Shown: piece after piece, positions 1 through 64,000 of the stretch | Layout of the letters: each line of letters starts with the position of its first letter | How positions within the stretch are numbered: position 1 is the first letter of the stretch | Assembly: GCF_003011885.1 (NCBI RefSeq) | Contig: NZ_PXXO01000007.1 | Span: forward strand, 62,001 to 126,000 | Direction: 5' to 3' | Length of the DNA: 64,000 nt | Source: Cyanobium usitatum str. Tous | GTDB lineage: Bacteria > Cyanobacteriota > Cyanobacteriia > PCC-6307 > Cyanobiaceae | Position numbers and translations under genes: made by a program | The notes under the pieces: model-generated | The model's input: only the letters and a program-made list of their open reading frames with translations | The model's database searches: none | What the model was told of the DNA's origin: nothing

Positions 1-220
1 GCGCTTCTGGATATGGTGGATTATTGGTGATCGACACCTTGCGGCATTGTTTTGCATCAGGGTTGCCTGGCAGGCAGGCGGCTCCCATCGGTGGATTCTC
101 CAGGCTTTTCTGACAGCCAGTGATCAGCGCTGTACCAAGGATCAAGAAGCCTGCCAGGGTCGCACCGATGCTTTTGTGGAGCTGGCCTGTGATCCGCTCC
201 AATGGTCGGGATTGATCCAT
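1..220 (-). CDS. Partial lipoprotein, C-terminus beyond the window edge
   Basis: An open frame starts at ATG 220 and runs off the left edge after 73 codons with no stop. The N-terminus has a short polar stretch, then a hydrophobic segment (about residues 18-35) ending in LITGC. This is a good lipobox with Cys36 as the lipidation site, so the product is probably an exported lipoprotein. The visible mature part is Cys- and Pro-containing (C49, C59) and matches no family I recognise. It is divergent from the SDR gene at 525. The length and function cannot be judged because the gene is cut. Confidence 0.6.
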   Translation of the reverse strand, partial: MDQSRPLERITGQLHKSIGATLAGFLILGTALITGCQKSLENPPMGAACLPGNPDAKQCRKVSITNNPPYPEA

Positions 221-524
221 GAGTAGCGCCGGTCAGCCTTAGTGAATTGTGATTGCAATCTATAAATGGTTTTGATCATTGACCTTTTGCGTAATCAATT
301 GTGATTCTCAGGGCGCATCCTGCTTGATGTGATCCCCTCGATGTGACTCGATGCTCGCCGAGTTGCTTTGGTGACATGTGTTTTGAGGTCCTGACTTTTC
401 CGTCTGAGAAAGCCTTGTCATGCACTGATGTATCGATTGCTGCGGCTTGCGCGAACCCGCCCTACGATTTCAGTACTGGTTCGCCAACTACAACGGAGAA
501 CCCGCTGTTTTTCCTCAACGACCA
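221..524. other. Intergenic region between divergent genes
   Basis: About 300 bases separate the divergent lipoprotein and SDR genes. The part at 240-310 is AT-rich compared with the neighbourhood and carries two copies of a 10-base repeat (separate entry), so promoters are likely there. The part at 310-524 is open in several frames, but none of those frames resembles a protein I know. Confidence 0.4.
245..306. promoter_or_regulatory. Direct repeat AATTGTGATT x2, candidate operator
   Basis: AATTGTGATT occurs at 245-254 and again at 297-306. The copies are in the same orientation with a 52-base period, close to five helical turns. They sit in the AT-rich part of a divergent intergenic region. 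Binding of a regulator is inferred only from the spacing and location. Confidence 0.3.
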
Positions 525-1331
525 ATGGCTTCTAGCAACCCATACGCTAATCAGATGCTCTCCACCTTCCTGCAGGGCAAGGTGGCCATCGTGACCGGTG
601 GCAACAGCGGCATCGGCAAGGCGATCGTTGAAAATCTGGCTGAACTCGGCGCCAAGGTGGTGATCGACTACCGCTCCCATCCCGAGGCCACGGAGGAGCT
701 GGAGCGGGAGATCGGTAGCTATGGCGGCAGCAGCTACGGCGTTCATGCCGATGTTTCCAATCTTGATGATCTCCAGCGGCTGGTGCAGGAGGCCGTGGCC
801 AAATACGGCCGCCTGGATGTGATGGTCAACAATGCCGGCGTTGAGACCCGCACCTCGATTCTGAACACCACTCCCGATGATTTCGACAAGGTACTGGATG
901 TAAATCTGCGGGGCGTGTTCTTTGCCTGTCAGTACGCCGCCAAGCAGATGATCGCCCAGGGTGGCGGTGGCCGTATCATCAACATCTCTTCGGTGCACGA
1001 AGACTGGCCGATGCCTGAGAACACTCCCTACTGCTGCGCCAAGGGAGGGGTGCGCATGCTCACCCGCACCGCCGGACTGGAGCTGGCCTCCCATGGCATC
1101 ACGATGGTGAATGTGGGCCCAGGCGCCGTGGCCACACCGATCAACGACTCCACCATGAACAACCCGGAGTTGCTGGCCAAACTCAACGCCGCCATTCCCC
1201 TAGGCCGCATGGCCCAGCCCGAGGAGATTGCCAGGGTGGTGGGCTTCCTGGCCAGCGACGCCGCTAGCTACATCACGGCCACAACTATCTTTGCTGACGG
1301 CGGCATCATGCAGAGCAGCCCCGGGCTCTAG
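525..1331 (+). CDS. SDR-family oxidoreductase (glucose 1-dehydrogenase-like)
   Basis: Classical short-chain dehydrogenase, about 268 residues. It has the cofactor-binding TGGNSGIG motif near the N-terminus, NNAG in the middle, the catalytic Ser in NISSV and the Tyr-Lys pair in PYCCAKGG. The closest class I recognise is glucose/ribitol 1-dehydrogenase, an NAD(P)-dependent cytosolic enzyme. The substrate cannot be read from sequence. ATG 525 is preferred because the SDR fold begins about 18 residues later. An upstream in-frame start at 447 would add an unlikely 26-residue extension, and ATG 555 is also possible. It is followed 25 bases later by the channel-like gene at 1357. Confidence 0.85.
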   Translation: MASSNPYANQMLSTFLQGKVAIVTGGNSGIGKAIVENLAELGAKVVIDYRSHPEATEELEREIGSYGGSSYGVHADVSNLDDLQRLVQEAVAKYGRLDVMVNNAGVETRTSILNTTPDDFDKVLDVNLRGVFFACQYAAKQMIAQGGGGRIINISSVHEDWPMPENTPYCCAKGGVRMLTRTAGLELASHGITMVNVGPGAVATPINDSTMNNPELLAKLNAAIPLGRMAQPEEIARVVGFLASDAASYITATTIFADGGIMQSSPGL

Positions 1332-1356
1332 GTGTTTCGGAGCTGAGGAGGCCGCC

Positions 1357-2070
1357 ATGCGCCTCACTCCTGCAGAGATCACTCGCTTGCGCGGGCGCCA
1401 CCGCGGATATTGGCTGACATTGGCGACTGAAGTCGCCTTGTTGCTGCTGCTGCCGGTGGCCCAGGCCCAGATCTGGCTGTTGGCGTTTCTGCTGATTCTG
1501 CTGGCGTTGGTGTTGATGGTGTTCGTCAGCCGCTATTCGCCCCTCCGCAAAACCCGCCCGCTGATTTATGGCCTGGGCGGGCTGGCCATCGCCCTTGAAT
1601 TGATCTGGCACCTGTCACTCAACCTCTGGCCAGCAGTGGGGCGGGCGCTCACCATTCCCCACGTGATCGTCTGGCTGGTCTTTTTGTCGCTTGCTGTGCT
1701 CCGCAAAGTTAAAACCCTCACCCGCGAGCCCTTTGTCACCGTGTCGGTGGTGATGGGTGCCGCTTCTGGCTACATGCTGGTTGGTATGGCAGGTGGGTTG
1801 CTGCTCACCGCCCTCTGGGTGCTCGATCCCGCCGCCTTCGACCTCACGTCCCTGCCCGCGGTGGGATCCACGGCGGCGCTGCCCAATGTGTCGGTGGCGC
1901 CTGCGCTGATGGCTGCCTCCTTCACCATGCTCACCACCATCGGCACCACGGTGCTCAAAACCAGCCATGTGGGCGGCCAGGTGGTGACCACGGTGATCAC
2001 CGTGGTGGGGCAGCTCTATGTGGCCATTCTGATCGCCTTGATTCTTGGCCGTTTTCGCTGGCGCACATGA
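1357..2070 (+). CDS. K+-channel-like membrane protein with degenerate selectivity filter
   Basis: A 237-residue hydrophobic protein with about five to six membrane segments. The C-terminal region aligns with the pore loop and last helix of the next gene. Where that gene has TTVGYGD, this one has TTIGTT (residues 193-198). The following helix (GQLYVAILIALILGRF) is a typical bacterial two-TM channel inner helix. GAGGAG at 1345-1350 gives a well-spaced ribosome binding site for ATG 1357. The last codons overlap the next start as ATGA (2067-2070), indicating translational coupling. Without the YG pair it probably does not conduct K+ alone. I infer a modulatory or heteromeric partner of the downstream channel. 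Confidence 0.7.
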   Translation: MRLTPAEITRLRGRHRGYWLTLATEVALLLLLPVAQAQIWLLAFLLILLALVLMVFVSRYSPLRKTRPLIYGLGGLAIALELIWHLSLNLWPAVGRALTIPHVIVWLVFLSLAVLRKVKTLTREPFVTVSVVMGAASGYMLVGMAGGLLLTALWVLDPAAFDLTSLPAVGSTAALPNVSVAPALMAASFTMLTTIGTTVLKTSHVGGQVVTTVITVVGQLYVAILIALILGRFRWRT

Positions 2071-2876
2071 TCAATCGACATCTCCTTTTTTATCGACACC
2101 GCTTCTATCGGCACCTCTTTTTGATTGCTACTGGTGTGGTCGCCTCCATGGGGGTGCCGTTCCCGATTCATCGGATCGGGGCCCTCGGTACGGTCGCTTT
2201 GATGGTTCTGCTGTCAGTTGAGCTCGGCGGCCCAATCCGTGCCCATCAGACCCACCACCGCTGGCCTGACACCGCCTATCGCCGGCTTGGTGTGCTGACC
2301 CTGCTGTTCCAGCTCCTCTGGATGTGCAGTCCCCGCGATTTCGCCTTTGTGGGGTTTGCCGTTCTCCTGGCCACAACGGCCTTTATTTTCTGGAGCTTGA
2401 AGCGTCTCCTGATCTGCCTGGCTCAGGAAACCCAGATCCGCATGGCCGTGCTCGGCGGAGCGGTGGCTGGCTATCTACTGCTGGGAATCAGCGGTGGTTT
2501 GCTGTTCGGAGCCCTGGAGACCGTGGCGCCCGGCAGCTTCATCAACCAGGCCGATGGAGGTCGGGAACTGCTGCTGGCTGGCTTGGGAGCGGATTCAGCG
2601 GCACATCGGATCTGGGACCTCGATTTCACCCGTATCCACTACTTCGCCTTCGTCAGTCTTACAACCGTGGGTTACGGCGACATAATCCCCGCCCTGCCGC
2701 CTTCCCAAATGGCCAGTGTGGCCTTGAGCATCTCTGGGCCGCTGTATCTGGCCATCGTGATGGGCTTGCTGATCAGTCGTTACACCCTGCAGTCTGAGAA
2801 GCAGGAGATCAGGGATTGGCAAGAGGGCGCTCCAGGCCCACCTCCACATTCAGGTGCTGATTCGGACGACCGGTGA
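2067..2876 (+). CDS. Potassium channel family protein (Ion_trans_2)
   Basis: A 269-residue membrane protein with several N-terminal hydrophobic segments and a C-terminal two-TM pore module. The canonical K+ filter TTVGYGD lies at residues 199-205 and is followed by the pore-lining helix LYLAIVMGLLISRY. A short polar tail (about residues 243-269) has no RCK domain. The start overlaps the stop of the preceding channel-like gene (ATGA). The 3' end overlaps the convergent NDH-2 gene by about 68 bases. It is likely a plasma-membrane K+ channel. Gating and partner are unknown. Confidence 0.82.
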   Translation: MINRHLLFYRHRFYRHLFLIATGVVASMGVPFPIHRIGALGTVALMVLLSVELGGPIRAHQTHHRWPDTAYRRLGVLTLLFQLLWMCSPRDFAFVGFAVLLATTAFIFWSLKRLLICLAQETQIRMAVLGGAVAGYLLLGISGGLLFGALETVAPGSFINQADGGRELLLAGLGADSAAHRIWDLDFTRIHYFAFVSLTTVGYGDIIPALPPSQMASVALSISGPLYLAIVMGLLISRYTLQSEKQEIRDWQEGAPGPPPHSGADSDDR

Positions 2877-4179
2877 TCAGCATCGAGGCCCGCTGACGGG
2901 TGGCGATCGCCCACAACCATTTGGTGAGCAGGGTCAACCGATTTTCATTGGCGGGCATGAACATCAAGTGGGCCAGGCCCCAGAGGATCCAGCCCGGCAG
3001 GCCACTCACCTTGAGGCCGCGGAGGTCGGCTACGGCGTGCAGCGGACCAAGTACCGCCATGGTGCCGAAATCGGTGAACTGGAAGGCTTTGTGGGCGCGG
3101 CCTTGAATTTTGGCCACTATGTCGGCCGCCACCCAGCCGCCCATTTGCACTGCTGGCCCGGCCATACCCGCCAGGGGTTTGCCATCGGCGGTGTGGCTGT
3201 AGGAGCACAGGTCGCCGATTACGCGGATCTCCGGATGATCCGGGATCGAGAAGTCGGGCCCCACCACCACCCGTCCGCCTCGGTCGACGGTGCAACCGCT
3301 GGCATCGGCCAGCACCTGGCCCAGATGGGAGGCCTTCACGCCGGCGGTCCAGCAGATGGTGGCGGCTTCCAGGGTGCGGGCACCTTCGCTGGTGTTAACA
3401 ACCACTTTCTCCGCTTCGATTGCCTGAACCCGTCCACCCAGCAGTAGCTCTACCCCTGCGGACTGCAGGTAGCTGCCGGCGGCGGCCGAGAGGCTCGGAT
3501 CCATCGCTCGCAGCACCCGGTCCCCCGGGTCCACCAGGGTCACCTTGCACTGGCCGGGATCGAGCTGCTTGAAGTCGCGGCCGAGGGCATGGGTCATCAG
3601 CTCCATCAGGGAGCCGGAGAGTTCGCAACCCGAAGGTCCGCCACCCACGACGACGACCGATTGCAGAAAGGCCCGCCGCGCCGGATCGGGGGTCTGCTCG
3701 GCCTCCTCAAGGGCCAGCAGCACCCGCCGGCGGATCTCATCGGCGTGCTCGAGAATCTTCATCGGTGGCGCTGCTTCGCGCCATTCGTCGTGGCCGAAGT
3801 AACTGCTGCCGGAGCCGGCCGCCAGGATCAGGTGGTCGTAGGCCAGCTGCCGGTCGTTGAACACGATCTGCTTGGCCTGGGTGTCGATCTCTTCCACTTC
3901 ACCCAATAAGACCTGCACATTGGGTGCCTGGCCCACCAGCTGACGCAGGGGTGAGGCCACATCCCCCTCCGCAACCAGCCCTGTCGCTACCTGATAAAGC
4001 AGGGGTTGGAACAGGCTGAAGTTGCGTTTATCGATCAGGGTGACGCGCACCGGCTTGCCAATTAGGGCATGGCAGGCCTTGAGTCCGGCGAAGCCCCCGC
4101 CCACCACCACCACGTGGGGCAGGATTTTGAGACTGCTATCTGGTGGATCGAGCTCAAGGAAGAAGCGTTCGCGGGCCAT
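2809..4179 (-). CDS. ndbB: Type II NAD(P)H dehydrogenase (NDH-2)
   Basis: A 456-residue flavoprotein of the FAD/NAD(P)H:quinone oxidoreductase family. The FAD Rossmann motif GGGFAG follows residue 25, and the NAD(P)-binding GGGPSG lies near residue 178. WTAGV and VIGDL are the usual second FAD contacts. The C-terminal part (GLPGWILWGLAHLMFM) is the amphipathic membrane-associating segment of NDH-2. It transfers electrons from NAD(P)H to plastoquinone without pumping protons. The symbol is by similarity; cyanobacteria carry up to three paralogs (ndbA-C), so the exact one is uncertain. The gene is convergent with the channel gene and overlaps its end. Confidence 0.85.
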   Translation of the reverse strand: MARERFFLELDPPDSSLKILPHVVVVGGGFAGLKACHALIGKPVRVTLIDKRNFSLFQPLLYQVATGLVAEGDVASPLRQLVGQAPNVQVLLGEVEEIDTQAKQIVFNDRQLAYDHLILAAGSGSSYFGHDEWREAAPPMKILEHADEIRRRVLLALEEAEQTPDPARRAFLQSVVVVGGGPSGCELSGSLMELMTHALGRDFKQLDPGQCKVTLVDPGDRVLRAMDPSLSAAAGSYLQSAGVELLLGGRVQAIEAEKVVVNTSEGARTLEAATICWTAGVKASHLGQVLADASGCTVDRGGRVVVGPDFSIPDHPEIRVIGDLCSYSHTADGKPLAGMAGPAVQMGGWVAADIVAKIQGRAHKAFQFTDFGTMAVLGPLHAVADLRGLKVSGLPGWILWGLAHLMFMPANENRLTLLTKWLWAIATRQRASMLITGRPNQHLNVEVGLERPLANP

Positions 4180-4260
4180 TGTTGCCTTGACACTCGCCTC
4201 AACGTATCGAGCCCGCCATGGTTTGGCCTGCTAGTAGTAGCTCTGGTTACTGAGTCAGTC

Positions 4261-4515
4261 ATGTCTGTTGCGTCTATCCAGGCCTTTGTGGCCCGCGTTG
4301 CTGGTGATGCCTCCCTCCGCGACAAGCTGCATGCCGCTGCCGGCGTAGACGACATCGTGGCCATGGCGGCTGAGCATGGACATGCCATCGATAAGACAGT
4401 GCTGCTGCGCGAGCACGCCAAGGCCTTGGGCAGCGCCAAGGACCACGAGCTAGCGGCAATCAACAGCTGGGGCGATGCCCTGATGCATTGCTTTGGAGCT
4501 ACCGAGAACGATTGA
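4261..4515 (+). CDS. Nif11-like leader peptide family protein
   Basis: An 84-residue protein starting MSVASIQAFVARV. The pattern of helix, DxxLRDKL, VDDIVAMAAEHG and HAIDKTVL matches the Nif11-like domain, which often serves as the leader of ribosomally made peptides (nitrile-hydratase-like and Nif11 leader families). There is no double-Gly cleavage site and no Cys-rich core. The tail (HCFGATEND) is short with one Cys. No lanthipeptide synthetase or peptidase-transporter is nearby. It is either an orphan precursor or a free-standing Nif11 protein. No clear ribosome binding site was seen. Confidence 0.7.
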   Translation: MSVASIQAFVARVAGDASLRDKLHAAAGVDDIVAMAAEHGHAIDKTVLLREHAKALGSAKDHELAAINSWGDALMHCFGATEND

Positions 4516-4526
4516 GCTGCAGCTGC

Positions 4527-5255
4527 TCAGTTCGCCCCCAGATAGGAAGCCTGGAGGCTGTTGTCGGCCAGGAGTTGTTCTGCGCTGCCGCCGGCGCTGA
4601 TGCTGCCCGCCTCCAGCACTAGGCCACGATCTGCAATGGTCAGGGCGGCCTGGGCGTTTTGCTCTACAAGCAGAATGGTGAGCCCGTCTCGGTGCAGCTG
4701 GGACAGAGCGGCCATCACCTCGGCTACGAGCCGGGGCGCTAATCCCAGGCTCGGCTCATCCAGCATCAACAGGGTGGGCCTGGCCATCAGGGAGCGGCTG
4801 ATGGCGAGCATCTGCTGCTCTCCTCCGGAGAGGGAGCCGGCCAGCTGGCTGCGGCGCTCGGCCAGGCGGGGAAACAAGGCGTAGCAGCGCTCCAGATCTG
4901 AGGCGATAGCGACTTTGTTCCGGCGCAACCAGGCGCCCAGGGCCAGGTTGTCGGCTACCGACTGGCGGCTGAGCACGCGCCGGCCCTCCGGGCAGTGGCT
5001 TATGCCCAACTTCACGGTGCGCTCGGTGCGCAGGCGATTGATCAAGCCGCCATGCCAGAGGATTTCGCCGCCGACGGGGTGAATCAGGCCGGAGATGGCA
5101 CGCAGAGTGGTGCTTTTACCGGCGCCATTGGCTCCTAGCAGGGTCACCAACTCGCCAGCTTGCACCTTCAGATTGATGCCATGCAGGGCCGTGATGCTGC
5201 CGTACCGCACCACCAGGTTGCGCAGCTCGAGCAGGGGCGCTTGGGGGCCGTTCAT
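4527..5255 (-). CDS. livF: Branched-chain/neutral amino-acid ABC transporter ATPase, LivF type
   Basis: A 242-residue ABC ATPase with Walker A GANGAGKST, signature LSGGEQQ and Walker B TLLMLDEPS. The LEPSLGLAP-like stretch and short length are typical of LivF. It is the last gene of livK-livH-livM-livG-livF on the minus strand. ATG 5255 overlaps the livG stop by four bases. Together with LivG it powers uptake of hydrophobic amino acids across the plasma membrane. The cyanobacterial equivalents are the Nat (N-I) systems; which amino acids are carried cannot be read here. Confidence 0.88.
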   Translation of the reverse strand: MNGPQAPLLELRNLVVRYGSITALHGINLKVQAGELVTLLGANGAGKSTTLRAISGLIHPVGGEILWHGGLINRLRTERTVKLGISHCPEGRRVLSRQSVADNLALGAWLRRNKVAIASDLERCYALFPRLAERRSQLAGSLSGGEQQMLAISRSLMARPTLLMLDEPSLGLAPRLVAEVMAALSQLHRDGLTILLVEQNAQAALTIADRGLVLEAGSISAGGSAEQLLADNSLQASYLGAN

Positions 5256-6016
5256 GTGCCACCGCCCAGATAGGCCTCGATCACCGCCGGGTCGCGCCGC
5301 ACCTGGTCGGGGCTGCCCAGGGCGATGCGTTGGCCGAAGTTGAGCACCGCCAGCCGGTCGCACAGGCCCAACATCAAGGGCACATGGTGCTCAATGATCA
5401 GCACCGTCAGCTTGAACTGGTCCCGGATGCGCCGAATCAGCTCCCGCAGCTCATCTTTCTCTGAGGGGTTCATGCCAGCGGCCGGCTCATCGAGCAGCAG
5501 GAGCTGGGGACGGCTGGCCAGGGCCCGAGCCATCTCCAGCCGGCGCCGGTCTCCATAGGAGAGGCTGGCGGCGTCTTGGTGGGCAGTGGCTTCCAGTTGA
5601 AATAGGTCAAGCAGCGCTAGAGCCTCTTGCTGCAGCTGGGATTCGCGGCGGCGAAAGGACTGGGTTTGCAGCAGGGCTGCGAGGGGCGGCTGACGGGCGT
5701 GCTGATGCATTCCCACGAGCACATTTTCAAGGCAGCTCATGCTGCTAAATAGCCGCAGATTCTGGAAGGTACGAGCGATGCCGAGGCGGGCAATGCGGTG
5801 GCTGCTGAGGCCAGCAAGGCTTGCCCCTCGCCAGCGCACGGTGCCGCTGCTGGGGGCGGTGAGGCCAGAAATCACGTTGAACAGGGTGGTCTTGCCGGCA
5901 CCGTTGGGGCCGAGCAGGCCAAAAATCTCGCCCTGCTTCACCTCAAGATCGACACCCTGCAAGGCCCGCAGGCCACCAAAGCGGACCCCCACATCCTCAA
6001 GCTGGAGCAGGTTCAT
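5252..6016 (-). CDS. livG: Branched-chain/neutral amino-acid ABC transporter ATPase, LivG type
   Basis: A 254-residue ABC ATPase with Walker A GPNGAGKTT and the LivG-typical GIARTFQN Q-loop. The signature is degenerate (LSYGDRRR), and Walker B is LLLLDEPAAGMNP. Start ATG 6016 overlaps the stop of livM (ATGA). A much longer open frame extends upstream, but it is just livM read in another frame. It works with LivF as the nucleotide-binding pair of the transporter. Confidence 0.88.
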   Translation of the reverse strand: MNLLQLEDVGVRFGGLRALQGVDLEVKQGEIFGLLGPNGAGKTTLFNVISGLTAPSSGTVRWRGASLAGLSSHRIARLGIARTFQNLRLFSSMSCLENVLVGMHQHARQPPLAALLQTQSFRRRESQLQQEALALLDLFQLEATAHQDAASLSYGDRRRLEMARALASRPQLLLLDEPAAGMNPSEKDELRELIRRIRDQFKLTVLIIEHHVPLMLGLCDRLAVLNFGQRIALGSPDQVRRDPAVIEAYLGGGT

Positions 6017-6921
6017 TGCTTTACCCCCTGCGCTGCTGCCGTGGTGATGCCTCCTATTCGCGGCTTGAACCACTTGAACAGCTCCGGGGTGATCACTCCC
6101 TGGGGAAAGAACAGGGGACCGACCAAAATCACGGCACCAAACACGATTAGGCGCAGGTCGCCGACCGGGCGCAGCAGCTCTGGTAGGGCGGTGAGCAGCA
6201 GCCCGCCAAACACCGGCCCCAGCCAGGTGCGCGAGCCGCCGAACACCACAAACGCCAGGGTGGTGATGCTGGCGTCGAAGTTGCCCAGCTTGGCGTTCCA
6301 GGAGTTGAGGAAGTGGGCCGCAACCACGCCGGTGATTCCCGCCACCAGAGCACTCAGTACAAAAGCGAGCAGTTTGGTGTCGGCGGTGTTGATGCCCTGG
6401 CTGGCGGCGGCCAGTTCGTCGTCGCGGATGGCGGCCATGGCCCGGCCGGGCCGGGTCTTTTCGAGCCGGTCGCATAGCCAGCAGATCAGGGCCAACAGCG
6501 CCAGGGTGAAGGCGGCGTAGCCAGCGGCGCTATTGAAGGGCTGGGGGATGCCGAAGATGCCCAGGGCTCCGCCAGTGAATTCCAGGTTGAGGGTGACAAC
6601 CCGCAGAATCTCGACCAGGGCGATCGTGGCGATGGCTAGGTAGATGCCCCGCAGCCGCAGCACCACCCTGCCCAGGCCCAGGGCCAGCACGCCTGTGAGC
6701 AGGGCCGCTAGAGCCATTTCCAGCAAAACTGAAGTGATTGGGTAGGTGCTGCCGCTGCCGGCTAGGGCGGGGACCCGCGTTGATAGCAGGGCTGCCACCG
6801 TGCCGCCGATGGCGAAGAAGCCCGGAGTGGCGAGGGAGAGCTGGCCGCAGCGCAGGGGCAGGTACACCGACAGGCCCAGTAGGGCCCCCAGCAGCATTTG
6901 TTCGAGCAGGCCGGCGTCCAT
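6013..6921 (-). CDS. livM: Branched-chain/neutral amino-acid ABC transporter permease, LivM type
   Basis: A permease of about 302 residues with eight or so hydrophobic segments. It has the conserved RLRGIYLAIATIAL and AIRDDELAAASQGIN cytoplasmic loop of LivM. ATG 6921 is chosen because AAGGTG lies at a good distance upstream. A GTG at 6930, overlapping the livH stop, is the alternative. The 3' end overlaps livG. It forms the membrane pore with LivH. Confidence 0.85.
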   Translation of the reverse strand: MDAGLLEQMLLGALLGLSVYLPLRCGQLSLATPGFFAIGGTVAALLSTRVPALAGSGSTYPITSVLLEMALAALLTGVLALGLGRVVLRLRGIYLAIATIALVEILRVVTLNLEFTGGALGIFGIPQPFNSAAGYAAFTLALLALICWLCDRLEKTRPGRAMAAIRDDELAAASQGINTADTKLLAFVLSALVAGITGVVAAHFLNSWNAKLGNFDASITTLAFVVFGGSRTWLGPVFGGLLLTALPELLRPVGDLRLIVFGAVILVGPLFFPQGVITPELFKWFKPRIGGITTAAAQGVKQ

Positions 6922-6926
6922 GCTGA

Positions 6927-7859
6927 TCACACCTTGTTGGCCTGGGGTCGGCCTAGCAGACCCTGGGGCCTGACCAACAGCACCAGGAACAGGAAGCCAA
7001 AGGAGACCGCATCTTTGTAGCCCGATAGATCGGCGGGCACGCAGGCCTCGGCCAGGCCGATGATCAAGCCACCAAGCACGGCCCCAGGCACGCTGCCGAG
7101 CCCGCCCAGCACTAGTACTCCCAGCCCCTTAAGCCCATAGCCAATGCCGAAGTAAGGCCCGGCGATGCTGATGCTCAACCCCACCAGGCCGCCGGCCATG
7201 CCGGCCAGGAAGCCGCTGATGCCAAAGGCGATCTGGATCACGCGAGCGCTGTTGATGCCGAGCAGCTGGGCGGTGACCGGGTCTTCGGAAACGGCTTGCA
7301 GCGCCTTGCCGCTGCGGCTGCCGTTTATCCAGATTGAAAGGGCTGCCAGCAGCAGGCCGGAGATGGCCAGCAGCATCACCTGCACGGTGCGCACCTTGGC
7401 GCCGGCGATGCTCAGCGCCGCCGGCAGGGAGCCAAGGGTGCCCACAGGAATCGAATAGCTCTCGGCTCCCACCAGCAGCTGGATCAGGTTCACCAAAATC
7501 ACACCGGCCCCAAGGCTGGTGATCAGGGCCAGCAGGGGATCGGAGCCTCGATCGCGCAGGGGGCGGAAGGCGATGCGCTCCACCACTAGGGCCACGGCGG
7601 CTGCGGCTATGCCCGCCAGTGGCAGAGCCAGCCAGAAGGGCAGGGCAAAGGGGAACTGCAGGCCGGCCAATAAACCATTAGCCCCCACCGCGCCCCCAAT
7701 CAGCAGATAGGTGAAGTAGGCCCCCATGGTGAAGATCGCCCCGTGGGCGAAGTTGATCACCCCCAGCACTGAAAACACCAAGGTGTAGCCAAGGGCAAAC
7801 AGGGCGTATACAGCTCCTACCGAAAGCCCGTTGAACAGCAGTTGCAGCAGGCCTTCCAT
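6927..7859 (-). CDS. livH: Branched-chain/neutral amino-acid ABC transporter permease, LivH type
   Basis: A 310-residue permease. The N-terminus contains ALGYTLVFSVLGVINFAHGA, diagnostic for LivH. A cytoplasmic loop carries KALQAVSEDPVTAQLLGIN, and there is a Gly-rich GLGVLVLGGLGSVPGA segment. It lies between the binding-protein gene (9 bases away) and livM, so the operon is transcribed K-H-M-G-F. It is the membrane partner of LivM. Confidence 0.88.
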   Translation of the reverse strand: MEGLLQLLFNGLSVGAVYALFALGYTLVFSVLGVINFAHGAIFTMGAYFTYLLIGGAVGANGLLAGLQFPFALPFWLALPLAGIAAAAVALVVERIAFRPLRDRGSDPLLALITSLGAGVILVNLIQLLVGAESYSIPVGTLGSLPAALSIAGAKVRTVQVMLLAISGLLLAALSIWINGSRSGKALQAVSEDPVTAQLLGINSARVIQIAFGISGFLAGMAGGLVGLSISIAGPYFGIGYGLKGLGVLVLGGLGSVPGAVLGGLIIGLAEACVPADLSGYKDAVSFGFLFLVLLVRPQGLLGRPQANKV

Positions 7860-7868
7860 GCCGCTTCC

Positions 7869-9080
7869 CTAAGGCAGCAGGCTAAAGCGTCCGCTTTTGC
7901 CCCCAGCATTCATGCGCACCTGGGCGACAAAGAAGTTTTTCTGAATCACCTCGCCCTCCGGCGTGAAGCGGATTTCACCGAGGGGGGTTTGGTAGGTGCC
8001 GCCGAGGATTTCAGCCATCAGGGCCTTGCGGGCCTGGGCTAGCGGGAGGCCCTTGAGGGGTTGCCTGCGATCGAGCCGGGCGAGCGCTTCGCCGATCACC
8101 TGCATGGCTGTGTACGCCTGGGCGGTGAGCTGGGGTGGGATCGGGCTGACCTTGGGATTGCGGGCCTGGGCGGCAGCGAAGGCTGCGGTAAAGCGTTGGT
8201 TGGCTGGCGTCTGAAGCTCCGGGCTGTAGGCCTGGGCGATCAAGATGCCGTCGCAATATTTCTGGCAGATCGGGTAGATGTTTGGCGTGTTCATACCATT
8301 GCCCACCACGATCGCGCCGCGGTAGCCGAGCTCCCGCAGCTGGCGAATGAGGTTGCCGCCATCCATCGCCTGCAGCGACAGCACCACCAGATCAGGCTTC
8401 TGATTTAGGGCGGCGGTGATCTGGCTCTGGAAGTCCTGGTCGTTGAGCTGGGTGCGTTGCACCGTGACTGGCTTGAGTCCCTTGGCTGTGAGGGCCTGCT
8501 GGAAGATCACCGTCTCTGCGGTGCTGTATGCGTCGTCTTGGGCGTAAAAAACCGCTGCCCGGCGGATGCCCGGGTTGAGTTGCAGGGCCTTGGCAATCGA
8601 GAGCGGCGCGATCACCGAGCTTTGGGCTGATACCCGGCTAATGAAATAGCCGATCTCCGGAATGCCGGTAGCGGTATTAGAAGGAGCCACCAAGGGCACG
8701 CCCCGGCGCTGGGCGATCGGACCGGCAGAAAATGATTGCTGGGAGAGGGTGGGGCCGATCAGGGCAAGTATGCCCCGGTTGATCTGCAAGGAGACGGCAG
8801 CGTTGGCACTGGGCTCCGCGCTGCCCCCGTCTTCGATGCTTAGGGATAGCGGTTTGCCGTTAACGCCGCCGGCGCCATTGAGGGCTGCCAGGGAGAGCTC
8901 GATGCCGATTTTCTGGTCTTGGCCATAGACGTTGGCATTGCCGGTGAGTGCCAATACGGCCCCAACGGGAACGCCCTTGCTCAGATTGACTGGACCCTGA
9001 TCCTCTGTGCCCTGGCAGGCGCTGAGTGCAGCAGCAGCAGAGAGCAAGGCGGCCAGGCTGGAGGCAAGACGACGCTTCAT
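7869..9080 (-). CDS. livK: Amino-acid ABC transporter substrate-binding lipoprotein, LivK type
   Basis: A 403-residue type I periplasmic binding protein (Peripla_BP_6). The chosen start, ATG 9080, gives a Lys-Arg-rich N-terminus, a hydrophobic core and the lipobox LSAC, so it is a lipoprotein tethered in the periplasm. GAVLALTGNANVYGQ and LIGPTLSQQS are typical of the hydrophobic amino-acid family. An ORF start 33 bases upstream would put non-signal sequence in front. It begins 11 bases after hemL, so the five transporter genes may be read through from hemL. Confidence 0.85.
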   Translation of the reverse strand: MKRRLASSLAALLSAAAALSACQGTEDQGPVNLSKGVPVGAVLALTGNANVYGQDQKIGIELSLAALNGAGGVNGKPLSLSIEDGGSAEPSANAAVSLQINRGILALIGPTLSQQSFSAGPIAQRRGVPLVAPSNTATGIPEIGYFISRVSAQSSVIAPLSIAKALQLNPGIRRAAVFYAQDDAYSTAETVIFQQALTAKGLKPVTVQRTQLNDQDFQSQITAALNQKPDLVVLSLQAMDGGNLIRQLRELGYRGAIVVGNGMNTPNIYPICQKYCDGILIAQAYSPELQTPANQRFTAAFAAAQARNPKVSPIPPQLTAQAYTAMQVIGEALARLDRRQPLKGLPLAQARKALMAEILGGTYQTPLGEIRFTPEGEVIQKNFFVAQVRMNAGGKSGRFSLLP

Positions 9081-9091
9081 GGGAGCCGGGG

Positions 9092-10420
<1,329 letters not shown>

Positions 10421-10537
10421 AGCGGAACCCGCAGAGGGACAAAACCGTCAACCATCCTTACCCAAAACCGGCCCGTAGTGCTTTTTCGGTAAGTTGGGCC
10501 TCTTGCGAAGTGTCATCTGGGCGTCAATTGGCCAGAG

Positions 10538-11989
10538 TTGGAGCGGCAGTTACGCCAGTTCCTGCCACCCCGCGCCGTGGTGTCGGCGCGCCAGGAGCTG
10601 CTGGCCTACGACTGCGATGGCCTCACCCTGAGCCGGCACCAGCCCCCCCTGGTGGTGCTGCCTGAGACGACGGCCCAGGTGGCTGCCGCGGTAAAGCTCT
10701 GCCACCAGCAGGGGGTGCCGTTTGTGGCTCGGGGTAGTGGCACGGGCCTCTCCGGCGGGGCCGTAGCCGAGATCGAGTCCCTGGTGATCGTCACCAGTCG
10801 CATGCGCCAGGTGCTGGCCATAGATCTGGAAAACCAGCGCATCACGGTGCAGCCCGGTGTGATCAACAGCTGGGTGACGCGGGCGGTGGCGGGCGATGGC
10901 TTTTATTACGCCCCAGACCCCTCCAGCCAGGTGGCCTGCAGCATCGGCGGCAACGTGGCCGAAAATTCCGGTGGCGTGCACTGCCTCAAATACGGCGTGA
11001 CCAGCAACCACGTGCTGGGGCTAGAGGTGGTTTTGCCCGATGGCAGCGTTACCAGCCTGGGCAGTGAGCTCGACGAAACTCCCGAACTCGATCTGCGCGG
11101 CGCCTTCATAGGCAGTGAGGGCACTTTGGGTATCGCTACGGCGATCACCCTGAGGCTGCTACGGGCGCCCCAGAGCGTGGCCGTGCTGCTGGCCGATTTC
11201 ACCAGCATGGAAGCGGCCGGTGAGGCGGTGCGGCAGGTGACTGCTGCCGGCTTGCTGCCTGCTGGCATGGAAATGATGGATCGCCTCACGATCGAGGCGG
11301 TGAACGACTATTTCGGCGTTGATGAATACCCCCGCGATGCGGCAGCGCTGCTGTTGATCGAGCTGGATGGTCAGGAGGGGGAGGTGGCCGCGGCGGTGCA
11401 GCTCGCCACCCAGCTCTGCTCCCAGGCGGGCGCCCGCACCGTGCGCCAGGCCACCGATGCCCAGGAGCGCGCCCTTCTGTGGAAAGGGCGCAAATCGGCC
11501 GTATCAGCCTTGGGTCGCCGCTTCCCGAGCTACTACCTCCAGGACGGCGTAGTGCCCCGCAGTGCTCTGCCCCGGGTGCTGGCGGCGATTGAGCAGCTCA
11601 GCGCCAGCTACGGCTTGCCCGTGGCCAATGTTTTTCATGCCGGCGACGGCAACCTGCACCCCCTGATCCTTTATTCGGCCCAGGAGCCCGGCATCGAGGA
11701 GCGGGTGAAGGCCCTTGCTGCAGCAATCCTGCGGCTGTGTGTGGATGAAGGGGGCAGCATCAGCGGCGAGCACGGCGTGGGTAGCGATAAGCGCTGCTAC
11801 CTCGACTGGATGTACGGCCCCGATGACCTGGCCACTATGCAGCTGGTGCGCCGGGCCTTCGATCCGCTGAATATTGCTAATCCCGGCAAGATCTTCCCCA
11901 CCCCAAGTAGTTGCGGCGAATCGGCCCGCAGGGTGGCGGTGCTGCAGGCCCAGGGCCAGGCGCTGCCCGATGAAGCGGTGGTGTTCTGA
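10538..11989 (+). CDS. glcD: FAD-linked oxidase, glycolate oxidase subunit GlcD-like
   Basis: A 483-residue flavoprotein of the VAO/PCMH family. The FAD domain shows FVARGSGTGLSGGA, PDPSSQVACSIGGNVAENSG and FIGSEGTLGI. The C-terminal FAD-oxidase domain has NVFHAGDGNLHP and GEHGVG. These are hallmarks of GlcD / D-lactate dehydrogenase-type enzymes that oxidise 2-hydroxyacids such as glycolate from photorespiration. The start appears to be TTG 10538. GlcE and GlcF are not adjacent, so the electron acceptor and exact substrate are open. Confidence 0.87.
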   Translation: MERQLRQFLPPRAVVSARQELLAYDCDGLTLSRHQPPLVVLPETTAQVAAAVKLCHQQGVPFVARGSGTGLSGGAVAEIESLVIVTSRMRQVLAIDLENQRITVQPGVINSWVTRAVAGDGFYYAPDPSSQVACSIGGNVAENSGGVHCLKYGVTSNHVLGLEVVLPDGSVTSLGSELDETPELDLRGAFIGSEGTLGIATAITLRLLRAPQSVAVLLADFTSMEAAGEAVRQVTAAGLLPAGMEMMDRLTIEAVNDYFGVDEYPRDAAALLLIELDGQEGEVAAAVQLATQLCSQAGARTVRQATDAQERALLWKGRKSAVSALGRRFPSYYLQDGVVPRSALPRVLAAIEQLSASYGLPVANVFHAGDGNLHPLILYSAQEPGIEERVKALAAAILRLCVDEGGSISGEHGVGSDKRCYLDWMYGPDDLATMQLVRRAFDPLNIANPGKIFPTPSSCGESARRVAVLQAQGQALPDEAVVF

Positions 11990-12008
11990 GCGGGCTCAGC
12001 TCCAGTCC

Positions 12009-12827
12009 TTAGTTCCAGTCGTCGGCTTCAGGCGGCCACACCAGATTCACCACCACTGGCGCGTGGTCGCTGGGCTGCTCATTGCCGCGGGTGGCCTTGT
12101 GGATCACGCAGCCGGTGGCGCAGGCGAGCAGTTGTTCGCAGAGGTAAATGTGGTCGATACGCCAGCCCCGGTCCCGGTCCCAGGCGCCGGTGCGGTAGTC
12201 CCACCAGCTCCAGTGCCCGGCCTCTGGTTCGAACACCCGAAACACGTCTGTGAGCCGCTCGCCCAGCACCTGATGCAGGGCTGAGCGCTCCGCTGCGCTA
12301 GCCATGATGCCGCCGCTGAGTCGCTCCGGGTCGTGGATGTCGCGGGCCTCGGGGCCGATGTTGAAGTCGCCTACCATGCAGAGGGGATCTCCCTGGCGCT
12401 CCTGTTCCTCTAGGTAGCGCCGCAGGCAGGCCAACCACTCAAGCTTGTAGGCGTACTTTTCGCTCTTGAGCGAGCTCCCGTTGGGCACATAGAGATTCAG
12501 CACCCGGATGCCGTCGATCAGGGCGCTGATCACCCGTTTCTGCTCGCTGAGATCGGCTGCTTCTTGTTCGGCGGGCAGTAGGGCCTCAAAGCCGATCTGC
12601 ACGTCGTCGAGGGGCAGCAGGCTGAGGATGGCGACGCCGTTGTAGGCCTTCTGGCCGCTGATGGCCACCGCGTAGCCCAGGGCCTCAAAGGCTTCACGCG
12701 GGAAGAGCTCATCGGTCACCTTGGTTTCCTGCAGGCACAGCACATCGGGACGTTCCTGTTGCAGCCAGGCCAGCACCTGGTCGAGGCGGGTCCGCACCGA
12801 GTTGACGTTCCAGGTGGCGATCTTCAT
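12009..12827 (-). CDS. xth: Exodeoxyribonuclease III
   Basis: A 272-residue endonuclease/exonuclease/phosphatase-fold enzyme for AP-site repair. It shows the N-terminal MKIATWNVNSVR, the metal-binding Glu in LCLQETKV, catalytic GDFNIGP, and the terminal WRIDHIYL and SDHAPV motifs. ATG 12827 matches the family N-terminus exactly; an upstream in-frame extension of 59 codons is spurious. It is convergent with glcD (20 bases apart) and divergent from the repeat-containing secreted protein at 12916. Confidence 0.93.
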   Translation of the reverse strand: MKIATWNVNSVRTRLDQVLAWLQQERPDVLCLQETKVTDELFPREAFEALGYAVAISGQKAYNGVAILSLLPLDDVQIGFEALLPAEQEAADLSEQKRVISALIDGIRVLNLYVPNGSSLKSEKYAYKLEWLACLRRYLEEQERQGDPLCMVGDFNIGPEARDIHDPERLSGGIMASAAERSALHQVLGERLTDVFRVFEPEAGHWSWWDYRTGAWDRDRGWRIDHIYLCEQLLACATGCVIHKATRGNEQPSDHAPVVVNLVWPPEADDWN

Positions 12828-12915
12828 AGGTAGGGGGTCAGCAGGGAGGCGGCCGAAACCCACCCTGGGGAACGCACCTAGGATGGGACTTGGAGAGCAT
12901 CGGAGTACATAACCA

Positions 12916-13374
12916 ATGGCCGCTGATAGTTCGCACCCTCCCACCACACGCTCTGCCAGTGCACTGGGAAGCAAGACCCTGGGAAGCAAGACCCTGGGAT
13001 GCAAGGCTCTGGGGTGCCATGCCCTGGGTTACATCGGCGCATCGCTTGCCTTGGCTGCGGGGGTTGCTTCTGTAGTTGGAGTTGCTTCGGTAGTTGGAGT
13101 TGGAGCGGCCAGGGCCCAGGAGAAGGGCTACGGCCAAACGATCAGCAGCCCCCAGCAGGAGCGGGAGCTCGACTACGGCACCGGCACGAATCGGGGTGGA
13201 TCGGTGATCGACTCCGCTAACCCGATCGACTTGATGAACAAGCTGCGCAAGGCCACCGCCATGGACGACGCCACTCCGCCTGGCGATGCGGTGGACGCGG
13301 CCCTCAGGGATTTCCACTCTCCGCCAGCGCCGCCGGCGTCTGCTTCTCCGGCGTCACTGGTGAAGGGTCCCTGA
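12916..13374 (+). CDS. Hypothetical secreted/membrane protein with N-terminal tandem repeats
   Basis: A 152-residue protein. Residues about 17-40 are a five-residue repeat (GSKTL/GSKTL/GCKAL/GCHAL). A hydrophobic stretch with VASVVG repeats follows and ends in ARAQ, which could be a signal-peptidase site. The mature part (QEKGYGQTISSPQQEREL) is polar and Pro-rich at the end. The repeats are encoded by near-identical 15-base and 18-base DNA units. No family recognised. Its last 71 bases overlap the convergent TPR gene. Confidence 0.6.
   Translation: MAADSSHPPTTRSASALGSKTLGSKTLGCKALGCHALGYIGASLALAAGVASVVGVASVVGVGAARAQEKGYGQTISSPQQERELDYGTGTNRGGSVIDSANPIDLMNKLRKATAMDDATPPGDAVDAALRDFHSPPAPPASASPASLVKGP
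12964..13098 (+). repeat. Tandem 15-bp and 18-bp repeats inside a coding region
   Basis: CTGGGAAGCAAGACC is present twice in perfect tandem at 12964-12993, followed by two diverged copies to 13023. Further on, an 18-base unit beginning GTTGCTTC is repeated at 13063-13080 and 13081-13098 with one mismatch. Both units are multiples of three, so copy-number change would keep the frame. Confidence 0.85.
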
Positions 13375-14143
13375 GCGGCGCCAAACCCCAGGCGGCAGCC
13401 ACCTGATCTAGCCGCGGGTCGCTTGGTCCCGTTTTTCGGGAGCGAGCTAACGCCAGCGACTCCTGGGCGCCCTTGATGTCGCCACGCTCCTGCTGCAGCA
13501 TCGCCCGCGCCAGCAAGGGACGTTGGTCGCTGGGGAATTCTGTGGCCAATTTGAGCAGCAGCGATTCACCCTGGCCCGGCTGGCCCCGTCTTTGCAGCAA
13601 GTTGGCGAGCAGCAGGCCGATCGGCAGGGCTTCCGGCTTTAGCTGGGGCTTGCTGGCCCTTTGCAGCGCCGCCTCCAGCTGGCTTTGGGCTTGGGCTCCA
13701 CGCCCCATCTCCAGTTGCAGTAGAGCCATCAGCTGCAGTCCCTCGATCTGGTCGGGCCGCAGGTTGAGCAGTTGGCGCAGCTCCCGCTCAGCGCCGCTGC
13801 GGTCCTGCTGGTCGCGGCGTAGTTCGGCTAGCAGCAGCCGCAGCGACCATTGCTGGGGTTGCTGGTCGGCTAATCGCTCCAGCAGCGCTGTGGCCTCGGC
13901 TTTGCGATCGAGCGCCACCAGTAGCTCCAGCAGCCGCTGCTGTTCTGCCTGGCTGGCCTCGCCTTGGTTGAGCTGCTGCTGCAGGGAAGAGGCCTGACGC
14001 TCCAGGGCCGCGCGGGAGGGATCGGATCCAGTCGAACCGTTCTGAAGCTGTCCAAGCCACCAGCCAGCAGCGACGCACAGTGCCCCGGCCCCGACGAAGG
14101 CAAGCACAGGCCAGATCCCGGAGCGGTTGGCAGCGGCGGGCAT
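13304..14143 (-). CDS. TPR-containing membrane-anchored protein
   Basis: A 279-residue protein. One N-terminal membrane helix (VLAFVGAGALCVAAGWWLG) is followed by a Gln/Leu/Ala-rich helical region with TPR-like repeats. Examples are AELRRDQQDRSGAERELRQL, LMALLQLEMGRGAQAQSQLE and ARAMLQQERGDIKGAQESLA. This architecture suits a scaffold facing one side of the membrane. Start ATG 14143 was taken because the upstream extension to 14227 is polar and runs into the divergent gene. The partner is unknown. Confidence 0.7.
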   Translation of the reverse strand: MPAAANRSGIWPVLAFVGAGALCVAAGWWLGQLQNGSTGSDPSRAALERQASSLQQQLNQGEASQAEQQRLLELLVALDRKAEATALLERLADQQPQQWSLRLLLAELRRDQQDRSGAERELRQLLNLRPDQIEGLQLMALLQLEMGRGAQAQSQLEAALQRASKPQLKPEALPIGLLLANLLQRRGQPGQGESLLLKLATEFPSDQRPLLARAMLQQERGDIKGAQESLALARSRKTGPSDPRLDQVAAAWGLAPLRDPSPVTPEKQTPAALAESGNP

Positions 14144-14215
14144 TGGCAGGCGGCCTGCGTTGGGATGTAAGTCTGCCCTTTGTCTCCCGGCTAGGGGGCC
14201 CTTAAAGTTCAGCTC

Positions 14216-14947
14216 ATGCGCCAACATCCGATTTCAGCGGTAACCGAACCCACTCAATACCGGGCCATTGGCGTGGTGCGCGGTGTCTACGTGCCCACCG
14301 ATGCCGAGCAGCTCACCCGTGGGGTGATTCGCACGGCTGATGGCACCGAGCTGGAAGCAGTAGTGCTTGGCCGGCTACTTACCCTGATGCGTCGCCACCT
14401 CAACCTGGAAGAGCCTCACCTCTGGGTGGTCTACCCACGCTCCAGGGAGGAGGAGGGGTTGCATCTGCAGATGGTGGGTGTGTGGGAGCCCAGCACCCTG
14501 GCCGCTGGCGAGGAAGCTGTATCCCCAGCTGTCGATAGCTCTGCTGCCGTCAGCTCAGACGACGCCCTGCCAGAGGGAGACGACTACTTCTCGGTGCGCG
14601 GCGAGCTGATTTACACCCGCCCTGAAACCGGCGATCTGGTGGTGAAGGTGCGGGTGATGCCCCGCCCTGATGGCAGTCGGCCCGTGCCCTTCAAGCTGCA
14701 GTTGAAGGGGGATGTGCCCCTCGAGCATTTGCGCCACTTCGTGGCGCTCAATCTGCGCCGTCAGGCTCAGCAGTTGCAACTGGAGAGCTTTGAAGTGATC
14801 GGTCCGGTTGCCCAGCGGGGCAACCGTGGTGGCAAGGGACGCCGCGACGGTGCCGCGAGCAAAGGCGGCAAGGGCGGCAAGGGCCGGCCGGCGGCGCCAA
14901 GCCAGGCCGGCCAACGCCCCAGCCCCGTCAGCCGGCCGGCTACTTAA
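14216..14947 (+). CDS. Conserved hypothetical protein with basic Gly/Lys-rich tail
   Basis: A 243-residue protein. The N-terminal half (YRAIGVVRGVYVPTDAEQL) and a central beta-rich segment (YFSVRGELIYTRPETGDLVV) look like a compact domain pair of the kind conserved in cyanobacteria. The last 40 residues (RGNRGGKGRRDG, SKGGKGGKG) are strongly basic and probably disordered, possibly binding nucleic acid. I do not recognise a named family. It is followed 23 bases later by the M41-like peptidase. Confidence 0.65.
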   Translation: MRQHPISAVTEPTQYRAIGVVRGVYVPTDAEQLTRGVIRTADGTELEAVVLGRLLTLMRRHLNLEEPHLWVVYPRSREEEGLHLQMVGVWEPSTLAAGEEAVSPAVDSSAAVSSDDALPEGDDYFSVRGELIYTRPETGDLVVKVRVMPRPDGSRPVPFKLQLKGDVPLEHLRHFVALNLRRQAQQLQLESFEVIGPVAQRGNRGGKGRRDGAASKGGKGGKGRPAAPSQAGQRPSPVSRPAT

Positions 14948-14970
14948 TTGTCTAGTTGGGGGCGCTGGCC

Positions 14971-15615
14971 ATGACCCAACCTCTGGCTGCTGGCCTAGCC
15001 GTGGCCTTGATCAGCTTGGCGGCGATTCTTGGCCCCTTCCTGGGCCTATCGCCCTGGATTGTGACCCTGATAGCGGGCTTGGGCTTGGGCAGCCTCACCT
15101 TGGATGCGGCCCGCTTCGGTGGCCGCGGCGGTCATGTGCTAGCTGAGGCCCTGCCTGGTGGTCGCGCCCGCCTGCGGCGGATTGCGATTCATGAGGCAGG
15201 TCACCTGTTGGTAGCGCGTCAGGAGGAGATGGCGGTGCGCCAGGTGCTGGTGGGTTCCCTGGCCTGCCTGCGGGCCGGCCTCAACACCAGCGGCAGCACC
15301 GAACTCGAGCCGCCGGCCCATGCCAAGTTGCCGGCCGAGGAGCTGCGGCGTTGGAGCCGGGTGCTGCAGGCGGGCATGGTGGCTGAGCAGCTGGTTTACG
15401 GCCAGAGCGTGGGCGGCTCCGACGACCGGGCCCTGCTGGGGCGGCTATGGGGCCTATCCGGCCAAGACGTTGATACCGCCCAACGGGAACAGCGCCGGGC
15501 CCGCCGCGAGGTGGAGGCCCAGTTGCGCGCCAGTCAACAGCAATTGCAGAGCGAGGCCGATGCCCTGCTGGCCCTGGCGCCAAGGCTGGGACGCCCCCTG
15601 GTTGGGGAGGCCTGA
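14971..15615 (+). CDS. FtsH/M41-like metalloprotease lacking the AAA ATPase domain
   Basis: A 214-residue protein. Two N-terminal hydrophobic segments (about 5-25 and 28-45) precede a zinc motif HEAGH (residues 74-78). GMVAEQLVYGQ and GGSDD (about 148-152) follow, where FtsH proteases place their third metal ligand. The tail is helical and Arg/Gln-rich. All of this matches the C-terminal protease part of FtsH, but no Walker motifs are present. Activity without an unfoldase, or help from a separate FtsH, is an inference. ATG 14971 is preferred over TTG 14956. It ends five bases before larC. Confidence 0.75.
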   Translation: MTQPLAAGLAVALISLAAILGPFLGLSPWIVTLIAGLGLGSLTLDAARFGGRGGHVLAEALPGGRARLRRIAIHEAGHLLVARQEEMAVRQVLVGSLACLRAGLNTSGSTELEPPAHAKLPAEELRRWSRVLQAGMVAEQLVYGQSVGGSDDRALLGRLWGLSGQDVDTAQREQRRARREVEAQLRASQQQLQSEADALLALAPRLGRPLVGEA

Positions 15616-15619
15616 GGCG

Positions 15620-16843
15620 GTGCTGGCGCTGCTGGATGCGCCCACGGGCCTAGCCGGCAACATGCTTTTGGCTGCTCTGCTGGATCTGGGGCTGCCGCAG
15701 GCGGAGATCCATGGCCCCCTGTCCGCCCTCGGCCTGGCCGGGGCCTACCGCTTGGAGCTTGAGGAGCGCCGCAGCGGCGGCCTGCGCGGTCTGCATTTGG
15801 AGGTGCTGAGCCTGGAGCCCCAGCCAGCCCATCGGCTCTGGGGCGATCTGCGGAGCCAGTTACAGGCGGCCCCTTGGCCGGCGCCTTTGCAGCAGCGGGT
15901 GCTGGAAGTGTTTGGTCTGCTGGCGGCGGCTGAGGCGGCGGTGCATGGCCACAGCCCCGAGCAGGTGCACTTCCACGAGGTGGGCGCCCTCGATGCCCTG
16001 GTGGATGTGGTGGGTGTGTGCGCCGGCCTGCTGCACTTTGGGGTGGAGCAACTGGTGTGCAGCCCGCCGCCGGCGGGTCATGGTCTGGTGGCTACGGCCC
16101 ACGGCACCCTGCCCCTGCCGGCGCCTGCCGTATTGGAGCTGGCCCGCTTGCGGGCGATTCCCCTGGCCTCAGCCGAGGGCTTCCCCCCCGGCGAACTCAC
16201 CACCCCCACCGGTCTGGCCTTAGCAGCCTGCTGGGCAACGCGCTTTGGCCATCCACCCACCCACGTGCCTAAGCGGGTAGGCGTGGGGCTGGGCTCCCGC
16301 AGTCTGGATCGCCCCAACCTGCTGCGGCTCACCCTGGCCGATCATCCCTGGGCCGGTTACGCCCATCTCGAGCATCCTGCCCAGCTAGAAACCGTGCTGG
16401 TGCAGCAGGCCCAGATCGATGACGCTACGGCGGAGGATCTGGCTTTCCTGGCTGAGGAACTGCGCCAGGCCGGGGCCCTGGAGGTGTTCAGCCAGGCGAT
16501 CGCCATGAAGAAAGGACGCACCGCCCAGCTGCTCACGGCCCTGCTAGCCCCCGAGCAGGCGGAGAGGTTGCGCCGGGTGTGGTGGCGGCACAGCACCACC
16601 CTGGGGTTGCGCGAACATCCCCAGACCCGCTGGGTGCTGCCGCGCCGCAGCCGGCAGCTGGCAACGCCCCTGGGGGAGGTGCGGCTCAAGCAGGTCCAGC
16701 TTCCCGACGGCCGCTGGCGCAGCAAGCCGGAACACGACGACCTGGCAGCTCTTGCGCGCCAGCACACACTGGGGATCGATCAGGTGCGGTTGGTTGTGCA
16801 GCAGGCCCTCGAGGCCCAGCCTGACGCCAACTTGCCCAGCTAG
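15620..16843 (+). CDS. larC: Nickel insertion protein LarC (DUF111)
   Basis: About 407 residues. It has the N-terminal DAPTGLAGNMLLAALLDLG block, VHFHEVGALDALVDVVG, TAHGTLPLPAPAVLELA, the acidic IDDATAEDLA motif and MKKGRTAQLL, the conserved order of LarC. LarC inserts nickel into the pincer cofactor of lactate racemase-type enzymes. GTG 15620, five bases after the peptidase stop, is the likely start; TTG 15602 is the alternative. Here it is one uninterrupted frame, unlike the Lactobacillus larC1/larC2 frameshifted pair. LarB and LarE are not in the window. Confidence 0.85.
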   Translation: MLALLDAPTGLAGNMLLAALLDLGLPQAEIHGPLSALGLAGAYRLELEERRSGGLRGLHLEVLSLEPQPAHRLWGDLRSQLQAAPWPAPLQQRVLEVFGLLAAAEAAVHGHSPEQVHFHEVGALDALVDVVGVCAGLLHFGVEQLVCSPPPAGHGLVATAHGTLPLPAPAVLELARLRAIPLASAEGFPPGELTTPTGLALAACWATRFGHPPTHVPKRVGVGLGSRSLDRPNLLRLTLADHPWAGYAHLEHPAQLETVLVQQAQIDDATAEDLAFLAEELRQAGALEVFSQAIAMKKGRTAQLLTALLAPEQAERLRRVWWRHSTTLGLREHPQTRWVLPRRSRQLATPLGEVRLKQVQLPDGRWRSKPEHDDLAALARQHTLGIDQVRLVVQQALEAQPDANLPS

Positions 16844-16865
16844 CTCCAGCCAACCAGCTTTAAGC

Positions 16866-17861
16866 ATGCAGCCCTTTATCCACGCCCTGCTTCAGCGCTG
16901 CCGCCACGGGCAGACTCGTTTGGTCGCCTGGTGGGAGGGCTTGCCGCCCCTGCCCGGCGGCTTGAAGCTGTGGATCAGCTTGCTGAGTTTTGGTTTCCTG
17001 CTGGCGGCCCTAGTGGGCCACGGGCGCCAGCTGCTGCAGCTCAGCCTCGATCGCCAGGGCTGGCTGTGGTTGCTGCTGGGGGTGGGCGTGAGTTTGCTGA
17101 GCCTGGTGGCCAACGGCCTGGCCTTCGGCGTGGTGTTGCGCTGGCTCGGGCTGCGCCCCCGCTGGGGCGAACTGGTGCGGGTCTACCTCGATACCAACCT
17201 GCGCAAATTCCTGCCCGGTGGCATCTGGCACCTCAGCAGTCGCGTGCAGCTGTTGCGCAGCGCTGAGGCCCCCTTGGCGGCCCCGGCCCCGGGCGCTCTG
17301 GCCCTGGTGGCGGTGCTGCTGGACCCCTTGGTGGCGGCGGTGGCGGCCCTGGCGCTGATGTCTGCGGGCGGCTGGCAACACGGCCTGGCTTTGTTGGGGT
17401 TGTTGCCCTTGGCCTTGCTCTGGCCCAGTTGGCTCAACCCCCTGCTCAGTCGCCTGGAGCGCCGCAAGGTCTCGGCGCTGGGCATGGACATCGAGGCGGC
17501 CGCCACTGCGCCGATTCGCTCCTATCCCTGGCCGCCGCTGCTGGTGCAGTTTGGATTTGTGCTGCTGCGCTTTGGCGGCTTTGCCTGCTGCGTGCAGGCC
17601 TTCGACCTCTCCTACAGCCTCAGCTGGGGCGGCTGGCTGGCGGGCTTCGCCCTGGCCTGGACCGCTGGCCTGGTGGTTCCCGGGGCCCCCGGCGGTCTGG
17701 GCGTGTTCGAGTCGGTGCTGCTGCTGCGCCTCGGCTTTGCCATTCCCGAGGCGCCGCTGCTGGCGATCGCCATCAGCTACCGGCTGGTGGTGACCATTGC
17801 CGATCTGCTGGCGGCGCTCACGGCCAGGCTGGATGGGCACCGCCCTAACCTCGGACTTTGA
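16866..17861 (+). CDS. Lysylphosphatidylglycerol-synthase-like / UPF0104 membrane protein
   Basis: A 331-residue protein with seven or eight membrane helices. It shows the AglD/MprF flippase-domain signatures: NLRKFLPGGIWHL near residue 115 and VVPGAPGGLGVFESVLL near residue 270. Proteins of this family move or modify lipids, and the exact cargo is not known. ATG 16866 is chosen because the longer frame overlaps larC. It starts 22 bases after larC. A terminator-like hairpin lies about 90 bases downstream. Confidence 0.75.
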   Translation: MQPFIHALLQRCRHGQTRLVAWWEGLPPLPGGLKLWISLLSFGFLLAALVGHGRQLLQLSLDRQGWLWLLLGVGVSLLSLVANGLAFGVVLRWLGLRPRWGELVRVYLDTNLRKFLPGGIWHLSSRVQLLRSAEAPLAAPAPGALALVAVLLDPLVAAVAALALMSAGGWQHGLALLGLLPLALLWPSWLNPLLSRLERRKVSALGMDIEAAATAPIRSYPWPPLLVQFGFVLLRFGGFACCVQAFDLSYSLSWGGWLAGFALAWTAGLVVPGAPGGLGVFESVLLLRLGFAIPEAPLLAIAISYRLVVTIADLLAALTARLDGHRPNLGL

Positions 17862-17952
17862 ATAGGCGACTGATGCCCGTTTCGGTTGCCGAGTGTGAGA
17901 TTGCTGGAGCAAACTTCCGTGATGTGAGATTGAACTTTCCTGTGACCTTCAG

Positions 17953-17978
17953 GGGTGCAGAACTTTAATCCTGCACCC
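17953..17978. terminator. Hairpin between convergent genes
   Basis: GGGTGCAG (17953-17960) and CTGCACCC (17971-17978) form a perfect 8-bp stem with a 10-base loop. It lies between the ends of the plus-strand flippase-like gene and the minus-strand secreted protein. No long T run follows on either strand. Confidence 0.5.
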
Positions 17979-17988
17979 TGTGATTTGC

Positions 17989-18711
17989 TCAACGACAGCG
18001 CGACGGGTTGGCGTAGGTAAAGGACTGGTAGCGATTCAGGATGCTGCGCACGTCCACACAGCTTCCCCCGTGCTTCCAGAAGGAGTCCATGCCATTTTCC
18101 CTTGGGCTGGATTGGATATAGGTGTATCCCGAAGAGGTAAGACGGCTCTCGACATAGCCGGAATCACCTCCCACCAGATTCTGAAGTTCCGGCACGGGCT
18201 GGCCCTCGGCCCCAGTGGATCCGTTGCTGTGCTTGCCACCAGAGAGCAGAGCTCCAATCAAGGCACCCACGGCAGCCCCAGCCAAGGTGGCTCCAGTGGA
18301 GGTGCTGTGGTGATCGTCAAACTGGGCATTTGGGTTGGTGACTGTGTCTGTTTTCACCGCTAGTTGACGGGTTAATCGGCCGTCGTTCCAGGTGAATCGC
18401 CCCATGCTGCCCTGGTCTTCAAACAGCACATTCTGTTCAATTCCTGAAGGAGTTTCTACATGCAGTTGTTGACGGTTAGGTCCGGAAAACTGGAACCGAT
18501 TTCCGTTCTCCAGGTCGACAACAAAAATGCTGGTTCCTCCATTTTGCTTTTGCTTCACCGTGCAGTAGCCGTTATAGGCTTGGTAGCCATTCTCTTTCAG
18601 CTGGCAACGGCCATTTGCTCTTGCTACGGTTTCGGCTTGGGAGGGAACTGCTAAGGCCGTGCTGGTGATTAAGAGGGCGCCAAGCAGGCCAAACTTGCGT
18701 TTAAAAGACAT
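17989..18711 (-). CDS. Secreted hypothetical protein with glycine-zipper segment
   Basis: A 240-residue protein. It has a signal peptide (MSFKRKFGLLGALLITSTAL, cleavage after SQA) followed by a beta-rich Cys-containing domain (GRCQLKENGYQAYNGYC, then VVDLENGNRFQF). A Gly-zipper (GATLAGAAVGALIGALLSGG) and a C-terminal part with paired Cys (GGSCVDV, PSRCR) follow. The first domain is clearly similar to the C-terminal half of the protein at 26066. It is likely periplasmic or outer-membrane associated. Function unknown. Base composition is lower in GC than the housekeeping genes. Confidence 0.7.
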   Translation of the reverse strand: MSFKRKFGLLGALLITSTALAVPSQAETVARANGRCQLKENGYQAYNGYCTVKQKQNGGTSIFVVDLENGNRFQFSGPNRQQLHVETPSGIEQNVLFEDQGSMGRFTWNDGRLTRQLAVKTDTVTNPNAQFDDHHSTSTGATLAGAAVGALIGALLSGGKHSNGSTGAEGQPVPELQNLVGGDSGYVESRLTSSGYTYIQSSPRENGMDSFWKHGGSCVDVRSILNRYQSFTYANPSRCR

Positions 18712-18829
18712 TGCAGAGTCTATGGTCTCACTAAGTATAAGATGCCTTTAGATTGCTGTTGAAAATGTTAGCTTTTGGTAGCGTTTTCAGCCAGCAATGG
18801 TTTGTGGTTTTTCTGGTCGTCGTGAGCGA

Positions 18830-19990
18830 TCAGGGCCAGCGCCAGGCAGCCCGATCCAGCGCCGATTGGTCGGGTAATACGGTTGCTCCCTGATCCCGTT
18901 TCAACCGCAGCAGCCGACAACCGTCGGTGTGTTCCAGGGCAGAGATCAGGGTCTCGGCGTGGGCGATTACCCACATCTGGGTGCGCTGGGCCACCGTATC
19001 GATCATCCGCGCCAGGGGTGCCAGCAGATCGGGGTGGAGGCTGTTTTCGGGTTCGTTCAGCACCAGCAGGGGTGGCAGCCGCGGGCTAAATAGTGCTGCC
19101 GCCAGCAGCAGATAGCGCAGCGTGCCATCGGAGAGTTCGGCTGCCTCCAGGGGGCGAAGCAGCCCTGGCTGGTGGAGCTGCAGGCGAAAACTGGGCTGGC
19201 TGATGTCCACCGTGAGCCGGGAACCCGGAAAGGCCTCGCCGATGGCAGCCTGCAGGCCCTCGCCATCCCCGATTTCGAAAATCGTCTGCACCGCAGCCGC
19301 AAGATCGCCGCCATCGGCCGCCAACGATGGCGTGCGGGTGGCGAGGCGCGAGAGCCGCGCCGGCGCCTGGCGATCGGTGCGAAAGCTGTCGTAGAAGCGC
19401 CAGCTCAGGATCGTGCGCCGCAGCTGAAACACCTCCGGCGCCTCGAGCGGATCGGAGACAGCTGTGAACAGGCTCTCGTGGGGCGACACCTCCAGGGCCA
19501 GGGGAGTTTGGCTGTTGCCGCAGCGCTCCACCACGGCGCCGTTGCGTTGCACCAACAGGCTGCGCGGGTGAAAGGCCCCGCCAGCCCATATCCATTCCCG
19601 TTTGATCTCTGGATCGAGCAGGAAGGCGCTGGTCTGATCGTCCGCGCGGTAGCCCAGTTCCATTGCGTATGACAACGACTCCCCCGCGAAGCCGAGCCGC
19701 AGCCTGCTTCCCTGGCTGCCCCGCTCCGGGCCAGCCCAAAGCACCGCCGGCAATCCCCCTTCTGCGGCCAGGGTGGCTACCAGATCGCCGCGGGCGGCGG
19801 CGGCCACCAACCCCAGGGCTCGGTAGAGGTTGCTCTTGCCACAGCCGTTGGCGCCGCTCACAACTGTGAGCGGGCCGAGGGGCAGCATCAGCTGCTGCAA
19901 GGAGCGGTAGCCCGCGACGCCCAGATGACTCAGGGCTTCTCCGTGGACGGATGGGGCCACGCGGCAGGGCATCGAGGTTGATATCAGCAT
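18830..19990 (-). CDS. AAA-family ATPase, COG4637-like
   Basis: About 386 residues. It has Walker A GANGCGKSN near residue 45, an ABC-like signature ELSDGTLRY and Walker B LLVLNEPENSLHPDL. The latter is typical of the COG4637/AAA_21 predicted ATPases related to OLD and RecF proteins. VIAHAETLI is the conserved His-containing H-loop equivalent. No nuclease (TOPRIM) domain is attached. Such proteins can act in DNA repair or defence. No partner gene that would decide this is adjacent. ATG 19990 was chosen since the longer frame overlaps the divergent gene. Confidence 0.75.
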   Translation of the reverse strand: MLISTSMPCRVAPSVHGEALSHLGVAGYRSLQQLMLPLGPLTVVSGANGCGKSNLYRALGLVAAAARGDLVATLAAEGGLPAVLWAGPERGSQGSRLRLGFAGESLSYAMELGYRADDQTSAFLLDPEIKREWIWAGGAFHPRSLLVQRNGAVVERCGNSQTPLALEVSPHESLFTAVSDPLEAPEVFQLRRTILSWRFYDSFRTDRQAPARLSRLATRTPSLAADGGDLAAAVQTIFEIGDGEGLQAAIGEAFPGSRLTVDISQPSFRLQLHQPGLLRPLEAAELSDGTLRYLLLAAALFSPRLPPLLVLNEPENSLHPDLLAPLARMIDTVAQRTQMWVIAHAETLISALEHTDGCRLLRLKRDQGATVLPDQSALDRAAWRWP

Positions 19991-19996
19991 GGGGCG

Positions 19997-20395
19997 ATGG
20001 CCCATCGACGTCGATCCCTTCGCTGGCTGGTGTTGCAGCTGGGTCTTGGCCTGGCCTGGATCGGGCTGCTGTCCAGTCGTGCATCGGGCCCGGTGGGGGC
20101 CGGGCTCACGCCAGCTCAGGTGGGGCAGATGCTCCTGCTGGCGGGCTGGCTGCCCAGCGTGGCACTGGCGGTGTGGCAGATGGGGCACCGCAGTTGGCGC
20201 GCCTTGATCGCCAGCGATGTGCTGGGCGCCGGCCTGTTGGTGCTGCTGGCCTGCACCGCCTATTTGCCGCTGTTTTTCTTCAACGTCGTGTGGTTCTTGC
20301 CCCTGGCCCTGCTGCCGCGTGGCGTGATCAGCGAGTTGTTGGCTAGGGGGCTTAGGGCTCTATTGAAGTTCTGCCAGATCGCAATTAAAGGATGA
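19997..20395 (+). CDS. Small membrane protein, hypothetical
   Basis: A 132-residue protein with three probable membrane segments (about 10-27, 42-60 and 75-108) and a basic N-terminus (MAHRRRSLRW). It starts only six bases from the divergent ATPase gene. No family recognised. The AT content rises at its 3' end, where the accessory island appears to begin. Confidence 0.5.
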   Translation: MAHRRRSLRWLVLQLGLGLAWIGLLSSRASGPVGAGLTPAQVGQMLLLAGWLPSVALAVWQMGHRSWRALIASDVLGAGLLVLLACTAYLPLFFFNVVWFLPLALLPRGVISELLARGLRALLKFCQIAIKG

Positions 20396-20738
20396 ACACA
20401 AGGCACTGATGGAGAGTACATTGAGGTGTGAGTTAGTTAGTTAGTGCGCTGATGGCAATCAGCACATCAGATGGCAGCAGCGGCCTCGGCCTCGATTAAG
20501 AACTGCAGGCCCTGGTGCGCCAGTTCAGGGATCAGTTCGCCGGAGGTGCCGCTACCAAGCAGTTGCGCCAGCTCAGTCACAAACTGGGCCACCCATTCCC
20601 CCGCAGGGGCCCTGAGCCCAGGAAGTTACACCACTTGGCGGGCCACCCCCCAATCAGACAAGCGAAAGACCAATGAGACCAACTTGGCAACAGAAGAAGG
20701 CTGGCTACGCTTGCGAAGCATTTATAATTAAAAAAAAT
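20396..20738. other. Non-coding stretch with microrepeat and possible gene remnant
   Basis: About 340 bases without a convincing gene. It holds a four-base tandem repeat (AGTT repeated around 20431-20445) and a short hairpin GCTGAT/ATCAGC at 20448-20463. There is also a minus-strand open stretch (20468-20625) with protein-like composition (EWVAQFVTELAQLLGSG) but no good start, which may be the tail of a decayed gene. The last 40 bases are very AT-rich and probably hold the promoter of the YadA-like gene. Confidence 0.35.
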
Positions 20739-23339
20739 ATGAAGCTTTCCGCAAGAATTGCCTTTCTTTCGCTTCTACATGGCGCATCCTGCATTGCAGT
20801 GGCAGACCAGGCCTTTGGACAATCTCGGATTTACGGGCCCGTCACGAATGTTGAGAATCCAAACAGCTTCATTATTTACCAACAACCCAGTGGGTCACTC
20901 AATCCCAATGCAACGGCGGAGGTAGCCGATGCAAGGGGAGACTATGCAATGGCTATCGGCGCTGGGGCGACCGCTCATGCAATTGAAGCTCTTGCTATTG
21001 GACATCAAACTGAAGCAAGAACGACGCCTTCCGCGCCTACAGTACCAGCGGATGTGGCGGGCAAAGCAATAGCTATCGGGGCGAGAACAGCAGCCTATGA
21101 TACTGGAATTGCAATTGGCGTCTCTTCAGTTGCTGGCGGAGGAGAGGATTTAATACAGTATAGAACCTCTGCAATCGCAATTGGCGTTCAGACTAGCGCA
21201 CGAACAACCGAGTCCATCGCCATAGGCACATTCGCCAGTGTTACTGAACAGAAAGCTCTCAAAGAAAACGCCGATAATTCGATCGCGATTGGACGTTCTG
21301 CTACAATTTCGGGTTCCCAAAACTCGGTTGCTATCGGTCCCGCTGCGACTGTCCTTGGCAACTCCCCTAGTTCCATCGCATTGGGATTCGGGGCCCTCGT
21401 TCGAAAGGGGAATGAGTCAGGCATTGCAATAGGAACTGATGCAATTGCCTTGAGTGGCGAATCAGCGATAGCCATAGGTAAGAATTCCAGTAGTGAAGGC
21501 TTAGGGTCAACTGCAATTGGCTTTCTTTCAAAGGCAGAAAATGGGAGCCTAGCCATGGGAACGTTGGCTGTAGCTGACGGCAAGGCTTCAATAGCCCTGG
21601 GGGAATTCTCTCTCGCCACAGGCGGCCAAGGAAGCATAGCGATTGGCGAGGGGGCTAATGCAAGAAATAGAAATGCCACAGCTATTGGACGCAACTCTTT
21701 ATCGACTTTCTTAAATTCAACAGCACTAGGCGCCGGTGCCATCACCACCCGCAACAATCAGGTTGTAATCGGCACATCTCTAGAGACCGTCACAGCGCCA
21801 AGTGTTGCAGGCATTGGCAACCAATTCTTATTTGCCACTGCAGATGGCACTCTCAATCGCTATACAGGCGCCACAACCATCGGCAGTGATTTGCTGATCA
21901 GTGGCAGTCAGGCCATCGGTGGCAACCTCACGGTAGGTGGAGATGTTGTTTTCAACAACTACAAAAATACAAATCCGGGCAGTGGTACAACCTTCCTCTC
22001 AACCGATGCCAACGGCAAAGTCGCTTTAGCCGCCATCCCCAACGGCACCACCTTTTGCACCCTAGTAGGCGCCAATTCATCCTGCTATGGCCCCAATGCT
22101 GAGGCCAAAGGTGCCTTTGACACTGCCATTGGAGCGAACAGCAGAGCAGATGCAGCACTCGGCTCTACAGCCCTCGGAGCCGAAACCAATGCCTCTGGAA
22201 ATGGGTCTACCGCCATTGGCGTCCTCGCCAAATCCCAGGGCGAAGGCTCCCTCGCCGTTGGTTTCGCTGCTAACTCCACAGCCGAAGATGGTATCGCCAT
22301 TGGCTCCAATGCCCTGGCCAATGGCTTCAATGCCTTTGCCTTCGGCACGGGCGCTGTGGCCAATGGCCGAAACGTCACCGCCATTGGTTTCGGTGCACGT
22401 GCTGAAGGCTTCAATACCAATTCCCTCGCGCTCGGCACTGGTTCGCTCGCCAGCGGGACGGATGTGACTGCTCTTGGTGCCGGAGCCACGGCAACAGGAG
22501 TACGGGCCACCGCCATCGGTGCCGGTGCCATCACCACCCGCAACAATCAGGTTGTGATCGGCACACAGCAAGATGATGTCACCATGCCAGGCCTCTCCGG
22601 CTCGGGCACTGACTTGGTGGCAGCCAACAATGACGGCACCCTGCAACGCTCATCCGTCTCGTTGCAACAGGTCGATCAAGCGGTCAACACCACCATTCCC
22701 AAGCTGGAATCGGCAGTTAGCGGCCTTGGCCAAGCCGTCGAATCGGTTGGTGCCATCGCCTCCGCCATGTCAGCCGTTCCGCAGGTTTCTCTCATGGAAG
22801 ACGAGCCCATGCGCTGCGGCGTGGGCACGGGTGGCTATGGATCCGAGTATGCGATTTCTGCCGGTTGTGCAGTTCGCATCGCCGACCGCCTGCACCTCAA
22901 CGGCGCGCTTGCTTACGCACCCTCCGTCAACTATCAGTACGGGTCAACACCGTCTGTGGCTGGTCGCCTCGGCTTCTCCTTCCCCCTAGGTCGCATCGCC
23001 AAGCCCTCTAGCAAACCAACAGCCGAGGCTTCCAAAGAACTTTCCAATGTTCAAGGAACCATTCAAAAGATTCAAGCAGAAGTCAAATCCCGCGACAACC
23101 AAATCGGCATCCTCAAAACTCAGCTCGACAAGCTGCTCAAGGCTCAACACTCTGAAACGAGCACACCCAGCAGCAAGGCAACGACAGAGCTGATCGCAAC
23201 ATTCATGAGCAGAATTGAACAGCTTGAAAATCGCCTAGCCGAACAAGAACTTATTTCCCAACGTGCCATGGAACAGCTCAAATCACTTGTAGGCAGCGCC
23301 CCTCTAGGGATGGGGGCCATCAGCAAAGTAAACCGCTGA
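20739..23339 (+). CDS. YadA-like trimeric autotransporter-type surface protein with C-terminal coiled-coil extension
   Basis: An 866-residue protein. The signal peptide starts MKLSARIAFLSLLHG and cleaves near FGQ. Two blocks of YadA head repeats of the SIAIGxxA type follow (residues about 60-345 and 450-610), each ending in GAITTRNNQVVIGT. A neck/coiled-coil region (about 620-680) leads to a YadA-anchor-like segment (VGAIASAMSAVPQVS to LGFSFPLG, about 680-750). Unlike classical trimeric autotransporters it does not stop there: about 110 residues of predicted coiled coil follow. ATG 20739 is chosen for the signal peptide. It is probably an adhesin or surface layer component. Confidence 0.8.
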   Translation: MKLSARIAFLSLLHGASCIAVADQAFGQSRIYGPVTNVENPNSFIIYQQPSGSLNPNATAEVADARGDYAMAIGAGATAHAIEALAIGHQTEARTTPSAPTVPADVAGKAIAIGARTAAYDTGIAIGVSSVAGGGEDLIQYRTSAIAIGVQTSARTTESIAIGTFASVTEQKALKENADNSIAIGRSATISGSQNSVAIGPAATVLGNSPSSIALGFGALVRKGNESGIAIGTDAIALSGESAIAIGKNSSSEGLGSTAIGFLSKAENGSLAMGTLAVADGKASIALGEFSLATGGQGSIAIGEGANARNRNATAIGRNSLSTFLNSTALGAGAITTRNNQVVIGTSLETVTAPSVAGIGNQFLFATADGTLNRYTGATTIGSDLLISGSQAIGGNLTVGGDVVFNNYKNTNPGSGTTFLSTDANGKVALAAIPNGTTFCTLVGANSSCYGPNAEAKGAFDTAIGANSRADAALGSTALGAETNASGNGSTAIGVLAKSQGEGSLAVGFAANSTAEDGIAIGSNALANGFNAFAFGTGAVANGRNVTAIGFGARAEGFNTNSLALGTGSLASGTDVTALGAGATATGVRATAIGAGAITTRNNQVVIGTQQDDVTMPGLSGSGTDLVAANNDGTLQRSSVSLQQVDQAVNTTIPKLESAVSGLGQAVESVGAIASAMSAVPQVSLMEDEPMRCGVGTGGYGSEYAISAGCAVRIADRLHLNGALAYAPSVNYQYGSTPSVAGRLGFSFPLGRIAKPSSKPTAEASKELSNVQGTIQKIQAEVKSRDNQIGILKTQLDKLLKAQHSETSTPSSKATTELIATFMSRIEQLENRLAEQELISQRAMEQLKSLVGSAPLGMGAISKVNR

Positions 23340-23387
23340 TTTACTGCTGCTGATCCAGCTCACCCCTCATTCCTTGACATCGCCAAT

Positions 23388-23726
23388 ATGAATCACGCCT
23401 TTCTCCTAGTCGCTACACTTTTAGGCTCTGCAATCACAAGCCTCGTGGCGTTTACTCCAGGCCACGCACAAAGCAATCCTGCGAATGCGCAGCCAACCAA
23501 ACAATTCAGCGATGGATTTATCAAAGGCTGCCTCCAAAGCAAGACAGTTGACGTCAAGAACCTGGCCAAGTACTGCACATGCATGGCCAGGAGCTATGAA
23601 ACTCGCTACGATGTCGCAACCCTGTCGGCCATTGCTCAACTGTCCGGCAATGTTGGCCCGCAGGGCCCGGCCTTGGTGAATCTGATGATGGCTCCAGAAG
23701 CAAGGGCTTGCTCTAACAAGAGCTGA
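23388..23726 (+). CDS. Small secreted Cys-containing protein, hypothetical
   Basis: A 112-residue protein with a signal peptide (hydrophobic core LLVATLLGSAITSLVAF, cleavage near HAQ). The mature domain of about 80 residues has four Cys (GCLQSK, YCTCMA, ACSNKS) that could form two disulfides. It lies 48 bases after the YadA-like gene in the same direction, so it may be co-expressed. A periplasmic helper role is only a guess. No family recognised. Confidence 0.6.
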   Translation: MNHAFLLVATLLGSAITSLVAFTPGHAQSNPANAQPTKQFSDGFIKGCLQSKTVDVKNLAKYCTCMARSYETRYDVATLSAIAQLSGNVGPQGPALVNLMMAPEARACSNKS

Positions 23727-23746
23727 AACAGCATGTTACTCAACTG

Positions 23747-25474
23747 ATGCAAACCCCTCTGGTGGTGATCAAGCGCCTGAGAAGTCTGCAGCGATGGCTC
23801 TGTGCCCTGGCCACCTGTTTGGCGGTGCTGGTGCTGATCCAGCCCTTACGGGCTGAACCGGTTACTCCAGCTCAAGCCAGACCCACTGATGTGAGTTCGC
23901 AACACACGGGTAGCTTTGAAGTGGCGCCGGTGCGCATCCTCGGCGTTCCTGCCCTAGTGGTGGCTTCACCAGAACTGCCGGGCAGCGGATCGGTGGTGAG
24001 TGCCCAGCGCCGCGCCGAGGTGATTGAAGGCAACCTGAGCTTGCTCTATGCCAACCAGAGCCTTTGCACGCAAGCCGAACAGCTCTCGGAAACCATCCTG
24101 GAACGCCTAGTGCTGGGCGGCCCACGAGAGCAGCAGCTCTGCAGTGGCGATCCCTGGGCCGTGCACGGTTCCGCGGACCAGTTGGTGGTGGAGCGCGTCG
24201 CTGGTCCTGCGGGCAGCGTGTTGCTGCAAGCCCGCCTGCCTGGGCGCGCCGTTCCGTTGCCGCTGCTCACGGTGACTGCAGCGGATGGGCAGCTGCATGG
24301 CTTCACGCCCCAGCAGCTGGCCAATCAGTGGCAATCAGTGCTGCAACGGCGGCTTCGTCATGCCAGGCGCACGATGCAGCCCGATCAGCTTGGTCTGCGG
24401 ATCCGCGTGACTGTGGCCGTTGAGCTGTTCCTGCTCCTCACCACGGCGCTCACCCTGCAGCTGTGGAACCGGTTACGCCGACAGTTGAGCGAACGGTGGA
24501 CGCCACAACCGCAACGTGCCCCACGTGCTCAGCAGTCCACACCTTGGCTGCTTTTGGCGAGCCGGATCAGCTTTGTGCTGGTGCTGCTGCAAGGGCTGGC
24601 CATGGTGGGTTTTGCCGTGGCGGCGATTCCGGGCCGCATCCCGCTGGCGCTTGGGCTGCTGCTGCAACCGCTCGACATCCTCACCAAGGCAGCCGCCGTA
24701 GGCGCCGTGGTGCTGGCGCTGCGCCTGCTGCTCCGTCTGTTGCTACGGCAATGGCGCAGCAGCCCCAATGTGCCAGCTGAACTGCAGGCGCGGCGTGAGC
24801 AGCGTTCTCTCAACCTGCTGCAGGCCGGACAGCGTCTGCTCAGCCTGTCAGGTGTGGTGGTGCTACTGGCGCTGGTGATCAGCGGAATCCCCGGACTCGC
24901 CGCCACGCCGGTGGCGTCGTGGCTGGCCGGCGGTGCAGTCCTCGGTGCCCTAGCCCTGGTGTTTCAGGGACTGCTGCGGGATTTTGCAGCAGGAGTTGTT
25001 GTGCTCATTGAAGACCACTACGCCGTTGGTGACTGGGTACAGGTGGATGCCCTCGAGGGAACCGTCGAAGACGTTGGCATCCTCACCACCGAGCTGCGTG
25101 CCTTGGATCAGCGTGTGGTAGTGATCCCCAACAGCCGCTGTGAACAGGTGGTCAATCACACCCGGATTCGCTCTGGTGTGGAGCTCGTGGTTCCCCTCCC
25201 ACCGAGAAGTCCTCAGCTTGAGCGCGTGCTGAGCGTGCTCGCAGAAGAATGTGTGCTGTTTGCCGCCAAGCCGGAATGGAAGGATCTTCTGCTGGAACCA
25301 CCGCTGATCCGTGGTGTCAAGCGGATCACCCCTCTGGCTGTCGAACTAAGCGTGCTGCTGATCACCCGAACCGGTGCTCAGTGGGCCGCCGAACGTGCCT
25401 TACTCACGCAGATCGTGGCGAGGATGGAGCGTGAAGCGTTGCCCCTGGCTCAAGATGAAACCATGACCAGCTGA
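23747..25474 (+). CDS. Mechanosensitive ion channel family protein (MscS)
   Basis: A 575-residue protein. The signal-like N-terminus is followed by a periplasmic region of about 180 residues and then four to five membrane helices. The MscS domain comes last: LALVFQGLLRDFAAGVVVLI forms the pore helix, EDHYAVGDWV opens the beta domain, and VVIPNSRCEQVVNHTR is the conserved beta-domain motif. The long N-terminal part resembles the extended MscS homologs rather than the 286-residue MscS. It is expected in the plasma membrane, releasing solutes on osmotic downshock. Confidence 0.85.
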   Translation: MQTPLVVIKRLRSLQRWLCALATCLAVLVLIQPLRAEPVTPAQARPTDVSSQHTGSFEVAPVRILGVPALVVASPELPGSGSVVSAQRRAEVIEGNLSLLYANQSLCTQAEQLSETILERLVLGGPREQQLCSGDPWAVHGSADQLVVERVAGPAGSVLLQARLPGRAVPLPLLTVTAADGQLHGFTPQQLANQWQSVLQRRLRHARRTMQPDQLGLRIRVTVAVELFLLLTTALTLQLWNRLRRQLSERWTPQPQRAPRAQQSTPWLLLASRISFVLVLLQGLAMVGFAVAAIPGRIPLALGLLLQPLDILTKAAAVGAVVLALRLLLRLLLRQWRSSPNVPAELQARREQRSLNLLQAGQRLLSLSGVVVLLALVISGIPGLAATPVASWLAGGAVLGALALVFQGLLRDFAAGVVVLIEDHYAVGDWVQVDALEGTVEDVGILTTELRALDQRVVVIPNSRCEQVVNHTRIRSGVELVVPLPPRSPQLERVLSVLAEECVLFAAKPEWKDLLLEPPLIRGVKRITPLAVELSVLLITRTGAQWAAERALLTQIVARMEREALPLAQDETMTS

Positions 25475-25514
25475 TGGATCTTCATATCCAACAGCGCGTG
25501 GCAGACGACTCCTC

Positions 25515-25538
25515 CAGTTGGCTCCCTTCCGCCAACTG
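25515..25538. terminator. Hairpin between convergent genes
   Basis: CAGTTGGC (25515-25522) and GCCAACTG (25531-25538) make a perfect 8-bp stem with an 8-base loop. It lies between the end of the MscS gene and the end of the minus-strand gene at 25586. A T run is absent. Confidence 0.5.
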
Positions 25539-25585
25539 AGCCAGGGAAACCCAGCTCAATCTCAGGGCTTAACGACTCAGGCCTC

Positions 25586-25939
25586 TCACTCGAGTATGCG
25601 AGCTGGCGCCTTGCACAGCCATGTCTGGGCCACGCCCTTGGCGGAGAGGAACGGCGCGTCGTAAAAGCTCGGGCGGCCTTGGGCACTGTCGCTGTTCTGC
25701 ACGCGCCATTGCTCACGTTCACAGCTCACCGTGAGCGTGAGCGAGCCGCCGCCAGGCTGGGCCACGCGGAAAAAGCGAACGCCGTCGTACAGGCCCATTG
25801 GCTTGGCCTGCAGCTGCTTAAGCAGAATCGCCAGAGCCTGCGGTGGCTCCGCCCTAGCCTGGAGCGGCATGACCACCACCGCGGTGAGGCAGGCTGCTGC
25901 CGCAACCAGCAGGCGCCTTGCTTGGCTTGAAGACGTCAT
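25586..25939 (-). CDS. Small secreted protein, hypothetical
   Basis: A 117-residue protein with a signal peptide (RRLLVAAAACLTAVVVMPLQ, cleavage after ARA). The mature part has a possible disulfide (SCEREQW and TWLCKA) and a beta-rich pattern (GGGSLTLTVSCE). ATG 25939 is the natural start for the signal peptide; earlier in-frame ATGs exist. No family recognised. Confidence 0.6.
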   Translation of the reverse strand: MTSSSQARRLLVAAAACLTAVVVMPLQARAEPPQALAILLKQLQAKPMGLYDGVRFFRVAQPGGGSLTLTVSCEREQWRVQNSDSAQGRPSFYDAPFLSAKGVAQTWLCKAPARILE

Positions 25940-26065
25940 CTCAGAGCCCATGAGTTGAAGGAATTCTGACGAACCAGCCGGCAGTCTCAGCGAAAGACCT
26001 ATCCCGAGACAGGCCACGCCCTAAATCCACATTTAGCCTTAATTGAGATTTTCTGGCCTGTCAAC

Positions 26066-26773
26066 TTGAAACAATTCGTTCTCCTATTGAGTGCGACACT
26101 GCCGCTTGTTATCAACAGCGCAGCTCTGGCCCAACCCGCTGGTCTCAGCTACCCACGCCAGGGCGTGGTGTGTGATTCAGTTGGCCGCACTTGCTACGAC
26201 AGCTACGGCCCCTCAATTGGCATCACTGCTGATGTGTATGGCCAGGGAGCTGCTAACAACCTCACTGCCAACCTCAACCAAACCAACAGTCGCGATTTCC
26301 GCCTGAGCACCGGCCAGGCCTGCAGCGTGCCCAGGCGAACTTGTTGGAATGATGGCTGGAGCGCAACAAAGGTGGCACCCGGACTGACCCAGCAACTCTT
26401 CGGCAGCAACAGTGCCAATGGGCAGCCCTTACAGCCGCAAAAGATCAGTGGCACTGGGCTCTGCAGCCTGAGCCGCAGCGGCCAGCGCATTTTCGACGGC
26501 ACATGCAGGCTCAAGCAGGTGCGCAAGGGCGACCAGAACCTCTACGAGGTGCAACTGCAGAATGGCAGTAACTACGTCTTTCGACAGAACGGCAGTCAAT
26601 ACCAAATTCGTGATGGCTTCGGCGGCATCTGGCCAGTGACTTTCATCGACCACGGCAACACCGGCATTTTCCGCTTCGGCGACTACAAACTCGTCGCCAC
26701 TCAGGAGTCTTCCAACCGCAATGCCGCCGTTGGCAGCGCCATCGGCAACCTCCTCAATGCACTCTTCCAGTAA
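26066..26773 (+). CDS. Secreted two-domain protein, YcgJ/Fels-1-like N-terminus
   Basis: A 235-residue protein starting at TTG 26066 with a signal peptide (LLLSATLPLVINSAALAQ). Residues about 30-115 resemble the YcgJ (Fels-1 prophage protein-like) domain: VVCDSVGRTCYDSYG and ACSVPRRTCWNDGW are its paired-Cys blocks. The second half (GLCSLSRSGQRIFDGTC, LQNGSNYVFRQNG, DHGNTGIFRFGDY) is homologous to the first domain of the protein at 17989. Probably periplasmic. Its end overlaps the next gene by 17 bases. Confidence 0.65.
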   Translation: MKQFVLLLSATLPLVINSAALAQPAGLSYPRQGVVCDSVGRTCYDSYGPSIGITADVYGQGAANNLTANLNQTNSRDFRLSTGQACSVPRRTCWNDGWSATKVAPGLTQQLFGSNSANGQPLQPQKISGTGLCSLSRSGQRIFDGTCRLKQVRKGDQNLYEVQLQNGSNYVFRQNGSQYQIRDGFGGIWPVTFIDHGNTGIFRFGDYKLVATQESSNRNAAVGSAIGNLLNALFQ

Positions 26774-27260
26774 ACGCCCGTTCACACCGCTCGCCCTGGT
26801 GCTGGCCGTCTTCGGCTGGCCGGCAGCCGCGTTGGCCGATGTGGTGGTGGTGCCGGTTCCGAGCCCCTACAGCTACGACACCGCAACCCTGCGGCAGCTC
26901 AATCTGCGCGGCAGCTGGGGGCGCTACCTCGGCTTCACCGGCCACAGCGTGATCGAGTGGCCAGCGGTGCCAGCCCAGCTCAATGCCGGCAACCCCGGCA
27001 CAATCCGGTGCGATGGCAACCGCTGCTGGCGCGAGGGCTACGTCGGCCCGAGCCTCACCGGTGGCACCCCCGCCGGGTCGCTGCGCCATTACTTCAACTA
27101 CCAACTCGACTGCCGCGACCAAACGTTTGATCGCATCGGCGATGTGCGCCTGCCCGGCAACTACCAGCGCGGCTGGCAGCCCGTGCTCAACGACCCCGTG
27201 GCCCTGGCCGTGGCGCGTGACTGGTGCCCGCGCATCACCCAGCTGCCCACCGGCTCGTGA
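26757..27260 (+). CDS. Secreted protein with C-x-C-W motif, hypothetical
   Basis: A 167-residue protein with a signal peptide (PFTPLALVLAVFGWPAAALA). The mature region carries IRCDGNRCWREGY, which echoes CSVPRRTCWNDGW of the overlapping upstream gene, and two more Cys (LDCRDQ, DWCPRI). ATG 26757 lies inside the end of the previous gene, suggesting coupled expression. No named family. Confidence 0.6.
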   Translation: MHSSSKRPFTPLALVLAVFGWPAAALADVVVVPVPSPYSYDTATLRQLNLRGSWGRYLGFTGHSVIEWPAVPAQLNAGNPGTIRCDGNRCWREGYVGPSLTGGTPAGSLRHYFNYQLDCRDQTFDRIGDVRLPGNYQRGWQPVLNDPVALAVARDWCPRITQLPTGS

Positions 27261-27328
27261 ATCCACGCCCTCCCATGAACCACCCCGGAACGGGCTACAG
27301 CCTCTTCATGCACCGCTTTGCGTGGCGT

Positions 27329-28195
27329 TCACCCAGCTTCTGCTGGAGCAGCTACGCCCGTAACAGGGCCGTTCGGGGAGACCTGGCCCGCCACGGCTGC
27401 CCACACCTCACGGGGCGTGGCATCAAGCTCGCTGCGCAGGTGGTTCTGCAGCGTTCGCGCCGAGCAATGCAGCTCCAGAGCCAGAGCCCCCAGTGCGAAG
27501 GGGGTCTGAGGGTTGCGCTGCAACTTGTGCTGCACCAGTTCGAGAAAACGATCGGTAAGAACGTCGGGCGCAAGGTCGATGTGCGGTCTGCATCCGAGGG
27601 ACTGCCCATGGCTGAGCAGGGCCTGCCAGAACAGACCTGCGCTGTGATCAAGCCATTGGGAGTGCCAACGCGCCACCGCAATCAGCTCGCGGGCCTGGCG
27701 CAACAACGCCATCGTGGCCGGCTGCCGATCGCGGCGGAAGGGATCGAGCACGGCGGTGCCGCTCAACCCGTCGCCGAAGCCCGCGAGCATCTGGCGCGGC
27801 ACCAGAATCGACACTCCCACAGAGGTGGCCGAGATGCGGCCTTGCAGGTCGGCCCCCGGAGCAATCCAAAGGCCCTGACCAGTACTGGTGATCATGTCGT
27901 CGCCCCGATCGCCCTGCCGATCGCACGTCCAACCGCGCTCGGGAATCCAGAGCACCGCCATCTCTGAGCTCTGCTGCCGCCACAGATCCAGCTCCGCCCC
28001 TTCGCCACGCAGTTCCACCAGTGTGAGCGGCCCGGCAGAAGCCATCTGAATGCTGGCTTGAAACACTTGCCTGTCGAGCCCAGCACAGTTGACACGGCAC
28101 TCCCCCATCACTGCCTGCAGGCTGGAGCGCCAGTGCTCGAACTCGGAGCTCTCAACAACGGGGTGAAAGGCCGTGGCAGCCGGGGGGGACGTCAT
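27329..28195 (-). CDS. AraC-family regulator, C-terminally truncated
   Basis: A 288-residue protein paralogous to the AraC regulator at 28447. It has a long N-terminal sensor-like domain, then one helix-turn-helix (LGALALELHCSARTLQNHLR, about residues 235-255). The second HTH expected about 50 residues later is missing: after LDATPREVWA the frame runs into a short unrelated tail. The loss could be a true truncation or a decayed gene. It is the first minus-strand gene after the plus-strand secreted proteins. Confidence 0.65.
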   Translation of the reverse strand: MTSPPAATAFHPVVESSEFEHWRSSLQAVMGECRVNCAGLDRQVFQASIQMASAGPLTLVELRGEGAELDLWRQQSSEMAVLWIPERGWTCDRQGDRGDDMITSTGQGLWIAPGADLQGRISATSVGVSILVPRQMLAGFGDGLSGTAVLDPFRRDRQPATMALLRQARELIAVARWHSQWLDHSAGLFWQALLSHGQSLGCRPHIDLAPDVLTDRFLELVQHKLQRNPQTPFALGALALELHCSARTLQNHLRSELDATPREVWAAVAGQVSPNGPVTGVAAPAEAG

Positions 28196-28446
28196 GGCAG
28201 TGCGGTCGTCGCCATCCAGCAGCAGTGGGCCCGCATGGTAAGGCCGATCAGATTCGAAGCATTGAGGTGGGTGCCTTTATGGACAGTTGCGGCCCCTGTC
28301 TATCTGCTGGCTTCAGAACTAAAGCGTGGCAGTGCCTGCAGCGCCGATTTCTCCCTGGTGGACCATTTCGCCCTGGCTCCTCTTCCTCTGGGGGAGGTGC
28401 GGCAGCAGTTCAACGTGTGCCGGCCGCTCCAGCCCAGCCCCGTGGA

Positions 28447-29400
28447 TCATCTGTTTTGGGATGGCTGGCGGGTTTCGCGCGGCGATTCCCCGCAGTAACG
28501 GCGGTAATCGGCGGCGGTGGCTCCGCAGGCCAGCAAGCCGGCGCGCACCATCAGCTCGGCGGTGGAGTGCTGGCGCTGCTCGGGATCGAGCAACAGCTGG
28601 CGCAGGCGCCGCAGGCGCAGTCGCTTCAGTTCCGCCATGGGCGAATGGCCCCGATCATCCAGGAAGGCGTATTGCAGCGTTCGGGTCGACACGCCCATCG
28701 CAGTGGCGATTCGGCGGATGTCGATGGCCTCGTGCAGGTGGAGGTCCATCCACTGGCGGGTTTGCTCCACATAGGCCCGCCGCCGCACTGCGGTGATGCG
28801 CTCCCGGGGCTGGCCCTGCAGGAGGGAGGTTTGGAGTTCCCAGCTCTGGAGAACATCCAGCAGCTCCAGTGCGGCATGCTCGGCCCCGGCGCGGCCCATG
28901 GCAACGGCCTCGGCAAAGCCCAGGGCGGCCTTCACCAGGGCCCGGTTGTGACGTCCGGCCCCGATCCGGGCTGGTGAGTTGAATTCGAGCTGATCGGGAG
29001 GCAGCACGATCGAGAGCCCCTCCATCCGCAGGCTCGTGATGCCTTCCAGCCCATCGCCCGGCCGCATCAGCAGGGCTTCGCCGGGCTCAGCGGTCTCCCA
29101 GCGGCCGTTGATCCGTTCCTGGCTCCAGCCCTGGAGAGGCAACCACAGCACCGCCTTGTCGGCTTCCTGGATGCGTTGCAGCTCCATCTGTCCCTGCCCC
29201 TGCAGGTGCACCACTTGCAGGGGGCCCGCCTGGCCGATGGCCACGCGGGTACGGAAGCTGCTGGACGGGGAGCGGAGGGTGCTGCGATGGTCCCCGAGGG
29301 TGCCTTCAATCACCAGCCGCCACTGGTCGAAGTCGTGGCTGTCGAGCACAGGGGTGAGGGCCGGTCCCGAAAACAGCGGTGCCAGCAGGGCGTCTTTCAT
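28447..29400 (-). CDS. AraC-family transcriptional regulator
   Basis: About 317 residues. The N-terminal regulatory domain is followed by a complete AraC DNA-binding domain with two HTHs: IDIRRIATAMGVSTRTLQYA, then the RLRRLRQLLL linker and the second HTH ending YRRYCGESPRET. ATG 29400 overlaps the arsM stop (TAATG), so the regulator is probably made together with ArsM. Whether it senses arsenic, or something else, is not visible. An AraC paralog lies immediately downstream. Confidence 0.78.
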   Translation of the reverse strand: MKDALLAPLFSGPALTPVLDSHDFDQWRLVIEGTLGDHRSTLRSPSSSFRTRVAIGQAGPLQVVHLQGQGQMELQRIQEADKAVLWLPLQGWSQERINGRWETAEPGEALLMRPGDGLEGITSLRMEGLSIVLPPDQLEFNSPARIGAGRHNRALVKAALGFAEAVAMGRAGAEHAALELLDVLQSWELQTSLLQGQPRERITAVRRRAYVEQTRQWMDLHLHEAIDIRRIATAMGVSTRTLQYAFLDDRGHSPMAELKRLRLRRLRQLLLDPEQRQHSTAELMVRAGLLACGATAADYRRYCGESPRETRQPSQNR

Positions 29401-30452
29401 TAGCAACAGCTGCCGTTGCTAGCCGCTTCACCGGAGCCGCTGCCCGTGAAGGGCAGGCTGCTGCCGCAGCCTGGGAAGAGGCCGTAGTGGCGGCTGAAGT
29501 CGCCGATGAAGGAGAAATGGGGGGCAAACCGCGTGTTCTGCAGCATGCGGAAGGTGTTGCCGCACACCGGAAACACCCGCCCGGTTTCGATGGCGTGGTG
29601 GCCATCGAGGTCGAAGCGGTGGGGGTGGTGGGGGATCGTGCCGCGGTAGATCACGGCCTGGCCGTGGTCTTCGCAGGCATCTTCCAGCTCGGCGATGTGG
29701 AACAGGCGGTAGGTGGCGGCATAGAAGTGGGCCTCGCCCACCAGCGGCGCCAGGGCAGGCTCGGTGATCCGGAACTCGCGGTCGCTCACCAGCCGCGGGT
29801 CGGGGAAGCCGGCGCCCTTGGCGAGGCGCAGGAAGTCGTTCCAGTAGAGCGCTCCGCCCAGGCATTCGCCGTAGAGCACCGGATCGCGCCGAACCGCTTC
29901 AGGTAGGCGCCGATCGACGTACACATCGGAGAAATACATCTCTCCGCCTGGCTTGAGCAGTCGTTTCACCCCCTGCAGCACCGCCGCCTTGTCGGTGGAG
30001 AGGTTGAGAACGCAGTTGCTCACCACCACATCGAAACTGCCGGGCTCCAGGTGCAGCGCCTCGAGGGCTTCGATCGTGCCCTCCAGAAACGACACGTTGG
30101 CGTAGCCGAACTGCTCGGCATGGAAGGCCAGGTGCTCGCGGGCCACCGCTAGCTGCTCCGCCGTCATGTCGACTCCCACCACCGAGCCGCTGGGCCCCAC
30201 CAGCTGGGCCAGGGCGTAGACGTCCCGGCCCGTGCCGCAGCCCAGATCGAGGATGCGGCAGCCCTCCAGCAGGGGCGGGCACACCAGGCCGCAGCCGTAG
30301 TAGCGCGCCAGCACATCGGGGTGGATCCGGGCCAGCAGCGGCCGCAGCCAAGCCGGCACCGCGTCGACATCGCAGCAGGCGCTGGTCTTTAGGTCGGCCG
30401 TGCCGGTGAGCTCCTGGCCGTAATAGGCCTGCACGGCGGCTTGGGTGGGCAT
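29400..30452 (-). CDS. arsM: Arsenite methyltransferase ArsM
   Basis: A 350-residue SAM-dependent methyltransferase. Motif I is ILDLGCGTGRD (about 67-77). The As(III)-binding cysteines are present: Cys26/27 (TSACCD), Cys147 (VVSNCVLNLS) and Cys197 (GECLGG), in the same order as in characterised cyanobacterial and algal ArsM. A Ser/Gly-rich tail ends in a further Cys pair. It methylates arsenite to less toxic or volatile species in the cytosol. It is transcribed ahead of the AraC gene with overlapping stop and start. Confidence 0.88.
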   Translation of the reverse strand: MPTQAAVQAYYGQELTGTADLKTSACCDVDAVPAWLRPLLARIHPDVLARYYGCGLVCPPLLEGCRILDLGCGTGRDVYALAQLVGPSGSVVGVDMTAEQLAVAREHLAFHAEQFGYANVSFLEGTIEALEALHLEPGSFDVVVSNCVLNLSTDKAAVLQGVKRLLKPGGEMYFSDVYVDRRLPEAVRRDPVLYGECLGGALYWNDFLRLAKGAGFPDPRLVSDREFRITEPALAPLVGEAHFYAATYRLFHIAELEDACEDHGQAVIYRGTIPHHPHRFDLDGHHAIETGRVFPVCGNTFRMLQNTRFAPHFSFIGDFSRHYGLFPGCGSSLPFTGSGSGEAASNGSCC

Positions 30453-30479
30453 GGCAGCTCGCGACCTGGGGAGATGGGT

Positions 30480-30977
30480 TCAGTTTGCCTTCGGCGCCTC
30501 GGGCACTGCGGCCGTGCAGGAGCGATCCAGGGTCTGCAGGTACCGATCCAGGGGTTCGCGGGCCATCACCCGGGCCTCCGCCTCCCTTTGCCATCTCTCC
30601 GGCCGGTAGAGCACCTGCAGCTCCAGGCGATCGCGGCGTCTTAGCCGCGGCAGCAGCGCATCGAGACCCAGCAGGGGTTTCTCACGCAGGCAAAGCGACT
30701 GCACCGCGTGCCAGCTCTCGTGCAGCAGGGTTCCCAGCTGGTTACCCCTGGGGCAGACCACCACCTCGCGCCGGCCGCGCACGTACAACCCAAAGAGCTG
30801 GGGCTCCGCGCAGCGGGGATGCTCCCGGCGGATCACGAACCCCCGCTGCTCAAACCCGGCGATGGCCTCCTGCAGTGCGTCACTGCGGGCCTTGGCCCCC
30901 AGGGGCTGCAGGAGTGCCACGCCGAGCAGGGTGGCGCACACCCCACCTGCCGGCCGCTTCCACCCACGACCTGACAT
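30480..30977 (-). CDS. Secreted HExxH-motif protein, hypothetical
   Basis: A 165-residue protein with a signal-like N-terminus (ATLLGVALLQPLGAKA). The motif TLLHESWHAVQ (HESWH at 86-90) has the metalloprotease HExxH pattern. REAEARVMAREP further on could supply a third ligand, as in gluzincins. Four Cys in the mature part may be paired. No family recognised, and protease activity is an inference. It lies 27 bases upstream of arsM and one base downstream of pliI. Confidence 0.6.
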   Translation of the reverse strand: MSGRGWKRPAGGVCATLLGVALLQPLGAKARSDALQEAIAGFEQRGFVIRREHPRCAEPQLFGLYVRGRREVVVCPRGNQLGTLLHESWHAVQSLCLREKPLLGLDALLPRLRRRDRLELQVLYRPERWQREAEARVMAREPLDRYLQTLDRSCTAAVPEAPKAN

Positions 30978-30978
30978 C

Positions 30979-31559
30979 TCAGTAGGTGTCGACCCGCACT
31001 GGCTTTAGCTGCCAGCTCGCCTCTCCCGGCACGAGCTTGTAGCTGATCTGCCGGGTGCCCCCAGTGGGCTTGGCATTGTTATCGCCAGGGCGGTAAATCG
31101 GGAATCGGCGGGCCAGGGTGAGCTCCACCACCGCGAATTCATCGTGGCCCTGGTAGCCCTGGGCCGCCTGCCCGGTGAGCTCCGGCATGTGAATCGTGGA
31201 GAGTGAGCGGCGCCCCTTGTTCAGGGCCCAACCCTCCATCGAGCCGTAGCTGCCACTGCCGGCACTGGTGATGAACACATACACCTCGGGCAGTCCGTTT
31301 GCGTCGAGGTCGGCCACCTCCACACCGCTGACGCTGCCGAGAATCTCCTGCCGAATCGGGGCAATGGCCTGGGGGTGCCGCTGGTGGCGATGGTCAGTTG
31401 CCGCACCGAGCCCTCCCCCTTGCTGCTCACAGTGAAGGTGACTCCTTGAAGGGAGGCCCGGGTGGGGTTGGCGGGTGCTGCCAGGGCAGCGGCTGGGCCG
31501 CCGATGGCCAGCACCGCTGCGATTGCGTAACCGAGCAGGCATGGATGGGAGTGGGTCAT
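30979..31559 (-). pseudogene. pliI: PliI-family inhibitor of I-type lysozyme, frameshifted
   Basis: The signal peptide (MTHSHPCLLGYAIAAVLAIG, cleavage after LAA) and the first domain strand (GVTFTVSSKGEGSVRQLTI) lie in one frame. The rest, from about RQEILGSVSGVEVADLDANG through SAGSGSYGS and HDEFAVVE to GGTRQISYKLVPGE, lies in another. The second part carries the conserved PliI signatures. Adding one base to the C5 tract (G5 at 31371-31375 on the plus strand) joins both into one normal-length periplasmic lysozyme inhibitor. This is either a sequencing error in a homopolymer, a recent mutation or slippage-controlled expression. Confidence 0.8.
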
Positions 31560-31612
31560 GGCAGGGGTGCCGATTCCCTGCAGTGTTGTCGAACCGTTGC
31601 GACCTGTCATTC

Positions 31613-31726
31613 CTAGATATGGCTCCGGAGCTCAGCCGCAAGGGCAGCCACCAGACGCTCCAGGGGGGCCAGGTCTACCGGGCCCAGGCTGAGGGCATCG
31701 AGGAAGACGGCCCGGGGTTTGCTCAT
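31613..31726 (-). pseudogene. Short ORF resembling the N-terminus of a D-2-hydroxyacid dehydrogenase
   Basis: A 37-codon frame from ATG 31726 to a TAG. It begins MSKPRAVFLDALSLGPVDL and continues LAPLERLVAAL, which resembles the first strand and helix of D-2-hydroxyacid dehydrogenases (AVFLDxxSL pattern). Nothing of the rest of such an enzyme follows. It is probably a remnant left by a deletion. A genuine short peptide cannot be excluded. Confidence 0.35.
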
Positions 31727-31775
31727 GGCACCTCTTCGCAACTGCATCTATTGTTGAGAAGCCTGGGATCACGCT

Positions 31776-32264
31776 GTGACCGCCCGACTCAGCCCTGGAG
31801 CCCAGCCCCCCCCTGCAACCCTTCCCGCCGGTGGTGATGGCCTGCGCTCAAGCCTGCACGATCGCGGCCAGAGGCTGACGCCCCAGCGCCAGCGGGTGCT
31901 GGCCCTGTTTGAGCGCATTGGGGAAGGCAGCCACCTGGGTGCTGAAGAGGTGCACCAGCGCCTGCTGCGCAGCGAGGAGCGGGTGTCGCTCGCCACCGTG
32001 TATCGCACCCTGCGGCTTTTGAGCTCCATGGGGCTGCTGCAGGAGCTGGAGCTGCCCGAGGGTGGTCGCCGCTTTGAGCTGGCCAGTGATGCCCACCGCG
32101 ACCATCACCATCTGGTGTGTGTGCGTTGTGGCCGCACTGAAGAATTTGAAAATTCTGCGGTGCTCCAGGCTGGCGAGCGGGCCGCGGGTGGCTATGGCTT
32201 CCGCTTGCTTGAGTGCGTGCTCAACGTTCGGGCCCTCTGCCCCAGCTGTGCGGCGGCTGAGTAG
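31776..32264 (+). CDS. Fur-family transcriptional regulator (Fur/PerR type)
   Basis: A 162-residue protein. The winged-helix part has RGQRLTPQRQRVLALF and SLATVYRTLRLLSSMGLL. The metal sites are in the HRDHHHLVCVRCGRTEEFEN region, with CVRC and CPSC forming the structural zinc site. The pattern ELELPEGGRRFEL is nearer to cyanobacterial FurA/PerR than to the Zur at 51469. It senses iron or peroxide, which I cannot tell apart here. GTG 31776 is the apparent start. Confidence 0.82.
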   Translation: MTARLSPGAQPPPATLPAGGDGLRSSLHDRGQRLTPQRQRVLALFERIGEGSHLGAEEVHQRLLRSEERVSLATVYRTLRLLSSMGLLQELELPEGGRRFELASDAHRDHHHLVCVRCGRTEEFENSAVLQAGERAAGGYGFRLLECVLNVRALCPSCAAAE

Positions 32265-32301
32265 TTCCCGAATACATCTCAAGGCAACTCCTAAACGCAG
32301 C

Positions 32302-32330
32302 CTTTTGCAAAAGCGTCAGCGCAGCTGACG
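32302..32330. terminator. Palindrome and hairpin downstream of fur-like gene
   Basis: CTTTTGCAAAAG (32302-32313) is a perfect 12-base palindrome. It is directly followed by CGTCAGC-GCA-GCTGACG (32314-32330), a perfect 7-bp stem with a 3-base loop. The position, 40 bases after the fur-like stop and 60 before the next gene, suits a terminator, although no T run follows. The palindrome could instead be an operator for the next gene. Confidence 0.4.
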
Positions 32331-32392
32331 GCATCTGCAGTGCTACTTAGCTTTGGGAAAGTGAATGCACCCATGCTTGCCAGCTGACTTCG

Positions 32393-32788
32393 ATGCCTAG
32401 CTCCGAGCCAAGCTTTTTGCTTGTTTTTGATCAGGGACTGGCCACCCTGGCCATGGCCCTGCGCAGCGTGCTTGAGGCCCTCTCCCTGGGCACGGTGCTG
32501 CTCGGTTTGTTGATCACCCTGCGCCAAGCCTGGCAGGGCTGGCGTGCCCGGCGGCGCGGCCCCAGTTCCTTTCAGGCGGTGAGGCTCACCTTCGGCAGCT
32601 GGTTGGCGATGGCTCTGGAGTTTCAGCTCGGGGCAGACATCGTCGCCACCTCCACTGCCCCTACCGGTGCCCATCTGGTGCAATTGGGCGTTGTCGCGGT
32701 GATTCGCACCTTGCTCAATGTGTTTTTAGCCCGTGATTTGGAGGCCGAAGCATCCCATCGATCCCTGAGCCCGGAGGGGCGCCCATGA
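32393..32788 (+). CDS. DUF1622 family membrane protein
   Basis: A 131-residue protein with three membrane segments. It carries the DUF1622 features RLTFGSWLAMALEFQLGADI and VVAVIRTLLNVFLARDLE. Function is unknown; proteins of this family are small plasma-membrane proteins. Its stop overlaps the next start (ATGA at 32785), so the two are translationally coupled. Confidence 0.8.
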   Translation: MPSSEPSFLLVFDQGLATLAMALRSVLEALSLGTVLLGLLITLRQAWQGWRARRRGPSSFQAVRLTFGSWLAMALEFQLGADIVATSTAPTGAHLVQLGVVAVIRTLLNVFLARDLEAEASHRSLSPEGRP

Positions 32789-33165
32789 ATCTCACCAACG
32801 AACTGGCCAAGCAACGCAACCGGGATGCGGCTGAACGCACCCTCATGGCCTGGATCCGCACCTGTCTCTCCCTGATCAGCTTTGGCTTCGGCTTAGACAA
32901 GATTGTCGGAGCAATTGATCGTGCCGCCGGTGGCCAAGGTGCCCAGGTGGAGTGGGGGGTGCAGCTGGTGGCTGCGGCCTTCACCATCACTGGGATTCTC
33001 GCCATGGCGGGTGCCACGGTCCAATACCGCCGAGAGCTGCGCCGCCTGCATCAAGACGACTACGTCTACAGAGACAAGCCCCAAATAGCTGCCGCTACAG
33101 CTGTGATGCTCACTTTGATCGGGGTGCTGGCATTGGTGCTGATTGCTGCCCGCGCCGGCGGCTAA
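32785..33165 (+). CDS. DUF202 family membrane protein (YidH-like)
   Basis: A 126-residue protein with three membrane helices. The family signature RDAAERTLMAWIRTCLSLISFG lies at the N-terminus (about residues 13-35). Function unknown. It overlaps the preceding DUF1622 gene by four bases, and the pair probably act together in the plasma membrane. Confidence 0.8.
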   Translation: MNLTNELAKQRNRDAAERTLMAWIRTCLSLISFGFGLDKIVGAIDRAAGGQGAQVEWGVQLVAAAFTITGILAMAGATVQYRRELRRLHQDDYVYRDKPQIAAATAVMLTLIGVLALVLIAARAGG

Positions 33166-33213
33166 CAACAGCTAATTGGCTCCTTTTGATCTGCTGTTCC
33201 GCGCCTTGCTCCG

Positions 33214-34074
33214 ATGTCTCAATCTCCGCCCCTGCTGGTTTCTGCAACCCTGTTCGCGATCATGTTTGCCCTGGGGCTGGGCTTGCCCCTCGATGGCTTA
33301 ACTCGCTGGCAGCAGCACCGGGGTCTGCTGCTGCGGGGCCTAGTCGGCACCTGCCTGCTCGTGCCGGTGGCAGCGGCTTTGCTGCTGTTGTGGCCACCTA
33401 CCATGGCTATCTCCCAGCCGGCGCGATTTTCTATCGCCCTGATGGCTGTTTGCCCTAGTGCTCCTCTGCTGCTGCGCAAGGCAGGCAAGCAGGGAGGGGA
33501 TCGCATCCTGGCAGCCCTGCTCCAGGTGGCCGCAGCCCTGGCGGCGATCATCACCATTCCCCTGCTGGCGAGCGGCTTCACCCGCATCTTTGGAGTTGAG
33601 GGTTGGCAGGTTCAGTCTCACCACGTAGCCAAGCAGGTGGCCCTAGTCCAGCTGCTGCCGCTGTTGTTGGGCTTGTTATTCAGGCGCTTCGTGCCTAGGT
33701 GGGCAAGCCGACTGGAGACCCCCCTCGATCGCCTCGCTAATGGGCTGGTGTTGCTGCTCGTGTTAGTGGTGTTGTGGAAAACGGCGCCGCTTTTGGTTAC
33801 CTATGTGGGCGCCAATCTGATTGCCCTGCCGGTAATGGCGGCTTTGGTGTTGATCAGCCTGGCTTTGGGCTATGGCCTAACGAATCGGGATCCCTGCCTG
33901 GGGATCACCCTGGCGTTAGCCACATCGATGCGTAACCCGGGCCTGGCGCTATTACTGGCCAGCACTTATGCCCCGGAAGTGCCCGCCGTCAAACTTGGGA
34001 TCCTGGTGTATCTATTGATAACTGTGTTGCTATCGATTCCATTTCTGAGATGGCAGCGGAGTCTTCAGGCCTGA
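33214..34074 (+). CDS. Bile acid:sodium symporter (SBF/BASS)-like transporter
   Basis: A 286-residue protein with nine to ten membrane segments. MFALGLGLPLDGL near the N-terminus and ATSMRNPGLALLLAS near the C-terminus match the SBF-like superfamily. These transporters carry organic anions in symport with sodium; the cargo here is unknown. It lies 48 bases after the DUF202 gene in the same direction. Confidence 0.75.
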   Translation: MSQSPPLLVSATLFAIMFALGLGLPLDGLTRWQQHRGLLLRGLVGTCLLVPVAAALLLLWPPTMAISQPARFSIALMAVCPSAPLLLRKAGKQGGDRILAALLQVAAALAAIITIPLLASGFTRIFGVEGWQVQSHHVAKQVALVQLLPLLLGLLFRRFVPRWASRLETPLDRLANGLVLLLVLVVLWKTAPLLVTYVGANLIALPVMAALVLISLALGYGLTNRDPCLGITLALATSMRNPGLALLLASTYAPEVPAVKLGILVYLLITVLLSIPFLRWQRSLQA

Positions 34075-34124
34075 AATATGTTGGATAGCCATTGATCTGG
34101 CAGATTCGCTGCTAGCATTGATTC

Positions 34125-34159
34125 TTTGCATTTGCGCCAATATTTGCATTTGCGCAAAT
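34125..34159. promoter_or_regulatory. Direct repeat plus 12-bp palindrome upstream of sulfatase operon
   Basis: TTTGCATTTGCGC occurs at 34125-34137 and 34143-34155 (18-base period). The second copy merges into the perfect palindrome ATTTGCGCAAAT (34148-34159). The element lies about 105 bases ahead of the sulfatase start. An operator role is inferred from symmetry and location only. Confidence 0.45.
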
Positions 34160-34263
34160 AAATTCTTGCCTGAATATCTTGGTGTGAAGAAGTGCATACG
34201 TTTCCAGCGATGTTCTACAGCCATTCCATCCTTTAAGCAGGCGTATTCGTCTTCTTGCTTCCC

Positions 34264-35766
34264 ATGCCAAACGGAAAACCCAACGTTCTCATCCTCTGGG
34301 GTGACGACATCGGCCAAAGCAATCTGAGTTGCTACAGCGATGGCTTGATGGGCTATCAGACCCCCAACATTGACCGCGTAGCCAAAGAGGGTGGTCGCTT
34401 CATTCACTACTACGCTGAACAGAGCTGCACCGCTGGCCGTGCAGCCTTCATCTCCGGTCAGAGCGTCTTCCGCACCGGTCTCAGCAAGGTGGGGCTTCCT
34501 GGCGCCGAAGCTGGCTTTAAAGCGGAAGATCCCACCATTGCTGAACTGCTCAAGCCCCAGGGCTATCGCACCGGCCAGTTTGGCAAAAACCACTTCGGCG
34601 ATCGCGATGAGCATCTGCCGACCATGCACGGTTTTGATGAGTTTTTCGGCAACCTCTATCACCTCAATGCCGAGGAGGAGCCGGAGCTGCGCGACTATCC
34701 CAAGCCTGAAGATTTCCCGAACTTCAAGGAGCGCTTCGGCCCCCGCGGTGTTTTGCATTGCTGGGCTAATGGTGATGGCACCCAACGGATTGAAAACACC
34801 GGCCCCCTAACCCGTAAGCGGATGGAGACGGCCGATGATGAATTCATGGTTGAGGCAAAGCGTTTCATTCGCGATGCCGTTGCCTCTGGCGAGCCTTTCT
34901 TTGTCTGGTTCAACACCACCCACATGCATTTCCGCACCTATGCGCGTCCCCAGGATGTGGGCCGCAGCGGTCGCTGGCAGTCGGAGTATCACGATGTGAT
35001 GATCTATCACGATGAGTGCATTGGTGAAATGCTCAACCTGCTCGACGAGTTGGGTGTCACCGACGACACAATCGTGATGTACGGCACCGACAACGGTCCC
35101 CACATGAACAGCTGGCCCGATGCCGGCATGACACCCTTCCGCAGCGAGAAGAACACCAATTGGGAAGGGGCTTATCGGGTCCCGGCCCTAGTTCGCTGGC
35201 CGGGGCATATCGCTCAAGGCACCATCTTCTCCGGTATTTGTAGCCACCTCGACTGGCTGCCCACCATCCTTGCGGCGGCTGGTGAGCCTGATATCAAGGA
35301 GAAGCTTAAGGCGGGCTATCAGGTGGGTAATAAGACCTTCAAGGTGCATCTTGATGGTTACAACATGCTCGACTACTGGACTGGCCAGGCTGAGAAGAGT
35401 CCCCGGGTTGAGTTCTTCTACTTCTCCGACGACGGCGACCTCACAGGCCTGCGTTACGACAACTGGAAGTTTGTGTTCATGGAGCAGCGCTCCCAGGGCA
35501 CCTGCCAGATCTGGGCCGAACCGTTTACGGCTCTGCGGGTACCCAAGATCTTCAACCTGCTCACCGACCCCTATGAGCGCGCTGATGTGACTTCAAACAC
35601 CTATTGGGACTGGATGTTTGATCATATTTTCCTTCTGGTACCAGCCCAGACCTATGTGGCCCAGTTCCTCGCCACCTTCGCTGAATTCCCACCCCGCCAA
35701 AAGGCTGCCAGCTTCTCGCTGCAGCAGGTGATGGAGAAGATGGTGAATACTGTCGGCGGACCCTGA
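34264..35766 (+). CDS. Sulfatase (arylsulfatase family)
   Basis: A 500-residue sulfatase with the N-terminal metal-binding NVLILWGDD. The formylglycine site is CTAGR (Cys55), a variant of the usual C-x-P-x-R with Ala in the third position. TGQFGKNHFGD and TDNGPH supply the other metal and sulfate ligands. No signal peptide is seen, so the enzyme looks cytosolic. The Cys needs oxidation to formylglycine, and a cognate maturation enzyme follows 10 bases later. The substrate is unknown. ATG 34264 is chosen; TTG 34255 is unlikely. Confidence 0.88.
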   Translation: MPNGKPNVLILWGDDIGQSNLSCYSDGLMGYQTPNIDRVAKEGGRFIHYYAEQSCTAGRAAFISGQSVFRTGLSKVGLPGAEAGFKAEDPTIAELLKPQGYRTGQFGKNHFGDRDEHLPTMHGFDEFFGNLYHLNAEEEPELRDYPKPEDFPNFKERFGPRGVLHCWANGDGTQRIENTGPLTRKRMETADDEFMVEAKRFIRDAVASGEPFFVWFNTTHMHFRTYARPQDVGRSGRWQSEYHDVMIYHDECIGEMLNLLDELGVTDDTIVMYGTDNGPHMNSWPDAGMTPFRSEKNTNWEGAYRVPALVRWPGHIAQGTIFSGICSHLDWLPTILAAAGEPDIKEKLKAGYQVGNKTFKVHLDGYNMLDYWTGQAEKSPRVEFFYFSDDGDLTGLRYDNWKFVFMEQRSQGTCQIWAEPFTALRVPKIFNLLTDPYERADVTSNTYWDWMFDHIFLLVPAQTYVAQFLATFAEFPPRQKAASFSLQQVMEKMVNTVGGP

Positions 35767-35776
35767 TCCTGCCGCC

Positions 35777-36745
35777 ATGTCAGCCGGCACCGCCCGATCC
35801 CCCGGTCGTCCCCCATTCCCCGGAATGGTGTGGATACCGGCGGGCGGTTTCCGGATGGGGTCAGACCACCACTACCCAGAGGAGGCTCCGGCCCATGACG
35901 TAGAAGTAGAGGGCTTCTGGATCGATCGCACTCCTGTCACAAATGCTCAGTTTCGGAGCTTTGTGAAAGCCACCGGCCACTGCACGCTGGCGGAGCAGCC
36001 TGCAAATCCCGCTCACTATCCCGGCGCCAGTCAGGAACGATTGGCTCCGGCATCAATAGTTTTTGTGCCGCCCCCGGGGCCGCTGGGGCCTGGAAGTCAC
36101 TACCGCTGGTGGCAATATCTCGCCGGAGCAAGCTGGCGCCATCCGGAGGGGCCGGGAAGCTCGATTAAGCGCCGCGAGCAGCATCCGGTGGTCCATGTCG
36201 CCTGGGACGACGTTTTGGCCTACGCCAGCTGGTGCGGCAAACAGTTGCCTACGGAGGTGGAATGGGAGCGGGCCGCTTGGGGTGGCCTGGGCAATGCCGA
36301 GTTTGCCTGGGGTGAAGAGCTGTATCCCGGTGGGGTGCCCCTAGCTAATACCTTTCAGGGTGATTTCCCCCACCACAACAACCGTTTAGATGGCTACGAG
36401 CGCACCTCCCCTGTAGGTGCTTTTCCTGCCAACGGCTATGGGCTTATCGACATGATCGGCAATGTGTGGGAGTGGACCGATAGCTGGTACGGCCAGCACC
36501 AGCAGAGCACGGGAGGCTGTTGTGCCGATGCCGCCCAAGCCAAAGCGCGTGAAGCGAGCATCGATCGCCACTCCCAGCACGGCGAGCAACCACGCAAAGT
36601 GGTTAAGGGCGGTTCTTATTTATGTGCACCTAGCTATTGCCGTCGTTACCGACCAGCAGCTCGAATGGCCCAGGGGCTTGATACCTCCACGGGCCATATG
36701 GGTTTTCGCTGTGTAGTGAGGCCCTCAGAGCTGGCGACGCTCTAA
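35777..36745 (+). CDS. Formylglycine-generating enzyme family protein
   Basis: A 322-residue FGE-sulfatase-domain protein. It has FPGMVWIPAGGFRMGSD, the fold core YGLIDMIGNVWEWTDSWY and the active-site block GGSYLCAPSYCRRYRPAAR. The two Cys (283 and 288) are spaced as the copper-binding catalytic pair of true FGEs. It therefore most likely activates the upstream sulfatase at Cys55. The stop overlaps the convergent mscL gene by about 20 bases. Confidence 0.88.
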   Translation: MSAGTARSPGRPPFPGMVWIPAGGFRMGSDHHYPEEAPAHDVEVEGFWIDRTPVTNAQFRSFVKATGHCTLAEQPANPAHYPGASQERLAPASIVFVPPPGPLGPGSHYRWWQYLAGASWRHPEGPGSSIKRREQHPVVHVAWDDVLAYASWCGKQLPTEVEWERAAWGGLGNAEFAWGEELYPGGVPLANTFQGDFPHHNNRLDGYERTSPVGAFPANGYGLIDMIGNVWEWTDSWYGQHQQSTGGCCADAAQAKAREASIDRHSQHGEQPRKVVKGGSYLCAPSYCRRYRPAARMAQGLDTSTGHMGFRCVVRPSELATL

Positions 36746-37108
36746 AGCTTCCGCCAGGCGGTTAGCGGCAGCAGCAAGTTGAGCCTGGGGATCGGAAGTG
36801 GGAGCGGAGATCGTTCGTTCGCCACGCTTCATGGCTTCAATGCCGCGCACGATCAGGAACACCACGAAGGCGATCACGATGAAATTGATCAGCGCCACGA
36901 TCACCGCTCCCGCTGGCCAGGCGCTAATAGCGGACACATTGGCAGCTTTAAGGGCAGGAGCAAGTAGTGAGGTCATCACAAGGCTGACGACCGCATCTAC
37001 TACTTTGCCAAAAGCTCCGCCGATAACTACGGCAACAGCGAGATCGACAACATTGCCTTTGTTGACGAAGTCCTTGAAGTCTGAGAGAACTGTGGTGCGG
37101 CGTTTCAT
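36725..37108 (-). CDS. mscL: Large-conductance mechanosensitive channel MscL
   Basis: A 127-residue protein with the MscL signature DFKDFVNKGNVVDLAVAVVI at residues 10-29. A periplasmic loop and a second membrane helix (INFIVIAFVVFLIVRGIEAM) follow, then a charged C-terminal helix. It opens at high membrane tension to release solutes. The 3' end overlaps the FGE gene; upstream lies the outer-membrane barrel gene. Confidence 0.93.
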   Translation of the reverse strand: MKRRTTVLSDFKDFVNKGNVVDLAVAVVIGGAFGKVVDAVVSLVMTSLLAPALKAANVSAISAWPAGAVIVALINFIVIAFVVFLIVRGIEAMKRGERTISAPTSDPQAQLAAAANRLAEALERRQL

Positions 37109-37112
37109 TGAA

Positions 37113-38015
37113 TTAGAAGAAGAATTTTAGACCAATTTCAAAGCCGTTTCGATAGCTGCTGTAGCCACTATCGGGAGTGTCGCCAGTATTGTAGTTGATC
37201 CCGGCATATCGCCAAGAAATATTTAGATCTGTATTGTTGCCCACTGCATAGCCAAGGCCAACTTGGGCATTTCCGGAAAGATCTTCTGATCCACTTAGCC
37301 CAAAGCCACCGATGTCGGCGCGGGCAAAGGCCCTTAAGCGGGGAGAGAGAAACACCGTAGCTTGTGTGCCCAGTAGGGGTTGAACCCAGGTGCGTCCAAA
37401 GTTGCCTTGTCGTTGGAAACTGACCCGACCTCCACTGCCTTGAATCTGGGCTGCCACATCCAACTGGGCATCGATTATCCGTATGCCGGCGTAGGGGATC
37501 AGGCTGAATTGCCCCGGCTTGCCCACTGCAGCTTCTCGATCCCCAAAGCGATAGCGCAGGGCAAGGTCGTAAATACCCTGAGTAGCGGTGACTTCAGCAC
37601 TCCCCGTGAAGATTCCACGCTGGCCGGTCGTTGATCCGTATTGCCCAAGTTTGACGTAATCCAGATCGACCAAAAGACCAAGGCGATCCTTTTCGATGCT
37701 GCCGCGTAGTGAGGTGGCCCACTTCAGCTTTGATAGAACATCACCAAGATTTAGATCGGTGTCGGCACTGAAGTTTCTTGTCCCATTTGAGACAGTTGTT
37801 GTTCCGGTAGTGCTGATCGGTGCAAAGCCATATAGCTCGATGGTGCTCGCCCAAGGGGAGGTCGCTGCCGCTGGCTGGTTGGTGGAGCCAGCGGGAGACT
37901 CTTCGGTAGGTCGATCACCAGCTGCAGGCGCAGACTGCTGGGCGCGCAGCTCACTTGTGAGGCCACCCGTCAGGGTGAGCCCTATCAAGATGGGTATGGC
38001 TTTGGTCTGGTGCAT
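37113..38015 (-). CDS. Outer-membrane beta-barrel protein, hypothetical
   Basis: About 300 residues with a signal peptide (IPILIGLTLTGGL, cleavage near RAQ) and a Pro/Ala-rich linker. Alternating-hydrophobicity strands such as GLLVDLDYVKLGQYG and QVGLGYAVGNNTDLNISWRY follow. The chain ends in a run of aromatic residues (LKFFF), the usual BAM recognition end. The architecture suggests an 8- to 12-stranded barrel. ATG 38015 is chosen since the longer frame has 56 non-signal residues first. It ends four bases upstream of mscL. Confidence 0.72.
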   Translation of the reverse strand: MHQTKAIPILIGLTLTGGLTSELRAQQSAPAAGDRPTEESPAGSTNQPAAATSPWASTIELYGFAPISTTGTTTVSNGTRNFSADTDLNLGDVLSKLKWATSLRGSIEKDRLGLLVDLDYVKLGQYGSTTGQRGIFTGSAEVTATQGIYDLALRYRFGDREAAVGKPGQFSLIPYAGIRIIDAQLDVAAQIQGSGGRVSFQRQGNFGRTWVQPLLGTQATVFLSPRLRAFARADIGGFGLSGSEDLSGNAQVGLGYAVGNNTDLNISWRYAGINYNTGDTPDSGYSSYRNGFEIGLKFFF

Positions 38016-38148
38016 GACGTGCTCGCCAAAATTTAGCGCCATCTTTTTGGCTAACACATTTATGGTTGAAAGATGGCTGCCATTTTTGCCATCATGCTTA
38101 ATTGGATCTGCCACGGCTAGGGCGACAGATCCACGGGTTGTTAGCCGG

Positions 38149-39159
38149 TTAAACCGATCCGTATGCCACTTGGCAGGCGGCATTTAGGAGTTCGGCTTCT
38201 TCGGCGTTGCTGGGCTCTTGCCCGTTGATTGTGCCCTGGTTGCAGTTGGCAGTCAGTTGGTAGTTGCTGCCATTGGCCTGCATTACAAAACTAACTGAAT
38301 TGCTGCCGGATGGTTGAACCGTTCCGTATAGCAACTGGTAGTTAGTGTTGGGCACCACAATGTAAGTGGCGTTGCTGCTAACAGCATTGTCAACGGCGTC
38401 GTTGATAATTGCTGCAGTGGCAAGAGTTGCCACTCCCCAGGCCGCCGCCCGAGCACCCCACCAGCCCCAGGTTGGGGTGGACCAGCCTCCGTACCAGCCG
38501 TAGTTCCAGGGCCGCGCTACTCCCCATCCGGGCCTTGCCCAGCCGGGACGAACGTTGACATTATTGATATTGACAGTGCGGTTCCAGTTGCGGTTTACAT
38601 TCCTGTTTACATTCCTGTTTACGTTCCGGTTTACATCGCGGTTTATATCTCGATTGGTGTTTCGGTTTACGTCGCGGTTGAGGTTGCGATTGCCATCGCG
38701 GTTGGCCATCCGGTCACCTCCCTGGCCAGCGCCTGGTAGCTGACGTGTGCCTGCCGCCGGTCGGTTAACGGCCGCTGGTCGGTTCAAGGAAGGTCCTCCG
38801 GCCCCACCCGCGCCAGCACCAACCCTTGCGTTGTTGCTCCAGCCACCTGCTGGTTTGGTTGAACCGCGGTTAAGGCCCGCTCCGGCATTGCCGAAGCCGC
38901 TGTTGCCACCGGCGCGCATGCCACTGCCACCGCCAAGGGATCCGCCTCGGGATCCGCCGCCACCACCACGGGATCCGCCGCCACCACCACGGGATCCACC
39001 TCCACCTCCGCGGGCAAGCAGTTGGGCTGTGCCGCTATCCGGCATGGCGTTATTCATCACGGGCCGGTCAAAGGCAAACGCACTGCCGATCGGTAGGGCC
39101 AACACTCCCGCCAGAGCCAGTCCGAGGCCGCTCCACGGCTTGTCTTGAGCACTGGTCAT
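38149..39159 (-). CDS. Repeat-rich secreted protein (GGGGGSR and NRxVNR repeats)
   Basis: A 336-residue protein with a signal peptide (GLALAGVLALPIGSAFA). Three GGGGGSR units (about 51-72) and a Gly/Asn-rich region are followed by eight four-residue units of the NRDVNRN type (about 155-195). A Trp/Tyr-rich segment, a hydrophobic helix (AWGVATLATAAIIND) and a C-terminal domain with NYQLTANCNQG come last. The Arg/Asn repeat would be strongly basic and extended. Function unknown. The start overlaps the stop of the upstream gene (ATGA). Confidence 0.65.
   Translation of the reverse strand: MTSAQDKPWSGLGLALAGVLALPIGSAFAFDRPVMNNAMPDSGTAQLLARGGGGGSRGGGGGSRGGGGGSRGGSLGGGSGMRAGGNSGFGNAGAGLNRGSTKPAGGWSNNARVGAGAGGAGGPSLNRPAAVNRPAAGTRQLPGAGQGGDRMANRDGNRNLNRDVNRNTNRDINRDVNRNVNRNVNRNVNRNWNRTVNINNVNVRPGWARPGWGVARPWNYGWYGGWSTPTWGWWGARAAAWGVATLATAAIINDAVDNAVSSNATYIVVPNTNYQLLYGTVQPSGSNSVSFVMQANGSNYQLTANCNQGTINGQEPSNAEEAELLNAACQVAYGSV
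38593..38688 (-). repeat. 12-bp tandem repeat encoding NRxV/NRxI units
   Basis: Eight consecutive 12-base units starting GTTTACATTCCT on the plus strand. The first two are identical and the rest are diverged. Being a multiple of three, they expand the protein repeat without shifting the frame. Confidence 0.85.
38950..39012 (-). repeat. 21-bp tandem repeat encoding GGGGGSR
   Basis: A 21-base unit beginning GGATCCGCCGCC is present twice exactly (38950-38970 and 38971-38991) and once diverged (38992-39012). Confidence 0.9.
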
Positions 39160-39650
39160 TTGCCCACCCCCTTACAGCCGTCGTCGTAGCAGGTGAGATC
39201 TATGCGGCCATCAGCGCCGAATTGCACCTTGATCAGGTCGCGGCCTGCAGTTGCGTCAGGGCGATCCTCTCTAACACTGTTGAGGTAATTGGGGTTGATC
39301 ACGCACAGGTCACGCCCGTTGAAGCAGATCGTGTTCGTAGAGAAGCGAGCTGCTGCGTTATCGAGGCTTTTCCAGGTTTTGGTGCTGTCAACCCAGACAC
39401 TCATCCTCACTGGGCTATCTGTTACCCGAATCGTTTCGACGTTTTTGCCGATGATGTGGCGGTAGAGAGTGGCTTTGCCTTCGTTAACAGCCTCCACTAC
39501 GCAGGCCTGCGGTTCACCGCCTTTGATGCTGCACTTGGTATCGAGTTTGTAGAGGGTTTCTGTTTGGGCTAGGGCTGGAGCTGCCGCCAGCAGGCTCGCG
39601 GCAGCGACCAGCAGGCCGATGCGGCTGCACATGGGGTTGCGGTTCAACAT
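39156..39650 (-). CDS. Secreted Cys-containing protein, hypothetical
   Basis: A 164-residue protein with a signal peptide (RIGLLVAAASLLAAAPALAQ). The mature domain has Cys in TKCSIKGGEPQAC, TICFNGRDLC and LTCYDDGC, enough for three disulfides. Its stop overlaps the start of the repeat-rich protein by four bases, so they are probably partners. It is divergent from the Crp-family regulator across a region with three GCAATTGC palindromes. No family recognised. Confidence 0.65.
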   Translation of the reverse strand: MLNRNPMCSRIGLLVAAASLLAAAPALAQTETLYKLDTKCSIKGGEPQACVVEAVNEGKATLYRHIIGKNVETIRVTDSPVRMSVWVDSTKTWKSLDNAAARFSTNTICFNGRDLCVINPNYLNSVREDRPDATAGRDLIKVQFGADGRIDLTCYDDGCKGVGK

Positions 39651-39768
39651 GAAGGGAAAATCCCCAGCGTCGGTGCAAAGTAATCCCAGACTGAACTACG
39701 GCGGATGATTTTGGCTGCAAGTTGTAGCCCATAGCTACAAAGGCCGAGTTTGCGTGCGTTAGCCGTTT

Positions 39769-39841
39769 GCAATTGCTGAAAAAGTAGACAAAAAGCGCAA
39801 TTGCCCTGGGCCAGGCTCGGGCCATGCGCACTTGCAATTGC
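39769..39841. promoter_or_regulatory. Three GCAATTGC palindromes, candidate operators
   Basis: The perfect palindrome GCAATTGC occurs at 39769-39776, 39797-39804 and 39834-39841, all within 73 bases of the 272-base divergent gap between a secreted-protein gene and the Crp-family regulator. Clustering suggests binding sites for one regulator, possibly the adjacent one. Confidence 0.5.
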
Positions 39842-39922
39842 TTGTTGTTATTGAGAATCGCTTGCAAAAGGCGGCGTTCTTGTTTAGGTTGCGAGTCATT
39901 CGCAATAAGCCTTGCCGCGGCC

Positions 39923-40519
39923 ATGAGTTTTCGCTTTCTGCCAGCCGATCCCCTTGCCGCAGTGCGCATGCCGGTTGGTCAAACCGTGCTGTTAAACCCC
40001 GCCCTGCTCCCTACTGGCAGCTGCATTGAGGTGCTGGATGGTGTGGCTCGCGTTTATTGCCCCTGCGAGGAAACCGAGGGGATGACCCTGGCTTTCCTGC
40101 AGGCGGGGGATCAGCTATGCACTGACCGCCTCTGCAGTGAGGGCGTCTGCGTTGAGGCGCTCACGCCTTTGAGCTTCCGTAGCGACGCCACGCTCCGGCA
40201 GGGCCAAGGCTTTGATGCCGTCAATGAATGGACCTTGCAGCTACTGCGCATCCGTCACTTAGGCAGCGCTGACCAGCGGCTACATGCATTGTTTGGTCTG
40301 CTGGTGCGCCGACTCGGTCGTCGCTGCGGTAGCTGGTGCGATCTGCCGTTTCGTCTCACCCATGAACGGATCGGTGAATTGATCGGCACCACCCGGGTTA
40401 CCACCACGAGGCTGATTTCACGGATTCGCCAGGCCCAGCTGCTCGAGGCTCCTATTGGCGAGGTCGGCATGCGCCTGGCACCGGAATTAGTTGATTCCGC
40501 CCCTTTGGCTGCCGCCTGA
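39923..40519 (+). CDS. Crp/Fnr-family transcriptional regulator
   Basis: A 198-residue protein. A short cupin-like sensor domain (GSCIEVLDGVARVYCPCEET) is followed by a Crp-type winged helix with FRLTHERIGELIGTTRVTTTRLISRI. The sensor part is shorter than in CRP, and no cAMP-contact motif is visible. Several Cys (YCPC, LCTDRLC) could bind metal or sense redox. ATG 39923 is the chosen start. It sits next to the minus-strand iron-uptake genes and downstream of the GCAATTGC cluster. Confidence 0.8.
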   Translation: MSFRFLPADPLAAVRMPVGQTVLLNPALLPTGSCIEVLDGVARVYCPCEETEGMTLAFLQAGDQLCTDRLCSEGVCVEALTPLSFRSDATLRQGQGFDAVNEWTLQLLRIRHLGSADQRLHALFGLLVRRLGRRCGSWCDLPFRLTHERIGELIGTTRVTTTRLISRIRQAQLLEAPIGEVGMRLAPELVDSAPLAAA

Positions 40520-40544
40520 TTGGAGGGGGCCTGATCGGTTGCGC

Positions 40545-42116
40545 TCAGTCGCGCTGTTCCAGGGTTGGCACTAGGGCAAATGCCGCTAGCAAGCCAAACG
40601 CCATGATCATTACGGCTGGTGCCATTGCGGCACCAACCCTTTCATCACTGGCGTATTGGAATACGCGCACCGCCAGGGTGTCGAAATCGAAGGGCCGCAG
40701 GGCCAGGGTGATTGGCAGTTCTTTCACCACATCTACAAAGACCAGCAGTGATCCCACCAGCAGCGGCCCCCGCAGCAGGGGCAGGTGAATCCGCCGCAAC
40801 ACCGCCAGCCAGTCGCAGCCCAGGCTGGTCGCCGTTTCGTCGATGCTGGGGGGTATGCGCTCAAGCGCAGCATCAAGCCCCTGCTTTGAGACAGCGATGA
40901 AGCGGTCGCCGTAGCCCCAGAGCAACAGCAGCAGTGGGCTGAAGCCGAGGGGGCCGCCCAGCGCGATCAGCCCCAGGGCCAGCACACTGCCGGGAATGGC
41001 GTATCCCAAGCCAGCGATAAAGCTGAGCTGTTGCACCAGAGGCTGGGGGCTCCAGCGCCGGCAGATGGCCAGCAGCAGCGAACCAAGGCAGGTCACCGCA
41101 GTGGCTATAAGGGCAAGACCGAGGCTGCGGCTTGCCAGTTGGCCCAGTTCTGCGAACGATTCGCTCTGCAGCCCTTGCCAGCCCTGCTGAATCCAGAGGG
41201 CTGGAATGGCCACAGCGATAAGGGGTGGCAGCACACAGAACAACTGGGCTAGGGCGGCGCGCCAGCCCGCCAGATGCCAAACGTGGGCGCTGCCCGTTCC
41301 GCCTTCCAGGTTCCAGCGCCGACTGCGTTGGCGCAATTGACGTTCGCTGGCGATCAAAACCGCCACGATCGCCAGAGCGACCAGTGATAGCAGCGCCGCA
41401 CCCTGGGGATCGCCATCCACCTGCCAGCGATCGAGGATGCCAGCAGAGAGGCTGGGCACGCCGAGCAGTCGCACCGCGCCGAGATCGTTCACGACCTCCA
41501 TGGCGCTGAGGGCAATGCCGGCGCCGATCGAGGGCAGGGCAATTGGCAGGGCTACGCGAAAAAAACTTCTCCAGGGGCCCACGCCGAGGCTGCGGCTGGC
41601 CTCCAGGAGCCGCCTGCCACTAACAGAGAAGCTCTCGGTGCTCAGCAGAAATACGTAGCTGTAGTTAGCCAGGGTGAGCAGCAAGATGGCCCAGCCCAGG
41701 CCATGGATGCGCAGGCCCCGGTAGCTGCCCCAGTCGATCAGGCTGGCAGCCAGAAGGTATGCAGGGAAGGCCATTGGCACCAGTTGGGCGATGCGCAGCC
41801 AGCGGCGGCCTGGGAAGCGGCAAACCGCGGTGAGCCAGCCGATGGCAGTTCCCACTACGGCACCTAAGAGCCCTTCCCCTGCAACCAGCAGCAAGGTGCC
41901 CCGCACCTGTCTGAGTCCGTCAAATCCCAGCTCCAGCTTGCTTTCGCCCCTGTTGATCAACACGTCCTTCAACAGGGCGAGCAGGGGCAATAGGGCGAGC
42001 CCACTTGCCAAAATCACAACCAGTAAGAGCCAGGTCCGGCTGCTGGAGCGGCCCGGTCCCTGCCCTGGGGTGCCTTGTCCCTGCGCAGGGGCGCCTTGGA
42101 TCGTGGAGGGCGTCAA
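40545..42116 (-). CDS. futB: Iron(III) ABC transporter permease, FutB type
   Basis: A 523-residue double-permease protein with about 12 membrane segments and two EAA-like loops. The first is LLEASRSLGVGPWRSFFRVALP and the second IDETATSLGCDWLAVLRRIHLP. This fused layout is typical of FutB/HitB-type Fe3+ permeases. It follows the binding-protein gene futA by 15 bases in the same direction. The start appears to be TTG. The ATPase (futC) is not in the window. Confidence 0.87.
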   Translation of the reverse strand: MTPSTIQGAPAQGQGTPGQGPGRSSSRTWLLLVVILASGLALLPLLALLKDVLINRGESKLELGFDGLRQVRGTLLLVAGEGLLGAVVGTAIGWLTAVCRFPGRRWLRIAQLVPMAFPAYLLAASLIDWGSYRGLRIHGLGWAILLLTLANYSYVFLLSTESFSVSGRRLLEASRSLGVGPWRSFFRVALPIALPSIGAGIALSAMEVVNDLGAVRLLGVPSLSAGILDRWQVDGDPQGAALLSLVALAIVAVLIASERQLRQRSRRWNLEGGTGSAHVWHLAGWRAALAQLFCVLPPLIAVAIPALWIQQGWQGLQSESFAELGQLASRSLGLALIATAVTCLGSLLLAICRRWSPQPLVQQLSFIAGLGYAIPGSVLALGLIALGGPLGFSPLLLLLWGYGDRFIAVSKQGLDAALERIPPSIDETATSLGCDWLAVLRRIHLPLLRGPLLVGSLLVFVDVVKELPITLALRPFDFDTLAVRVFQYASDERVGAAMAPAVMIMAFGLLAAFALVPTLEQRD

Positions 42117-42131
42117 CGCGATGCCAAGTCG

Positions 42132-43196
42132 TTACTCCCAGCCAGCCTGCGTCATCAGTTGCACCGCTTCGCGGTTGCGGCGTCCCAGCTGCTCCATGGA
42201 CACCGGTGAGGCCTTAAAAGTGCCGAATGCCTTCAGGGTCGGGTTGTTGCCCCAGCCCTTGAGGGGGTATTCGTTGTTGGCGGCGGCGTAGCCCGCCCCG
42301 GATTGGGGAGAAACCAGGAATTCCAGCAAGCGTTGCGCACCCTCGGGATTGCGGGAGCTGCGGGTGACGCCACCGGCCGAAATATTGATGTGGGTGGGGT
42401 TGGGCCACACAACTTTCAGCTTCGAAGCGGTGTTGCGCTCAGTGCTGTTCTTGTCTTGCAGCATGCGCGCTAGGTAGTACTGATTGGCCACAGCAGCGCC
42501 GCACTGTCCCTGTCCCACGGCCCGCAGCATTGGGGTGTCGGAGGTAAAGAAGGGCCTTTTGGTGTTGGCGAGCATGCCCTGCAGCCATTGCTGGGTGGCA
42601 GGTTTGCCGCGCCGCACCAGCTCATCGGCCGTGAGCGACTGGTTGTAGACGCTGGCGCGGTTGCGGAGGCAGAGCTTGTCTTTGAGCTCCGGACGGCTGA
42701 GGTCGGCGTAGCTGCGGATTAGGCCGGGCTTCACGATTGCTGGGTTGACCATTACGGGGCGGGCCCGGCGGGTCAGGGCAAACCATTGGCCTTTGGGGTC
42801 CCGAAGGTTGGCCGGCACGTCCTTGTTGAGTTCAGCGGAGCGAATCGACCTAAACAAATTGGCCTCCTGGGCTCGGTAAATCCGGGCCGCATCCACCAGT
42901 ACCAGCAGGTCGGCTTTGCTGTTGTTGCCCTCGCTCTTCAGGCGCTGGATCAGCTCGTCATCTTTACCCTCCAGCAGGTTCACCTTGATGCCGGTGCGTC
43001 TGGTGAACTCGCTATAGAGCTGTTTATCAGTGTTGTAGTGCCTTCCGGAATAGACATTTACTTCCTGGGGGCGGTTCTGGGCCATGCCCGCTACCCCGAT
43101 GGCACCAGCAAGGGTGGTAGCGGCTAGGGCACAAAAGCCAAGGGGTAGGCCCCAGGGGCTGGAACGTTGGCGGCTGGTGATGGGTGGGTGAGTCAC
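42132..43196 (-). CDS. futA: Iron(III) substrate-binding protein, FutA/IdiA
   Basis: A 354-residue periplasmic binding protein. The mature start (QEVNVYSGRHYNTDKQLYSE) and the ligand region GAAVANQYYLARM, with its Tyr pair, match FutA/IdiA/HitA, which hold ferric iron through clustered tyrosines. The N-terminus has a long signal region with a hydrophobic core and no clear twin-arginine motif. GTG 43196 is the apparent start. It feeds FutB downstream. Confidence 0.9.
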   Translation of the reverse strand: MTHPPITSRQRSSPWGLPLGFCALAATTLAGAIGVAGMAQNRPQEVNVYSGRHYNTDKQLYSEFTRRTGIKVNLLEGKDDELIQRLKSEGNNSKADLLVLVDAARIYRAQEANLFRSIRSAELNKDVPANLRDPKGQWFALTRRARPVMVNPAIVKPGLIRSYADLSRPELKDKLCLRNRASVYNQSLTADELVRRGKPATQQWLQGMLANTKRPFFTSDTPMLRAVGQGQCGAAVANQYYLARMLQDKNSTERNTASKLKVVWPNPTHINISAGGVTRSSRNPEGAQRLLEFLVSPQSGAGYAAANNEYPLKGWGNNPTLKAFGTFKASPVSMEQLGRRNREAVQLMTQAGWE

Positions 43197-43271
43197 GTGG
43201 TAAATGGATTTGGCGTTGACAATGCACTCAGGCTAAGAACGCTCACGCCTGCCCCCTGTGATCAATGCAAG

Positions 43272-43301
43272 CCTTGGACGTAACTATTGCTACGCCCAAG
43301 G
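43272..43301 (-). terminator. Hairpin downstream of porin gene
   Basis: CCTTGG (43272-43277) pairs with CCAAGG (43296-43301), and CGTA (43279-43282) with TACG (43291-43294). One mismatch separates the two blocks and the loop has eight bases. It lies 16 bases past the porin stop on the minus strand and upstream of futA. Confidence 0.6.
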
Positions 43302-43317
43302 TGGATTTGCTTCTTGA

Positions 43318-44931
43318 TCAGAAGCGGAACTGGGTTTGAATCACTCCACCCCAAAGATCTTTGTCATTCACCTGGTTGGAACTGTTGGTGATGTAGAAGA
43401 GCCCTGGAGTGATTGAGATGTTGTCAGTTACCTGGTACTTGTAGAAGAGCTCAATAGAGAGAGGATCATCTATGCCTGTTCCAGCACTGGGGTTCTGACC
43501 GAGGGCAATGCCGGCGGAATTGCCCTTAGCGAAGGCGTCATCCCACTGAAGCGCCACATACCAGGATTGGGAATCGTCGGCCCAGCTGCTGGCGGCGGCG
43601 GGGCTGCCAGAACCACTGATGTCCGTGAAGCCGTAGCCGACACTGATCGAAGGCATGATTCCCGTTTCGACGGGCTGCCAGTAGCCAGCGATCGAGAAAC
43701 TGTTGGAGTCTTGGCTTCCAACAAGGCTTTTATTGGCCGTCCCATTGGCATTGATCGTGCGGGTGCCAAAGGTGCCGTTGCGATAGGCCACCGCCGCCCC
43801 CCAGTTGGTGCCCTTGTAGCCAAACTGGGCGGTGGTGTTGAGGCTGCCGTCGCTGTCGAAGATCCCCTCGTTGGAGATTTCACCGTCCTGGGCGATGAAG
43901 TTGAGCGAGGCGTTCCAGAAGCCCTGGCCCTTGGCCACCTTCTGCTTCCAGACGGCACCAAAACCCTGACCCGTCACTTTGTTGTAGACGCCGGGTGTGC
44001 CAGCGACGGCAAAGAAATCGATCAGCTGGGAGCGGTAGGCGGTGGGGATGAAGGCGAGAATTTCAGTGTTGCGCACCAGGGCACCGGCGGTAAGCGTGAA
44101 TTGCTTGCCCACCGGGAACTGGTAATAGAGGCGATCGATCGACAACGTATCGATGCCACCAACGCCTGATGCTCCCGCATTAGTGCTGGAGGCCTTGTCC
44201 AACTTGAACAGACTGTCTCCAGCGTTGAAGGGATTGAAGGCCGTGAAATTACCCGAGCGCAGGCGGGTTCTGAGCAGGTCCTTGCCGGTGAAGCTGGTAT
44301 CAAGATTCAGGCGCAGGTCATAATTGAAGGTAGTGCGATCCTGCCTGCCAACAGTAACGGGAGGAGTTCCAACCCTCGTGTCCGAGTTGTAGTCGGGTAC
44401 GCCACCCAGGATGAAGTTCACCTCGCCCTTGAGCTTGGTGGTGGTGGAAAACTGCTGGGCCTCCAATGTGCCCACCTTGGCCTCAAGTCCGTCGACGCGG
44501 CCCTTCAGCACCGCTAGTTCTTTCTTGAATTCATCCATCAACCTCTGCAGTTCGTCGGTCACTTCGGTGACACGGTCGAGGCAGGCATTCAAAAGGGCTG
44601 CTGCCTCGTAGCGGGTCATGGCCTGGCCACCCTTGTAGGTGCCGTTGGGATAGCCGGCCACGCAGCCGTACTTTTCCACCAAGTTGGTCAGTGCTTGGTA
44701 AGCCCAGTCGGTTGGCCTTACTTCGGAAAATTGGTTGACGCTGGTGACCTGGTTGCGCGAGCGCCAAGCCTTGAGCTCGTCAATTTCTTGTTGCTCCATG
44801 TAGTCATTGATTGCCTCCCTGCCATTCAGCGACGAGATTTCATTGGCAAAGGCGGTGTCTGGGGCGGCCAAGGCTGGCAAAACTACGCCAAAAATTGCAG
44901 GGGCCAGCAATAGGCGATGGAACTGATTCAT
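43318..44931 (-). CDS. somA: SLH-domain carbohydrate-selective-type porin (SomA/OprB-like)
   Basis: About 537 residues. It has a signal peptide ending AFA, then an SLH domain (SEVRPTDWAYQALTNLVEKY, CVAGYPNGT, AMTRYEAAALLNACLD). A coiled coil (VTEVTDELQRLMDEFKKEL) and an OprB-type beta barrel ending in QFRF follow. The SLH domain anchors the porin to the peptidoglycan-linked polymer of cyanobacteria. ATG 44931 is chosen for the signal peptide. It is paralogous to the porin at 47065. The gene symbol is by family only. Confidence 0.88.
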   Translation of the reverse strand: MNQFHRLLLAPAIFGVVLPALAAPDTAFANEISSLNGREAINDYMEQQEIDELKAWRSRNQVTSVNQFSEVRPTDWAYQALTNLVEKYGCVAGYPNGTYKGGQAMTRYEAAALLNACLDRVTEVTDELQRLMDEFKKELAVLKGRVDGLEAKVGTLEAQQFSTTTKLKGEVNFILGGVPDYNSDTRVGTPPVTVGRQDRTTFNYDLRLNLDTSFTGKDLLRTRLRSGNFTAFNPFNAGDSLFKLDKASSTNAGASGVGGIDTLSIDRLYYQFPVGKQFTLTAGALVRNTEILAFIPTAYRSQLIDFFAVAGTPGVYNKVTGQGFGAVWKQKVAKGQGFWNASLNFIAQDGEISNEGIFDSDGSLNTTAQFGYKGTNWGAAVAYRNGTFGTRTINANGTANKSLVGSQDSNSFSIAGYWQPVETGIMPSISVGYGFTDISGSGSPAAASSWADDSQSWYVALQWDDAFAKGNSAGIALGQNPSAGTGIDDPLSIELFYKYQVTDNISITPGLFYITNSSNQVNDKDLWGGVIQTQFRF

Positions 44932-45045
44932 GGACTCTTCACAACAGAAATTTGTTGATGTCCACTGGGGAATCAACAAGCCATACTTCTATTGGATTGA
45001 GCCGATGGGGGTTGAAACTATTGATTCAGAATGATGTAATCAATA

Positions 45046-45189
45046 TCACCGGTTTTGCCTGACGCGCACTGGGACCAGCACGGGCTGCATCAGGCCACCA
45101 CCACCGTTGTCATCATCTGAATCAGTGGCGAGCCAAAAAGCCAAGCCAAACAAGGCGAAAACGCCGGAGAAAAGGATTAGCTCGGCCAT
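45046..45189 (-). CDS. Small single-helix membrane protein
   Basis: A 47-residue protein. One membrane helix (LILFSGVFALFGLAFWLA) is followed by an acidic run (TDSDDDNGGGG) and a basic tail (RVRQNR). ATG 45189 gives the cleanest protein; a longer frame overlaps the end of the hupE-like gene. It resembles the many tiny helix proteins of cyanobacterial membranes but matches none I know. Confidence 0.45.
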   Translation of the reverse strand: MAELILFSGVFALFGLAFWLATDSDDDNGGGGLMQPVLVPVRVRQNR

Positions 45190-45268
45190 GGCGTTTAATT
45201 TCGCTTTGATAAGCGTAGCTAGCTCAGCAAGGTGCTTGTGTAACAAAAGTGTCCGCTTAGGACGGTTC

Positions 45269-45844
45269 TCACGCCAACTGCGCAAGTGCTAGCAGCGCTC
45301 CGCCGATGCAGAGAGCACCTGCAAAGCGCCTTCCCCAGCTGGGTGCTAGTTGGCGAATCACGGCGAAACTTGCACCCACCACGGCCGCTGAGCTGAGACT
45401 CGCCCCCAGCCACCAGCCCAACAGATCTGCGCTGCTGCCTGTGGCTTCCTGGCCATGCAGCATGGCGTGAATAGCCACTCCTCCTGCCAGCACTACGGCC
45501 AGCAGCTGGCCCTGGCGTGCAGCCAGCGCTAGGCCAAGACCAGACACCATCAATGCTGCTAACACCTCAGCTCCTGGCAGGTTGCCCCCTAAGGCCCCAT
45601 ACAAGCCGCCAGAAATCGCTGCAGCCAGGGCCACCAGCAATAGGGATGGGCCTGCCAAGGCGGCAGCGCCGCCAACGCCAAGCAGTAACAGCAAGTGGTC
45701 TAGCCCAAGCAGCGGATGGCTTGCTCCTGCGGCCAGGCCAGCGCCTGCCAAGCCATGGGCACCTGCTGGCAGGGTCGACAACAGGCTGAGGGCCAGGCCA
45801 GCGGCGGCGGCCGGGGCCAGTTGGCGCAGGGTGGTGGACATCAT
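45269..45844 (-). CDS. HupE/UreJ family protein
   Basis: A 191-residue protein with a signal-like N-terminus and six membrane segments. The diagnostic His motif HPLLGLDHLLLLLGVG is near residue 43, with HAMLHGQE in the middle. The family includes nickel or cobalt permeases linked to hydrogenase and urease, but other metals are possible. It is 33 bases downstream of the COG0523 GTPase in the zinc/iron region, so a role in metal uptake is likely. Neither urease nor hydrogenase genes are present here. Confidence 0.82.
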   Translation of the reverse strand: MMSTTLRQLAPAAAAGLALSLLSTLPAGAHGLAGAGLAAGASHPLLGLDHLLLLLGVGGAAALAGPSLLLVALAAAISGGLYGALGGNLPGAEVLAALMVSGLGLALAARQGQLLAVVLAGGVAIHAMLHGQEATGSSADLLGWWLGASLSSAAVVGASFAVIRQLAPSWGRRFAGALCIGGALLALAQLA

Positions 45845-45877
45845 GAAATGGCTGGATCCTCTAAGTCAGTATCCCGT

Positions 45878-46999
45878 TCAAGCGAAGCCCTTGCCGGAAT
45901 CTTTGGCAACGCACACCTGCAATTGCCGGCGCAACTGAGCGTGGTCGAGATTTTTACCGATCAGCACGATCTGGTTCTTGCGTCCTGAGCCCTCTGGCCA
46001 GTCGGAATCGTCGATTGAGAAGCGCTTGCCAGCCAGGTGGAACACATGGCGGCGCTCACTTTCGTTGAACCAGAGGATCCCCTTGGCGCGAAACACCTCA
46101 GCTGGCAGCTGGTTATCGAGAAAGTTCTGAAATTTGCGCAGGGCGAAAGGCCCCTCCGCCGCAAACGACAACGAGGTGAATCCCTCGATGGCTGCGTGAT
46201 CGGGGTGAGCGGCGTGATCGTGCTTGTGATGATTGTGGTCGTGGTGATCGTGATTGTGGTGCTCGTGGTGTTCGTGATCGTGGTGCTCGTGCTCGCAGTG
46301 GCCGTGGTCGTGGTCACAGGAGCTGTGGTCTGGCTCGGCGCTGAGCTGCTGCTGGGCAACGATTTTGTCGCTTTCGAACAGCCCCACGCTGAGCAGCAGC
46401 GGCAGGGGCACTTCGCCCTTGACCGAGCGCAGGATGCGGGCATCGGTCTTGATCTCGCGCAACTGGGCCTCCAGGGCCGCCAGCCGCTCCTCAGCTACTA
46501 GGTCGCATTTGTTTAGTAACAGCATGTCGCTGTAAACGATCTGGGCCCGGGCCACATCACCCTCCAGCAGCTCGTCGCTGAAGTTCTCGGCGTCTACCAG
46601 GGTGATGATGGAGTCGAGCCTGGTGGCATCTCGCAGGTCGCTGCCGAGGAAGGTCATGGCCACCGGCAGGGGATCGGCCAGGCCGGTGGTCTCCACCACC
46701 AGATAGTCCACCGGATCGGGGCGCTCCAGGATGCGGTAAACCGCCTCGAGCAGTTCGCCGTTGATTGAGCAGCAGATGCAGCCGTTGCTCAGTTCCACCA
46801 TGTCTTCGCCGGTGGCAACAATCAGGTCGTTGTCGATGCCGATTTCACCGAATTCGTTGACCAGCACGGCGGTTTTGACCCCCTGCTGATTGCTGAGAAT
46901 GTGGTTGAGCAGGGTGGTCTTACCCGCCCCCAGAAAGCCGGTGAGGATTGTCACGGGCAGGCCCGTGGGGGTGGCACTGGCGGTCATGGAATGGCGCAT
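45878..46999 (-). CDS. COG0523 (CobW/ZNG1-type) GTP-dependent metallochaperone
   Basis: A 373-residue GTPase. It has Walker A GFLGAGKTT (21-29), the metal-binding GCICC (C-x-C-C at Cys74-77), NKCD as the guanine motif, and a His/Asp-rich loop of about 40 residues (230-270). A CobW_C domain follows, including FRAKGILWF. COG0523 members insert zinc, cobalt or other metals into client enzymes. Position behind a Zur-box-controlled porin points to zinc. ATG 46999 or 46987 can serve as start. There is a strong hairpin between the porin and this gene. Confidence 0.88.
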   Translation of the reverse strand: MRHSMTASATPTGLPVTILTGFLGAGKTTLLNHILSNQQGVKTAVLVNEFGEIGIDNDLIVATGEDMVELSNGCICCSINGELLEAVYRILERPDPVDYLVVETTGLADPLPVAMTFLGSDLRDATRLDSIITLVDAENFSDELLEGDVARAQIVYSDMLLLNKCDLVAEERLAALEAQLREIKTDARILRSVKGEVPLPLLLSVGLFESDKIVAQQQLSAEPDHSSCDHDHGHCEHEHHDHEHHEHHNHDHHDHNHHKHDHAAHPDHAAIEGFTSLSFAAEGPFALRKFQNFLDNQLPAEVFRAKGILWFNESERRHVFHLAGKRFSIDDSDWPEGSGRKNQIVLIGKNLDHAQLRRQLQVCVAKDSGKGFA

Positions 47000-47022
47000 G
47001 GCTTAGCTGTGATGACACTAGG

Positions 47023-47056
47023 AACCCGTTGCCGCAATCCATTGGAGCAACGGGTT
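47023..47056 (-). terminator. Strong hairpin between porin and COG0523 GTPase genes
   Basis: AACCCGTTGC (47023-47032) and GCAACGGGTT (47047-47056) form a perfect 10-bp stem with a 14-base loop. It lies directly after the porin stop (minus strand) and 24 bases before the GTPase start. It probably lowers read-through or stabilises the porin mRNA. Confidence 0.65.
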
Positions 47057-47064
47057 GGCTCGGC

Positions 47065-48546
47065 TCAGAACCGGAAGCTGGTTTTGATCAGGGCACCGAA
47101 TTGGTTGGCCCCATCCCCACTCCCTCCAGGATTGTTGAGAAAGAAGATCGCCGGGGTCACGGAGATGGCGTCGGTGACCTGCCACTGGTACCACCACTCC
47201 CAAGCCCACACGCCGGATTCGCTGGCAGCCCCATTGCGGGTGGCGGTTGCAAAGGCGGGTTGGCCCACTCCCATGCCAAAGCTGTTGCCCTCAGCCAGCA
47301 CATCGCTCCATTGCAGGCCCACCATCCATGACTGGCTGGTGCGCAGGTCTGAGCCGGAGCTGCCGTTGACGCCGTAACCAGCGCTGATCGAGGGCAGCCA
47401 GCCACTCTCGGCGGGCTGCCAGAAGCCGCTGATGCCAAAGGCATTGGTGTTGACGCCGTTCTCCTCGATCTGGGTGGTGATGAACGGGGTGGCCCCGGGC
47501 ACACCCACACCGGCCTCGACATATGAATAGAGCGCGGCGATGCCCCAGTTCTCCTGGCCGTAGCCCAGCTGCACGCTGCTGGTGCCTGCTGAGCTGCTGC
47601 TGAACAGGCCCTGGGCGGAATCGGCACCATTGCCGGCCACGTAGTTAGCGCTCACGCTCCAGCCGTTCTGTTGCCACCAGAGGCCCAGGCCTGGGCCGAG
47701 GTTTTTGTTGTAGGCCAGCGGTGCACCGTTGAGGGTGAGGACGTTGAGGATGGTGTCGCTGGGGTAGACGCTGGGCCAGAGGGCGAGCATGTCTTCCTGG
47801 CCCACCCGGCCGCCGAGGGTGGCAGTGAACTGGCCGCCGATCGGAGACTGCCCAAGCGGGAACTGATAAAAGATCTTGTCGATGCCCACCACATCGGGGC
47901 CACCCTCTTCCTGGAAGGCGATCTCCAGGGTGGAGAGGCCGCCGCCGAAGGCATTGCGATCGCCATCGAAGTTGCCGGCCCGCAGCACCGTGCGCAGCAG
48001 ATCCTTGCCGCTGAAGCTGGTGTCGAGGTTGAGCTGCAGGTCGTAGTTGAACGTGACCTGCTCACCGGCAGGATTGTTGCTCACTCCGCCCACCACGAAG
48101 CTGGCCAGGCCGGAGAGCTTGGTGGTGGTCGAGAACTGGCTGGCCTCGATTTCGCCCGCTTTTGCTTCGAGGCCATCGACGCGGCCCTTGAGCACGGCCA
48201 GTTCCTGCGCAAACTCGGCCATCAGCCGCTTGAGCGTGTCGGTCACTTCAGTGACGCGATCAAGACAGGCGTTGAGCAGGGCGGCGGCCTCAAAGCGGGT
48301 CATGGCCTGCCCACCACTGAAGGTGCCGTTGGGGTAGCCGGCGACGCAGCCGTATTTCTCCACCAGGTTGGTCAGCGCCTGATAGGCCCAGTCGGTGGGG
48401 CGCAGATCAGAGAACTGGCTGATGCCGGTATTGAGGTCGGCGGGCTCGAATTCAACGGCAGCTGCGGTTACCGGTGCCAGTAATCCAGCAGCAGTTGCTG
48501 CAATCAGCAGGATTGGGCGAATTTTCACGGCTGCGAAGCGGGTCAT
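47065..48546 (-). CDS. somB: SLH-domain porin (SomB/OprB-like), preceded by a Zur-box-like site
   Basis: A 493-residue protein with signal peptide (RPILLIAATAAGLLAP, cleavage near AAA). The SLH domain (SDLRPTDWAYQALTNLVEKY), coiled coil and OprB barrel end in KTSFRF. It is shorter than the paralog at 43318 by about 45 residues, mainly in the barrel. A Zur-consensus-like site lies 22-36 bases upstream of the start codon, so zinc limitation probably raises its synthesis. It would then admit zinc to the periplasm. Confidence 0.88.
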   Translation of the reverse strand: MTRFAAVKIRPILLIAATAAGLLAPVTAAAVEFEPADLNTGISQFSDLRPTDWAYQALTNLVEKYGCVAGYPNGTFSGGQAMTRFEAAALLNACLDRVTEVTDTLKRLMAEFAQELAVLKGRVDGLEAKAGEIEASQFSTTTKLSGLASFVVGGVSNNPAGEQVTFNYDLQLNLDTSFSGKDLLRTVLRAGNFDGDRNAFGGGLSTLEIAFQEEGGPDVVGIDKIFYQFPLGQSPIGGQFTATLGGRVGQEDMLALWPSVYPSDTILNVLTLNGAPLAYNKNLGPGLGLWWQQNGWSVSANYVAGNGADSAQGLFSSSSAGTSSVQLGYGQENWGIAALYSYVEAGVGVPGATPFITTQIEENGVNTNAFGISGFWQPAESGWLPSISAGYGVNGSSGSDLRTSQSWMVGLQWSDVLAEGNSFGMGVGQPAFATATRNGAASESGVWAWEWWYQWQVTDAISVTPAIFFLNNPGGSGDGANQFGALIKTSFRF

Positions 48547-48567
48547 GGAGCCAGTCTATGGCAAGAA

Positions 48568-48582
48568 TGAGAACGATTCTCG
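48568..48582. promoter_or_regulatory. Zur-box-like site upstream of somB
   Basis: TGAGAACGATTCTCG is a 7-1-7 near-palindrome very close to the published cyanobacterial Zur consensus TGATAACNATTATCA. It lies between the porin start and the znuA stop, the usual place for repression of the porin. Confidence 0.65.
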
Positions 48583-48602
48583 CCGAGGCTGTCGGTTGGG
48601 TG

Positions 48603-49637
48603 TCAGCGAATGGCCTTCCAGCGCTGGCTCAGGGCCTGCTGGCCGGATGCGTCGCAGCGGCCGCCCAGGCCGTTGACGATCAGGCAGGTGTTGGCGGCGA
48701 GGGTGGCCACCAGGTTGCCGTTGCCATCGGGTTCCGCTGCCAGACCATCGGCCACCAGTGGTGCGGCGGCGATGGGCACACCGCTGAGGCTGCTGACCCT
48801 CTGCAGCGCTTTGCCTGCCGGCAGCTGTTCGGCGAACAGCATCGGCACCTGCTCGCGCCGCAATTGCTCCAGCACGGCCTGGAATGCCTGGGGGCGCAGG
48901 GTGTCGCTGCCGCTGCTGGCATCCACCACCGCCAGTTCCTCCAGTCCGTAGGCCCGGGCCAGGCTGGCAAAAGCCCGGTGTCCGGTGGCCAGGGGGCTGG
49001 CGGTGGGAATGGTGGCAAGTTGCCGGCGGTTCCAGGCGTTCAGCTGCTGCAGGGTCGTCGTCATCGCCTGGGCCCGGGCGGCAATGGGGGCTTGGGCAGC
49101 AGGCTTTAGCTGCTGAAGTTGCTGGGCCACCAGCAGCACCAGGGCGGCCGCCTGGGTTGGGTCGTGCCACACGTGGGGATCCCGGTCGCCATGGGCATGC
49201 TCCTCCTCATCGTGGTGCTGGCCATGCTCATCGCGGTGCTGGTGAGAATCGGCGGTCTTGGGTTGCGCGGCCTCTAGGACGGGGCTGTTGGGTACGGCCA
49301 GCTCGGCTACGGCCACGGTTTTGGTTTGGCTTGATCCCGGCTTGGTCAGTTCGGCGAGGGCTGGGGTGAGGCCGAAGCCGTTGATCAGTACCAGCTGGGC
49401 CTGGCTGAGTTCCCGGCTCTGCTGGGGCGTTAGCCGGAATTGATGGGGGTCGTCGCCTGGCTGCAAAAGGCAGCTCACCCGCATGTTGCTGGCGGCCAGG
49501 CGTTGTGTGATGTCGCAAAGGACCCCGTCGGCAGCGATCACGTCGGCCGGTGGGGGAGTGCGGCAAGCCTGCAGTCCTACGGCTGCTGCCAATGCCAGAG
49601 CGAGAGAGGCAGCGGCGGGAGCGGGGATACGGGGCAT
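48603..49637 (-). CDS. znuA: Zinc ABC transporter substrate-binding lipoprotein ZnuA
   Basis: A 344-residue cluster A-I binding protein. The lipobox-like GLQAC (residues 21-25) gives a lipoprotein. GDDPHQFRLTP carries the first His ligand. A His/Asp/Glu-rich loop (HQHRDEHGQHHDEEEHAHGD) precedes PHVWHDP, and GHRAFASLARAYGL supplies another His. It captures Zn2+ for ZnuCB. The gene is divergent from the membrane protein-znuC operon, with a Zur box between them. Confidence 0.93.
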   Translation of the reverse strand: MPRIPAPAAASLALALAAAVGLQACRTPPPADVIAADGVLCDITQRLAASNMRVSCLLQPGDDPHQFRLTPQQSRELSQAQLVLINGFGLTPALAELTKPGSSQTKTVAVAELAVPNSPVLEAAQPKTADSHQHRDEHGQHHDEEEHAHGDRDPHVWHDPTQAAALVLLVAQQLQQLKPAAQAPIAARAQAMTTTLQQLNAWNRRQLATIPTASPLATGHRAFASLARAYGLEELAVVDASSGSDTLRPQAFQAVLEQLRREQVPMLFAEQLPAGKALQRVSSLSGVPIAAAPLVADGLAAEPDGNGNLVATLAANTCLIVNGLGGRCDASGQQALSQRWKAIR

Positions 49638-49661
49638 GGCTGGCGCGCCTGGTTCCGCGAA

Positions 49662-49676
49662 TGATAATGGTTCTCA
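49662..49676. promoter_or_regulatory. Zur box between znuA and the znuC operon
   Basis: TGATAATGGTTCTCA (7-1-7; its complement reads TGAGAAC-x-ATTATCA) fits the cyanobacterial Zur consensus with few mismatches. It is 25 bases from the znuA start and about 65 from the plus-strand membrane-protein start, so it can control both. Confidence 0.75.
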
Positions 49677-49740
49677 AGGTGTTGCTTGGGGGTGGGCTGT
49701 GGCTCGTTCTGCCGCCCTCCAGGTGGGATTGTTGGAGTTG

Positions 49741-50736
49741 ATGCCGCTGATACAGGGCATGGATCGTTCTGCTCTGACCAGGCCTCACGCCCTGCTGATG
49801 GCGGGTGTGCTGCTGTTTTTTTATCTCGATGCCTTCGTGCTGGGGGCTCCGGGCGGGATGGCGTTGGCGCTGCTGCTGCTGGCGCTGGTGGTTCTGCTGG
49901 GCTTTTTGCGGCATGCGGGCCATGGCCCCCCTGGAGCGATCCAGCCCGCGCCCGTGCTGCTGGCAGCTTTCGCCGCTCTGGTCGTGCTGGCCCTGAGCCG
50001 TGGAGCGCTTGTTTCGGTGGCACTGGCTGCGGCGCTGGTTGGTGCTGCTGGCGGGCTGGTCGAGGCCATCGGCCATTCCAGCCGTCGTTGCCAGGGGGTG
50101 GCTGGCCCGGTGTATTGCGGGGCGTTTGCTGGGATGACCTCTGAGCTGGTGCTCGGCCATCCAGGCTGGGTGGTGCTGGCCGGGGTGCTGGCCGGACTGG
50201 CGTTGTCGCTCCTGAAGAACAGTTGGAGCGGGATCGGCGGCAAGCTTGGAACCATCGCCTTTCTGGGGGTGCTCGGCGCCACGGGGCTGGCCCTGGTCTC
50301 CGGTGCGATCGGTGCCGGCGCCCCTCTGCATGCCTTTACCGGCGCAGAGCGCTGGCTGGTGCTGATCGCCTCCCTGCTCTCTCCGCTACTCACCCATAGG
50401 CTCAGCTACTACTGGGGCTTCGGGGTGGTGCTGGGCTCCGCCCTGCCCTCCCTGGTGGTTGCCTTGCTCCTGGCCCTGCTGCCCCCTTCTTTGGAGCTGG
50501 CGCCGGGGCCCTTGGCGGCCATGTGGCTGGGTGCCAGTTTCGTCGGTATGACAGCTCCAGAGCGGCTAGCCCCTCGCCCGGTGCCCCTGTTGCTGGCAAT
50601 GGGCCTGCTGTTCGCCCTGCTGAGCTTCAGCTTCGCTCCGCGCCTGGCGGGGATCGGCGGAGACCTCGGGGCCACGGCGGCGGTGTCGGTGTTTGCCGTG
50701 CTGGGGGCGCGGGTGCTGGTGCGCGACCGTCGTTAG
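49741..50736 (+). CDS. Polytopic membrane protein of unknown function in the zinc operon
   Basis: About 331 residues with nine to ten membrane helices and few charged residues. Distinctive stretches are GPVYCGAFAGMTSELVLG, KNSWSGIGGKLGTIAFLG and GASFVGMTAPERL, an internal echo of GAFAGMTSE. This suggests an inverted or tandem duplication. I do not recognise the family. It is first in a plus-strand operon with znuC (26 bases away) behind the Zur box, so it is probably a zinc-related transporter or accessory. ATG 49741 is the best start; 49759 is possible. Confidence 0.65.
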   Translation: MPLIQGMDRSALTRPHALLMAGVLLFFYLDAFVLGAPGGMALALLLLALVVLLGFLRHAGHGPPGAIQPAPVLLAAFAALVVLALSRGALVSVALAAALVGAAGGLVEAIGHSSRRCQGVAGPVYCGAFAGMTSELVLGHPGWVVLAGVLAGLALSLLKNSWSGIGGKLGTIAFLGVLGATGLALVSGAIGAGAPLHAFTGAERWLVLIASLLSPLLTHRLSYYWGFGVVLGSALPSLVVALLLALLPPSLELAPGPLAAMWLGASFVGMTAPERLAPRPVPLLLAMGLLFALLSFSFAPRLAGIGGDLGATAAVSVFAVLGARVLVRDRR

Positions 50737-50762
50737 GTTTGCGGTTGCACTGACGGTGTTGC

Positions 50763-51458
50763 GTGTCGCTTGAGGTGAGTGAGCTGCGGGTGCGCCGCGG
50801 CGGCGAGCTGGCTCTCGATGGTGTGGCTTTTGCGCTCGAGCCCGGCACGCTCACCGCCCTGGTGGGCCCCAACGGCGCTGGCAAAAGCACCCTCCTGCAG
50901 GCCATTGAGGGTCAGCTGCCAATCGAGAGCGGTTCGATCCGGCTCGATGGGGTGCCCCTCACCTTGGCCCTGGCGCGGCAGCAGTTGGCCCTGATGCCCC
51001 AGCGGGGGGAGATCGCCTGGCACTTCCCTATCAGTGTCCGGGAGTTGGTGGCCCTGGGGCGGATGGCCGCCAAGCGTCCTGGCTGCTGCGATGTGGAAGC
51101 CGCCCTGCAGCGGGTGGGCCTGGCCGGGTTGGCCGGCAGGCGCCTGGATCAGTTGTCCGGTGGCCAGCAGCAGCGAGCCCTGCTGGCCCGCACCTTGGTG
51201 CAGCCAGCCAGGCTGCTGCTGCTGGATGAGCCCTGCGCTGCCATCGACCCCCCTTCACGCACCCAGCTGCTCAAGGTGATGGGCCAGCTGCGCGATGCCG
51301 GTCTCACCCTGCTGGTGAGCAGCCACGACTGGGGCCGCGACCTCGATGCCTACGACCGGGTGCTGGTGCTTGATCGCTCCCTGCTCGCCGACGGCAGCCC
51401 CCAGCAGGTGCGCCAGGCCCTCGGCGACCTGCGGGTAGGCAACCACTGCTGCGGTTGA
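50763..51458 (+). CDS. znuC: Zinc ABC transporter ATP-binding protein ZnuC
   Basis: A 231-residue ABC ATPase with Walker A GPNGAGKST, signature LSGGQQQRALLAR and Walker B LLLLDEPCAAID. The length, the MPQRGEIAWHFPISVRELV segment and the neighbours znuA and znuB identify ZnuC. The start is GTG 50763. A terminal CC pair is present. Its partner znuB lies beyond the antisense zur gene. Confidence 0.9.
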   Translation: MSLEVSELRVRRGGELALDGVAFALEPGTLTALVGPNGAGKSTLLQAIEGQLPIESGSIRLDGVPLTLALARQQLALMPQRGEIAWHFPISVRELVALGRMAAKRPGCCDVEAALQRVGLAGLAGRRLDQLSGGQQQRALLARTLVQPARLLLLDEPCAAIDPPSRTQLLKVMGQLRDAGLTLLVSSHDWGRDLDAYDRVLVLDRSLLADGSPQQVRQALGDLRVGNHCCG

Positions 51459-51468
51459 TGGGCTGGCG

Positions 51469-51870
51469 CTAGCTGGCCTGGCGCTGTTGACAACTTCCGC
51501 AGAGCCCGAAAAATTCCAGGGTGTGAAATAGCAGCTGGAAGCCTGCGCTCTGGCCGCCGTCTAGGTGCACGTCGTGCATGGGGCAGTTATTAAGAACCAC
51601 CGTGGCGCCGCAGTCGACACAGGTGAGGTGGTGTTCGTCGCGCTCTGTGGGGGCGAACAGAGCCTCGCCGCTGGGCAGGTGGCGGCAGCGGATCCAGCCC
51701 CGCTGTTGTAGCTGGCGCAGGTGGCGATAAACCGTAGCCAGCCCCATGGGCTGGGAGCCTTGGCGCAGCAGGGCGTGCAGGTCCTGGCCGGAGAGTTCCC
51801 GGTCGGCTTGGCGCAACGCCGTAAGCAGCAGCTGCTGGCGGTCGTTTGACGCGGCAACCTGGGTGGGCAT
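51469..51870 (-). CDS. zur: Zinc uptake regulator Zur (Fur family)
   Basis: A 133-residue Fur-family protein. It has the winged helix (ELSGQDLHALLRQ, GLATVYRHLRQLQQRGWI), the regulatory zinc region DEHHLTCVDCG and the structural Cys pair CGSC. The lack of the HHH run, the location and the Zur boxes support Zur rather than Fur. It lies antisense between znuC and znuB and ends 10 bases from the znuC end. Start ATG 51870; a longer upstream frame is antisense to znuB. Confidence 0.88.
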   Translation of the reverse strand: MPTQVAASNDRQQLLLTALRQADRELSGQDLHALLRQGSQPMGLATVYRHLRQLQQRGWIRCRHLPSGEALFAPTERDEHHLTCVDCGATVVLNNCPMHDVHLDGGQSAGFQLLFHTLEFFGLCGSCQQRQAS

Positions 51871-51904
51871 GGCCAGAGTGGCTGGGGCGTAGTGCGCTGA
51901 TCCT

Positions 51905-52717
51905 ATGGAGACTCTTTGGTGGCTGCTGCCCCTGGTGCTGGCGCTGGTGATCGGCGGCCTCTGCCCATTGGCCGGCACCTTGCTGCTGGTGCAGCGGCGC
52001 CTGTTCCTGGCAAATCTCGTGTCGCACGCGGTGTTGCCGGGTTTGGCCCTGGCGCTGGCCCTGCGGCTTGATCCGGGCCTCGGTGGGGTGATTAGCGGCC
52101 TAGCCGGTGCCCTGTTGGCGGAGCGGCTCAGCCGTGGTGATCGTTCTGGGGAAGGGGGCGATGAGGCGGTGCTCAACACCGTGCTGGCTGGCTTTCTCGG
52201 TTTAGGGGTGCTGTTGATTCCCCTGCTGCACATCCGGGTCGATCTGGAGGCGGTGCTGTTTGGCGATCTGCTGGCCGCCGCTCCTGCCGACCTGCTGCGC
52301 AGCCTGCTGGCCCTGGTGGCGGTGCTGCTGCTGCTCGCTTGGCGCTATCACCACTACGTGTATCTGGGGGTGGATCCCCTCGGCGCCGCCAGTGCTGGTC
52401 TGCCGGTGCAGCGGCTGCGGCTACTGCTCACCCTGGTGACGGCCTTCACGGTGGTGAGCGCCATGACCGCCGTAGGGGTGGTGCTGGTGATTGCCTTGAT
52501 GGGTGCTCCGGCCCTAGTGGCCTTGGCTGGAGCCGCCAGCCTGCGCCAAGCCCTGGGGCGCTCGGCCCTGGTGGGTATGGGGATCAGCGGTGGCGGCTTT
52601 CTGTTGGCGATCCAGCCAGCTGTGAACCTGCCGCCCGGTCCCTTGATCGGGGTGCTGTGCATGGGCCTGCTGCCCCTGGCCTCCCTGCAGCACCGGCGCC
52701 TATCAGCCAGCGGGTAG
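51905..52717 (+). CDS. znuB: Zinc ABC transporter permease ZnuB
   Basis: A 270-residue permease with eight membrane segments. The N-terminal CPLAGTLLLVQRRLFLANLV and VSHAVLPGLALAL block and the VGVVLVIALMGAPALVALA segment are typical for ABC-3 metal permeases. It is divergent from zur, with only 34 bases between starts and no obvious Zur box there. It would therefore be expressed either by its own promoter or from znuC read-through. The 3' end overlaps the next, convergent gene by 15 bases. Confidence 0.9.
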   Translation: METLWWLLPLVLALVIGGLCPLAGTLLLVQRRLFLANLVSHAVLPGLALALALRLDPGLGGVISGLAGALLAERLSRGDRSGEGGDEAVLNTVLAGFLGLGVLLIPLLHIRVDLEAVLFGDLLAAAPADLLRSLLALVAVLLLLAWRYHHYVYLGVDPLGAASAGLPVQRLRLLLTLVTAFTVVSAMTAVGVVLVIALMGAPALVALAGAASLRQALGRSALVGMGISGGGFLLAIQPAVNLPPGPLIGVLCMGLLPLASLQHRRLSASG

Positions 52718-54022
52718 CCACAGGGCCAGGCGCACCGGCTTGGCCAGGGGTTGCAGGCTGAGGCTGCTGCCATCCACCAGCACCGGCTTGGCGTGGCTGC
52801 CTGAGCGCAGGGTGAGCAGCAGCTGCTGGCGGGTGGGATCAAACAACATCGGCGCTCCCGGCTCCACCTCCCAGCCCTTCAAGGAGCGTTGCTTGAGCAG
52901 TTGGCCGCGGCGATCGAGGGCCAGCATCAGGGGCTGGGATCCCTGCGCCCAGTTGCTCACTACCAGCCAGACCCGATCCCCACCCCGGTCGCAGGCGCTG
53001 GCCAGGACGGCTTCGCTGCCGATCCAAAGCTGCCGCGGCGGTTGGCCCGGCTCCACCAGCTCAAGGGAGCGCCGGTAGTCGGGCCAGTGCCTCACCAGCA
53101 GGGCGCGGCCGCTCACGGGGCAGAAACTGCTGAGCTCCCTACTGCCAGGCAGCAGCTGGCGCCGGCGGGGTTGGCCCGGCAGGTTGTGCAGGGTGAGGCC
53201 TTCAAGCTCAGGCACCACCACTCCGCCTCCCTCGGGGAGCAGCTGCATGGGGCCAGAAGCAGAGTGGGGCAGGGGCCATTTGCGCCCCTGGGCGGTACGC
53301 ACACTGGTGCTCCCCGGATCCAGGGCGGTGGTGGACGATTGCACCAGCAGGTCGCCGCGTCGGTTGCTGCTCAGGTGGGCAAACAGCAGGGCTGCGTCGT
53401 CTAGGGGTTGAAGCCCACCCGCCACCGGTTCGGAGAGGCGCTGCGGTTCGCGCACCAGGTTGTGTTGCTGCAGCGGCAGCAGCCAGAGACGGTGGCTGCC
53501 CATGCCATCACCACTGAGCACGGCCACACCGGCACCGTTGCCGAGGGGCTGCACTTGGGCCAGCTGCGGCCACACCGGGGTCAGCGCCTGCCAGCTGCCA
53601 TCGCGTCGTTGCAGCTGCAGCTGTTCGCCGCCGGCCACGGGCATCACCGCCAGCAAGCGCGGCCGGGGGTCCCAGTGCCACTGCTGGCGGCCCAGGGGCA
53701 GGTTGCGGCGGTCGACCCCTGCCAGCAGCAACCGCAATGGTCCGGGGATGGTTTGGCCTGGAAGCAGCAGCAGGCGCAGGGGGTTGCTTTCCCCCAGCCA
53801 CATCCAGGCCAGCTGGGGTTGCAGGCTGCTGGAGCCCACCAGGCTGGATCTGCTCATCGGTCGGCTGAAGCGCAGGTCTAGGGCTGCTGGACCGGAGCTG
53901 GCGCTGCTTGACTCCAGTTCCAGCAGTCGTGGGGGGCGTAATAGCAGTAGTTGTTGCTGCAGCAAGGCCAGGGCGAGTCCTGCCGCCAGCACCAACGTGA
54001 TCCGTTGCCCCGTTGCCGTCAT
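52703..54022 (-). CDS. Membrane-anchored beta-propeller-like protein, hypothetical
   Basis: A 439-residue protein. One N-terminal membrane helix (ITLVLAAGLALALLQQQLLL) is followed by a region rich in repeated Trp/Leu/Gln strands with about 45-residue spacing. Examples are GAGVAVLSGDGMGSHRLWLL, RRGDLLVQSSTT and GSQPLMLALDRRGQLL, a pattern like a WD40/NHL-type beta propeller. Only two Cys. It is last in the permease operon (overlap ATGA with the TIGR03943 gene). Function unknown. Confidence 0.6.
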   Translation of the reverse strand: MTATGQRITLVLAAGLALALLQQQLLLLRPPRLLELESSSASSGPAALDLRFSRPMSRSSLVGSSSLQPQLAWMWLGESNPLRLLLLPGQTIPGPLRLLLAGVDRRNLPLGRQQWHWDPRPRLLAVMPVAGGEQLQLQRRDGSWQALTPVWPQLAQVQPLGNGAGVAVLSGDGMGSHRLWLLPLQQHNLVREPQRLSEPVAGGLQPLDDAALLFAHLSSNRRGDLLVQSSTTALDPGSTSVRTAQGRKWPLPHSASGPMQLLPEGGGVVVPELEGLTLHNLPGQPRRRQLLPGSRELSSFCPVSGRALLVRHWPDYRRSLELVEPGQPPRQLWIGSEAVLASACDRGGDRVWLVVSNWAQGSQPLMLALDRRGQLLKQRSLKGWEVEPGAPMLFDPTRQQLLLTLRSGSHAKPVLVDGSSLSLQPLAKPVRLALWLPAG

Positions 54023-54696
54023 GGTTCCAGGGGTCGCTTGGGCCGGGCAATCGGCGTGATTCGCTGCGCTACCACCACGCTGCGGCTCTGGCCGTTGCGT
54101 TCTTCAATAGCCATGGTGCCCTCCACCGCCAGCCATTGATCCGCCCGGGGCTGCCGGCCGGCCGGCCAGCGCACCGGCAGGCCCACCGGGGTGGCATCGG
54201 CGAGGCAACAGCGCACCAGCAGCCTGGCCAGCTGGGGGGGCTCACCTGGCTGGGGCAAGACAAAGCCGCTGATCCGCACGGGATCACCCGCGTAGAGGCT
54301 GGGGTCGGGTTGGCTGCGCAGCAAGCGCACCCAATCGGTGAGGCTGCGCTGGGCTGGCGGCAGCACGAAGCTCAGCTCAGTCTCATCGCCCAGCTCGGCG
54401 GGCCGGTTGGCGGCCAGGGTGCTGAAGGAGGGGTTGGGGGGAATCGCCAACACCAGCAAAGCCACTGCGGCGCTCAGCCACCAGGTTTTTGGGATGGCTT
54501 GGCGTCGCGATGGGGCTGGACTTTCCCGGCCCCTTAGCGCCAGTTCAGCCAGCAGCAGGCCCGCCAGCAGCAGCAATGCCACACCGCTAAGCCCCACCAG
54601 TGGGTGGAAAACGCCGCTGAGCAAGAGATCCAGCCTGCCGCTGAGGCTGCTTTGCAGCAGCACGGCTCCCCAGAGCCCCAGAGCGAAGGCGCGCAT
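54019..54696 (-). CDS. TIGR03943 family permease subunit (YcgQ-like)
   Basis: About 225 residues with two to three N-terminal membrane helices and a C-terminal soluble domain. Motifs YAGDPVRISGFVLP and LARLLVRCCLADATPVGLPV are typical of the TIGR03943/DUF1980 family. It is almost always encoded next to an UPF0718 permease, as here. ATG 54696 shares a base with the permease stop (TGATG); ATG 54720 is the alternative. The substrate is unknown. Linkage to zinc genes in this and other genomes suggests metal homeostasis. Confidence 0.75.
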   Translation of the reverse strand: MRAFALGLWGAVLLQSSLSGRLDLLLSGVFHPLVGLSGVALLLLAGLLLAELALRGRESPAPSRRQAIPKTWWLSAAVALLVLAIPPNPSFSTLAANRPAELGDETELSFVLPPAQRSLTDWVRLLRSQPDPSLYAGDPVRISGFVLPQPGEPPQLARLLVRCCLADATPVGLPVRWPAGRQPRADQWLAVEGTMAIEERNGQSRSVVVAQRITPIARPKRPLEP

Positions 54697-55658
54697 CACA
54701 GCAGCAGCAAATTGACCCATTGCCCCAGCACCAGCACGACCACCGCGGCGGCGGCACTGGTGAGGGCGATGGCCTTGGGCTTAAACAGCACCCGGAACAG
54801 TCCCAGCAGCTTCAGGTCGACCACCGGGCCCAGCACCAGAAAGGCCAGCAGCGCTCCCGGGGTGACCTGGGCAGCGAAGCCCAGGGCGAGGAAGGCATCA
54901 ACGCTGGAGCAAACCGAAACCACCACCGCCAGCAGCATCAGGCTCAGCACAGAGATGGTTGGTGCTCCCCCCACCGCCAGCAGCCAGTTGCGCGGCAGCA
55001 AGGTTTGCACCGTGGCGGCGATGGCACAACCCAGCACCAGCAGGGCGGCCAGATCGAGAAATTCGCGGCTGCCGTGCTGGAGCAACTCCTGCAAGGGCGG
55101 CCGCGCCACCTGGACGGGCTGCACCTTGGCGCCGATGGCACCCACAAGCCCGCTGCGACGCTCCAGTAGCCCCACCTGGGCCAAGGGCTGGCTCAGCCGC
55201 CGTTCTTCGAGCAGCACTGGATCTAGTAATTCGGCCTCGGGCAGCAGGCGCAGCACCGTGGCCAGCAGCACCGCCAGCAGCAGGGCTGCTCCGGGGCGGG
55301 CCGCCAGCAGCCAGGGCTGGTTGGGAAAGGCGGCCCAGGTGCTGGCCAGCACGATTGGATTCAGCACCGGCGCGGCAAACAAAAAGCCCAGGGCCGTGCC
55401 AACCGGGGCACCACCGGCCAGCAGCCGCCGTGCCACCGGCACGTTGCCGCATTCACAAGCGGGTAGGGCAAAGCCAAGGGCGGCACCGGTGAGGGGCCCG
55501 AGCAGGGGGTGGGCGGGCAACTGCCGCAGCCAGGCACCTCCAGGGGCCAGCCAGCGGGCCAGGCTGGCGATACCGACGCCAATCAGCAGAAACGGCAGGG
55601 CTTCGAGCAGCAGACCCTGAAAAATCGCCCAGGCAGTGGCCAGCTGTGCCAAGAGCAA
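54696..55658 (-). CDS. UPF0718 family permease (YcgR/COG0701-like)
   Basis: A 320-residue protein with eight or more membrane helices. The family signature PACECGNVPVARRLL (near residue 67) and VSVCSSVDAFLALGF (near 250) place conserved Cys in the membrane. TTG 55658 is the apparent start. It is preceded 30 bases upstream by a DUF3721 protein and followed by its partner TIGR03943. The transported species is not known; thiol ligands in the membrane suggest a metal or a thiolate. Confidence 0.8.
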   Translation of the reverse strand: MLLAQLATAWAIFQGLLLEALPFLLIGVGIASLARWLAPGGAWLRQLPAHPLLGPLTGAALGFALPACECGNVPVARRLLAGGAPVGTALGFLFAAPVLNPIVLASTWAAFPNQPWLLAARPGAALLLAVLLATVLRLLPEAELLDPVLLEERRLSQPLAQVGLLERRSGLVGAIGAKVQPVQVARPPLQELLQHGSREFLDLAALLVLGCAIAATVQTLLPRNWLLAVGGAPTISVLSLMLLAVVVSVCSSVDAFLALGFAAQVTPGALLAFLVLGPVVDLKLLGLFRVLFKPKAIALTSAAAAVVVLVLGQWVNLLLL

Positions 55659-55688
55659 CCCGCAGGGATGGACATCATGGACGCTGAT

Positions 55689-56114
55689 TCAGGGTCTTCG
55701 GCTTTGCGCAGCTGGGGGTGGCTCGAGCTCGGGATGGGTGGCACAGGGCATCCACAGCGAACCCATCGCATGGACACCGTTGCAGCCCAGCTGTTTGGCT
55801 TTGATCAGGGCTTCCTGCTTGCTTGGGTAGGCGTAGAGGTTTGGGGGATGGGTCCCGGTGGCCGCTTGGTGGTGCTGGTGGGGGGAGCTAGCTCCGGCGT
55901 TCCAGACGCCCATCACGTTGACGCCAGCCACAACGATGCCCATGCCCACCACGCAGATATTGATTACCCCCATGCCCACCGCACCGAGGCTCAGCACGCC
56001 CATCGGCACCACCCCAATGCTCACGACCCCCATTGGCACGATGCCGATCGAGATGATGCCCTGGGGGGCGATGCCGATGGCCAGCAGTTTGGGTTTGTCG
56101 CCGCACTTGGCCAT
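55689..56114 (-). CDS. Decapeptide-repeat protein with C-terminal DUF3721 domain
   Basis: A 141-residue protein. Residues 15-74 are six tandem hydrophobic decapeptides of the pattern [IV]xPMG[VI]xSxG (IAPQGIISIG, IVPMGVVSIG, VVPMGVLSLG and so on), which could stack into a solenoid or membrane-inserted sheet. A His-rich linker (PHQHHQ) leads to the DUF3721 motif YPSKQEALIKAKQLGCNGVH-AMG-WMPC-ATH (Cys111, His115, Cys124, His127). ATG 56114 is chosen, two bases after the next DUF3721 gene. The Cys/His cluster suggests metal binding. Confidence 0.65.
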   Translation of the reverse strand: MAKCGDKPKLLAIGIAPQGIISIGIVPMGVVSIGVVPMGVLSLGAVGMGVINICVVGMGIVVAGVNVMGVWNAGASSPHQHHQAATGTHPPNLYAYPSKQEALIKAKQLGCNGVHAMGSLWMPCATHPELEPPPAAQSRRP

Positions 56115-56116
56115 CA

Positions 56117-56341
56117 GTGGGCCGGCGTATGGCTGCCAGAGCCATCGGCGTGTTTGGTGCAGGGCATCCATTGATCGCCCATCTGGTGCGCTCCGGTGCA
56201 GTGGAAATGCTTGGCTGCTTTTTCGGCCGCGGCTTTAGTGGGGTACAGCGCCTGAACTCCACCACTACTCCCTGTGGGCTCAGCCAGGGCAGTAGGGGGC
56301 AGCAACAGGGCAGCGGTTAGTAGGAGGAGGGATCGGTCCAT
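56117..56341 (-). CDS. Secreted DUF3721 protein
   Basis: A 74-residue protein with a signal peptide (LLLLTAALLLPPTALA, cleavage near residue 20) and a single DUF3721 domain: YPTKAAAEKAAKHFHCTGAH, then QMG, WMPC, TKH. Cys48, His52, Cys61 and His64 are spaced exactly as in the neighbouring protein. It ends in a His-containing tail (HADGSGSHTPAH). It is first in the minus-strand operon that contains the permease pair. A periplasmic metal-binding role is inferred. Confidence 0.7.
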
Positions 56342-56413
56342 CGGGCGGTACTAGTGCATAGAGGGCCAATTTTGAAGCCTCACGCCCCTGGCCCACTCAT
56401 TACTTGTCAGATA

Positions 56414-56878
56414 TCAGGTTTTGAACCACCCCGGCAGGGCTTCAAAACAAGCGGCATTCTTCTCGTTTTCCCTCGCCTCCACCTTCCAGCAGCAGCTGCG
56501 GCCGCTGTCGCGGCCGTGCAGCAGTTCGTTGGCCCAGCCCCACACCAGCTCGGCGCTGGCCTCCATGCCCACATTGGTCATCACCCTCAGGTCGAGGGCG
56601 CCCTGGTCGTGCAGCTGGCGCCAGGTGGAGAGGAGGGGGTCATCGGCATTGGCCAGAAAGGTGTGGTCGAATTGATCTGCCAGCCGGGCTTCGAGCTGTT
56701 TCAGGCTGGAGAAATCCACCACAAAGCCACAGTCGTCGAGTTCAGTGGCCCGAAACCAGAAGCTAAAACTGCGGCTGTAGCCATGCACGAAGCGGCAGTG
56801 GCCCTGGTGGCGCCATTGGCGATGGCAACAGGGATAACCGCTGAAAGTTTTACTGCAGCTGTAGGCCGGAGTGGGCAT
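56414..56878 (-). CDS. queD: 6-carboxytetrahydropterin synthase / PTPS family (QueD-like)
   Basis: A 154-residue protein of the T-fold PTPS family. [13 protein letters not shown] holds the zinc-binding His pair, a further His is in the N-terminal CCHRQWRHQ, and [14 protein letters not shown] and VWGWAN match the family. It acts in queuosine or pterin synthesis. Its start codon overlaps that of hisIE on the other strand (CATG at 56876-56879). A Cys pair near the N-terminus (YPCCH) is unusual. Confidence 0.82.
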
Positions 56879-57593
56879 GGGTGAGGATCGGGACAGCAGC
56901 AGCGCAAGGGCCTTGTCAGCAGTATTTCAGCCCCCAGACCCTCAATTCATTGGGGCCTTGCGCTTCAACGAAGCTGGTTTGATCCCCGCTGTCGCCCAGG
57001 ACTGGCTCGATGGCGCCGTTTTGATGGTGGCCTGGATGAACCAGCAGGCGATCGAGCGCACCCTCGCCAGCGGCGAGGTGCACTACTGGAGCCGCTCGCG
57101 CCAGGAGCTATGGCACAAGGGGGCCACCAGCGGCCACATCCAGCAGCTCAAGGGCCTGCGCTACGACTGTGACGCCGACGTGCTGCTGCTCAGCATTGAG
57201 CAGAGCGGCGATGTGGCTTGCCACACCGGTGCCCGCAGCTGCTTCTACGACAACGGTCCCGAGCCCACGGCCGGGGGGCCATTGGCCGCTCAGCCGCCGG
57301 CAGATGTCTGCACCGAACTGATGCGGGTGATAGAAGGGCGCCGCGACCTTCCCGAGCCCGGCAGCTACACCAACAAATTGTTGGAGGGGGGCGACAACCG
57401 GATCCTCAAGAAGATCGGGGAGGAGAGCGCCGAATTCGTGATGGCCTGCAAGGACGACAACGCCGACGAGATCGCCGCTGAAGCGGCCGATATCGTCTTC
57501 CACCTGCAGGTAGCCCTTGCCCACCACGGAGTCAGCTGGCGGCAGGTGCAGCAGGTACTGGCCGCCCGCCGCGGCGCGCCCCGGCGGGACTGA
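56877..57593 (+). CDS. hisIE: Bifunctional phosphoribosyl-AMP cyclohydrolase / phosphoribosyl-ATP pyrophosphatase
   Basis: About 238 residues. HisI comes first ([66 protein letters not shown]). HisE follows ([44 protein letters not shown]). It catalyses two consecutive steps of histidine synthesis. The first ATG after the upstream GTG is at 56877. Confidence 0.95.
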
Positions 57594-57601
57594 GGGCCGC
57601 C

Positions 57602-58360
57602 TCAGCCCGTGCTGAGCATGGCCGCAGCAATCCAGATCACCAGGCCGGTGAGCACAAAGCCACCAGTTGCCACGGTGTATTGCCAGATAGCTTGGACCCT
57701 TGGTGTGGGCTGGCCTTCCAGCCAGGCTGGGCGCGCCCAGCCGCCGCCGTCGGTCCAGGGGTTTAATCCTCCAGCGGGTGCGCGCCTGGCCATCGCTTCT
57801 CGCCAGTAGGAGTCGTAGCGGGGGGCTTGCTGGTTGAAGGGCATGGTGCCTACGGCCTGGCCGGGAAGTACCCGCGAGCGCTGAAAAGGCACCAGGTTGT
57901 CGCCGAAGTTGTCGCGGTATTCGTCGGAATTCAGTAGCGCGTCAACAAACTTGGGCAGCCCCTGCTCGGCGATCACGATCGACCAGGCGATCTGTTCAGC
58001 TTGGCCATGCACCGGTCGGCCAAATACCCGACCCACCACCTGTTCCACCACCCTGTAATTGCTATTGCAGCGATAAAAATCCCTCTGAAACTTCTCAGAG
58101 AGCAGGAGTTGGCGGATGAAGTCGCGGGTGCTGATCTGACCGGAGCGCAGCTGGGATTCCAGCACCGCATCACGATCTACTTTAAAGGCGTGAAAGTAGA
58201 TCTGACGGTAGGCCTGCTCAATCACAGCATCGGTGGCTGCCGGATCCCGCACCAGGCAAGCGGTGTCGATCTGGCGGGGGCTTTCCTCACCGGCGGCCAG
58301 AAAGCTGCTGACACGAGCGCTGTTGGTGAGTGGCTTGGTGGCCAGAACGGGCAAGGGCAC
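57602..58360 (-). CDS. cpcL: CpcL-type (CpcG2) phycobilisome rod linker with membrane anchor
   Basis: A 252-residue protein starting GTG 58360 (MPLPVLATKPLTNSARVSSF, the CpcG-family N-terminus). The PBS linker domain spans about 30-190 (AVIEQAYRQIYFHAFKVDRD, STRDFIRQLLLSEKFQRDFY, LLNSDEYRDNFGDNLVP). A Pro/Gly-rich linker is followed by a hydrophobic helix (YTVATGGFVLTGLVIWIAAA, about 228-249) as in CpcL. CpcL anchors rod-only phycobilisomes to the thylakoid membrane near photosystem I/NDH-1. It is convergent with hisIE, eight bases apart. Confidence 0.88.
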   Translation of the reverse strand: MPLPVLATKPLTNSARVSSFLAAGEESPRQIDTACLVRDPAATDAVIEQAYRQIYFHAFKVDRDAVLESQLRSGQISTRDFIRQLLLSEKFQRDFYRCNSNYRVVEQVVGRVFGRPVHGQAEQIAWSIVIAEQGLPKFVDALLNSDEYRDNFGDNLVPFQRSRVLPGQAVGTMPFNQQAPRYDSYWREAMARRAPAGGLNPWTDGGGWARPAWLEGQPTPRVQAIWQYTVATGGFVLTGLVIWIAAAMLSTG

Positions 58361-58448
58361 AGGGGTGAAAAATCCTCAAGGCGAGCAACGTATAAGTTTT
58401 TTCAAGCGCTCTTTAAAAGATTCGTTGGATCATCAGACAACTTGACAA

Positions 58449-58466
58449 TGCGCAACATTGCGCAAT
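58449..58466. promoter_or_regulatory. TGCGCAA tandem motif upstream of cpcL
   Basis: TGCGCAA occurs at 58449-58455 and 58459-58465 (10-base period); the second sits in the palindrome ATTGCGCAAT (58457-58466). It lies 90-105 bases upstream of the cpcL start and touches the stop of the matrixin-like gene. Confidence 0.3.
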
Positions 58467-59143
58467 TAATGGCAGCCGACCTGGTCCCCGGCTGCAGTTG
58501 CGTCACTGCCTGGAAGACCGGGCTGCTGTTGCAGCCATATAAAAGTGGCCCGATCCCGGGCCGTGAGTTGCAGCACGGGGGTTGGCCCGGGCACGCCCGC
58601 CATGGCGTCTTGGGGCTGATCACTGTGTCCCCACATCCCGAAGGCGTGGCCAAGTTCGTGCAGGGCCGTGGCCTGGATGGCGTCAGGTCGCTGCCCAGGG
58701 CTGATGCTCACCAGTACCCGCGGCTCGATTTTGGGGGGGGCGCCTGGCTTGTTCGTCGCCAGAGCTAGCTCGGCTCGGCCATGGCTGGCCCGGCCCCGCT
58801 GCAGAGGTGGCCGGCGCCTCAATATCTGTACTTGGGCCGATTCCCTGCTTTCGCTGCGGTGAATCGTGACCAATTCAGCCCAGCTTGCCAGCGCCGCTTC
58901 CACGGCTTGCAGCCAAAGCTGATCCCAACGGGCGGCAGGCCCGGTCGCTGCGGCGGGCTCGATCCACACGCACCAGCTTTGGCGCTTGGGCCAGCCGTGG
59001 GATGTGGGAACCAGCCGCTGGCGGTAATCACCTGCAGCTGCTTCGGCTGTCAATGCCCTGACTGGAAAAAGGGCCAGAGCAAGCACCAGGCCGCAAGCCG
59101 GCAAACTCGCTCGATTTAATCGCCGGCTTAATCGCCGCAGCAT
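58466..59143 (-). CDS. Secreted metzincin-type (matrixin-like) protease
   Basis: A 225-residue protein with a signal peptide (LPACGLVLALALFPVRALTA). The extended zinc motif HELGHAFGMWGH (residues 162-173, HExxHxxGxxH) is followed by DAMA, a plausible Met-turn. The region between has the Trp/Arg-rich sequence typical of small bacterial matrixin homologs. It probably acts outside the plasma membrane. ATG 59143 shares a base with the stop of the upstream gene (TGATG). Confidence 0.75.
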   Translation of the reverse strand: MLRRLSRRLNRASLPACGLVLALALFPVRALTAEAAAGDYRQRLVPTSHGWPKRQSWCVWIEPAAATGPAARWDQLWLQAVEAALASWAELVTIHRSESRESAQVQILRRRPPLQRGRASHGRAELALATNKPGAPPKIEPRVLVSISPGQRPDAIQATALHELGHAFGMWGHSDQPQDAMAGVPGPTPVLQLTARDRATFIWLQQQPGLPGSDATAAGDQVGCH

Positions 59144-59631
59144 CAGGCAGGCAGGCCGACGCCGCGGGCCATCAAGGTGGCTAGTAGGGGCACAAGGGCA
59201 AAGCCCACCAACTCGATATTGAGAATCCAGCCCAGACGGGTGGCGAGAGCTTCGCTTACTTGGGGCAGCTCGCCCTTGCGCAGCGGGATAGCCCAGAGGA
59301 TGTAGGTGATGGTGGGGTAAAGCGACAGCCCTCCCACCCCTAGATAGAGCCCAACCTTCCACCAGAACAGGGGGTTCTCCGTATAAAACTCGCTTCCCTG
59401 GCCGAAGTACAGAACCCGCAGAATCCCGCTCACCAGCAGGGCAAGGGCTGCCAGGCCATACACCACATCGGTGATCACCATCAAGGTGGCATCGGCCTTG
59501 TTTGGATTTGGCTTGATCAAGCGCCGCTCCAGCACCAAGGCGCCAAAACAGAGCATGAAGCTCACGTAGTGCACGTAGGCCACCCCAGCGCGGGAGAGCA
59601 CTTCAGGGGGGATGGCAGCCAAGCCAGGCAT
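59143..59631 (-). CDS. DUF2214 family membrane protein
   Basis: A 162-residue protein with four membrane helices. YVHYVSFMLCFGALVLERRL and VYGLAALALLVSGILRVLYFGQGSEFY, with the FWWKVGLYLGVGGLSLYPT segment, match DUF2214. Function unknown. The stop overlaps the matrixin-like start, suggesting coupling. Confidence 0.8.
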   Translation of the reverse strand: MPGLAAIPPEVLSRAGVAYVHYVSFMLCFGALVLERRLIKPNPNKADATLMVITDVVYGLAALALLVSGILRVLYFGQGSEFYTENPLFWWKVGLYLGVGGLSLYPTITYILWAIPLRKGELPQVSEALATRLGWILNIELVGFALVPLLATLMARGVGLPA

Positions 59632-59834
59632 ATGTAGTAGGCAAATCTTGCCAACCGTAACCGGCCAGTCATCTTGCCTGCTGCCCTGCCCAACAGGGAG
59701 CTGAAATCAGCAGCCATTGTGAAAGTTGAACAAGCACGGGGATTGCGATGGAATTTTGAAAGTCGGAAGCTTTTCTGTTAGTCCGTTTGTGCTTGCTGAT
59801 TGCCCTTAGGTTCAATTCATTGCTTAGGTGATCC

Positions 59835-60758
59835 ATGGCGAGCTCCTTGAGCGTCTTTTTAGGTGAAATTGGCCGTCATCAGTTGTTGACACCCGAGCAG
59901 GAGCTCACCTTGGGTCGCAAGGTGCAGGCCATGGCCCTTTTGCAGGAGCGCTGCCGTGATGCCGGTGGCTCGGGACCTGCTTGCGACTTCAATGATCTGG
60001 AGCGCTGCACCCTCAAAGCCGGTGAGCTGGCCAAAAACCAAATGATCACGGCCAACCTGCGGCTGGTGGTCAACCTGGCCAAGCGCTACCAGAACAAGGG
60101 CCTAGAGCTGCTGGACCTAATCCAGGAGGGCACCCTTGGGCTCACTCGCGCCGTGGAGAAATACGATCCCAGCCGCGGTCATCGCTTTAGTACTTACGCC
60201 TATTGGTGGATTCGACAGGGTCTAACCCGCGCCCTATCCACCCAGAGCCGCACCATTCGCATTCCCGTCAATGTGAATGAAAAACTCACAAAATTGCGGG
60301 CTGCCAAAGCTCGCTATCTCCAGGCCAACGGAGTTGCACCTAGGCCAGCCCAGTTGGCCCAGATGATGCATCTGCCCCAGGCGGCAGTGGATGATTTGCT
60401 GGGCTGCGAACTACGCAGCATCACCGTGAGCCTGCAGGGGGTGGTGAAATCGAAGTCTGATCCCTTTGAGCTGGTTGATGTGTTGCCCAGCCCGGAGCTG
60501 CCGCCGATGGAGCGCGTTGAGCTTGCCGAGCGCACGGCCGCGGTGTGGACACTGCTCGAACGCGCCAACCTCACCCCTAAGGAGCTCACGGTGGTGATGC
60601 AGCGCTTCGGTCTCGATAGCAGCCATGAATGGCGGACCCTGGCTGAAGTGGCCCGCCAGCTCGATTGCAGCCGGGAGTATTGCCGCCAGGTGCTGCAGCG
60701 GGCCCTGCGCAAATTGCGGAAAACCGGCATCGATAGCGGTTTGGTGGAAGCCGAGTAG
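59835..60758 (+). CDS. RNA polymerase sigma-70 family factor (group 2-like)
   Basis: A 307-residue sigma factor. Region 1.2 (FLGEIGRHQLLTPEQEL), region 2 (ANLRLVVNLAKRYQNKGLEL, DLIQEGTLGLTRAVEKYDPS, GHRFSTYAYWWIRQGLTRAL), region 3 (IRIPVNVNEKLTKLRAAKA) and region 4 (LAEVARQLDCSREYCRQVLQ) are all present. It lacks the long N-terminal region of the principal RpoD, which makes it an alternative (SigB-F or related) factor. AGGTGAT (59826-59832) is the likely ribosome site. Confidence 0.9.
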   Translation: MASSLSVFLGEIGRHQLLTPEQELTLGRKVQAMALLQERCRDAGGSGPACDFNDLERCTLKAGELAKNQMITANLRLVVNLAKRYQNKGLELLDLIQEGTLGLTRAVEKYDPSRGHRFSTYAYWWIRQGLTRALSTQSRTIRIPVNVNEKLTKLRAAKARYLQANGVAPRPAQLAQMMHLPQAAVDDLLGCELRSITVSLQGVVKSKSDPFELVDVLPSPELPPMERVELAERTAAVWTLLERANLTPKELTVVMQRFGLDSSHEWRTLAEVARQLDCSREYCRQVLQRALRKLRKTGIDSGLVEAE

Positions 60759-60772
60759 CTGTCGTTTGCTCC

Positions 60773-61198
60773 TTGAATGAGCAGGTTGGCTGCAGTGCTG
60801 CCGTGACCGTGTTTGTAGATCCGACCTCAGGGGATGCTTCCGCAACGGATGCTCCCGTCGTTGATGCCCAGGTGCTGGAGAGCACCGAGGTGAATGAGGT
60901 GGTGTTGCTCAAGTTGTTGCGCCGAGCTGGCCGCACCCTGGCCAGGCCGGCCCTGGAATGTCTGGAGCTGTTGCTTGACCCCCAGACCCCTGCACCGGCC
61001 AAACTCACCGTGCTGGCCGCGCTCACCTACCTGCTGGTGCCCCTAGATCTGATTCCAGATTTCATTCCGGCGGCGGGCTTCAGCGACGATCTTGTGGCCG
61101 TTACGGCCTTGCTTGGTTTGTGCAGTCGCCATCGCACCCCGGCGGTGCAGTTGCGGGCCCAGCGCAGACTGGATCAATGGTTTCCCCTGAACCGCTGA
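60773..61198 (+). CDS. DUF1232/YkvA family protein
   Basis: A 141-residue protein with the DUF1232 motif LTYLLVPLDLIPDFIPAAGF SDD (around 85-108) after an acidic, poorly ordered N-terminus. Function unknown; the family is membrane associated. TTG 60773 or GTG 60803 could be the start. It is the first of a run of small plus-strand genes after the sigma factor. Confidence 0.72.
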   Translation: MNEQVGCSAAVTVFVDPTSGDASATDAPVVDAQVLESTEVNEVVLLKLLRRAGRTLARPALECLELLLDPQTPAPAKLTVLAALTYLLVPLDLIPDFIPAAGFSDDLVAVTALLGLCSRHRTPAVQLRAQRRLDQWFPLNR

Positions 61199-61203
61199 TA
61201 GCG

Positions 61204-61530
61204 ATGGCCAGCCTCACAGGTGCAGAGCTCGATGATCTGCAGAGCTTTCTCAAAGACTGGCTGCGCCACACCGGACGCACCCAGGCGGATCTCAGGCGCG
61301 CTCTGCAAGCTGCTTCGATTCGGATGCCCGTCCTGCTTGAGGTGCTGCAACGCACTCACAACCGCGACGGGTTGCCTGGCCTCGCCCAGCAGCTGTGTGG
61401 CGTTGAGGAGCTCTGGCAAAATGAAGATGGAGCGGGCCAGAGCGAGGGGGCGGGTCGGCTGGGGTTGGAGGCTTCGCTGGGGCAGCTAGATCTGCTGTTG
61501 CAGGAAATTCGCCAAGACCAGCAAACCTGA
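61204..61530 (+). CDS. Hypothetical helical protein
   Basis: A 108-residue protein with an Asp/Leu/Arg-rich helical pattern (LDDLQSFLKDWLRHTGRTQADLRRAL) and a glutamine-rich end (LDLLLQEIRQDQQ). The first helix set could be a small HTH-like fold. No family recognised. It lies five bases after the YkvA gene and two before the next gene. Confidence 0.55.
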   Translation: MASLTGAELDDLQSFLKDWLRHTGRTQADLRRALQAASIRMPVLLEVLQRTHNRDGLPGLAQQLCGVEELWQNEDGAGQSEGAGRLGLEASLGQLDLLLQEIRQDQQT

Positions 61531-61532
61531 GC

Positions 61533-61814
61533 ATGGCCGTTCAGAGTGGGCAAATAACAGCTATTGCTTCGATGCTGCTCCCAGGCGTTTCTTTGACAAT
61601 CCTTGCCGCCAGCACCTTGCTCGCCGTGGCTCCGGTCTTTGCCCAGGCGGAAAGTTTTCTTTTGGGCCCGGGCAGTTCCGTGGGGCCATCCACCAAGGTC
61701 AAGCCCAAAAATTGCGTCACAGCAGCGGATGGATCCATCACTTGTGACACCCAGCTGGAAAGCTCCCCCAGCGACACCCAAGCCCGACCTATCTATGAGC
61801 AGTTCAAGAATTAA
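61533..61814 (+). CDS. Small secreted protein, hypothetical
   Basis: A 93-residue protein with a long signal or membrane helix (LLPGVSLTILAASTLLAVAP, cleavage near AQA). A short mature part has a Cys pair (NCVTAADGSITC). No family recognised. It is three bases downstream of the previous gene and directly abuts the PsiE-like gene. Confidence 0.6.
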   Translation: MAVQSGQITAIASMLLPGVSLTILAASTLLAVAPVFAQAESFLLGPGSSVGPSTKVKPKNCVTAADGSITCDTQLESSPSDTQARPIYEQFKN

Positions 61815-62318
61815 TTGGCGACTGTGATCAAAAAACTGCGCCGGCTCTGGCAAGACGCCACCTATCTCGAGCTGATCGATCGCAGCGAGCAATCCCTGGC
61901 CAAGCTGCTTGGCCTCGTGTTGCTGGTGGTGTTGGTAGCTGGCACCGTGCAGTTAACGATCGGTGTAACCGCGGCTGTGCTCCAGCCCGATACGCCCTGG
62001 CTCAGCAGCAAGATCAATGCGGTCTTGGGCGATCTGCTCACCCTGCTAATTGCGGTGGAGGTGCTCCAAAACGTGACCTCCTATCTGCGCCGTCATGTGG
62101 TGCAGATCGAGCTGGTGTTGCTCACAGCCATGACCGCTGTAGCTCGCAAGGTGATCGTGCTGCCCCCCGGGGCCGAAAACAAGCCTGAGCTTCTCGGCGG
62201 GCTAGGTATTGCGGTGCTCGCCCTAGCGGCGGCGTTCTGGCTGGTTCGCAGCGTCAACATTCGCCAGCCTCCCGCCAGAACAGGGCCAGCCATACGGTCC
62301 CCGGAGCAGGATCCGTAG
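61815..62318 (+). CDS. PsiE-like membrane protein
   Basis: A 167-residue protein with four membrane helices. EVLQNVTSYLRRHVVQIELVLLTA and MTAVARKVIVLP are the distinctive PsiE (phosphate-starvation-inducible) motifs. Function unknown. TTG 61815 or GTG 61824 is the start. The last 65 bases overlap the convergent cupin gene. Confidence 0.75.
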   Translation: MATVIKKLRRLWQDATYLELIDRSEQSLAKLLGLVLLVVLVAGTVQLTIGVTAAVLQPDTPWLSSKINAVLGDLLTLLIAVEVLQNVTSYLRRHVVQIELVLLTAMTAVARKVIVLPPGAENKPELLGGLGIAVLALAAAFWLVRSVNIRQPPARTGPAIRSPEQDP

Positions 62319-62784
62319 CGAGCAGCCGGTGCCGCCGGTGGGCTGGAATCAGCAGGCTGTCACCTCGGCAGAGCTCTACAGGCACCGTCTCACCGTCTAG
62401 CTCAAGCAGGGCGCTGCCTTGGAGCAGGGTTACCCACTCGTGTTCCTCTTGGTCGTACCAAAAACCCTCAGGACTGGCTGCTAGGCAGGAGTGGATCCGC
62501 TCAAGTCGCCAGTTTTTTTGATCCACTAAAACGACACTGATTTCCTGTCCCTCAAGAGGGCAGGGAGTAGTTAATAGATTGGCTTCAGGTTGGCGGGGGG
62601 AATCGGTTTCACCCCAGCGCCGGCCGATCTCGAAGCCCCGGCTGCGGGCTAGTTCCACCACCCCGTGGTGATCACTGCAGTCCCTCAGGGCCTGGCGCAG
62701 GGATGGCTCGGCCTCGCTGAGGGCCACGAAGGCATTCAGCTGGCGTACCTTCTCGAGAAATTGCTGCAATTGGGCTTCAGCCAT
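62254..62784 (-). CDS. Nif11-domain/cupin fusion protein
   Basis: A 176-residue protein. Residues 1-60 form a Nif11-like domain (LQQFLEKVRQLNAFVALSEA, LRQALRDCSDHHGVVELARS, GFEIGRRWGE). Residues about 100-172 form a cupin barrel (HEWVTLLQGSALLELDGETV, CRGDSLLIPAHRRHRLLATD). Cupin His residues are partly present, so metal binding is possible. Nif11 domains usually precede modified peptides, so the fusion to a cupin is unusual. The 5' end overlaps the acetyltransferase gene by 8 bases. Confidence 0.78.
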   Translation of the reverse strand: MAEAQLQQFLEKVRQLNAFVALSEAEPSLRQALRDCSDHHGVVELARSRGFEIGRRWGETDSPRQPEANLLTTPCPLEGQEISVVLVDQKNWRLERIHSCLAASPEGFWYDQEEHEWVTLLQGSALLELDGETVPVELCRGDSLLIPAHRRHRLLATDPAPGTVWLALFWREAGEC

Positions 62785-63328
62785 CGCGGCCCCGTTCGTT
62801 TTGCTGGCTCAGGTCTTTGATCATCCGCCATCGCTGGAAGGATTCCCCAGCAAATATCACCTTCTCTTCGGCCTCGATCTGCCAGCCGAGCTGGAGCAAA
62901 AGCGGCTTGGAAAGCTGGCTCGCCTCGGTGTGCAACTGGCGGCCCCCCTGTTGCCAGGCGTGGCTTTCAAGGGACTGCAGGATTAGGCGGCCCCTTCCCT
63001 GCCGGGAGGCCCTGCCGCGGCAATAGAGAAGCGATAGCCGTTGCGGCGGATCAAGCACCCCAAAAGCTTCAATAATGTTTTGGTTGTTGGCTGCGCAGCT
63101 GGCTAGGCCATAGCCCCTATGCAGGGCTTCGCGAACAGCATTGCTGGTGTGGGCATGGTTGGCCCATGCCGCAATCTGAGCTTGGCTATAAAGGCCTTTG
63201 GCTTGGCTGATCACGGCGTCGTGATACACCGCTGCTACTTGATCGAGATCGACGGGATGCAGCACCCGCAGGTTTTCCATCCCGTTGCTGGGTTCAGCCT
63301 GCTTTCTATCACCGCTGCCAGCCAGCAT
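62777..63328 (-). CDS. GNAT-family N-acetyltransferase
   Basis: A protein of up to 183 residues (ATG 63328; ATG 63280 is a shorter alternative). DLDQVAAVYHDAVISQAKGLY at the N-terminus and LYCRGRASRQGRGRLILQSL, the acetyl-CoA-binding loop of the GNAT fold, identify the family. Substrate unknown. The stop overlaps the start of the Nif11-cupin gene, so the two are translationally coupled. Confidence 0.75.
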   Translation of the reverse strand: MLAGSGDRKQAEPSNGMENLRVLHPVDLDQVAAVYHDAVISQAKGLYSQAQIAAWANHAHTSNAVREALHRGYGLASCAANNQNIIEAFGVLDPPQRLSLLYCRGRASRQGRGRLILQSLESHAWQQGGRQLHTEASQLSKPLLLQLGWQIEAEEKVIFAGESFQRWRMIKDLSQQNERGRDG

Positions 63329-63465
63329 CGAAATGGGCTGAATGTTTAGGCATTGAATTGCCTGGCAAAGCTTGGCAGCTGCAGTTAATGGTGTAAATTC
63401 TGAATGTAATTCCCAGGGGCAAACCTCTTAAGCCCCGCCAATTCACCCACCAATCCCCTAAATCG

Positions 63466-63831
63466 ATGCTCACAGGATCAGAACTGCTTGCCAAGGTCAA
63501 AGAGCTTGGCGATGTGGGTAAGTCGGAGATCGTCCGGGCCTGCGGCTATGTCTCCAATAAGAAGGACGGCGGAGAGCGCCTTAATTTCACTGCCTTCTAT
63601 GAGGCCCTGCTTGAAGCCAAGGGCGTTGAGCTTGGCGGTGCTGGCAAGGTTGGCAAGGGCGGCCGCAAACTCAGCTACATCGCTACCGTGCAAGGCAATG
63701 GCAACCTGCTGATCGGCAAGGCCTATACGGCACTGCTTGATCTCAAGCCCGGCGATGAGTTCGAGATCAAGCTCGGCCGCAAGCAGATCCGCCTGATTCC
63801 CGCCGGTGCCACCGACGAAGACGAAGAGTGA
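63466..63831 (+). CDS. Cyanobacterial AbrB-type transcriptional regulator
   Basis: A 121-residue cyAbrB protein. The N-terminal part (LLAKVKELGDVGKSEIVRAC, GYVSNKKDGGERLNFTAFYE) and C-terminal swapped-hairpin DNA-binding part (GRKLSYIATVQGNGNLLIGK, LKPGDEFEIKLGRKQIRL) are characteristic. These proteins regulate carbon/nitrogen balance and other global programmes. A strong terminator follows 47 bases after the stop. Confidence 0.9.
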   Translation: MLTGSELLAKVKELGDVGKSEIVRACGYVSNKKDGGERLNFTAFYEALLEAKGVELGGAGKVGKGGRKLSYIATVQGNGNLLIGKAYTALLDLKPGDEFEIKLGRKQIRLIPAGATDEDEE

Positions 63832-63877
63832 TAGCAGCGTCCCCACTGGACCCTGCTTAAGCATCTATTGATTGTTT

Positions 63878-63903
63878 ACCCCGGCTGGTCCGGGGTTTTT
63901 TTT
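63878..63903 (+). terminator. Rho-independent terminator after cyAbrB gene
   Basis: ACCCCGG (63878-63884) and CCGGGGT (63890-63896) form a GC-rich stem with a 5-base loop, followed by eight T (63896-63903). This is the clearest classical terminator in the window. Confidence 0.92.
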
Positions 63904-63927
63904 GTCTTGCCGCCCACGACTCTCTGG

Positions 63928-64000
63928 TCAGGCGGCTAGGGCGATCTCACTGCCAAGCTCGACAGCTAGCTCCTGATAGTCATTCGGGTTGCAGGACAGC
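63928..64000 (-). CDS. C-terminal end of a gene cut by the window edge
   Basis: Twenty-three codons and a stop on the minus strand (NPNDYQELAVELGSEIALAA). The composition is protein-like and in phase, with a TGA at 63928-63930. It is too short to name. Confidence 0.4.
   Translation of the reverse strand, partial: LSCNPNDYQELAVELGSEIALAA

Follow-up and report, generated by a model that had tools for sequence, protein, structure and literature searches.

Relatives of a cyanobacterial channel-like gene preserve its rebuilt selectivity filter, which suggests, as judged from sequence comparison, that the gene is neither broken nor a dedicated silent partner but encodes a cation pore with another selectivity. 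The gene, here called A, lies in a stretch of 64,000 nucleotides from Cyanobium usitatum str. Tous (the window), directly ahead of a paralog, B, that encodes a canonical K+ channel. Few natural series seem to exist in bacteria in which a K+ filter was altered and the alteration retained; NirBac and NaK are examples in the literature. Since the A/B tandem consists of full-length homologs differing most tellingly in a short loop, and dozens of natural outer-filter variants exist beside it, the residues that decide K+ selectivity become directly testable. The pair also bears on whether losing the outer sites suffices for non-selectivity.

Two overlapping, homologous channel genes

Gene A encodes a protein of 237 aa in an intact open reading frame on the forward strand (1357 to 2070, from ATG at 1357 to TGA at 2070), and gene B encodes 269 aa in an equally intact frame on the same strand (2067 to 2876, from ATG at 2067 to TGA at 2876). 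The stop codon of A overlaps the start codon of B in the sequence ATGA (2067 to 2070, forward strand), just as a sequence-only reading of this DNA had described. B carries the canonical K+ filter TTVGYGD at 2661 to 2681 (LTTVGYGD at 2658 to 2681, within the stretch LTTVGYGDIIP) and matches PF07885 (Ion_trans_2) in Pfam with an E value of 2e-10. The altered filter of A, recognized from the sequence and the family pattern, is LTTIGTT (L192 to T198, 1930 to 1950, forward strand; LTTIGTTVLK in full). Both motifs, TTVGYGD in the second gene and TTIGTT in the first, had been read correctly before. The accompanying description of A as having no selectivity filter holds for the outer half (Y-G-D), which is missing, but not for the inner half (TTIG), which is retained.

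AlphaFold2 predicts for A a layout of four N-terminal helices, S5, pore helix, and S6 (mean pLDDT, 86.1), with helices at residues 5 to 30, 39 to 60, 64 to 90, 92 to 122, and 129 to 156, the pore helix at 181 to 191, and the last helix at 205 to 236. The chain stops at residue 237, directly after S6, and the model contains no extra C-terminal domain of the cyclic-nucleotide-binding or Kir kind and nothing else beyond S6. By eye, helix 92 to 122 has no regular Arg/Lys series of the sort found in an S4 voltage sensor, its basic residues lying only near the ends, and we rejected a voltage-gated channel on this ground. B is predicted to have the same helix order (mean pLDDT, 82.3).

The two proteins are 26% identical over 170 aa in BLASTP (E value, 0.001), and a profile-against-profile comparison aligns 221 columns with a probability of 99.9 and an E value of 4.7e-31. 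Moreover, the filter Gly and the S6 Gly are 22 residues apart in both. A is thus, by these comparisons, a full-length homolog of B, and the earlier claim that it aligns with a K+ channel through the pore region is borne out by the profile match, the helix order, and the spacing. The same homology rules out an unrelated membrane protein, one of the outcomes that had been named as fatal to the idea; a frameshift, another of these, is likewise not found in the A gene of the window. The profile homology to B, itself a PF07885 match, together with the predicted S5, pore helix, and S6, places A in the tetrameric (P-loop) cation channel superfamily.

General searches do not recognize this relationship. 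A has no match in Pfam at an E value of 1 or below, PF07885 included, and only 2 of the 19 members of its own profile (A1) touch PF07885, the best with an E value of 0.033. The A1 profile found nothing in the PDB at an E value of 1 or below, CNG chains included, and Foldseek returned no match to A at an E value of 0.001 or below. The VIA list for A starts with unrelated proteins built as helical bundles, namely complex I subunits and insecticidal toxins; rows for channel pore domains come lower, with Z scores of 6 to 7 over about 95 residues. Because these results are weak or mixed, the claim of a channel fold leans on homology to B and not on fold searches. A conserved channel-like family escapes recognition by Pfam.

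Distribution and origin of the A clade

The A-type profile was run against 300 genomes from the family and 386 from the phylum. Strong matches were confined to the picocyanobacterial family, which has A at 73 places (66 genomes, 11 genera) and a related subfamily, C, in 22 genomes. The window's own genome is 2.5 Mb in size, and near matches come from Synechococcus sp. CS-1331, Synechococcus sp. 8F6, and Cyanobium strains. The count of places includes A-clade pieces whose matched core is at least 120 aa long and leaves out the second half of a split gene in G061 (L044/L078), two G149 fragments, one contig-end piece in G252, and G337 (core of 42 aa). Proteins were classed as A or B by the higher score of two profiles, A1 and A2, which lie far apart for nearly all rows; the sequences behind A1 all lacked GYG, and any GYG protein whose body was of the A type would still fall in A. 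One row, L172, is labeled A by profile, groups with C in the tree, and is counted in C.

A phylogenetic tree of 144 proteins splits A and C (90 proteins) from B and a small group E (54 proteins) with an SH-aLRT of 99; it was built from cores of 215 aa or more by a quick search, with some long branches flagged and a midpoint root. Twelve weaker matches examined in other families of the same class (L228 to L239) all carry a canonical GYG or GFG filter. Canonical filters in these relatives from other families make the altered one look derived, and the pattern is most simply explained, on the inferred rooting, by a single early change at the base of A and C.

Selection on the two genes was compared in ten pairs within the window's genus by the Nei-Gojobori method. 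For A, nine pairs have a dN/dS ratio between 0.10 and 0.23, and the tenth, whose dS is 0.01, has 0.38; for B the ratio is 0.13 to 0.38, with one pair saturated; A has the lower ratio in 7 of the 9 comparable pairs. By this measure A is under purifying selection, with no decay here.

An altered filter kept in relatives

The sequence-only reading had proposed searching other genomes for conservation of TTIGTT, and what is conserved there is a broader pattern. Alignment counts used cores over 150 aa, giving 92 rows of A and C proteins, of which one lacks the filter region and one more lacks S6. G[YF]G[DN] occurs in none of the 92 rows, whereas G[YF]G occurs in all 50 B proteins. Across the 91 A/C rows covering the filter, the first T is invariant, the second position is T in 83 and S in 8, and the third is mostly V, I, L, or A. 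The Gly position follows (G 86, S 3, D 1, N 1), and the residue after it is S in 44, T in 40, N in 6, and A in 1, that is, S or T in 84 and E in none. The next position holds ten different residues, and the one after that is V in 74. Among the 68 A rows alone, the filter L and first T never vary, the second T and the G rank in the top fifth of columns by conservation, and the place of the second filter Gly lies at the 91st percentile of entropy.

A second mark of the clade is in S6, where Gln follows the Gly at the hinge position (G218-Q219, 2008 to 2013, forward strand), a pair kept in 90 of the 90 A/C rows that reach S6. The residue after the same Gly in B is Pro in 43, Thr in 6, and Asn in 1. 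By its spacing, the Gln matches position 100 of KcsA, which lies in the cavity close to the filter. In the aligned sequences, then, the altered filter is a conserved trait of the A clade, with LT[TS]xG[ST] and the GQ of the last helix kept, and its inner half is among the most conserved parts of A while the outer half varies.

Genomic neighborhood and linkage of A and B

Upstream of A lies a short-chain dehydrogenase gene (SDR; 525 to 1331, forward strand; PF13561, E value of 3e-64), a neighbor in 31 of the 73 A places, and convergent with B lies a gene for an NDH-2-like pyridine nucleotide-disulphide oxidoreductase (NDH2; 2809 to 4179, reverse strand; PF07992, E value of 2.4e-44), a neighbor in 34. 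A frame of SDR, A, a slot, and the NDH-2-like gene is common to several genera, and the content of the slot varies. It holds B in nine places, all in the window's genus, and a ClC gene in 17 places of genus g10, and it is empty in five. The ClC gene starts about 12 to 190 bases downstream of A as judged by the start of similarity (L206:2728-4038 and 16 similar g10 places); one was tested (PF00654, E value of 1.4e-55), and the others were assigned by similarity to it. In genus g47, A, B, and NDH2 occur without SDR in three places, and in a fourth case, G061, the A gene is divided between two contigs, the second half adjoining B. The remaining 39 places have no SDR, B, ClC, or NDH2 in the DNA examined, often 1.5 to 2 kb on each side and a few times at contig ends.

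B thus adjoins A in 12 of the 73 places, with a 13th split between contigs. The coupled pair that the sequence-only reading described, with one paralog short of the K+ signature, is kept in relatives, and stop and start overlap in all nine genus pairs (ATGA in 2, GTGA in 1, TGATG in 3, and TAATG in 3). The genes are nevertheless separable. In G013, a genome of the same genus with a listed completeness of 99%, A is missing and B stands alone between SDR and NDH2, with a GTG in the B reading frame within about 25 bases after the SDR stop; in G001, just a tail of B is left beside NDH2 and A is missing. Absence from close relatives, which had been named as evidence against the idea, is therefore found in these two genomes, but A is present in other relatives. 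In G015, nucleotide identity to the window is 57 to 72% over 2101 to 2800 (B), compared to 85 to 99% in A and 80 to 95% in the flanks (601 to 1400 and 2801 to 4100), and dS in this pair is 1.53 for B and 0.18 for A. Because the drop in identity is limited to B and the dS values differ accordingly, B alone appears to have been exchanged or replaced. The G015 locus (L065/L037) can also be viewed as a small cassette exchange inside a gene cluster, with the genes on either side 80 to 99% identical.

The coupling of A and B is real, yet the two are evolutionarily not bound to each other, and an obligate A-B pair as a general rule was rejected, given B without A in G013 and the many A places without B. 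The suggestion that A is a dedicated partner of B is not supported, since A adjoins ClC at more places than it adjoins B and since B stands alone in G013 and was exchanged in G015. Neighbors that change between lineages, from a K+ channel to a ClC, fit an ion-transport role of A's own better than that of a dedicated silent subunit.

As a minor observation, a 22-aa piece resembling the end of A lies on the far side of NDH2 in G146 (L226:6699-6764) and is perhaps the remnant of a second copy.

A candidate cation pore and its alternatives

We give about an even chance to the reading that A forms a cation-permeable pore of its own, one that would not be K+ selective and would have a shortened filter like those of CNG and NaK. 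In this proposal, the clade has replaced TxGYGD by T-[TS]-x-G-[ST]-x-[VL], and A would assemble as a homotetramer in which T-T-x-G provides two inner cation sites. With Ser or Thr in place of Tyr, no second Gly, and no Asp, the outer half of the filter would be wide, as in CNG (TIGE) and NaK (TVGDG), and a ring of four Gln (Q219, right after the S6 Gly) would lie beneath it. Such a pore may pass cations with little or no preference for K+. A retained inner half and a free outer half are what would be expected of a two-site, weakly selective cation pore; the likeness to CNG and NaK is partial, since the residue after the filter Gly is Ser or Thr and not acidic as in those channels. B would be an ordinary K+ channel, probably on the same mRNA as A, and A would be one module of an interchangeable ion-transport cassette beside the NDH-2-like gene, a module because ClC can be its neighbor elsewhere. 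From the NDH-2-like and ClC neighbors, and by analogy with the reported thylakoid role of SynK, we would guess at a part for A in counter-ion balance. The tetramer, conduction, low selectivity, a shared mRNA, and a role in ion balance are all points that we infer. A broader version, possible but improbable in our view, would make the six-helix cation pores of the A clade a new class among prokaryotes, recognizable by LT[TS]xG[ST] and the S6 GQ and with an ion preference of their own, in an operon whose slot alternates between K+ channel and ClC and which would set counter-ion flow across the cell or thylakoid membrane beside the NDH-2-like gene.

Alternatively, though we consider it unlikely, A could join B or other canonical channels in mixed assemblies as a subunit that conducts nothing itself or modifies its partners, tuning them like silent Kv subunits. 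Gene coupling by stop/start overlap is often seen for co-assembling proteins, and the overlap in every genus pair fits this reading, as do the homology of A and B along their full length and the recurrence of the tandem in g47. No A-bearing genome is among the 15 family genomes without a PF07885 match, which says little, because 285 of the 300 family genomes have such channels. On the other hand, 61 of the 73 A places have no adjacent B in the DNA examined (one of them being the first half of the split G061 gene, whose second half adjoins B on another contig), B does without A in G013, and it was replaced beside a near-identical A in G015. Electrically silent Kv subunits also keep a canonical filter, and A does not. 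If A instead conducted no ions at all and used its channel fold for another membrane job, for example as a sensor or scaffold, this would accommodate its unconstrained outer filter half, the failure of Pfam and PDB profiles to recognize it, and the loss of the filter Gly in 5 of 91 rows, which counts against a cation pore; the conservation of LTTxG may also come from folding of the pore helix without conduction. This is unlikely too: few columns are as well conserved as the inner-filter L, T, T, and G, the first T without exception, and A ends after S6 with no added domain for another function. The statement in the sequence-only reading that A is non-conducting is not supported, as the putative ion-binding half of its filter ranks among the positions that A conserves most.

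Turning to the remaining readings, a pore that still prefers K+ through an unorthodox filter has a precedent in TbIRK of Trypanosoma brucei, reported to select K+ over Na+ without the signature sequence (PMC5429665), and A does keep the inner T-T-x-G sites. However, the TbIRK motif GGYVG still has glycines and a Tyr, whereas A lacks the Tyr and the second Gly, making this very unlikely. A decaying duplicate of B is scarcely credible. It would explain why A lacks GYG and adjoins B, and a few copies elsewhere are indeed frameshifted or truncated (G149 split in two frames and G252 with one stop), but A forms its own clade in 11 genera and is more conserved than B. The filter conservation, the tree, and the dN/dS ratios together reject a degenerate duplicate.

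Comparison with known channels

NaK is a two-helix channel; it resembles the proposed A pore in being bacterial and non-selective with a two-site filter and differs from A in keeping the second filter Gly. Its filter is given as TVGDGN (PMC9822992), and a CNG filter grafted on NaK is described as giving a CNG mimic (PMC6091977). CNGA1 itself, reported as non-selective with the filter T-I-G-E (PMC12375067), shares with A a six-helix subunit and a T-x-G followed by a residue other than Tyr. A differs from CNG channels in ending without a cyclic-nucleotide-binding domain and in having a non-acidic residue after the Gly, and its profile matches no PDB CNG chain at an E value of 1 or below.

NirBac proteins (Anaeromyxobacter and Gemmatimonas) are, like A, prokaryotic relatives of K+ channels in which the filter was replaced and the rest of the channel conserved. 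According to the account in PMC4607889, NirBac1.1 and 1.2 form stable oligomers and are non-selective without TxGYG, and the filter of NirBac2.1 reads TTGTD. They differ from A in having two helices, a Kir domain, and replaced P-loops, whereas A adds four N-terminal helices, lacks the Kir domain, and retains T-T-x-G.

SynK of Synechocystis is cyanobacterial and of the same superfamily as A; with its filter TMTTVGYGD, it is reported in both thylakoid and plasma membranes, with a role in the thylakoid (PMC3928508). Its canonical filter sets it apart from A and makes it comparable to B. Electrically silent Kv subunits are described as paralogs that act only with a conducting partner (PMC12743448), which is the part that the sequence-only reading had in mind for A, and A differs from them by the loss of the canonical filter and, mostly, by having no adjacent partner. 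A limited search of the open-access literature found no cyanobacterial channel with A's filter in titles and abstract openings.

Paralogs with other filters

The window's own genome also encodes a C-type paralog (L074, G000:C5:32100-35600; open reading frame at 1425 to 2294, reverse strand) with the filter TTIDSP, one of the five rows without the filter Gly. It has Asp where the other C proteins seen keep Gly, a nearby Gly is Trp, and by eye it is placed after an xseB-like end. In group E (L087, L088, L089, and L090), the filters read GGLGYGD, AGLGYGD, AGLGFGD, or STLGYGD, so that the TT before the Gly is changed. The family has a second tandem of paralogous channels, in another genus (L240, G160:C1:377700-379700), where two adjacent E-like open reading frames on the same strand carry, by eye, the filters GSLGYGD and GTQGYGD.

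What the first reader, a model, noticed from the sequence alone, without database searches (positions are those of the whole stretch)
20739..23339. YadA-like protein whose anchor is followed by a long coiled-coil tail
Trimeric autotransporters normally end with the anchor strands. Here the anchor-like segment (ending LGFSFPLG) is followed by about 110 residues of heptad-rich sequence. The tail would sit in the periplasm if the anchor inserts normally, perhaps binding peptidoglycan, or the protein may use a different export route.
Basis: partly seen in the sequence, partly recalled or inferred. Interest (0 to 1): 0.6.

Follow-up and report, generated by a model that had tools for sequence, protein, structure and literature searches.

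The report
Cyanobacterial trimeric adhesin with periplasmic coiled-coil tail
A surface adhesin of small Synechococcus/Prochlorococcus-type cyanobacteria carries, after its outer-membrane anchor, an extra coiled-coil tail that probably hangs in the periplasm as a three-stranded rod; the same layout was already described in Veillonella and fusobacteria, but here it proves to be the rule for a whole family of picocyanobacteria.

Summary
Observation confirmed. Window 20739-23339 encodes an 866-aa type Vc trimeric autotransporter: signal peptide, YadA heads, stalk helix, four-strand YadA anchor ending RLGFSFPL-G, then 115 in-frame residues predicted as two helices. It is not a frameshift. Of 87 distinct anchors read, almost all from the same family (Prochlorococcus/Synechococcus/Cyanobium relatives), 83 have such a tail (39-165 aa). 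Anchors read from other cyanobacterial families end at the last strand with an aromatic residue (one ends FD). Tails look like parallel trimeric coiled coils: 53 of 62 carry the RhxxhE trimer motif (about 2 expected), and length differences between related tails are 7, 14 or 21 residues (144 of 155 pairs; 19 of 22 non-overlapping pairs). The internal beta-signal is kept, so normal BAM insertion with a periplasmic tail is most likely. Peptidoglycan binding is untested; no known binding domain is present. The architecture is already published for Veillonella, other Negativicutes, Synergistetes and Fusobacteria (Bechon 2020), so this is a new member of a known kind. New here: near-universality in picocyanobacteria, heptad-step lengths, tails exchanged between anchor lineages, an invariant C-x16-C in the barrel, and a conserved secreted four-cysteine neighbour (23388-23726).

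The parts
20739..20822 (+). signal peptide MKLSARIAFLSLLHGASCIAVADQAFGQ (start chosen over upstream in-frame ATG 20673; cleavage site by eye)
   Evidence: sequence
20925..22592 (+). YadA-head (Hep_Hag) repeats, two blocks separated by a beta-rich spacer (approximate borders)
   Evidence: PF05658, 12 stretches, E 5e-42; BpaC, EibD and YadA heads match in PDB
22662..22775 (+). stalk helix that should thread the barrel pore
   Evidence: AlphaFold2 H4-41 of the 228-residue model
22800..22982 (+). YadA_anchor, four strands; invariant Cys codons at 22815 and 22866 (C-x16-C)
   Evidence: PF03895 E 3e-8; four strands; Foldseek top hits are YadA 2lme and Hia 2gr7; C-x16-C in 85 of 87 anchors
22965..22988 (+). 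internal beta-signal RLGFSFPL (polar-x-G-x-x-hydrophobic-x-hydrophobic), followed by G and the tail
   Evidence: pattern found in 62 of 62 tailed anchors
22992..23336 (+). post-anchor tail, 115 aa
   Evidence: dN/dS about 0.17 against G006, dS near saturation
23022..23153 (+). tail helix 1
   Evidence: 3.5-residue periodicity
23175..23291 (+). tail helix 2; lacks 21 residues (three heptads) present in G006 and G323
23211..23228 (+). RhxxhE trimerisation motif RIEQLE
23388..23726 (+). adjacent gene, 112-aa secreted four-cysteine protein; candidate partner of these adhesins
   Evidence: conserved beside the adhesin gene in related genomes

Best explanation
The gene encodes a type Vc trimeric autotransporter adhesin. 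Three chains build a 12-strand outer-membrane barrel; heads and stalk go to the cell surface. The fourth strand ends on the periplasmic side with an internal beta-signal, and each chain continues by a short linker into a helical tail; the three tails join on the axis into a parallel trimeric coiled coil reaching into the periplasm (roughly 6 nm per helix in the window protein, assuming 0.15 nm per residue). Shown here: the architecture, its conservation in register, the trimer motif, the kept beta-signal. Inferred: the trimer itself, the periplasmic place, and the function, which I think most likely is mechanical: a folded trimeric plug below the barrel that stabilises the trimer, resists pull-out and reaches toward the peptidoglycan or a periplasmic partner, doing in one chain what the separate protein TpgA does for AtaA.
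For: Anchor and topology. Tail on 83 of 87 distinct anchors, tail-less in the other cyanobacterial families read. RhxxhE in 53 of 62 tails, shuffles 1.7-2.1 on average, at most 7. Indels of 7/14/21 residues in 144 of 155 single-gap pairs and in 19 of 22 non-overlapping pairs, as expected if coiled-coil register is kept. Beta-signal in 62 of 62 tailed anchors. A profile of anchor plus tail matches Fusobacterium CbpF over anchor and tail (9gh4, E 5.5e-7), and recombinant CbpF (mature protein S24-K479, so with its tail) plus a C-terminal StrepII tag was purified from E. coli membranes (PMC12012533), so a C-terminal extension need not block insertion. The own genome has one Omp85, no OmpA-type domain and four SLH matches. 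TpgA binding roughly doubled the simulated extraction force of the AtaA barrel, even without peptidoglycan coupling (PMC13082670).
Against: No trimer could be modelled; the monomer model has modest confidence. Tails without RhxxhE exist (9 of 62). Four tail-less relatives, one in a genome that also has a tailed protein (G323), show that the tail is not needed for every such adhesin. Heptad-step indels could partly come from recombination between 21-nt repeats. Nothing tests mechanical function, and tail ends differ between groups.
Confidence: 0.6

Rival explanations
1. The tail is a dedicated peptidoglycan (or wall-polymer) tether: its end binds the sacculus and fixes the adhesin to it, as SLH or OmpA domains do in some Negativicutes and fusobacterial trimeric autotransporters.
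For: Position and reach fit; sister architectures carry SLH or OmpA domains after the anchor (PMC7549365); the own genome lacks OmpA-type domains; many Prochlorococcus-type tails share an end peptide such as KDLATIKLP or KDLAVYKLK.
Against: No known peptidoglycan-binding domain; tail ends differ between groups; the last 15 residues of the window tail are predicted disordered.
Confidence: 0.25
2. The tail is mainly an assembly device: it trimerises the chains in the periplasm before or during BAM insertion, and has no role afterwards.
For: Trimer motif and register conservation; tails are exchanged between anchor lineages, as expected for a generic module.
Against: Tail-less relatives with the same kind of anchor exist in the same family; lengths of up to 165 residues are more than trimer nucleation needs.
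Confidence: 0.3
3. The tail is a chance C-terminal extension (lost stop codon or frameshift) without function.
For: The tail is less conserved than the anchor within lineages.
Against: Present in frame in 83 of 87 distinct anchors, dN/dS about 0.17, motif and heptad conservation.
Confidence: 0.03
4. The anchor does not insert as a normal barrel and the protein takes another export route, leaving the tail elsewhere.
For: The C-terminus is not the usual aromatic residue of an outer-membrane protein.
Against: Internal beta-signal in all 62 tailed anchors, YadA/Hia topology, signal peptide and one Omp85 present, tagged CbpF with a tail was recovered from E. coli membranes.
Confidence: 0.05

Closest known systems
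Veillonella parvula trimeric autotransporters (VtaA and others) with coiled-coil or SLH domain after the YadA anchor (Bechon et al. 2020, PMC7549365)
   Same: YadA anchor not at the C-terminus but followed by a coiled coil; function of the coil stated as unknown
   Different: Cyanobacteria are mentioned there only as having PF03895; no SLH in the window protein; picocyanobacterial anchors carry C-x16-C; part of them has a secreted four-cysteine neighbour
Fusobacterium nucleatum CbpF (PDB 9gh4/9gh5)
   Same: The anchor-plus-tail profile aligns over anchor and tail (E 5.5e-7); LGK junction after the last strand; one RhxxhE site (RVRNLE) visible in the aligned tail
   Different: Short tail (roughly 50 residues); anchor and tail not resolved in the published map; human receptor-binding passenger
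YadA / Hia (canonical type Vc)
   Same: Signal peptide, heads, stalk helix, four-strand anchor; best Foldseek matches 2lme and 2gr7
   Different: Canonical proteins end at the last strand; here 115 residues follow
AtaA-TpgA of Acinetobacter (PMC13082670)
   Same: Something in the periplasm reinforces a trimeric autotransporter anchor
   Different: TpgA is a separate peptidoglycan-binding protein; here the extension is part of the same chain; the own genome has no OmpA-type domain
OmpM of Veillonella parvula (PMC10628300)
   Same: Trimeric outer-membrane protein with a periplasmic stalk, in a diderm terrabacterium
   Different: Stalk is N-terminal to a 16-strand porin barrel and carries an SLH domain that binds peptidoglycan

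Membership tests
Trimeric autotransporter adhesin (type Vc) | YadA_anchor domain with four strands per chain | tested here: met
   PF03895 33.9 bits over the cut-off of 22.7; four strands; Foldseek hits YadA and Hia anchors (E 1e-3 to 6e-3)
Trimeric autotransporter adhesin (type Vc) | signal peptide and YadA-type head/stalk passenger | tested here: met
   signal peptide by eye; PF05658 E 5e-42
Trimeric autotransporter adhesin (type Vc) | homotrimer with 12-strand barrel in the outer membrane | not testable with these tools
   only monomer prediction is available
Trimeric autotransporter adhesin (type Vc) | chain ends at the last strand with an aromatic C-terminal residue (usual, not strictly defining) | tested here: not met
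   115 residues follow; Veillonella and Fusobacterium members also break it (PMC7549365)
Trimeric autotransporter with post-anchor coiled coil (Veillonella type) | YadA anchor followed by a coiled-coil C-terminal domain | tested here: met
Trimeric autotransporter with post-anchor SLH or OmpA domain | SLH or OmpA domain after the anchor | tested here: not met
   no such Pfam hit in the protein
Peptidoglycan-tethered outer-membrane protein | binds peptidoglycan or its secondary polymer | not testable with these tools
   needs a sacculus pull-down

The most novel reading that the evidence does not exclude
The tail and the neighbouring secreted four-cysteine protein form a dedicated picocyanobacterial adhesin-anchoring module: an exchangeable trimeric periplasmic rod whose length is tuned in heptads to the wall geometry of each lineage, with a partner protein that assembles or locks the disulfide-bearing barrel.
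Probability: 0.15. Interest if true: 0.65.

Novelty: new member of a known kind. Interest (0 to 1): 0.42.

Why it matters
Post-anchor coiled coils of trimeric autotransporters were reported in 2020 with unknown function and in a few phyla. The present set shows them as the rule in a family that includes Prochlorococcus, with lengths varying in steps of seven residues and tails moving between anchor lineages. That makes questions testable about how surface adhesins are held in an outer membrane without OmpA/Pal-type tethers, and it supplies a conserved neighbour gene as a candidate assembly or anchoring factor.

Tried and rejected
Frameshift or fusion of two genes: rejected, in-frame tail on 83 of 87 distinct anchors. 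Known domain in the tail: none significant in Pfam or NCBIfam and no significant PDB match of the last strand plus tail. Phage origin: two viral-contig scans gave no relative. The count of length changes on the anchor tree (22 changes, 3 out of phase) is not used as an event count, because tails are evidently exchanged between anchor lineages and the tree rests on 92 columns. Fold of the partner protein: no confident match (Foldseek best E 1.8; VIA best Z 6.4 at 4.0 A over 76 residues to a helical bundle, which may be only a common arrangement). An alignment call with wrong coordinates failed. The AtaA-TpgA structure paper (PMC12523085) is not held.

Full report
Observation. The ORF at window 20673-23339 (+) encodes 888 residues from the first ATG; the better start is ATG 20739 (866 residues), which gives a signal peptide. 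Pfam finds YadA_head repeats (12 stretches, E 5e-42) and YadA_anchor at residues 710-770 (E 3e-8) and nothing significant in the tail. PDB matches of the head region are BpaC, EibD and YadA. The genome (2.5 Mb, 25 contigs) has just this one YadA anchor. After ...AGRLGFSFPLG come 115 residues to the stop codon.

Is it a frameshift or chance? YadA_anchor was sought in 400 genomes of the same family (50 positive) and 386 of the phylum (19 positive); the C-terminal parts were read. Together with 33 loci of a named-genome scan (nearly all Prochlorococcus, Synechococcus or Cyanobium, plus contigs of MAGs labelled SAR116 or Synechococcaceae) this gave 87 distinct complete-ended anchors: 83 carry a tail of 39-165 residues and four none. 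The set includes a few broken or truncated genes. One of the four tail-less anchors (L060) is from another family. A further divergent family member, L023, is also tail-less. In the other cyanobacterial families the anchors read end at the last strand in F or W, or FD in one case (L050-L052, L056-L058, L060, L062, L064). So the tail is the rule in this family and absent in the sampled rest of the phylum. Within the window's own genus only two of the 16 genomes searched have the adhesin at all. Against G006 of the same genus the tail is 61% identical with dN/dS near 0.17, with dS near saturation so the ratio is rough.

What the tail is. The AlphaFold2 monomer model (22 sequences, mean pLDDT 68, pTM 0.35) gives a stalk helix, four strands, a linker, helices of 44 and 39 residues and a disordered end. 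Foldseek puts the YadA and Hia anchors first (E 1e-3 to 6e-3, probability 1.00). Hydrophobic periodicity of the two tail segments is 3.48 and 3.52 (p 0.014 and 0.004; the segments were chosen by eye). The RhxxhE motif, a known determinant of parallel trimeric coiled coils (own knowledge; the motif name also appears in papers found), is in 53 of 62 tails against 1.7 in full shuffles and 2.1 in shuffles that keep the hydrophobic pattern; related sequences inflate this count. In short tails the motif starts mostly at residue 33, 40, 47 or 54 after the anchor. Alignable pairs of tails that differ by one internal gap show gaps of 7, 14 or 21 in 144 of 155 cases. In 22 pairs in which no tail is used twice, 19 gaps are multiples of seven. 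The window tail itself lacks 21 residues of helix 2 present in G006 and G323. Register of a continuous coiled coil is thus kept; recombination between 21-nt repeats may contribute.

Topology. The last strand keeps the pattern polar-x-G-x-x-hydrophobic-x-hydrophobic in all 62 tailed anchors (RLGFSFPL, RAGFVWKL, KAGFVFKL...); two of the tail-less ones were caught by the same pattern at the chain end (RLGLFFEF, RLGVFWQF), and in the other two the script reported an earlier match while their ends read RLGAFWQF. In known anchors the fourth strand ends at the periplasmic face, so the tail should be periplasmic (established knowledge of YadA and Hia). The genome has one Omp85, four SLH matches, two of them inside this window, and no OmpA domain, so a TpgA- or Pal-like partner with an OmpA domain is not available.

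Relation to known systems. Bechon et al. 2020 (PMC7549365) reported that all Veillonella trimeric autotransporters, and some of other Negativicutes, Synergistetes and Fusobacteria, have a coiled-coil, SLH or OmpA domain after the YadA anchor, and that the function of the coil is unknown. Cyanobacteria appear there only as a phylum with PF03895; their supplement could not be read, so cyanobacterial tails may be listed in it. The profile of anchor plus tail matches CbpF of Fusobacterium nucleatum over both parts (E 5.5e-7); a profile-profile comparison covered only the anchor. Recombinant CbpF with its tail and a C-terminal tag was extracted from E. coli membranes (PMC12012533). So the architecture is known and this is a new member, in a phylum where I found no description of it.

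Modularity. Two anchor lineages of Prochlorococcus type differ strongly (40% identity) but their tails are as similar between lineages (47%) as within them (49-50%), whereas anchors within a lineage are 80-83% identical. Tails therefore appear to be exchanged between genes. This also means that changes counted on the anchor tree are not independent indel events.

A neighbour gene. 48 bp after the stop codon starts a gene (23388-23726) for a 112-residue secreted protein with four invariant cysteines, without a Pfam, NCBIfam or PDB relative. In the 400 genomes it occurs in 21, of which 18 have a YadA anchor (50 of 400 do; hypergeometric P 3e-15, related genomes not corrected for). In 15 of these genomes it lies close downstream on the same strand as the anchor; G171 is also same-strand, and in G249 and at the second locus of G323 it is convergent; in G226 it is about 14 kb away. 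It accompanies long-tailed and tail-less anchors but was not found with the short-tailed Prochlorococcus class, so it is not a tail-specific partner. Its predicted fold is all-helical without a confident match.

Mechanism. Most likely the tail is a periplasmic trimeric rod that stabilises the trimer and resists extraction, perhaps touching the peptidoglycan. Steered simulations show that a periplasmic binder alone roughly doubles the force needed to extract the AtaA barrel (PMC13082670). Architecture and register conservation are shown; trimer, place and function are inferred.

Noticed in passing
window 23388-23726 (+): 112-aa secreted protein with four invariant cysteines, conserved beside the trimeric autotransporter gene in many Cyanobiaceae-type genomes and beside tail-less ones; no known family; candidate assembly or anchoring partner.
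   Followed up: partly
window 22815 and 22866 (codons); anchors of the loci: C-x16-C in 85 of 87 anchors, placed symmetrically about the presumed first hairpin turn, so possibly a cross-strand disulfide in the barrel; absent from the f32 and f35 anchors read.
   Followed up: partly
L082, L045, L077, L033 (Prochlorococcus AG-363 and relatives): A group of tails ends in a hydrophobic stretch such as NLSNLFSTMRSFLISSN, unlike the KDLAVYKLK type ends; could bind a membrane or a partner.
   Followed up: no
G006 C1 about 518844-528275 (L003-L020, L142): Same-genus homologue in a 3232-aa open frame against 866 aa here, with the same anchor, tail and neighbour gene: passenger length varies about fourfold.
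   Followed up: no
L114 and L129 (NZIT01000086.1, labelled SAR116 cluster MAG): Cyanobacteria-type tailed anchor (52% identical) on a contig binned as an alphaproteobacterium; probably a binning error.
   Followed up: no
G150, G226, G240: Neighbour-gene family member without a YadA anchor close by; possible relic, or an independent role.
   Followed up: partly
window about 44599-44730 and 48283-48414 (-): Two SLH-domain proteins, probably porins of the cyanobacterial outer-membrane tether type, in the same window.
   Followed up: no
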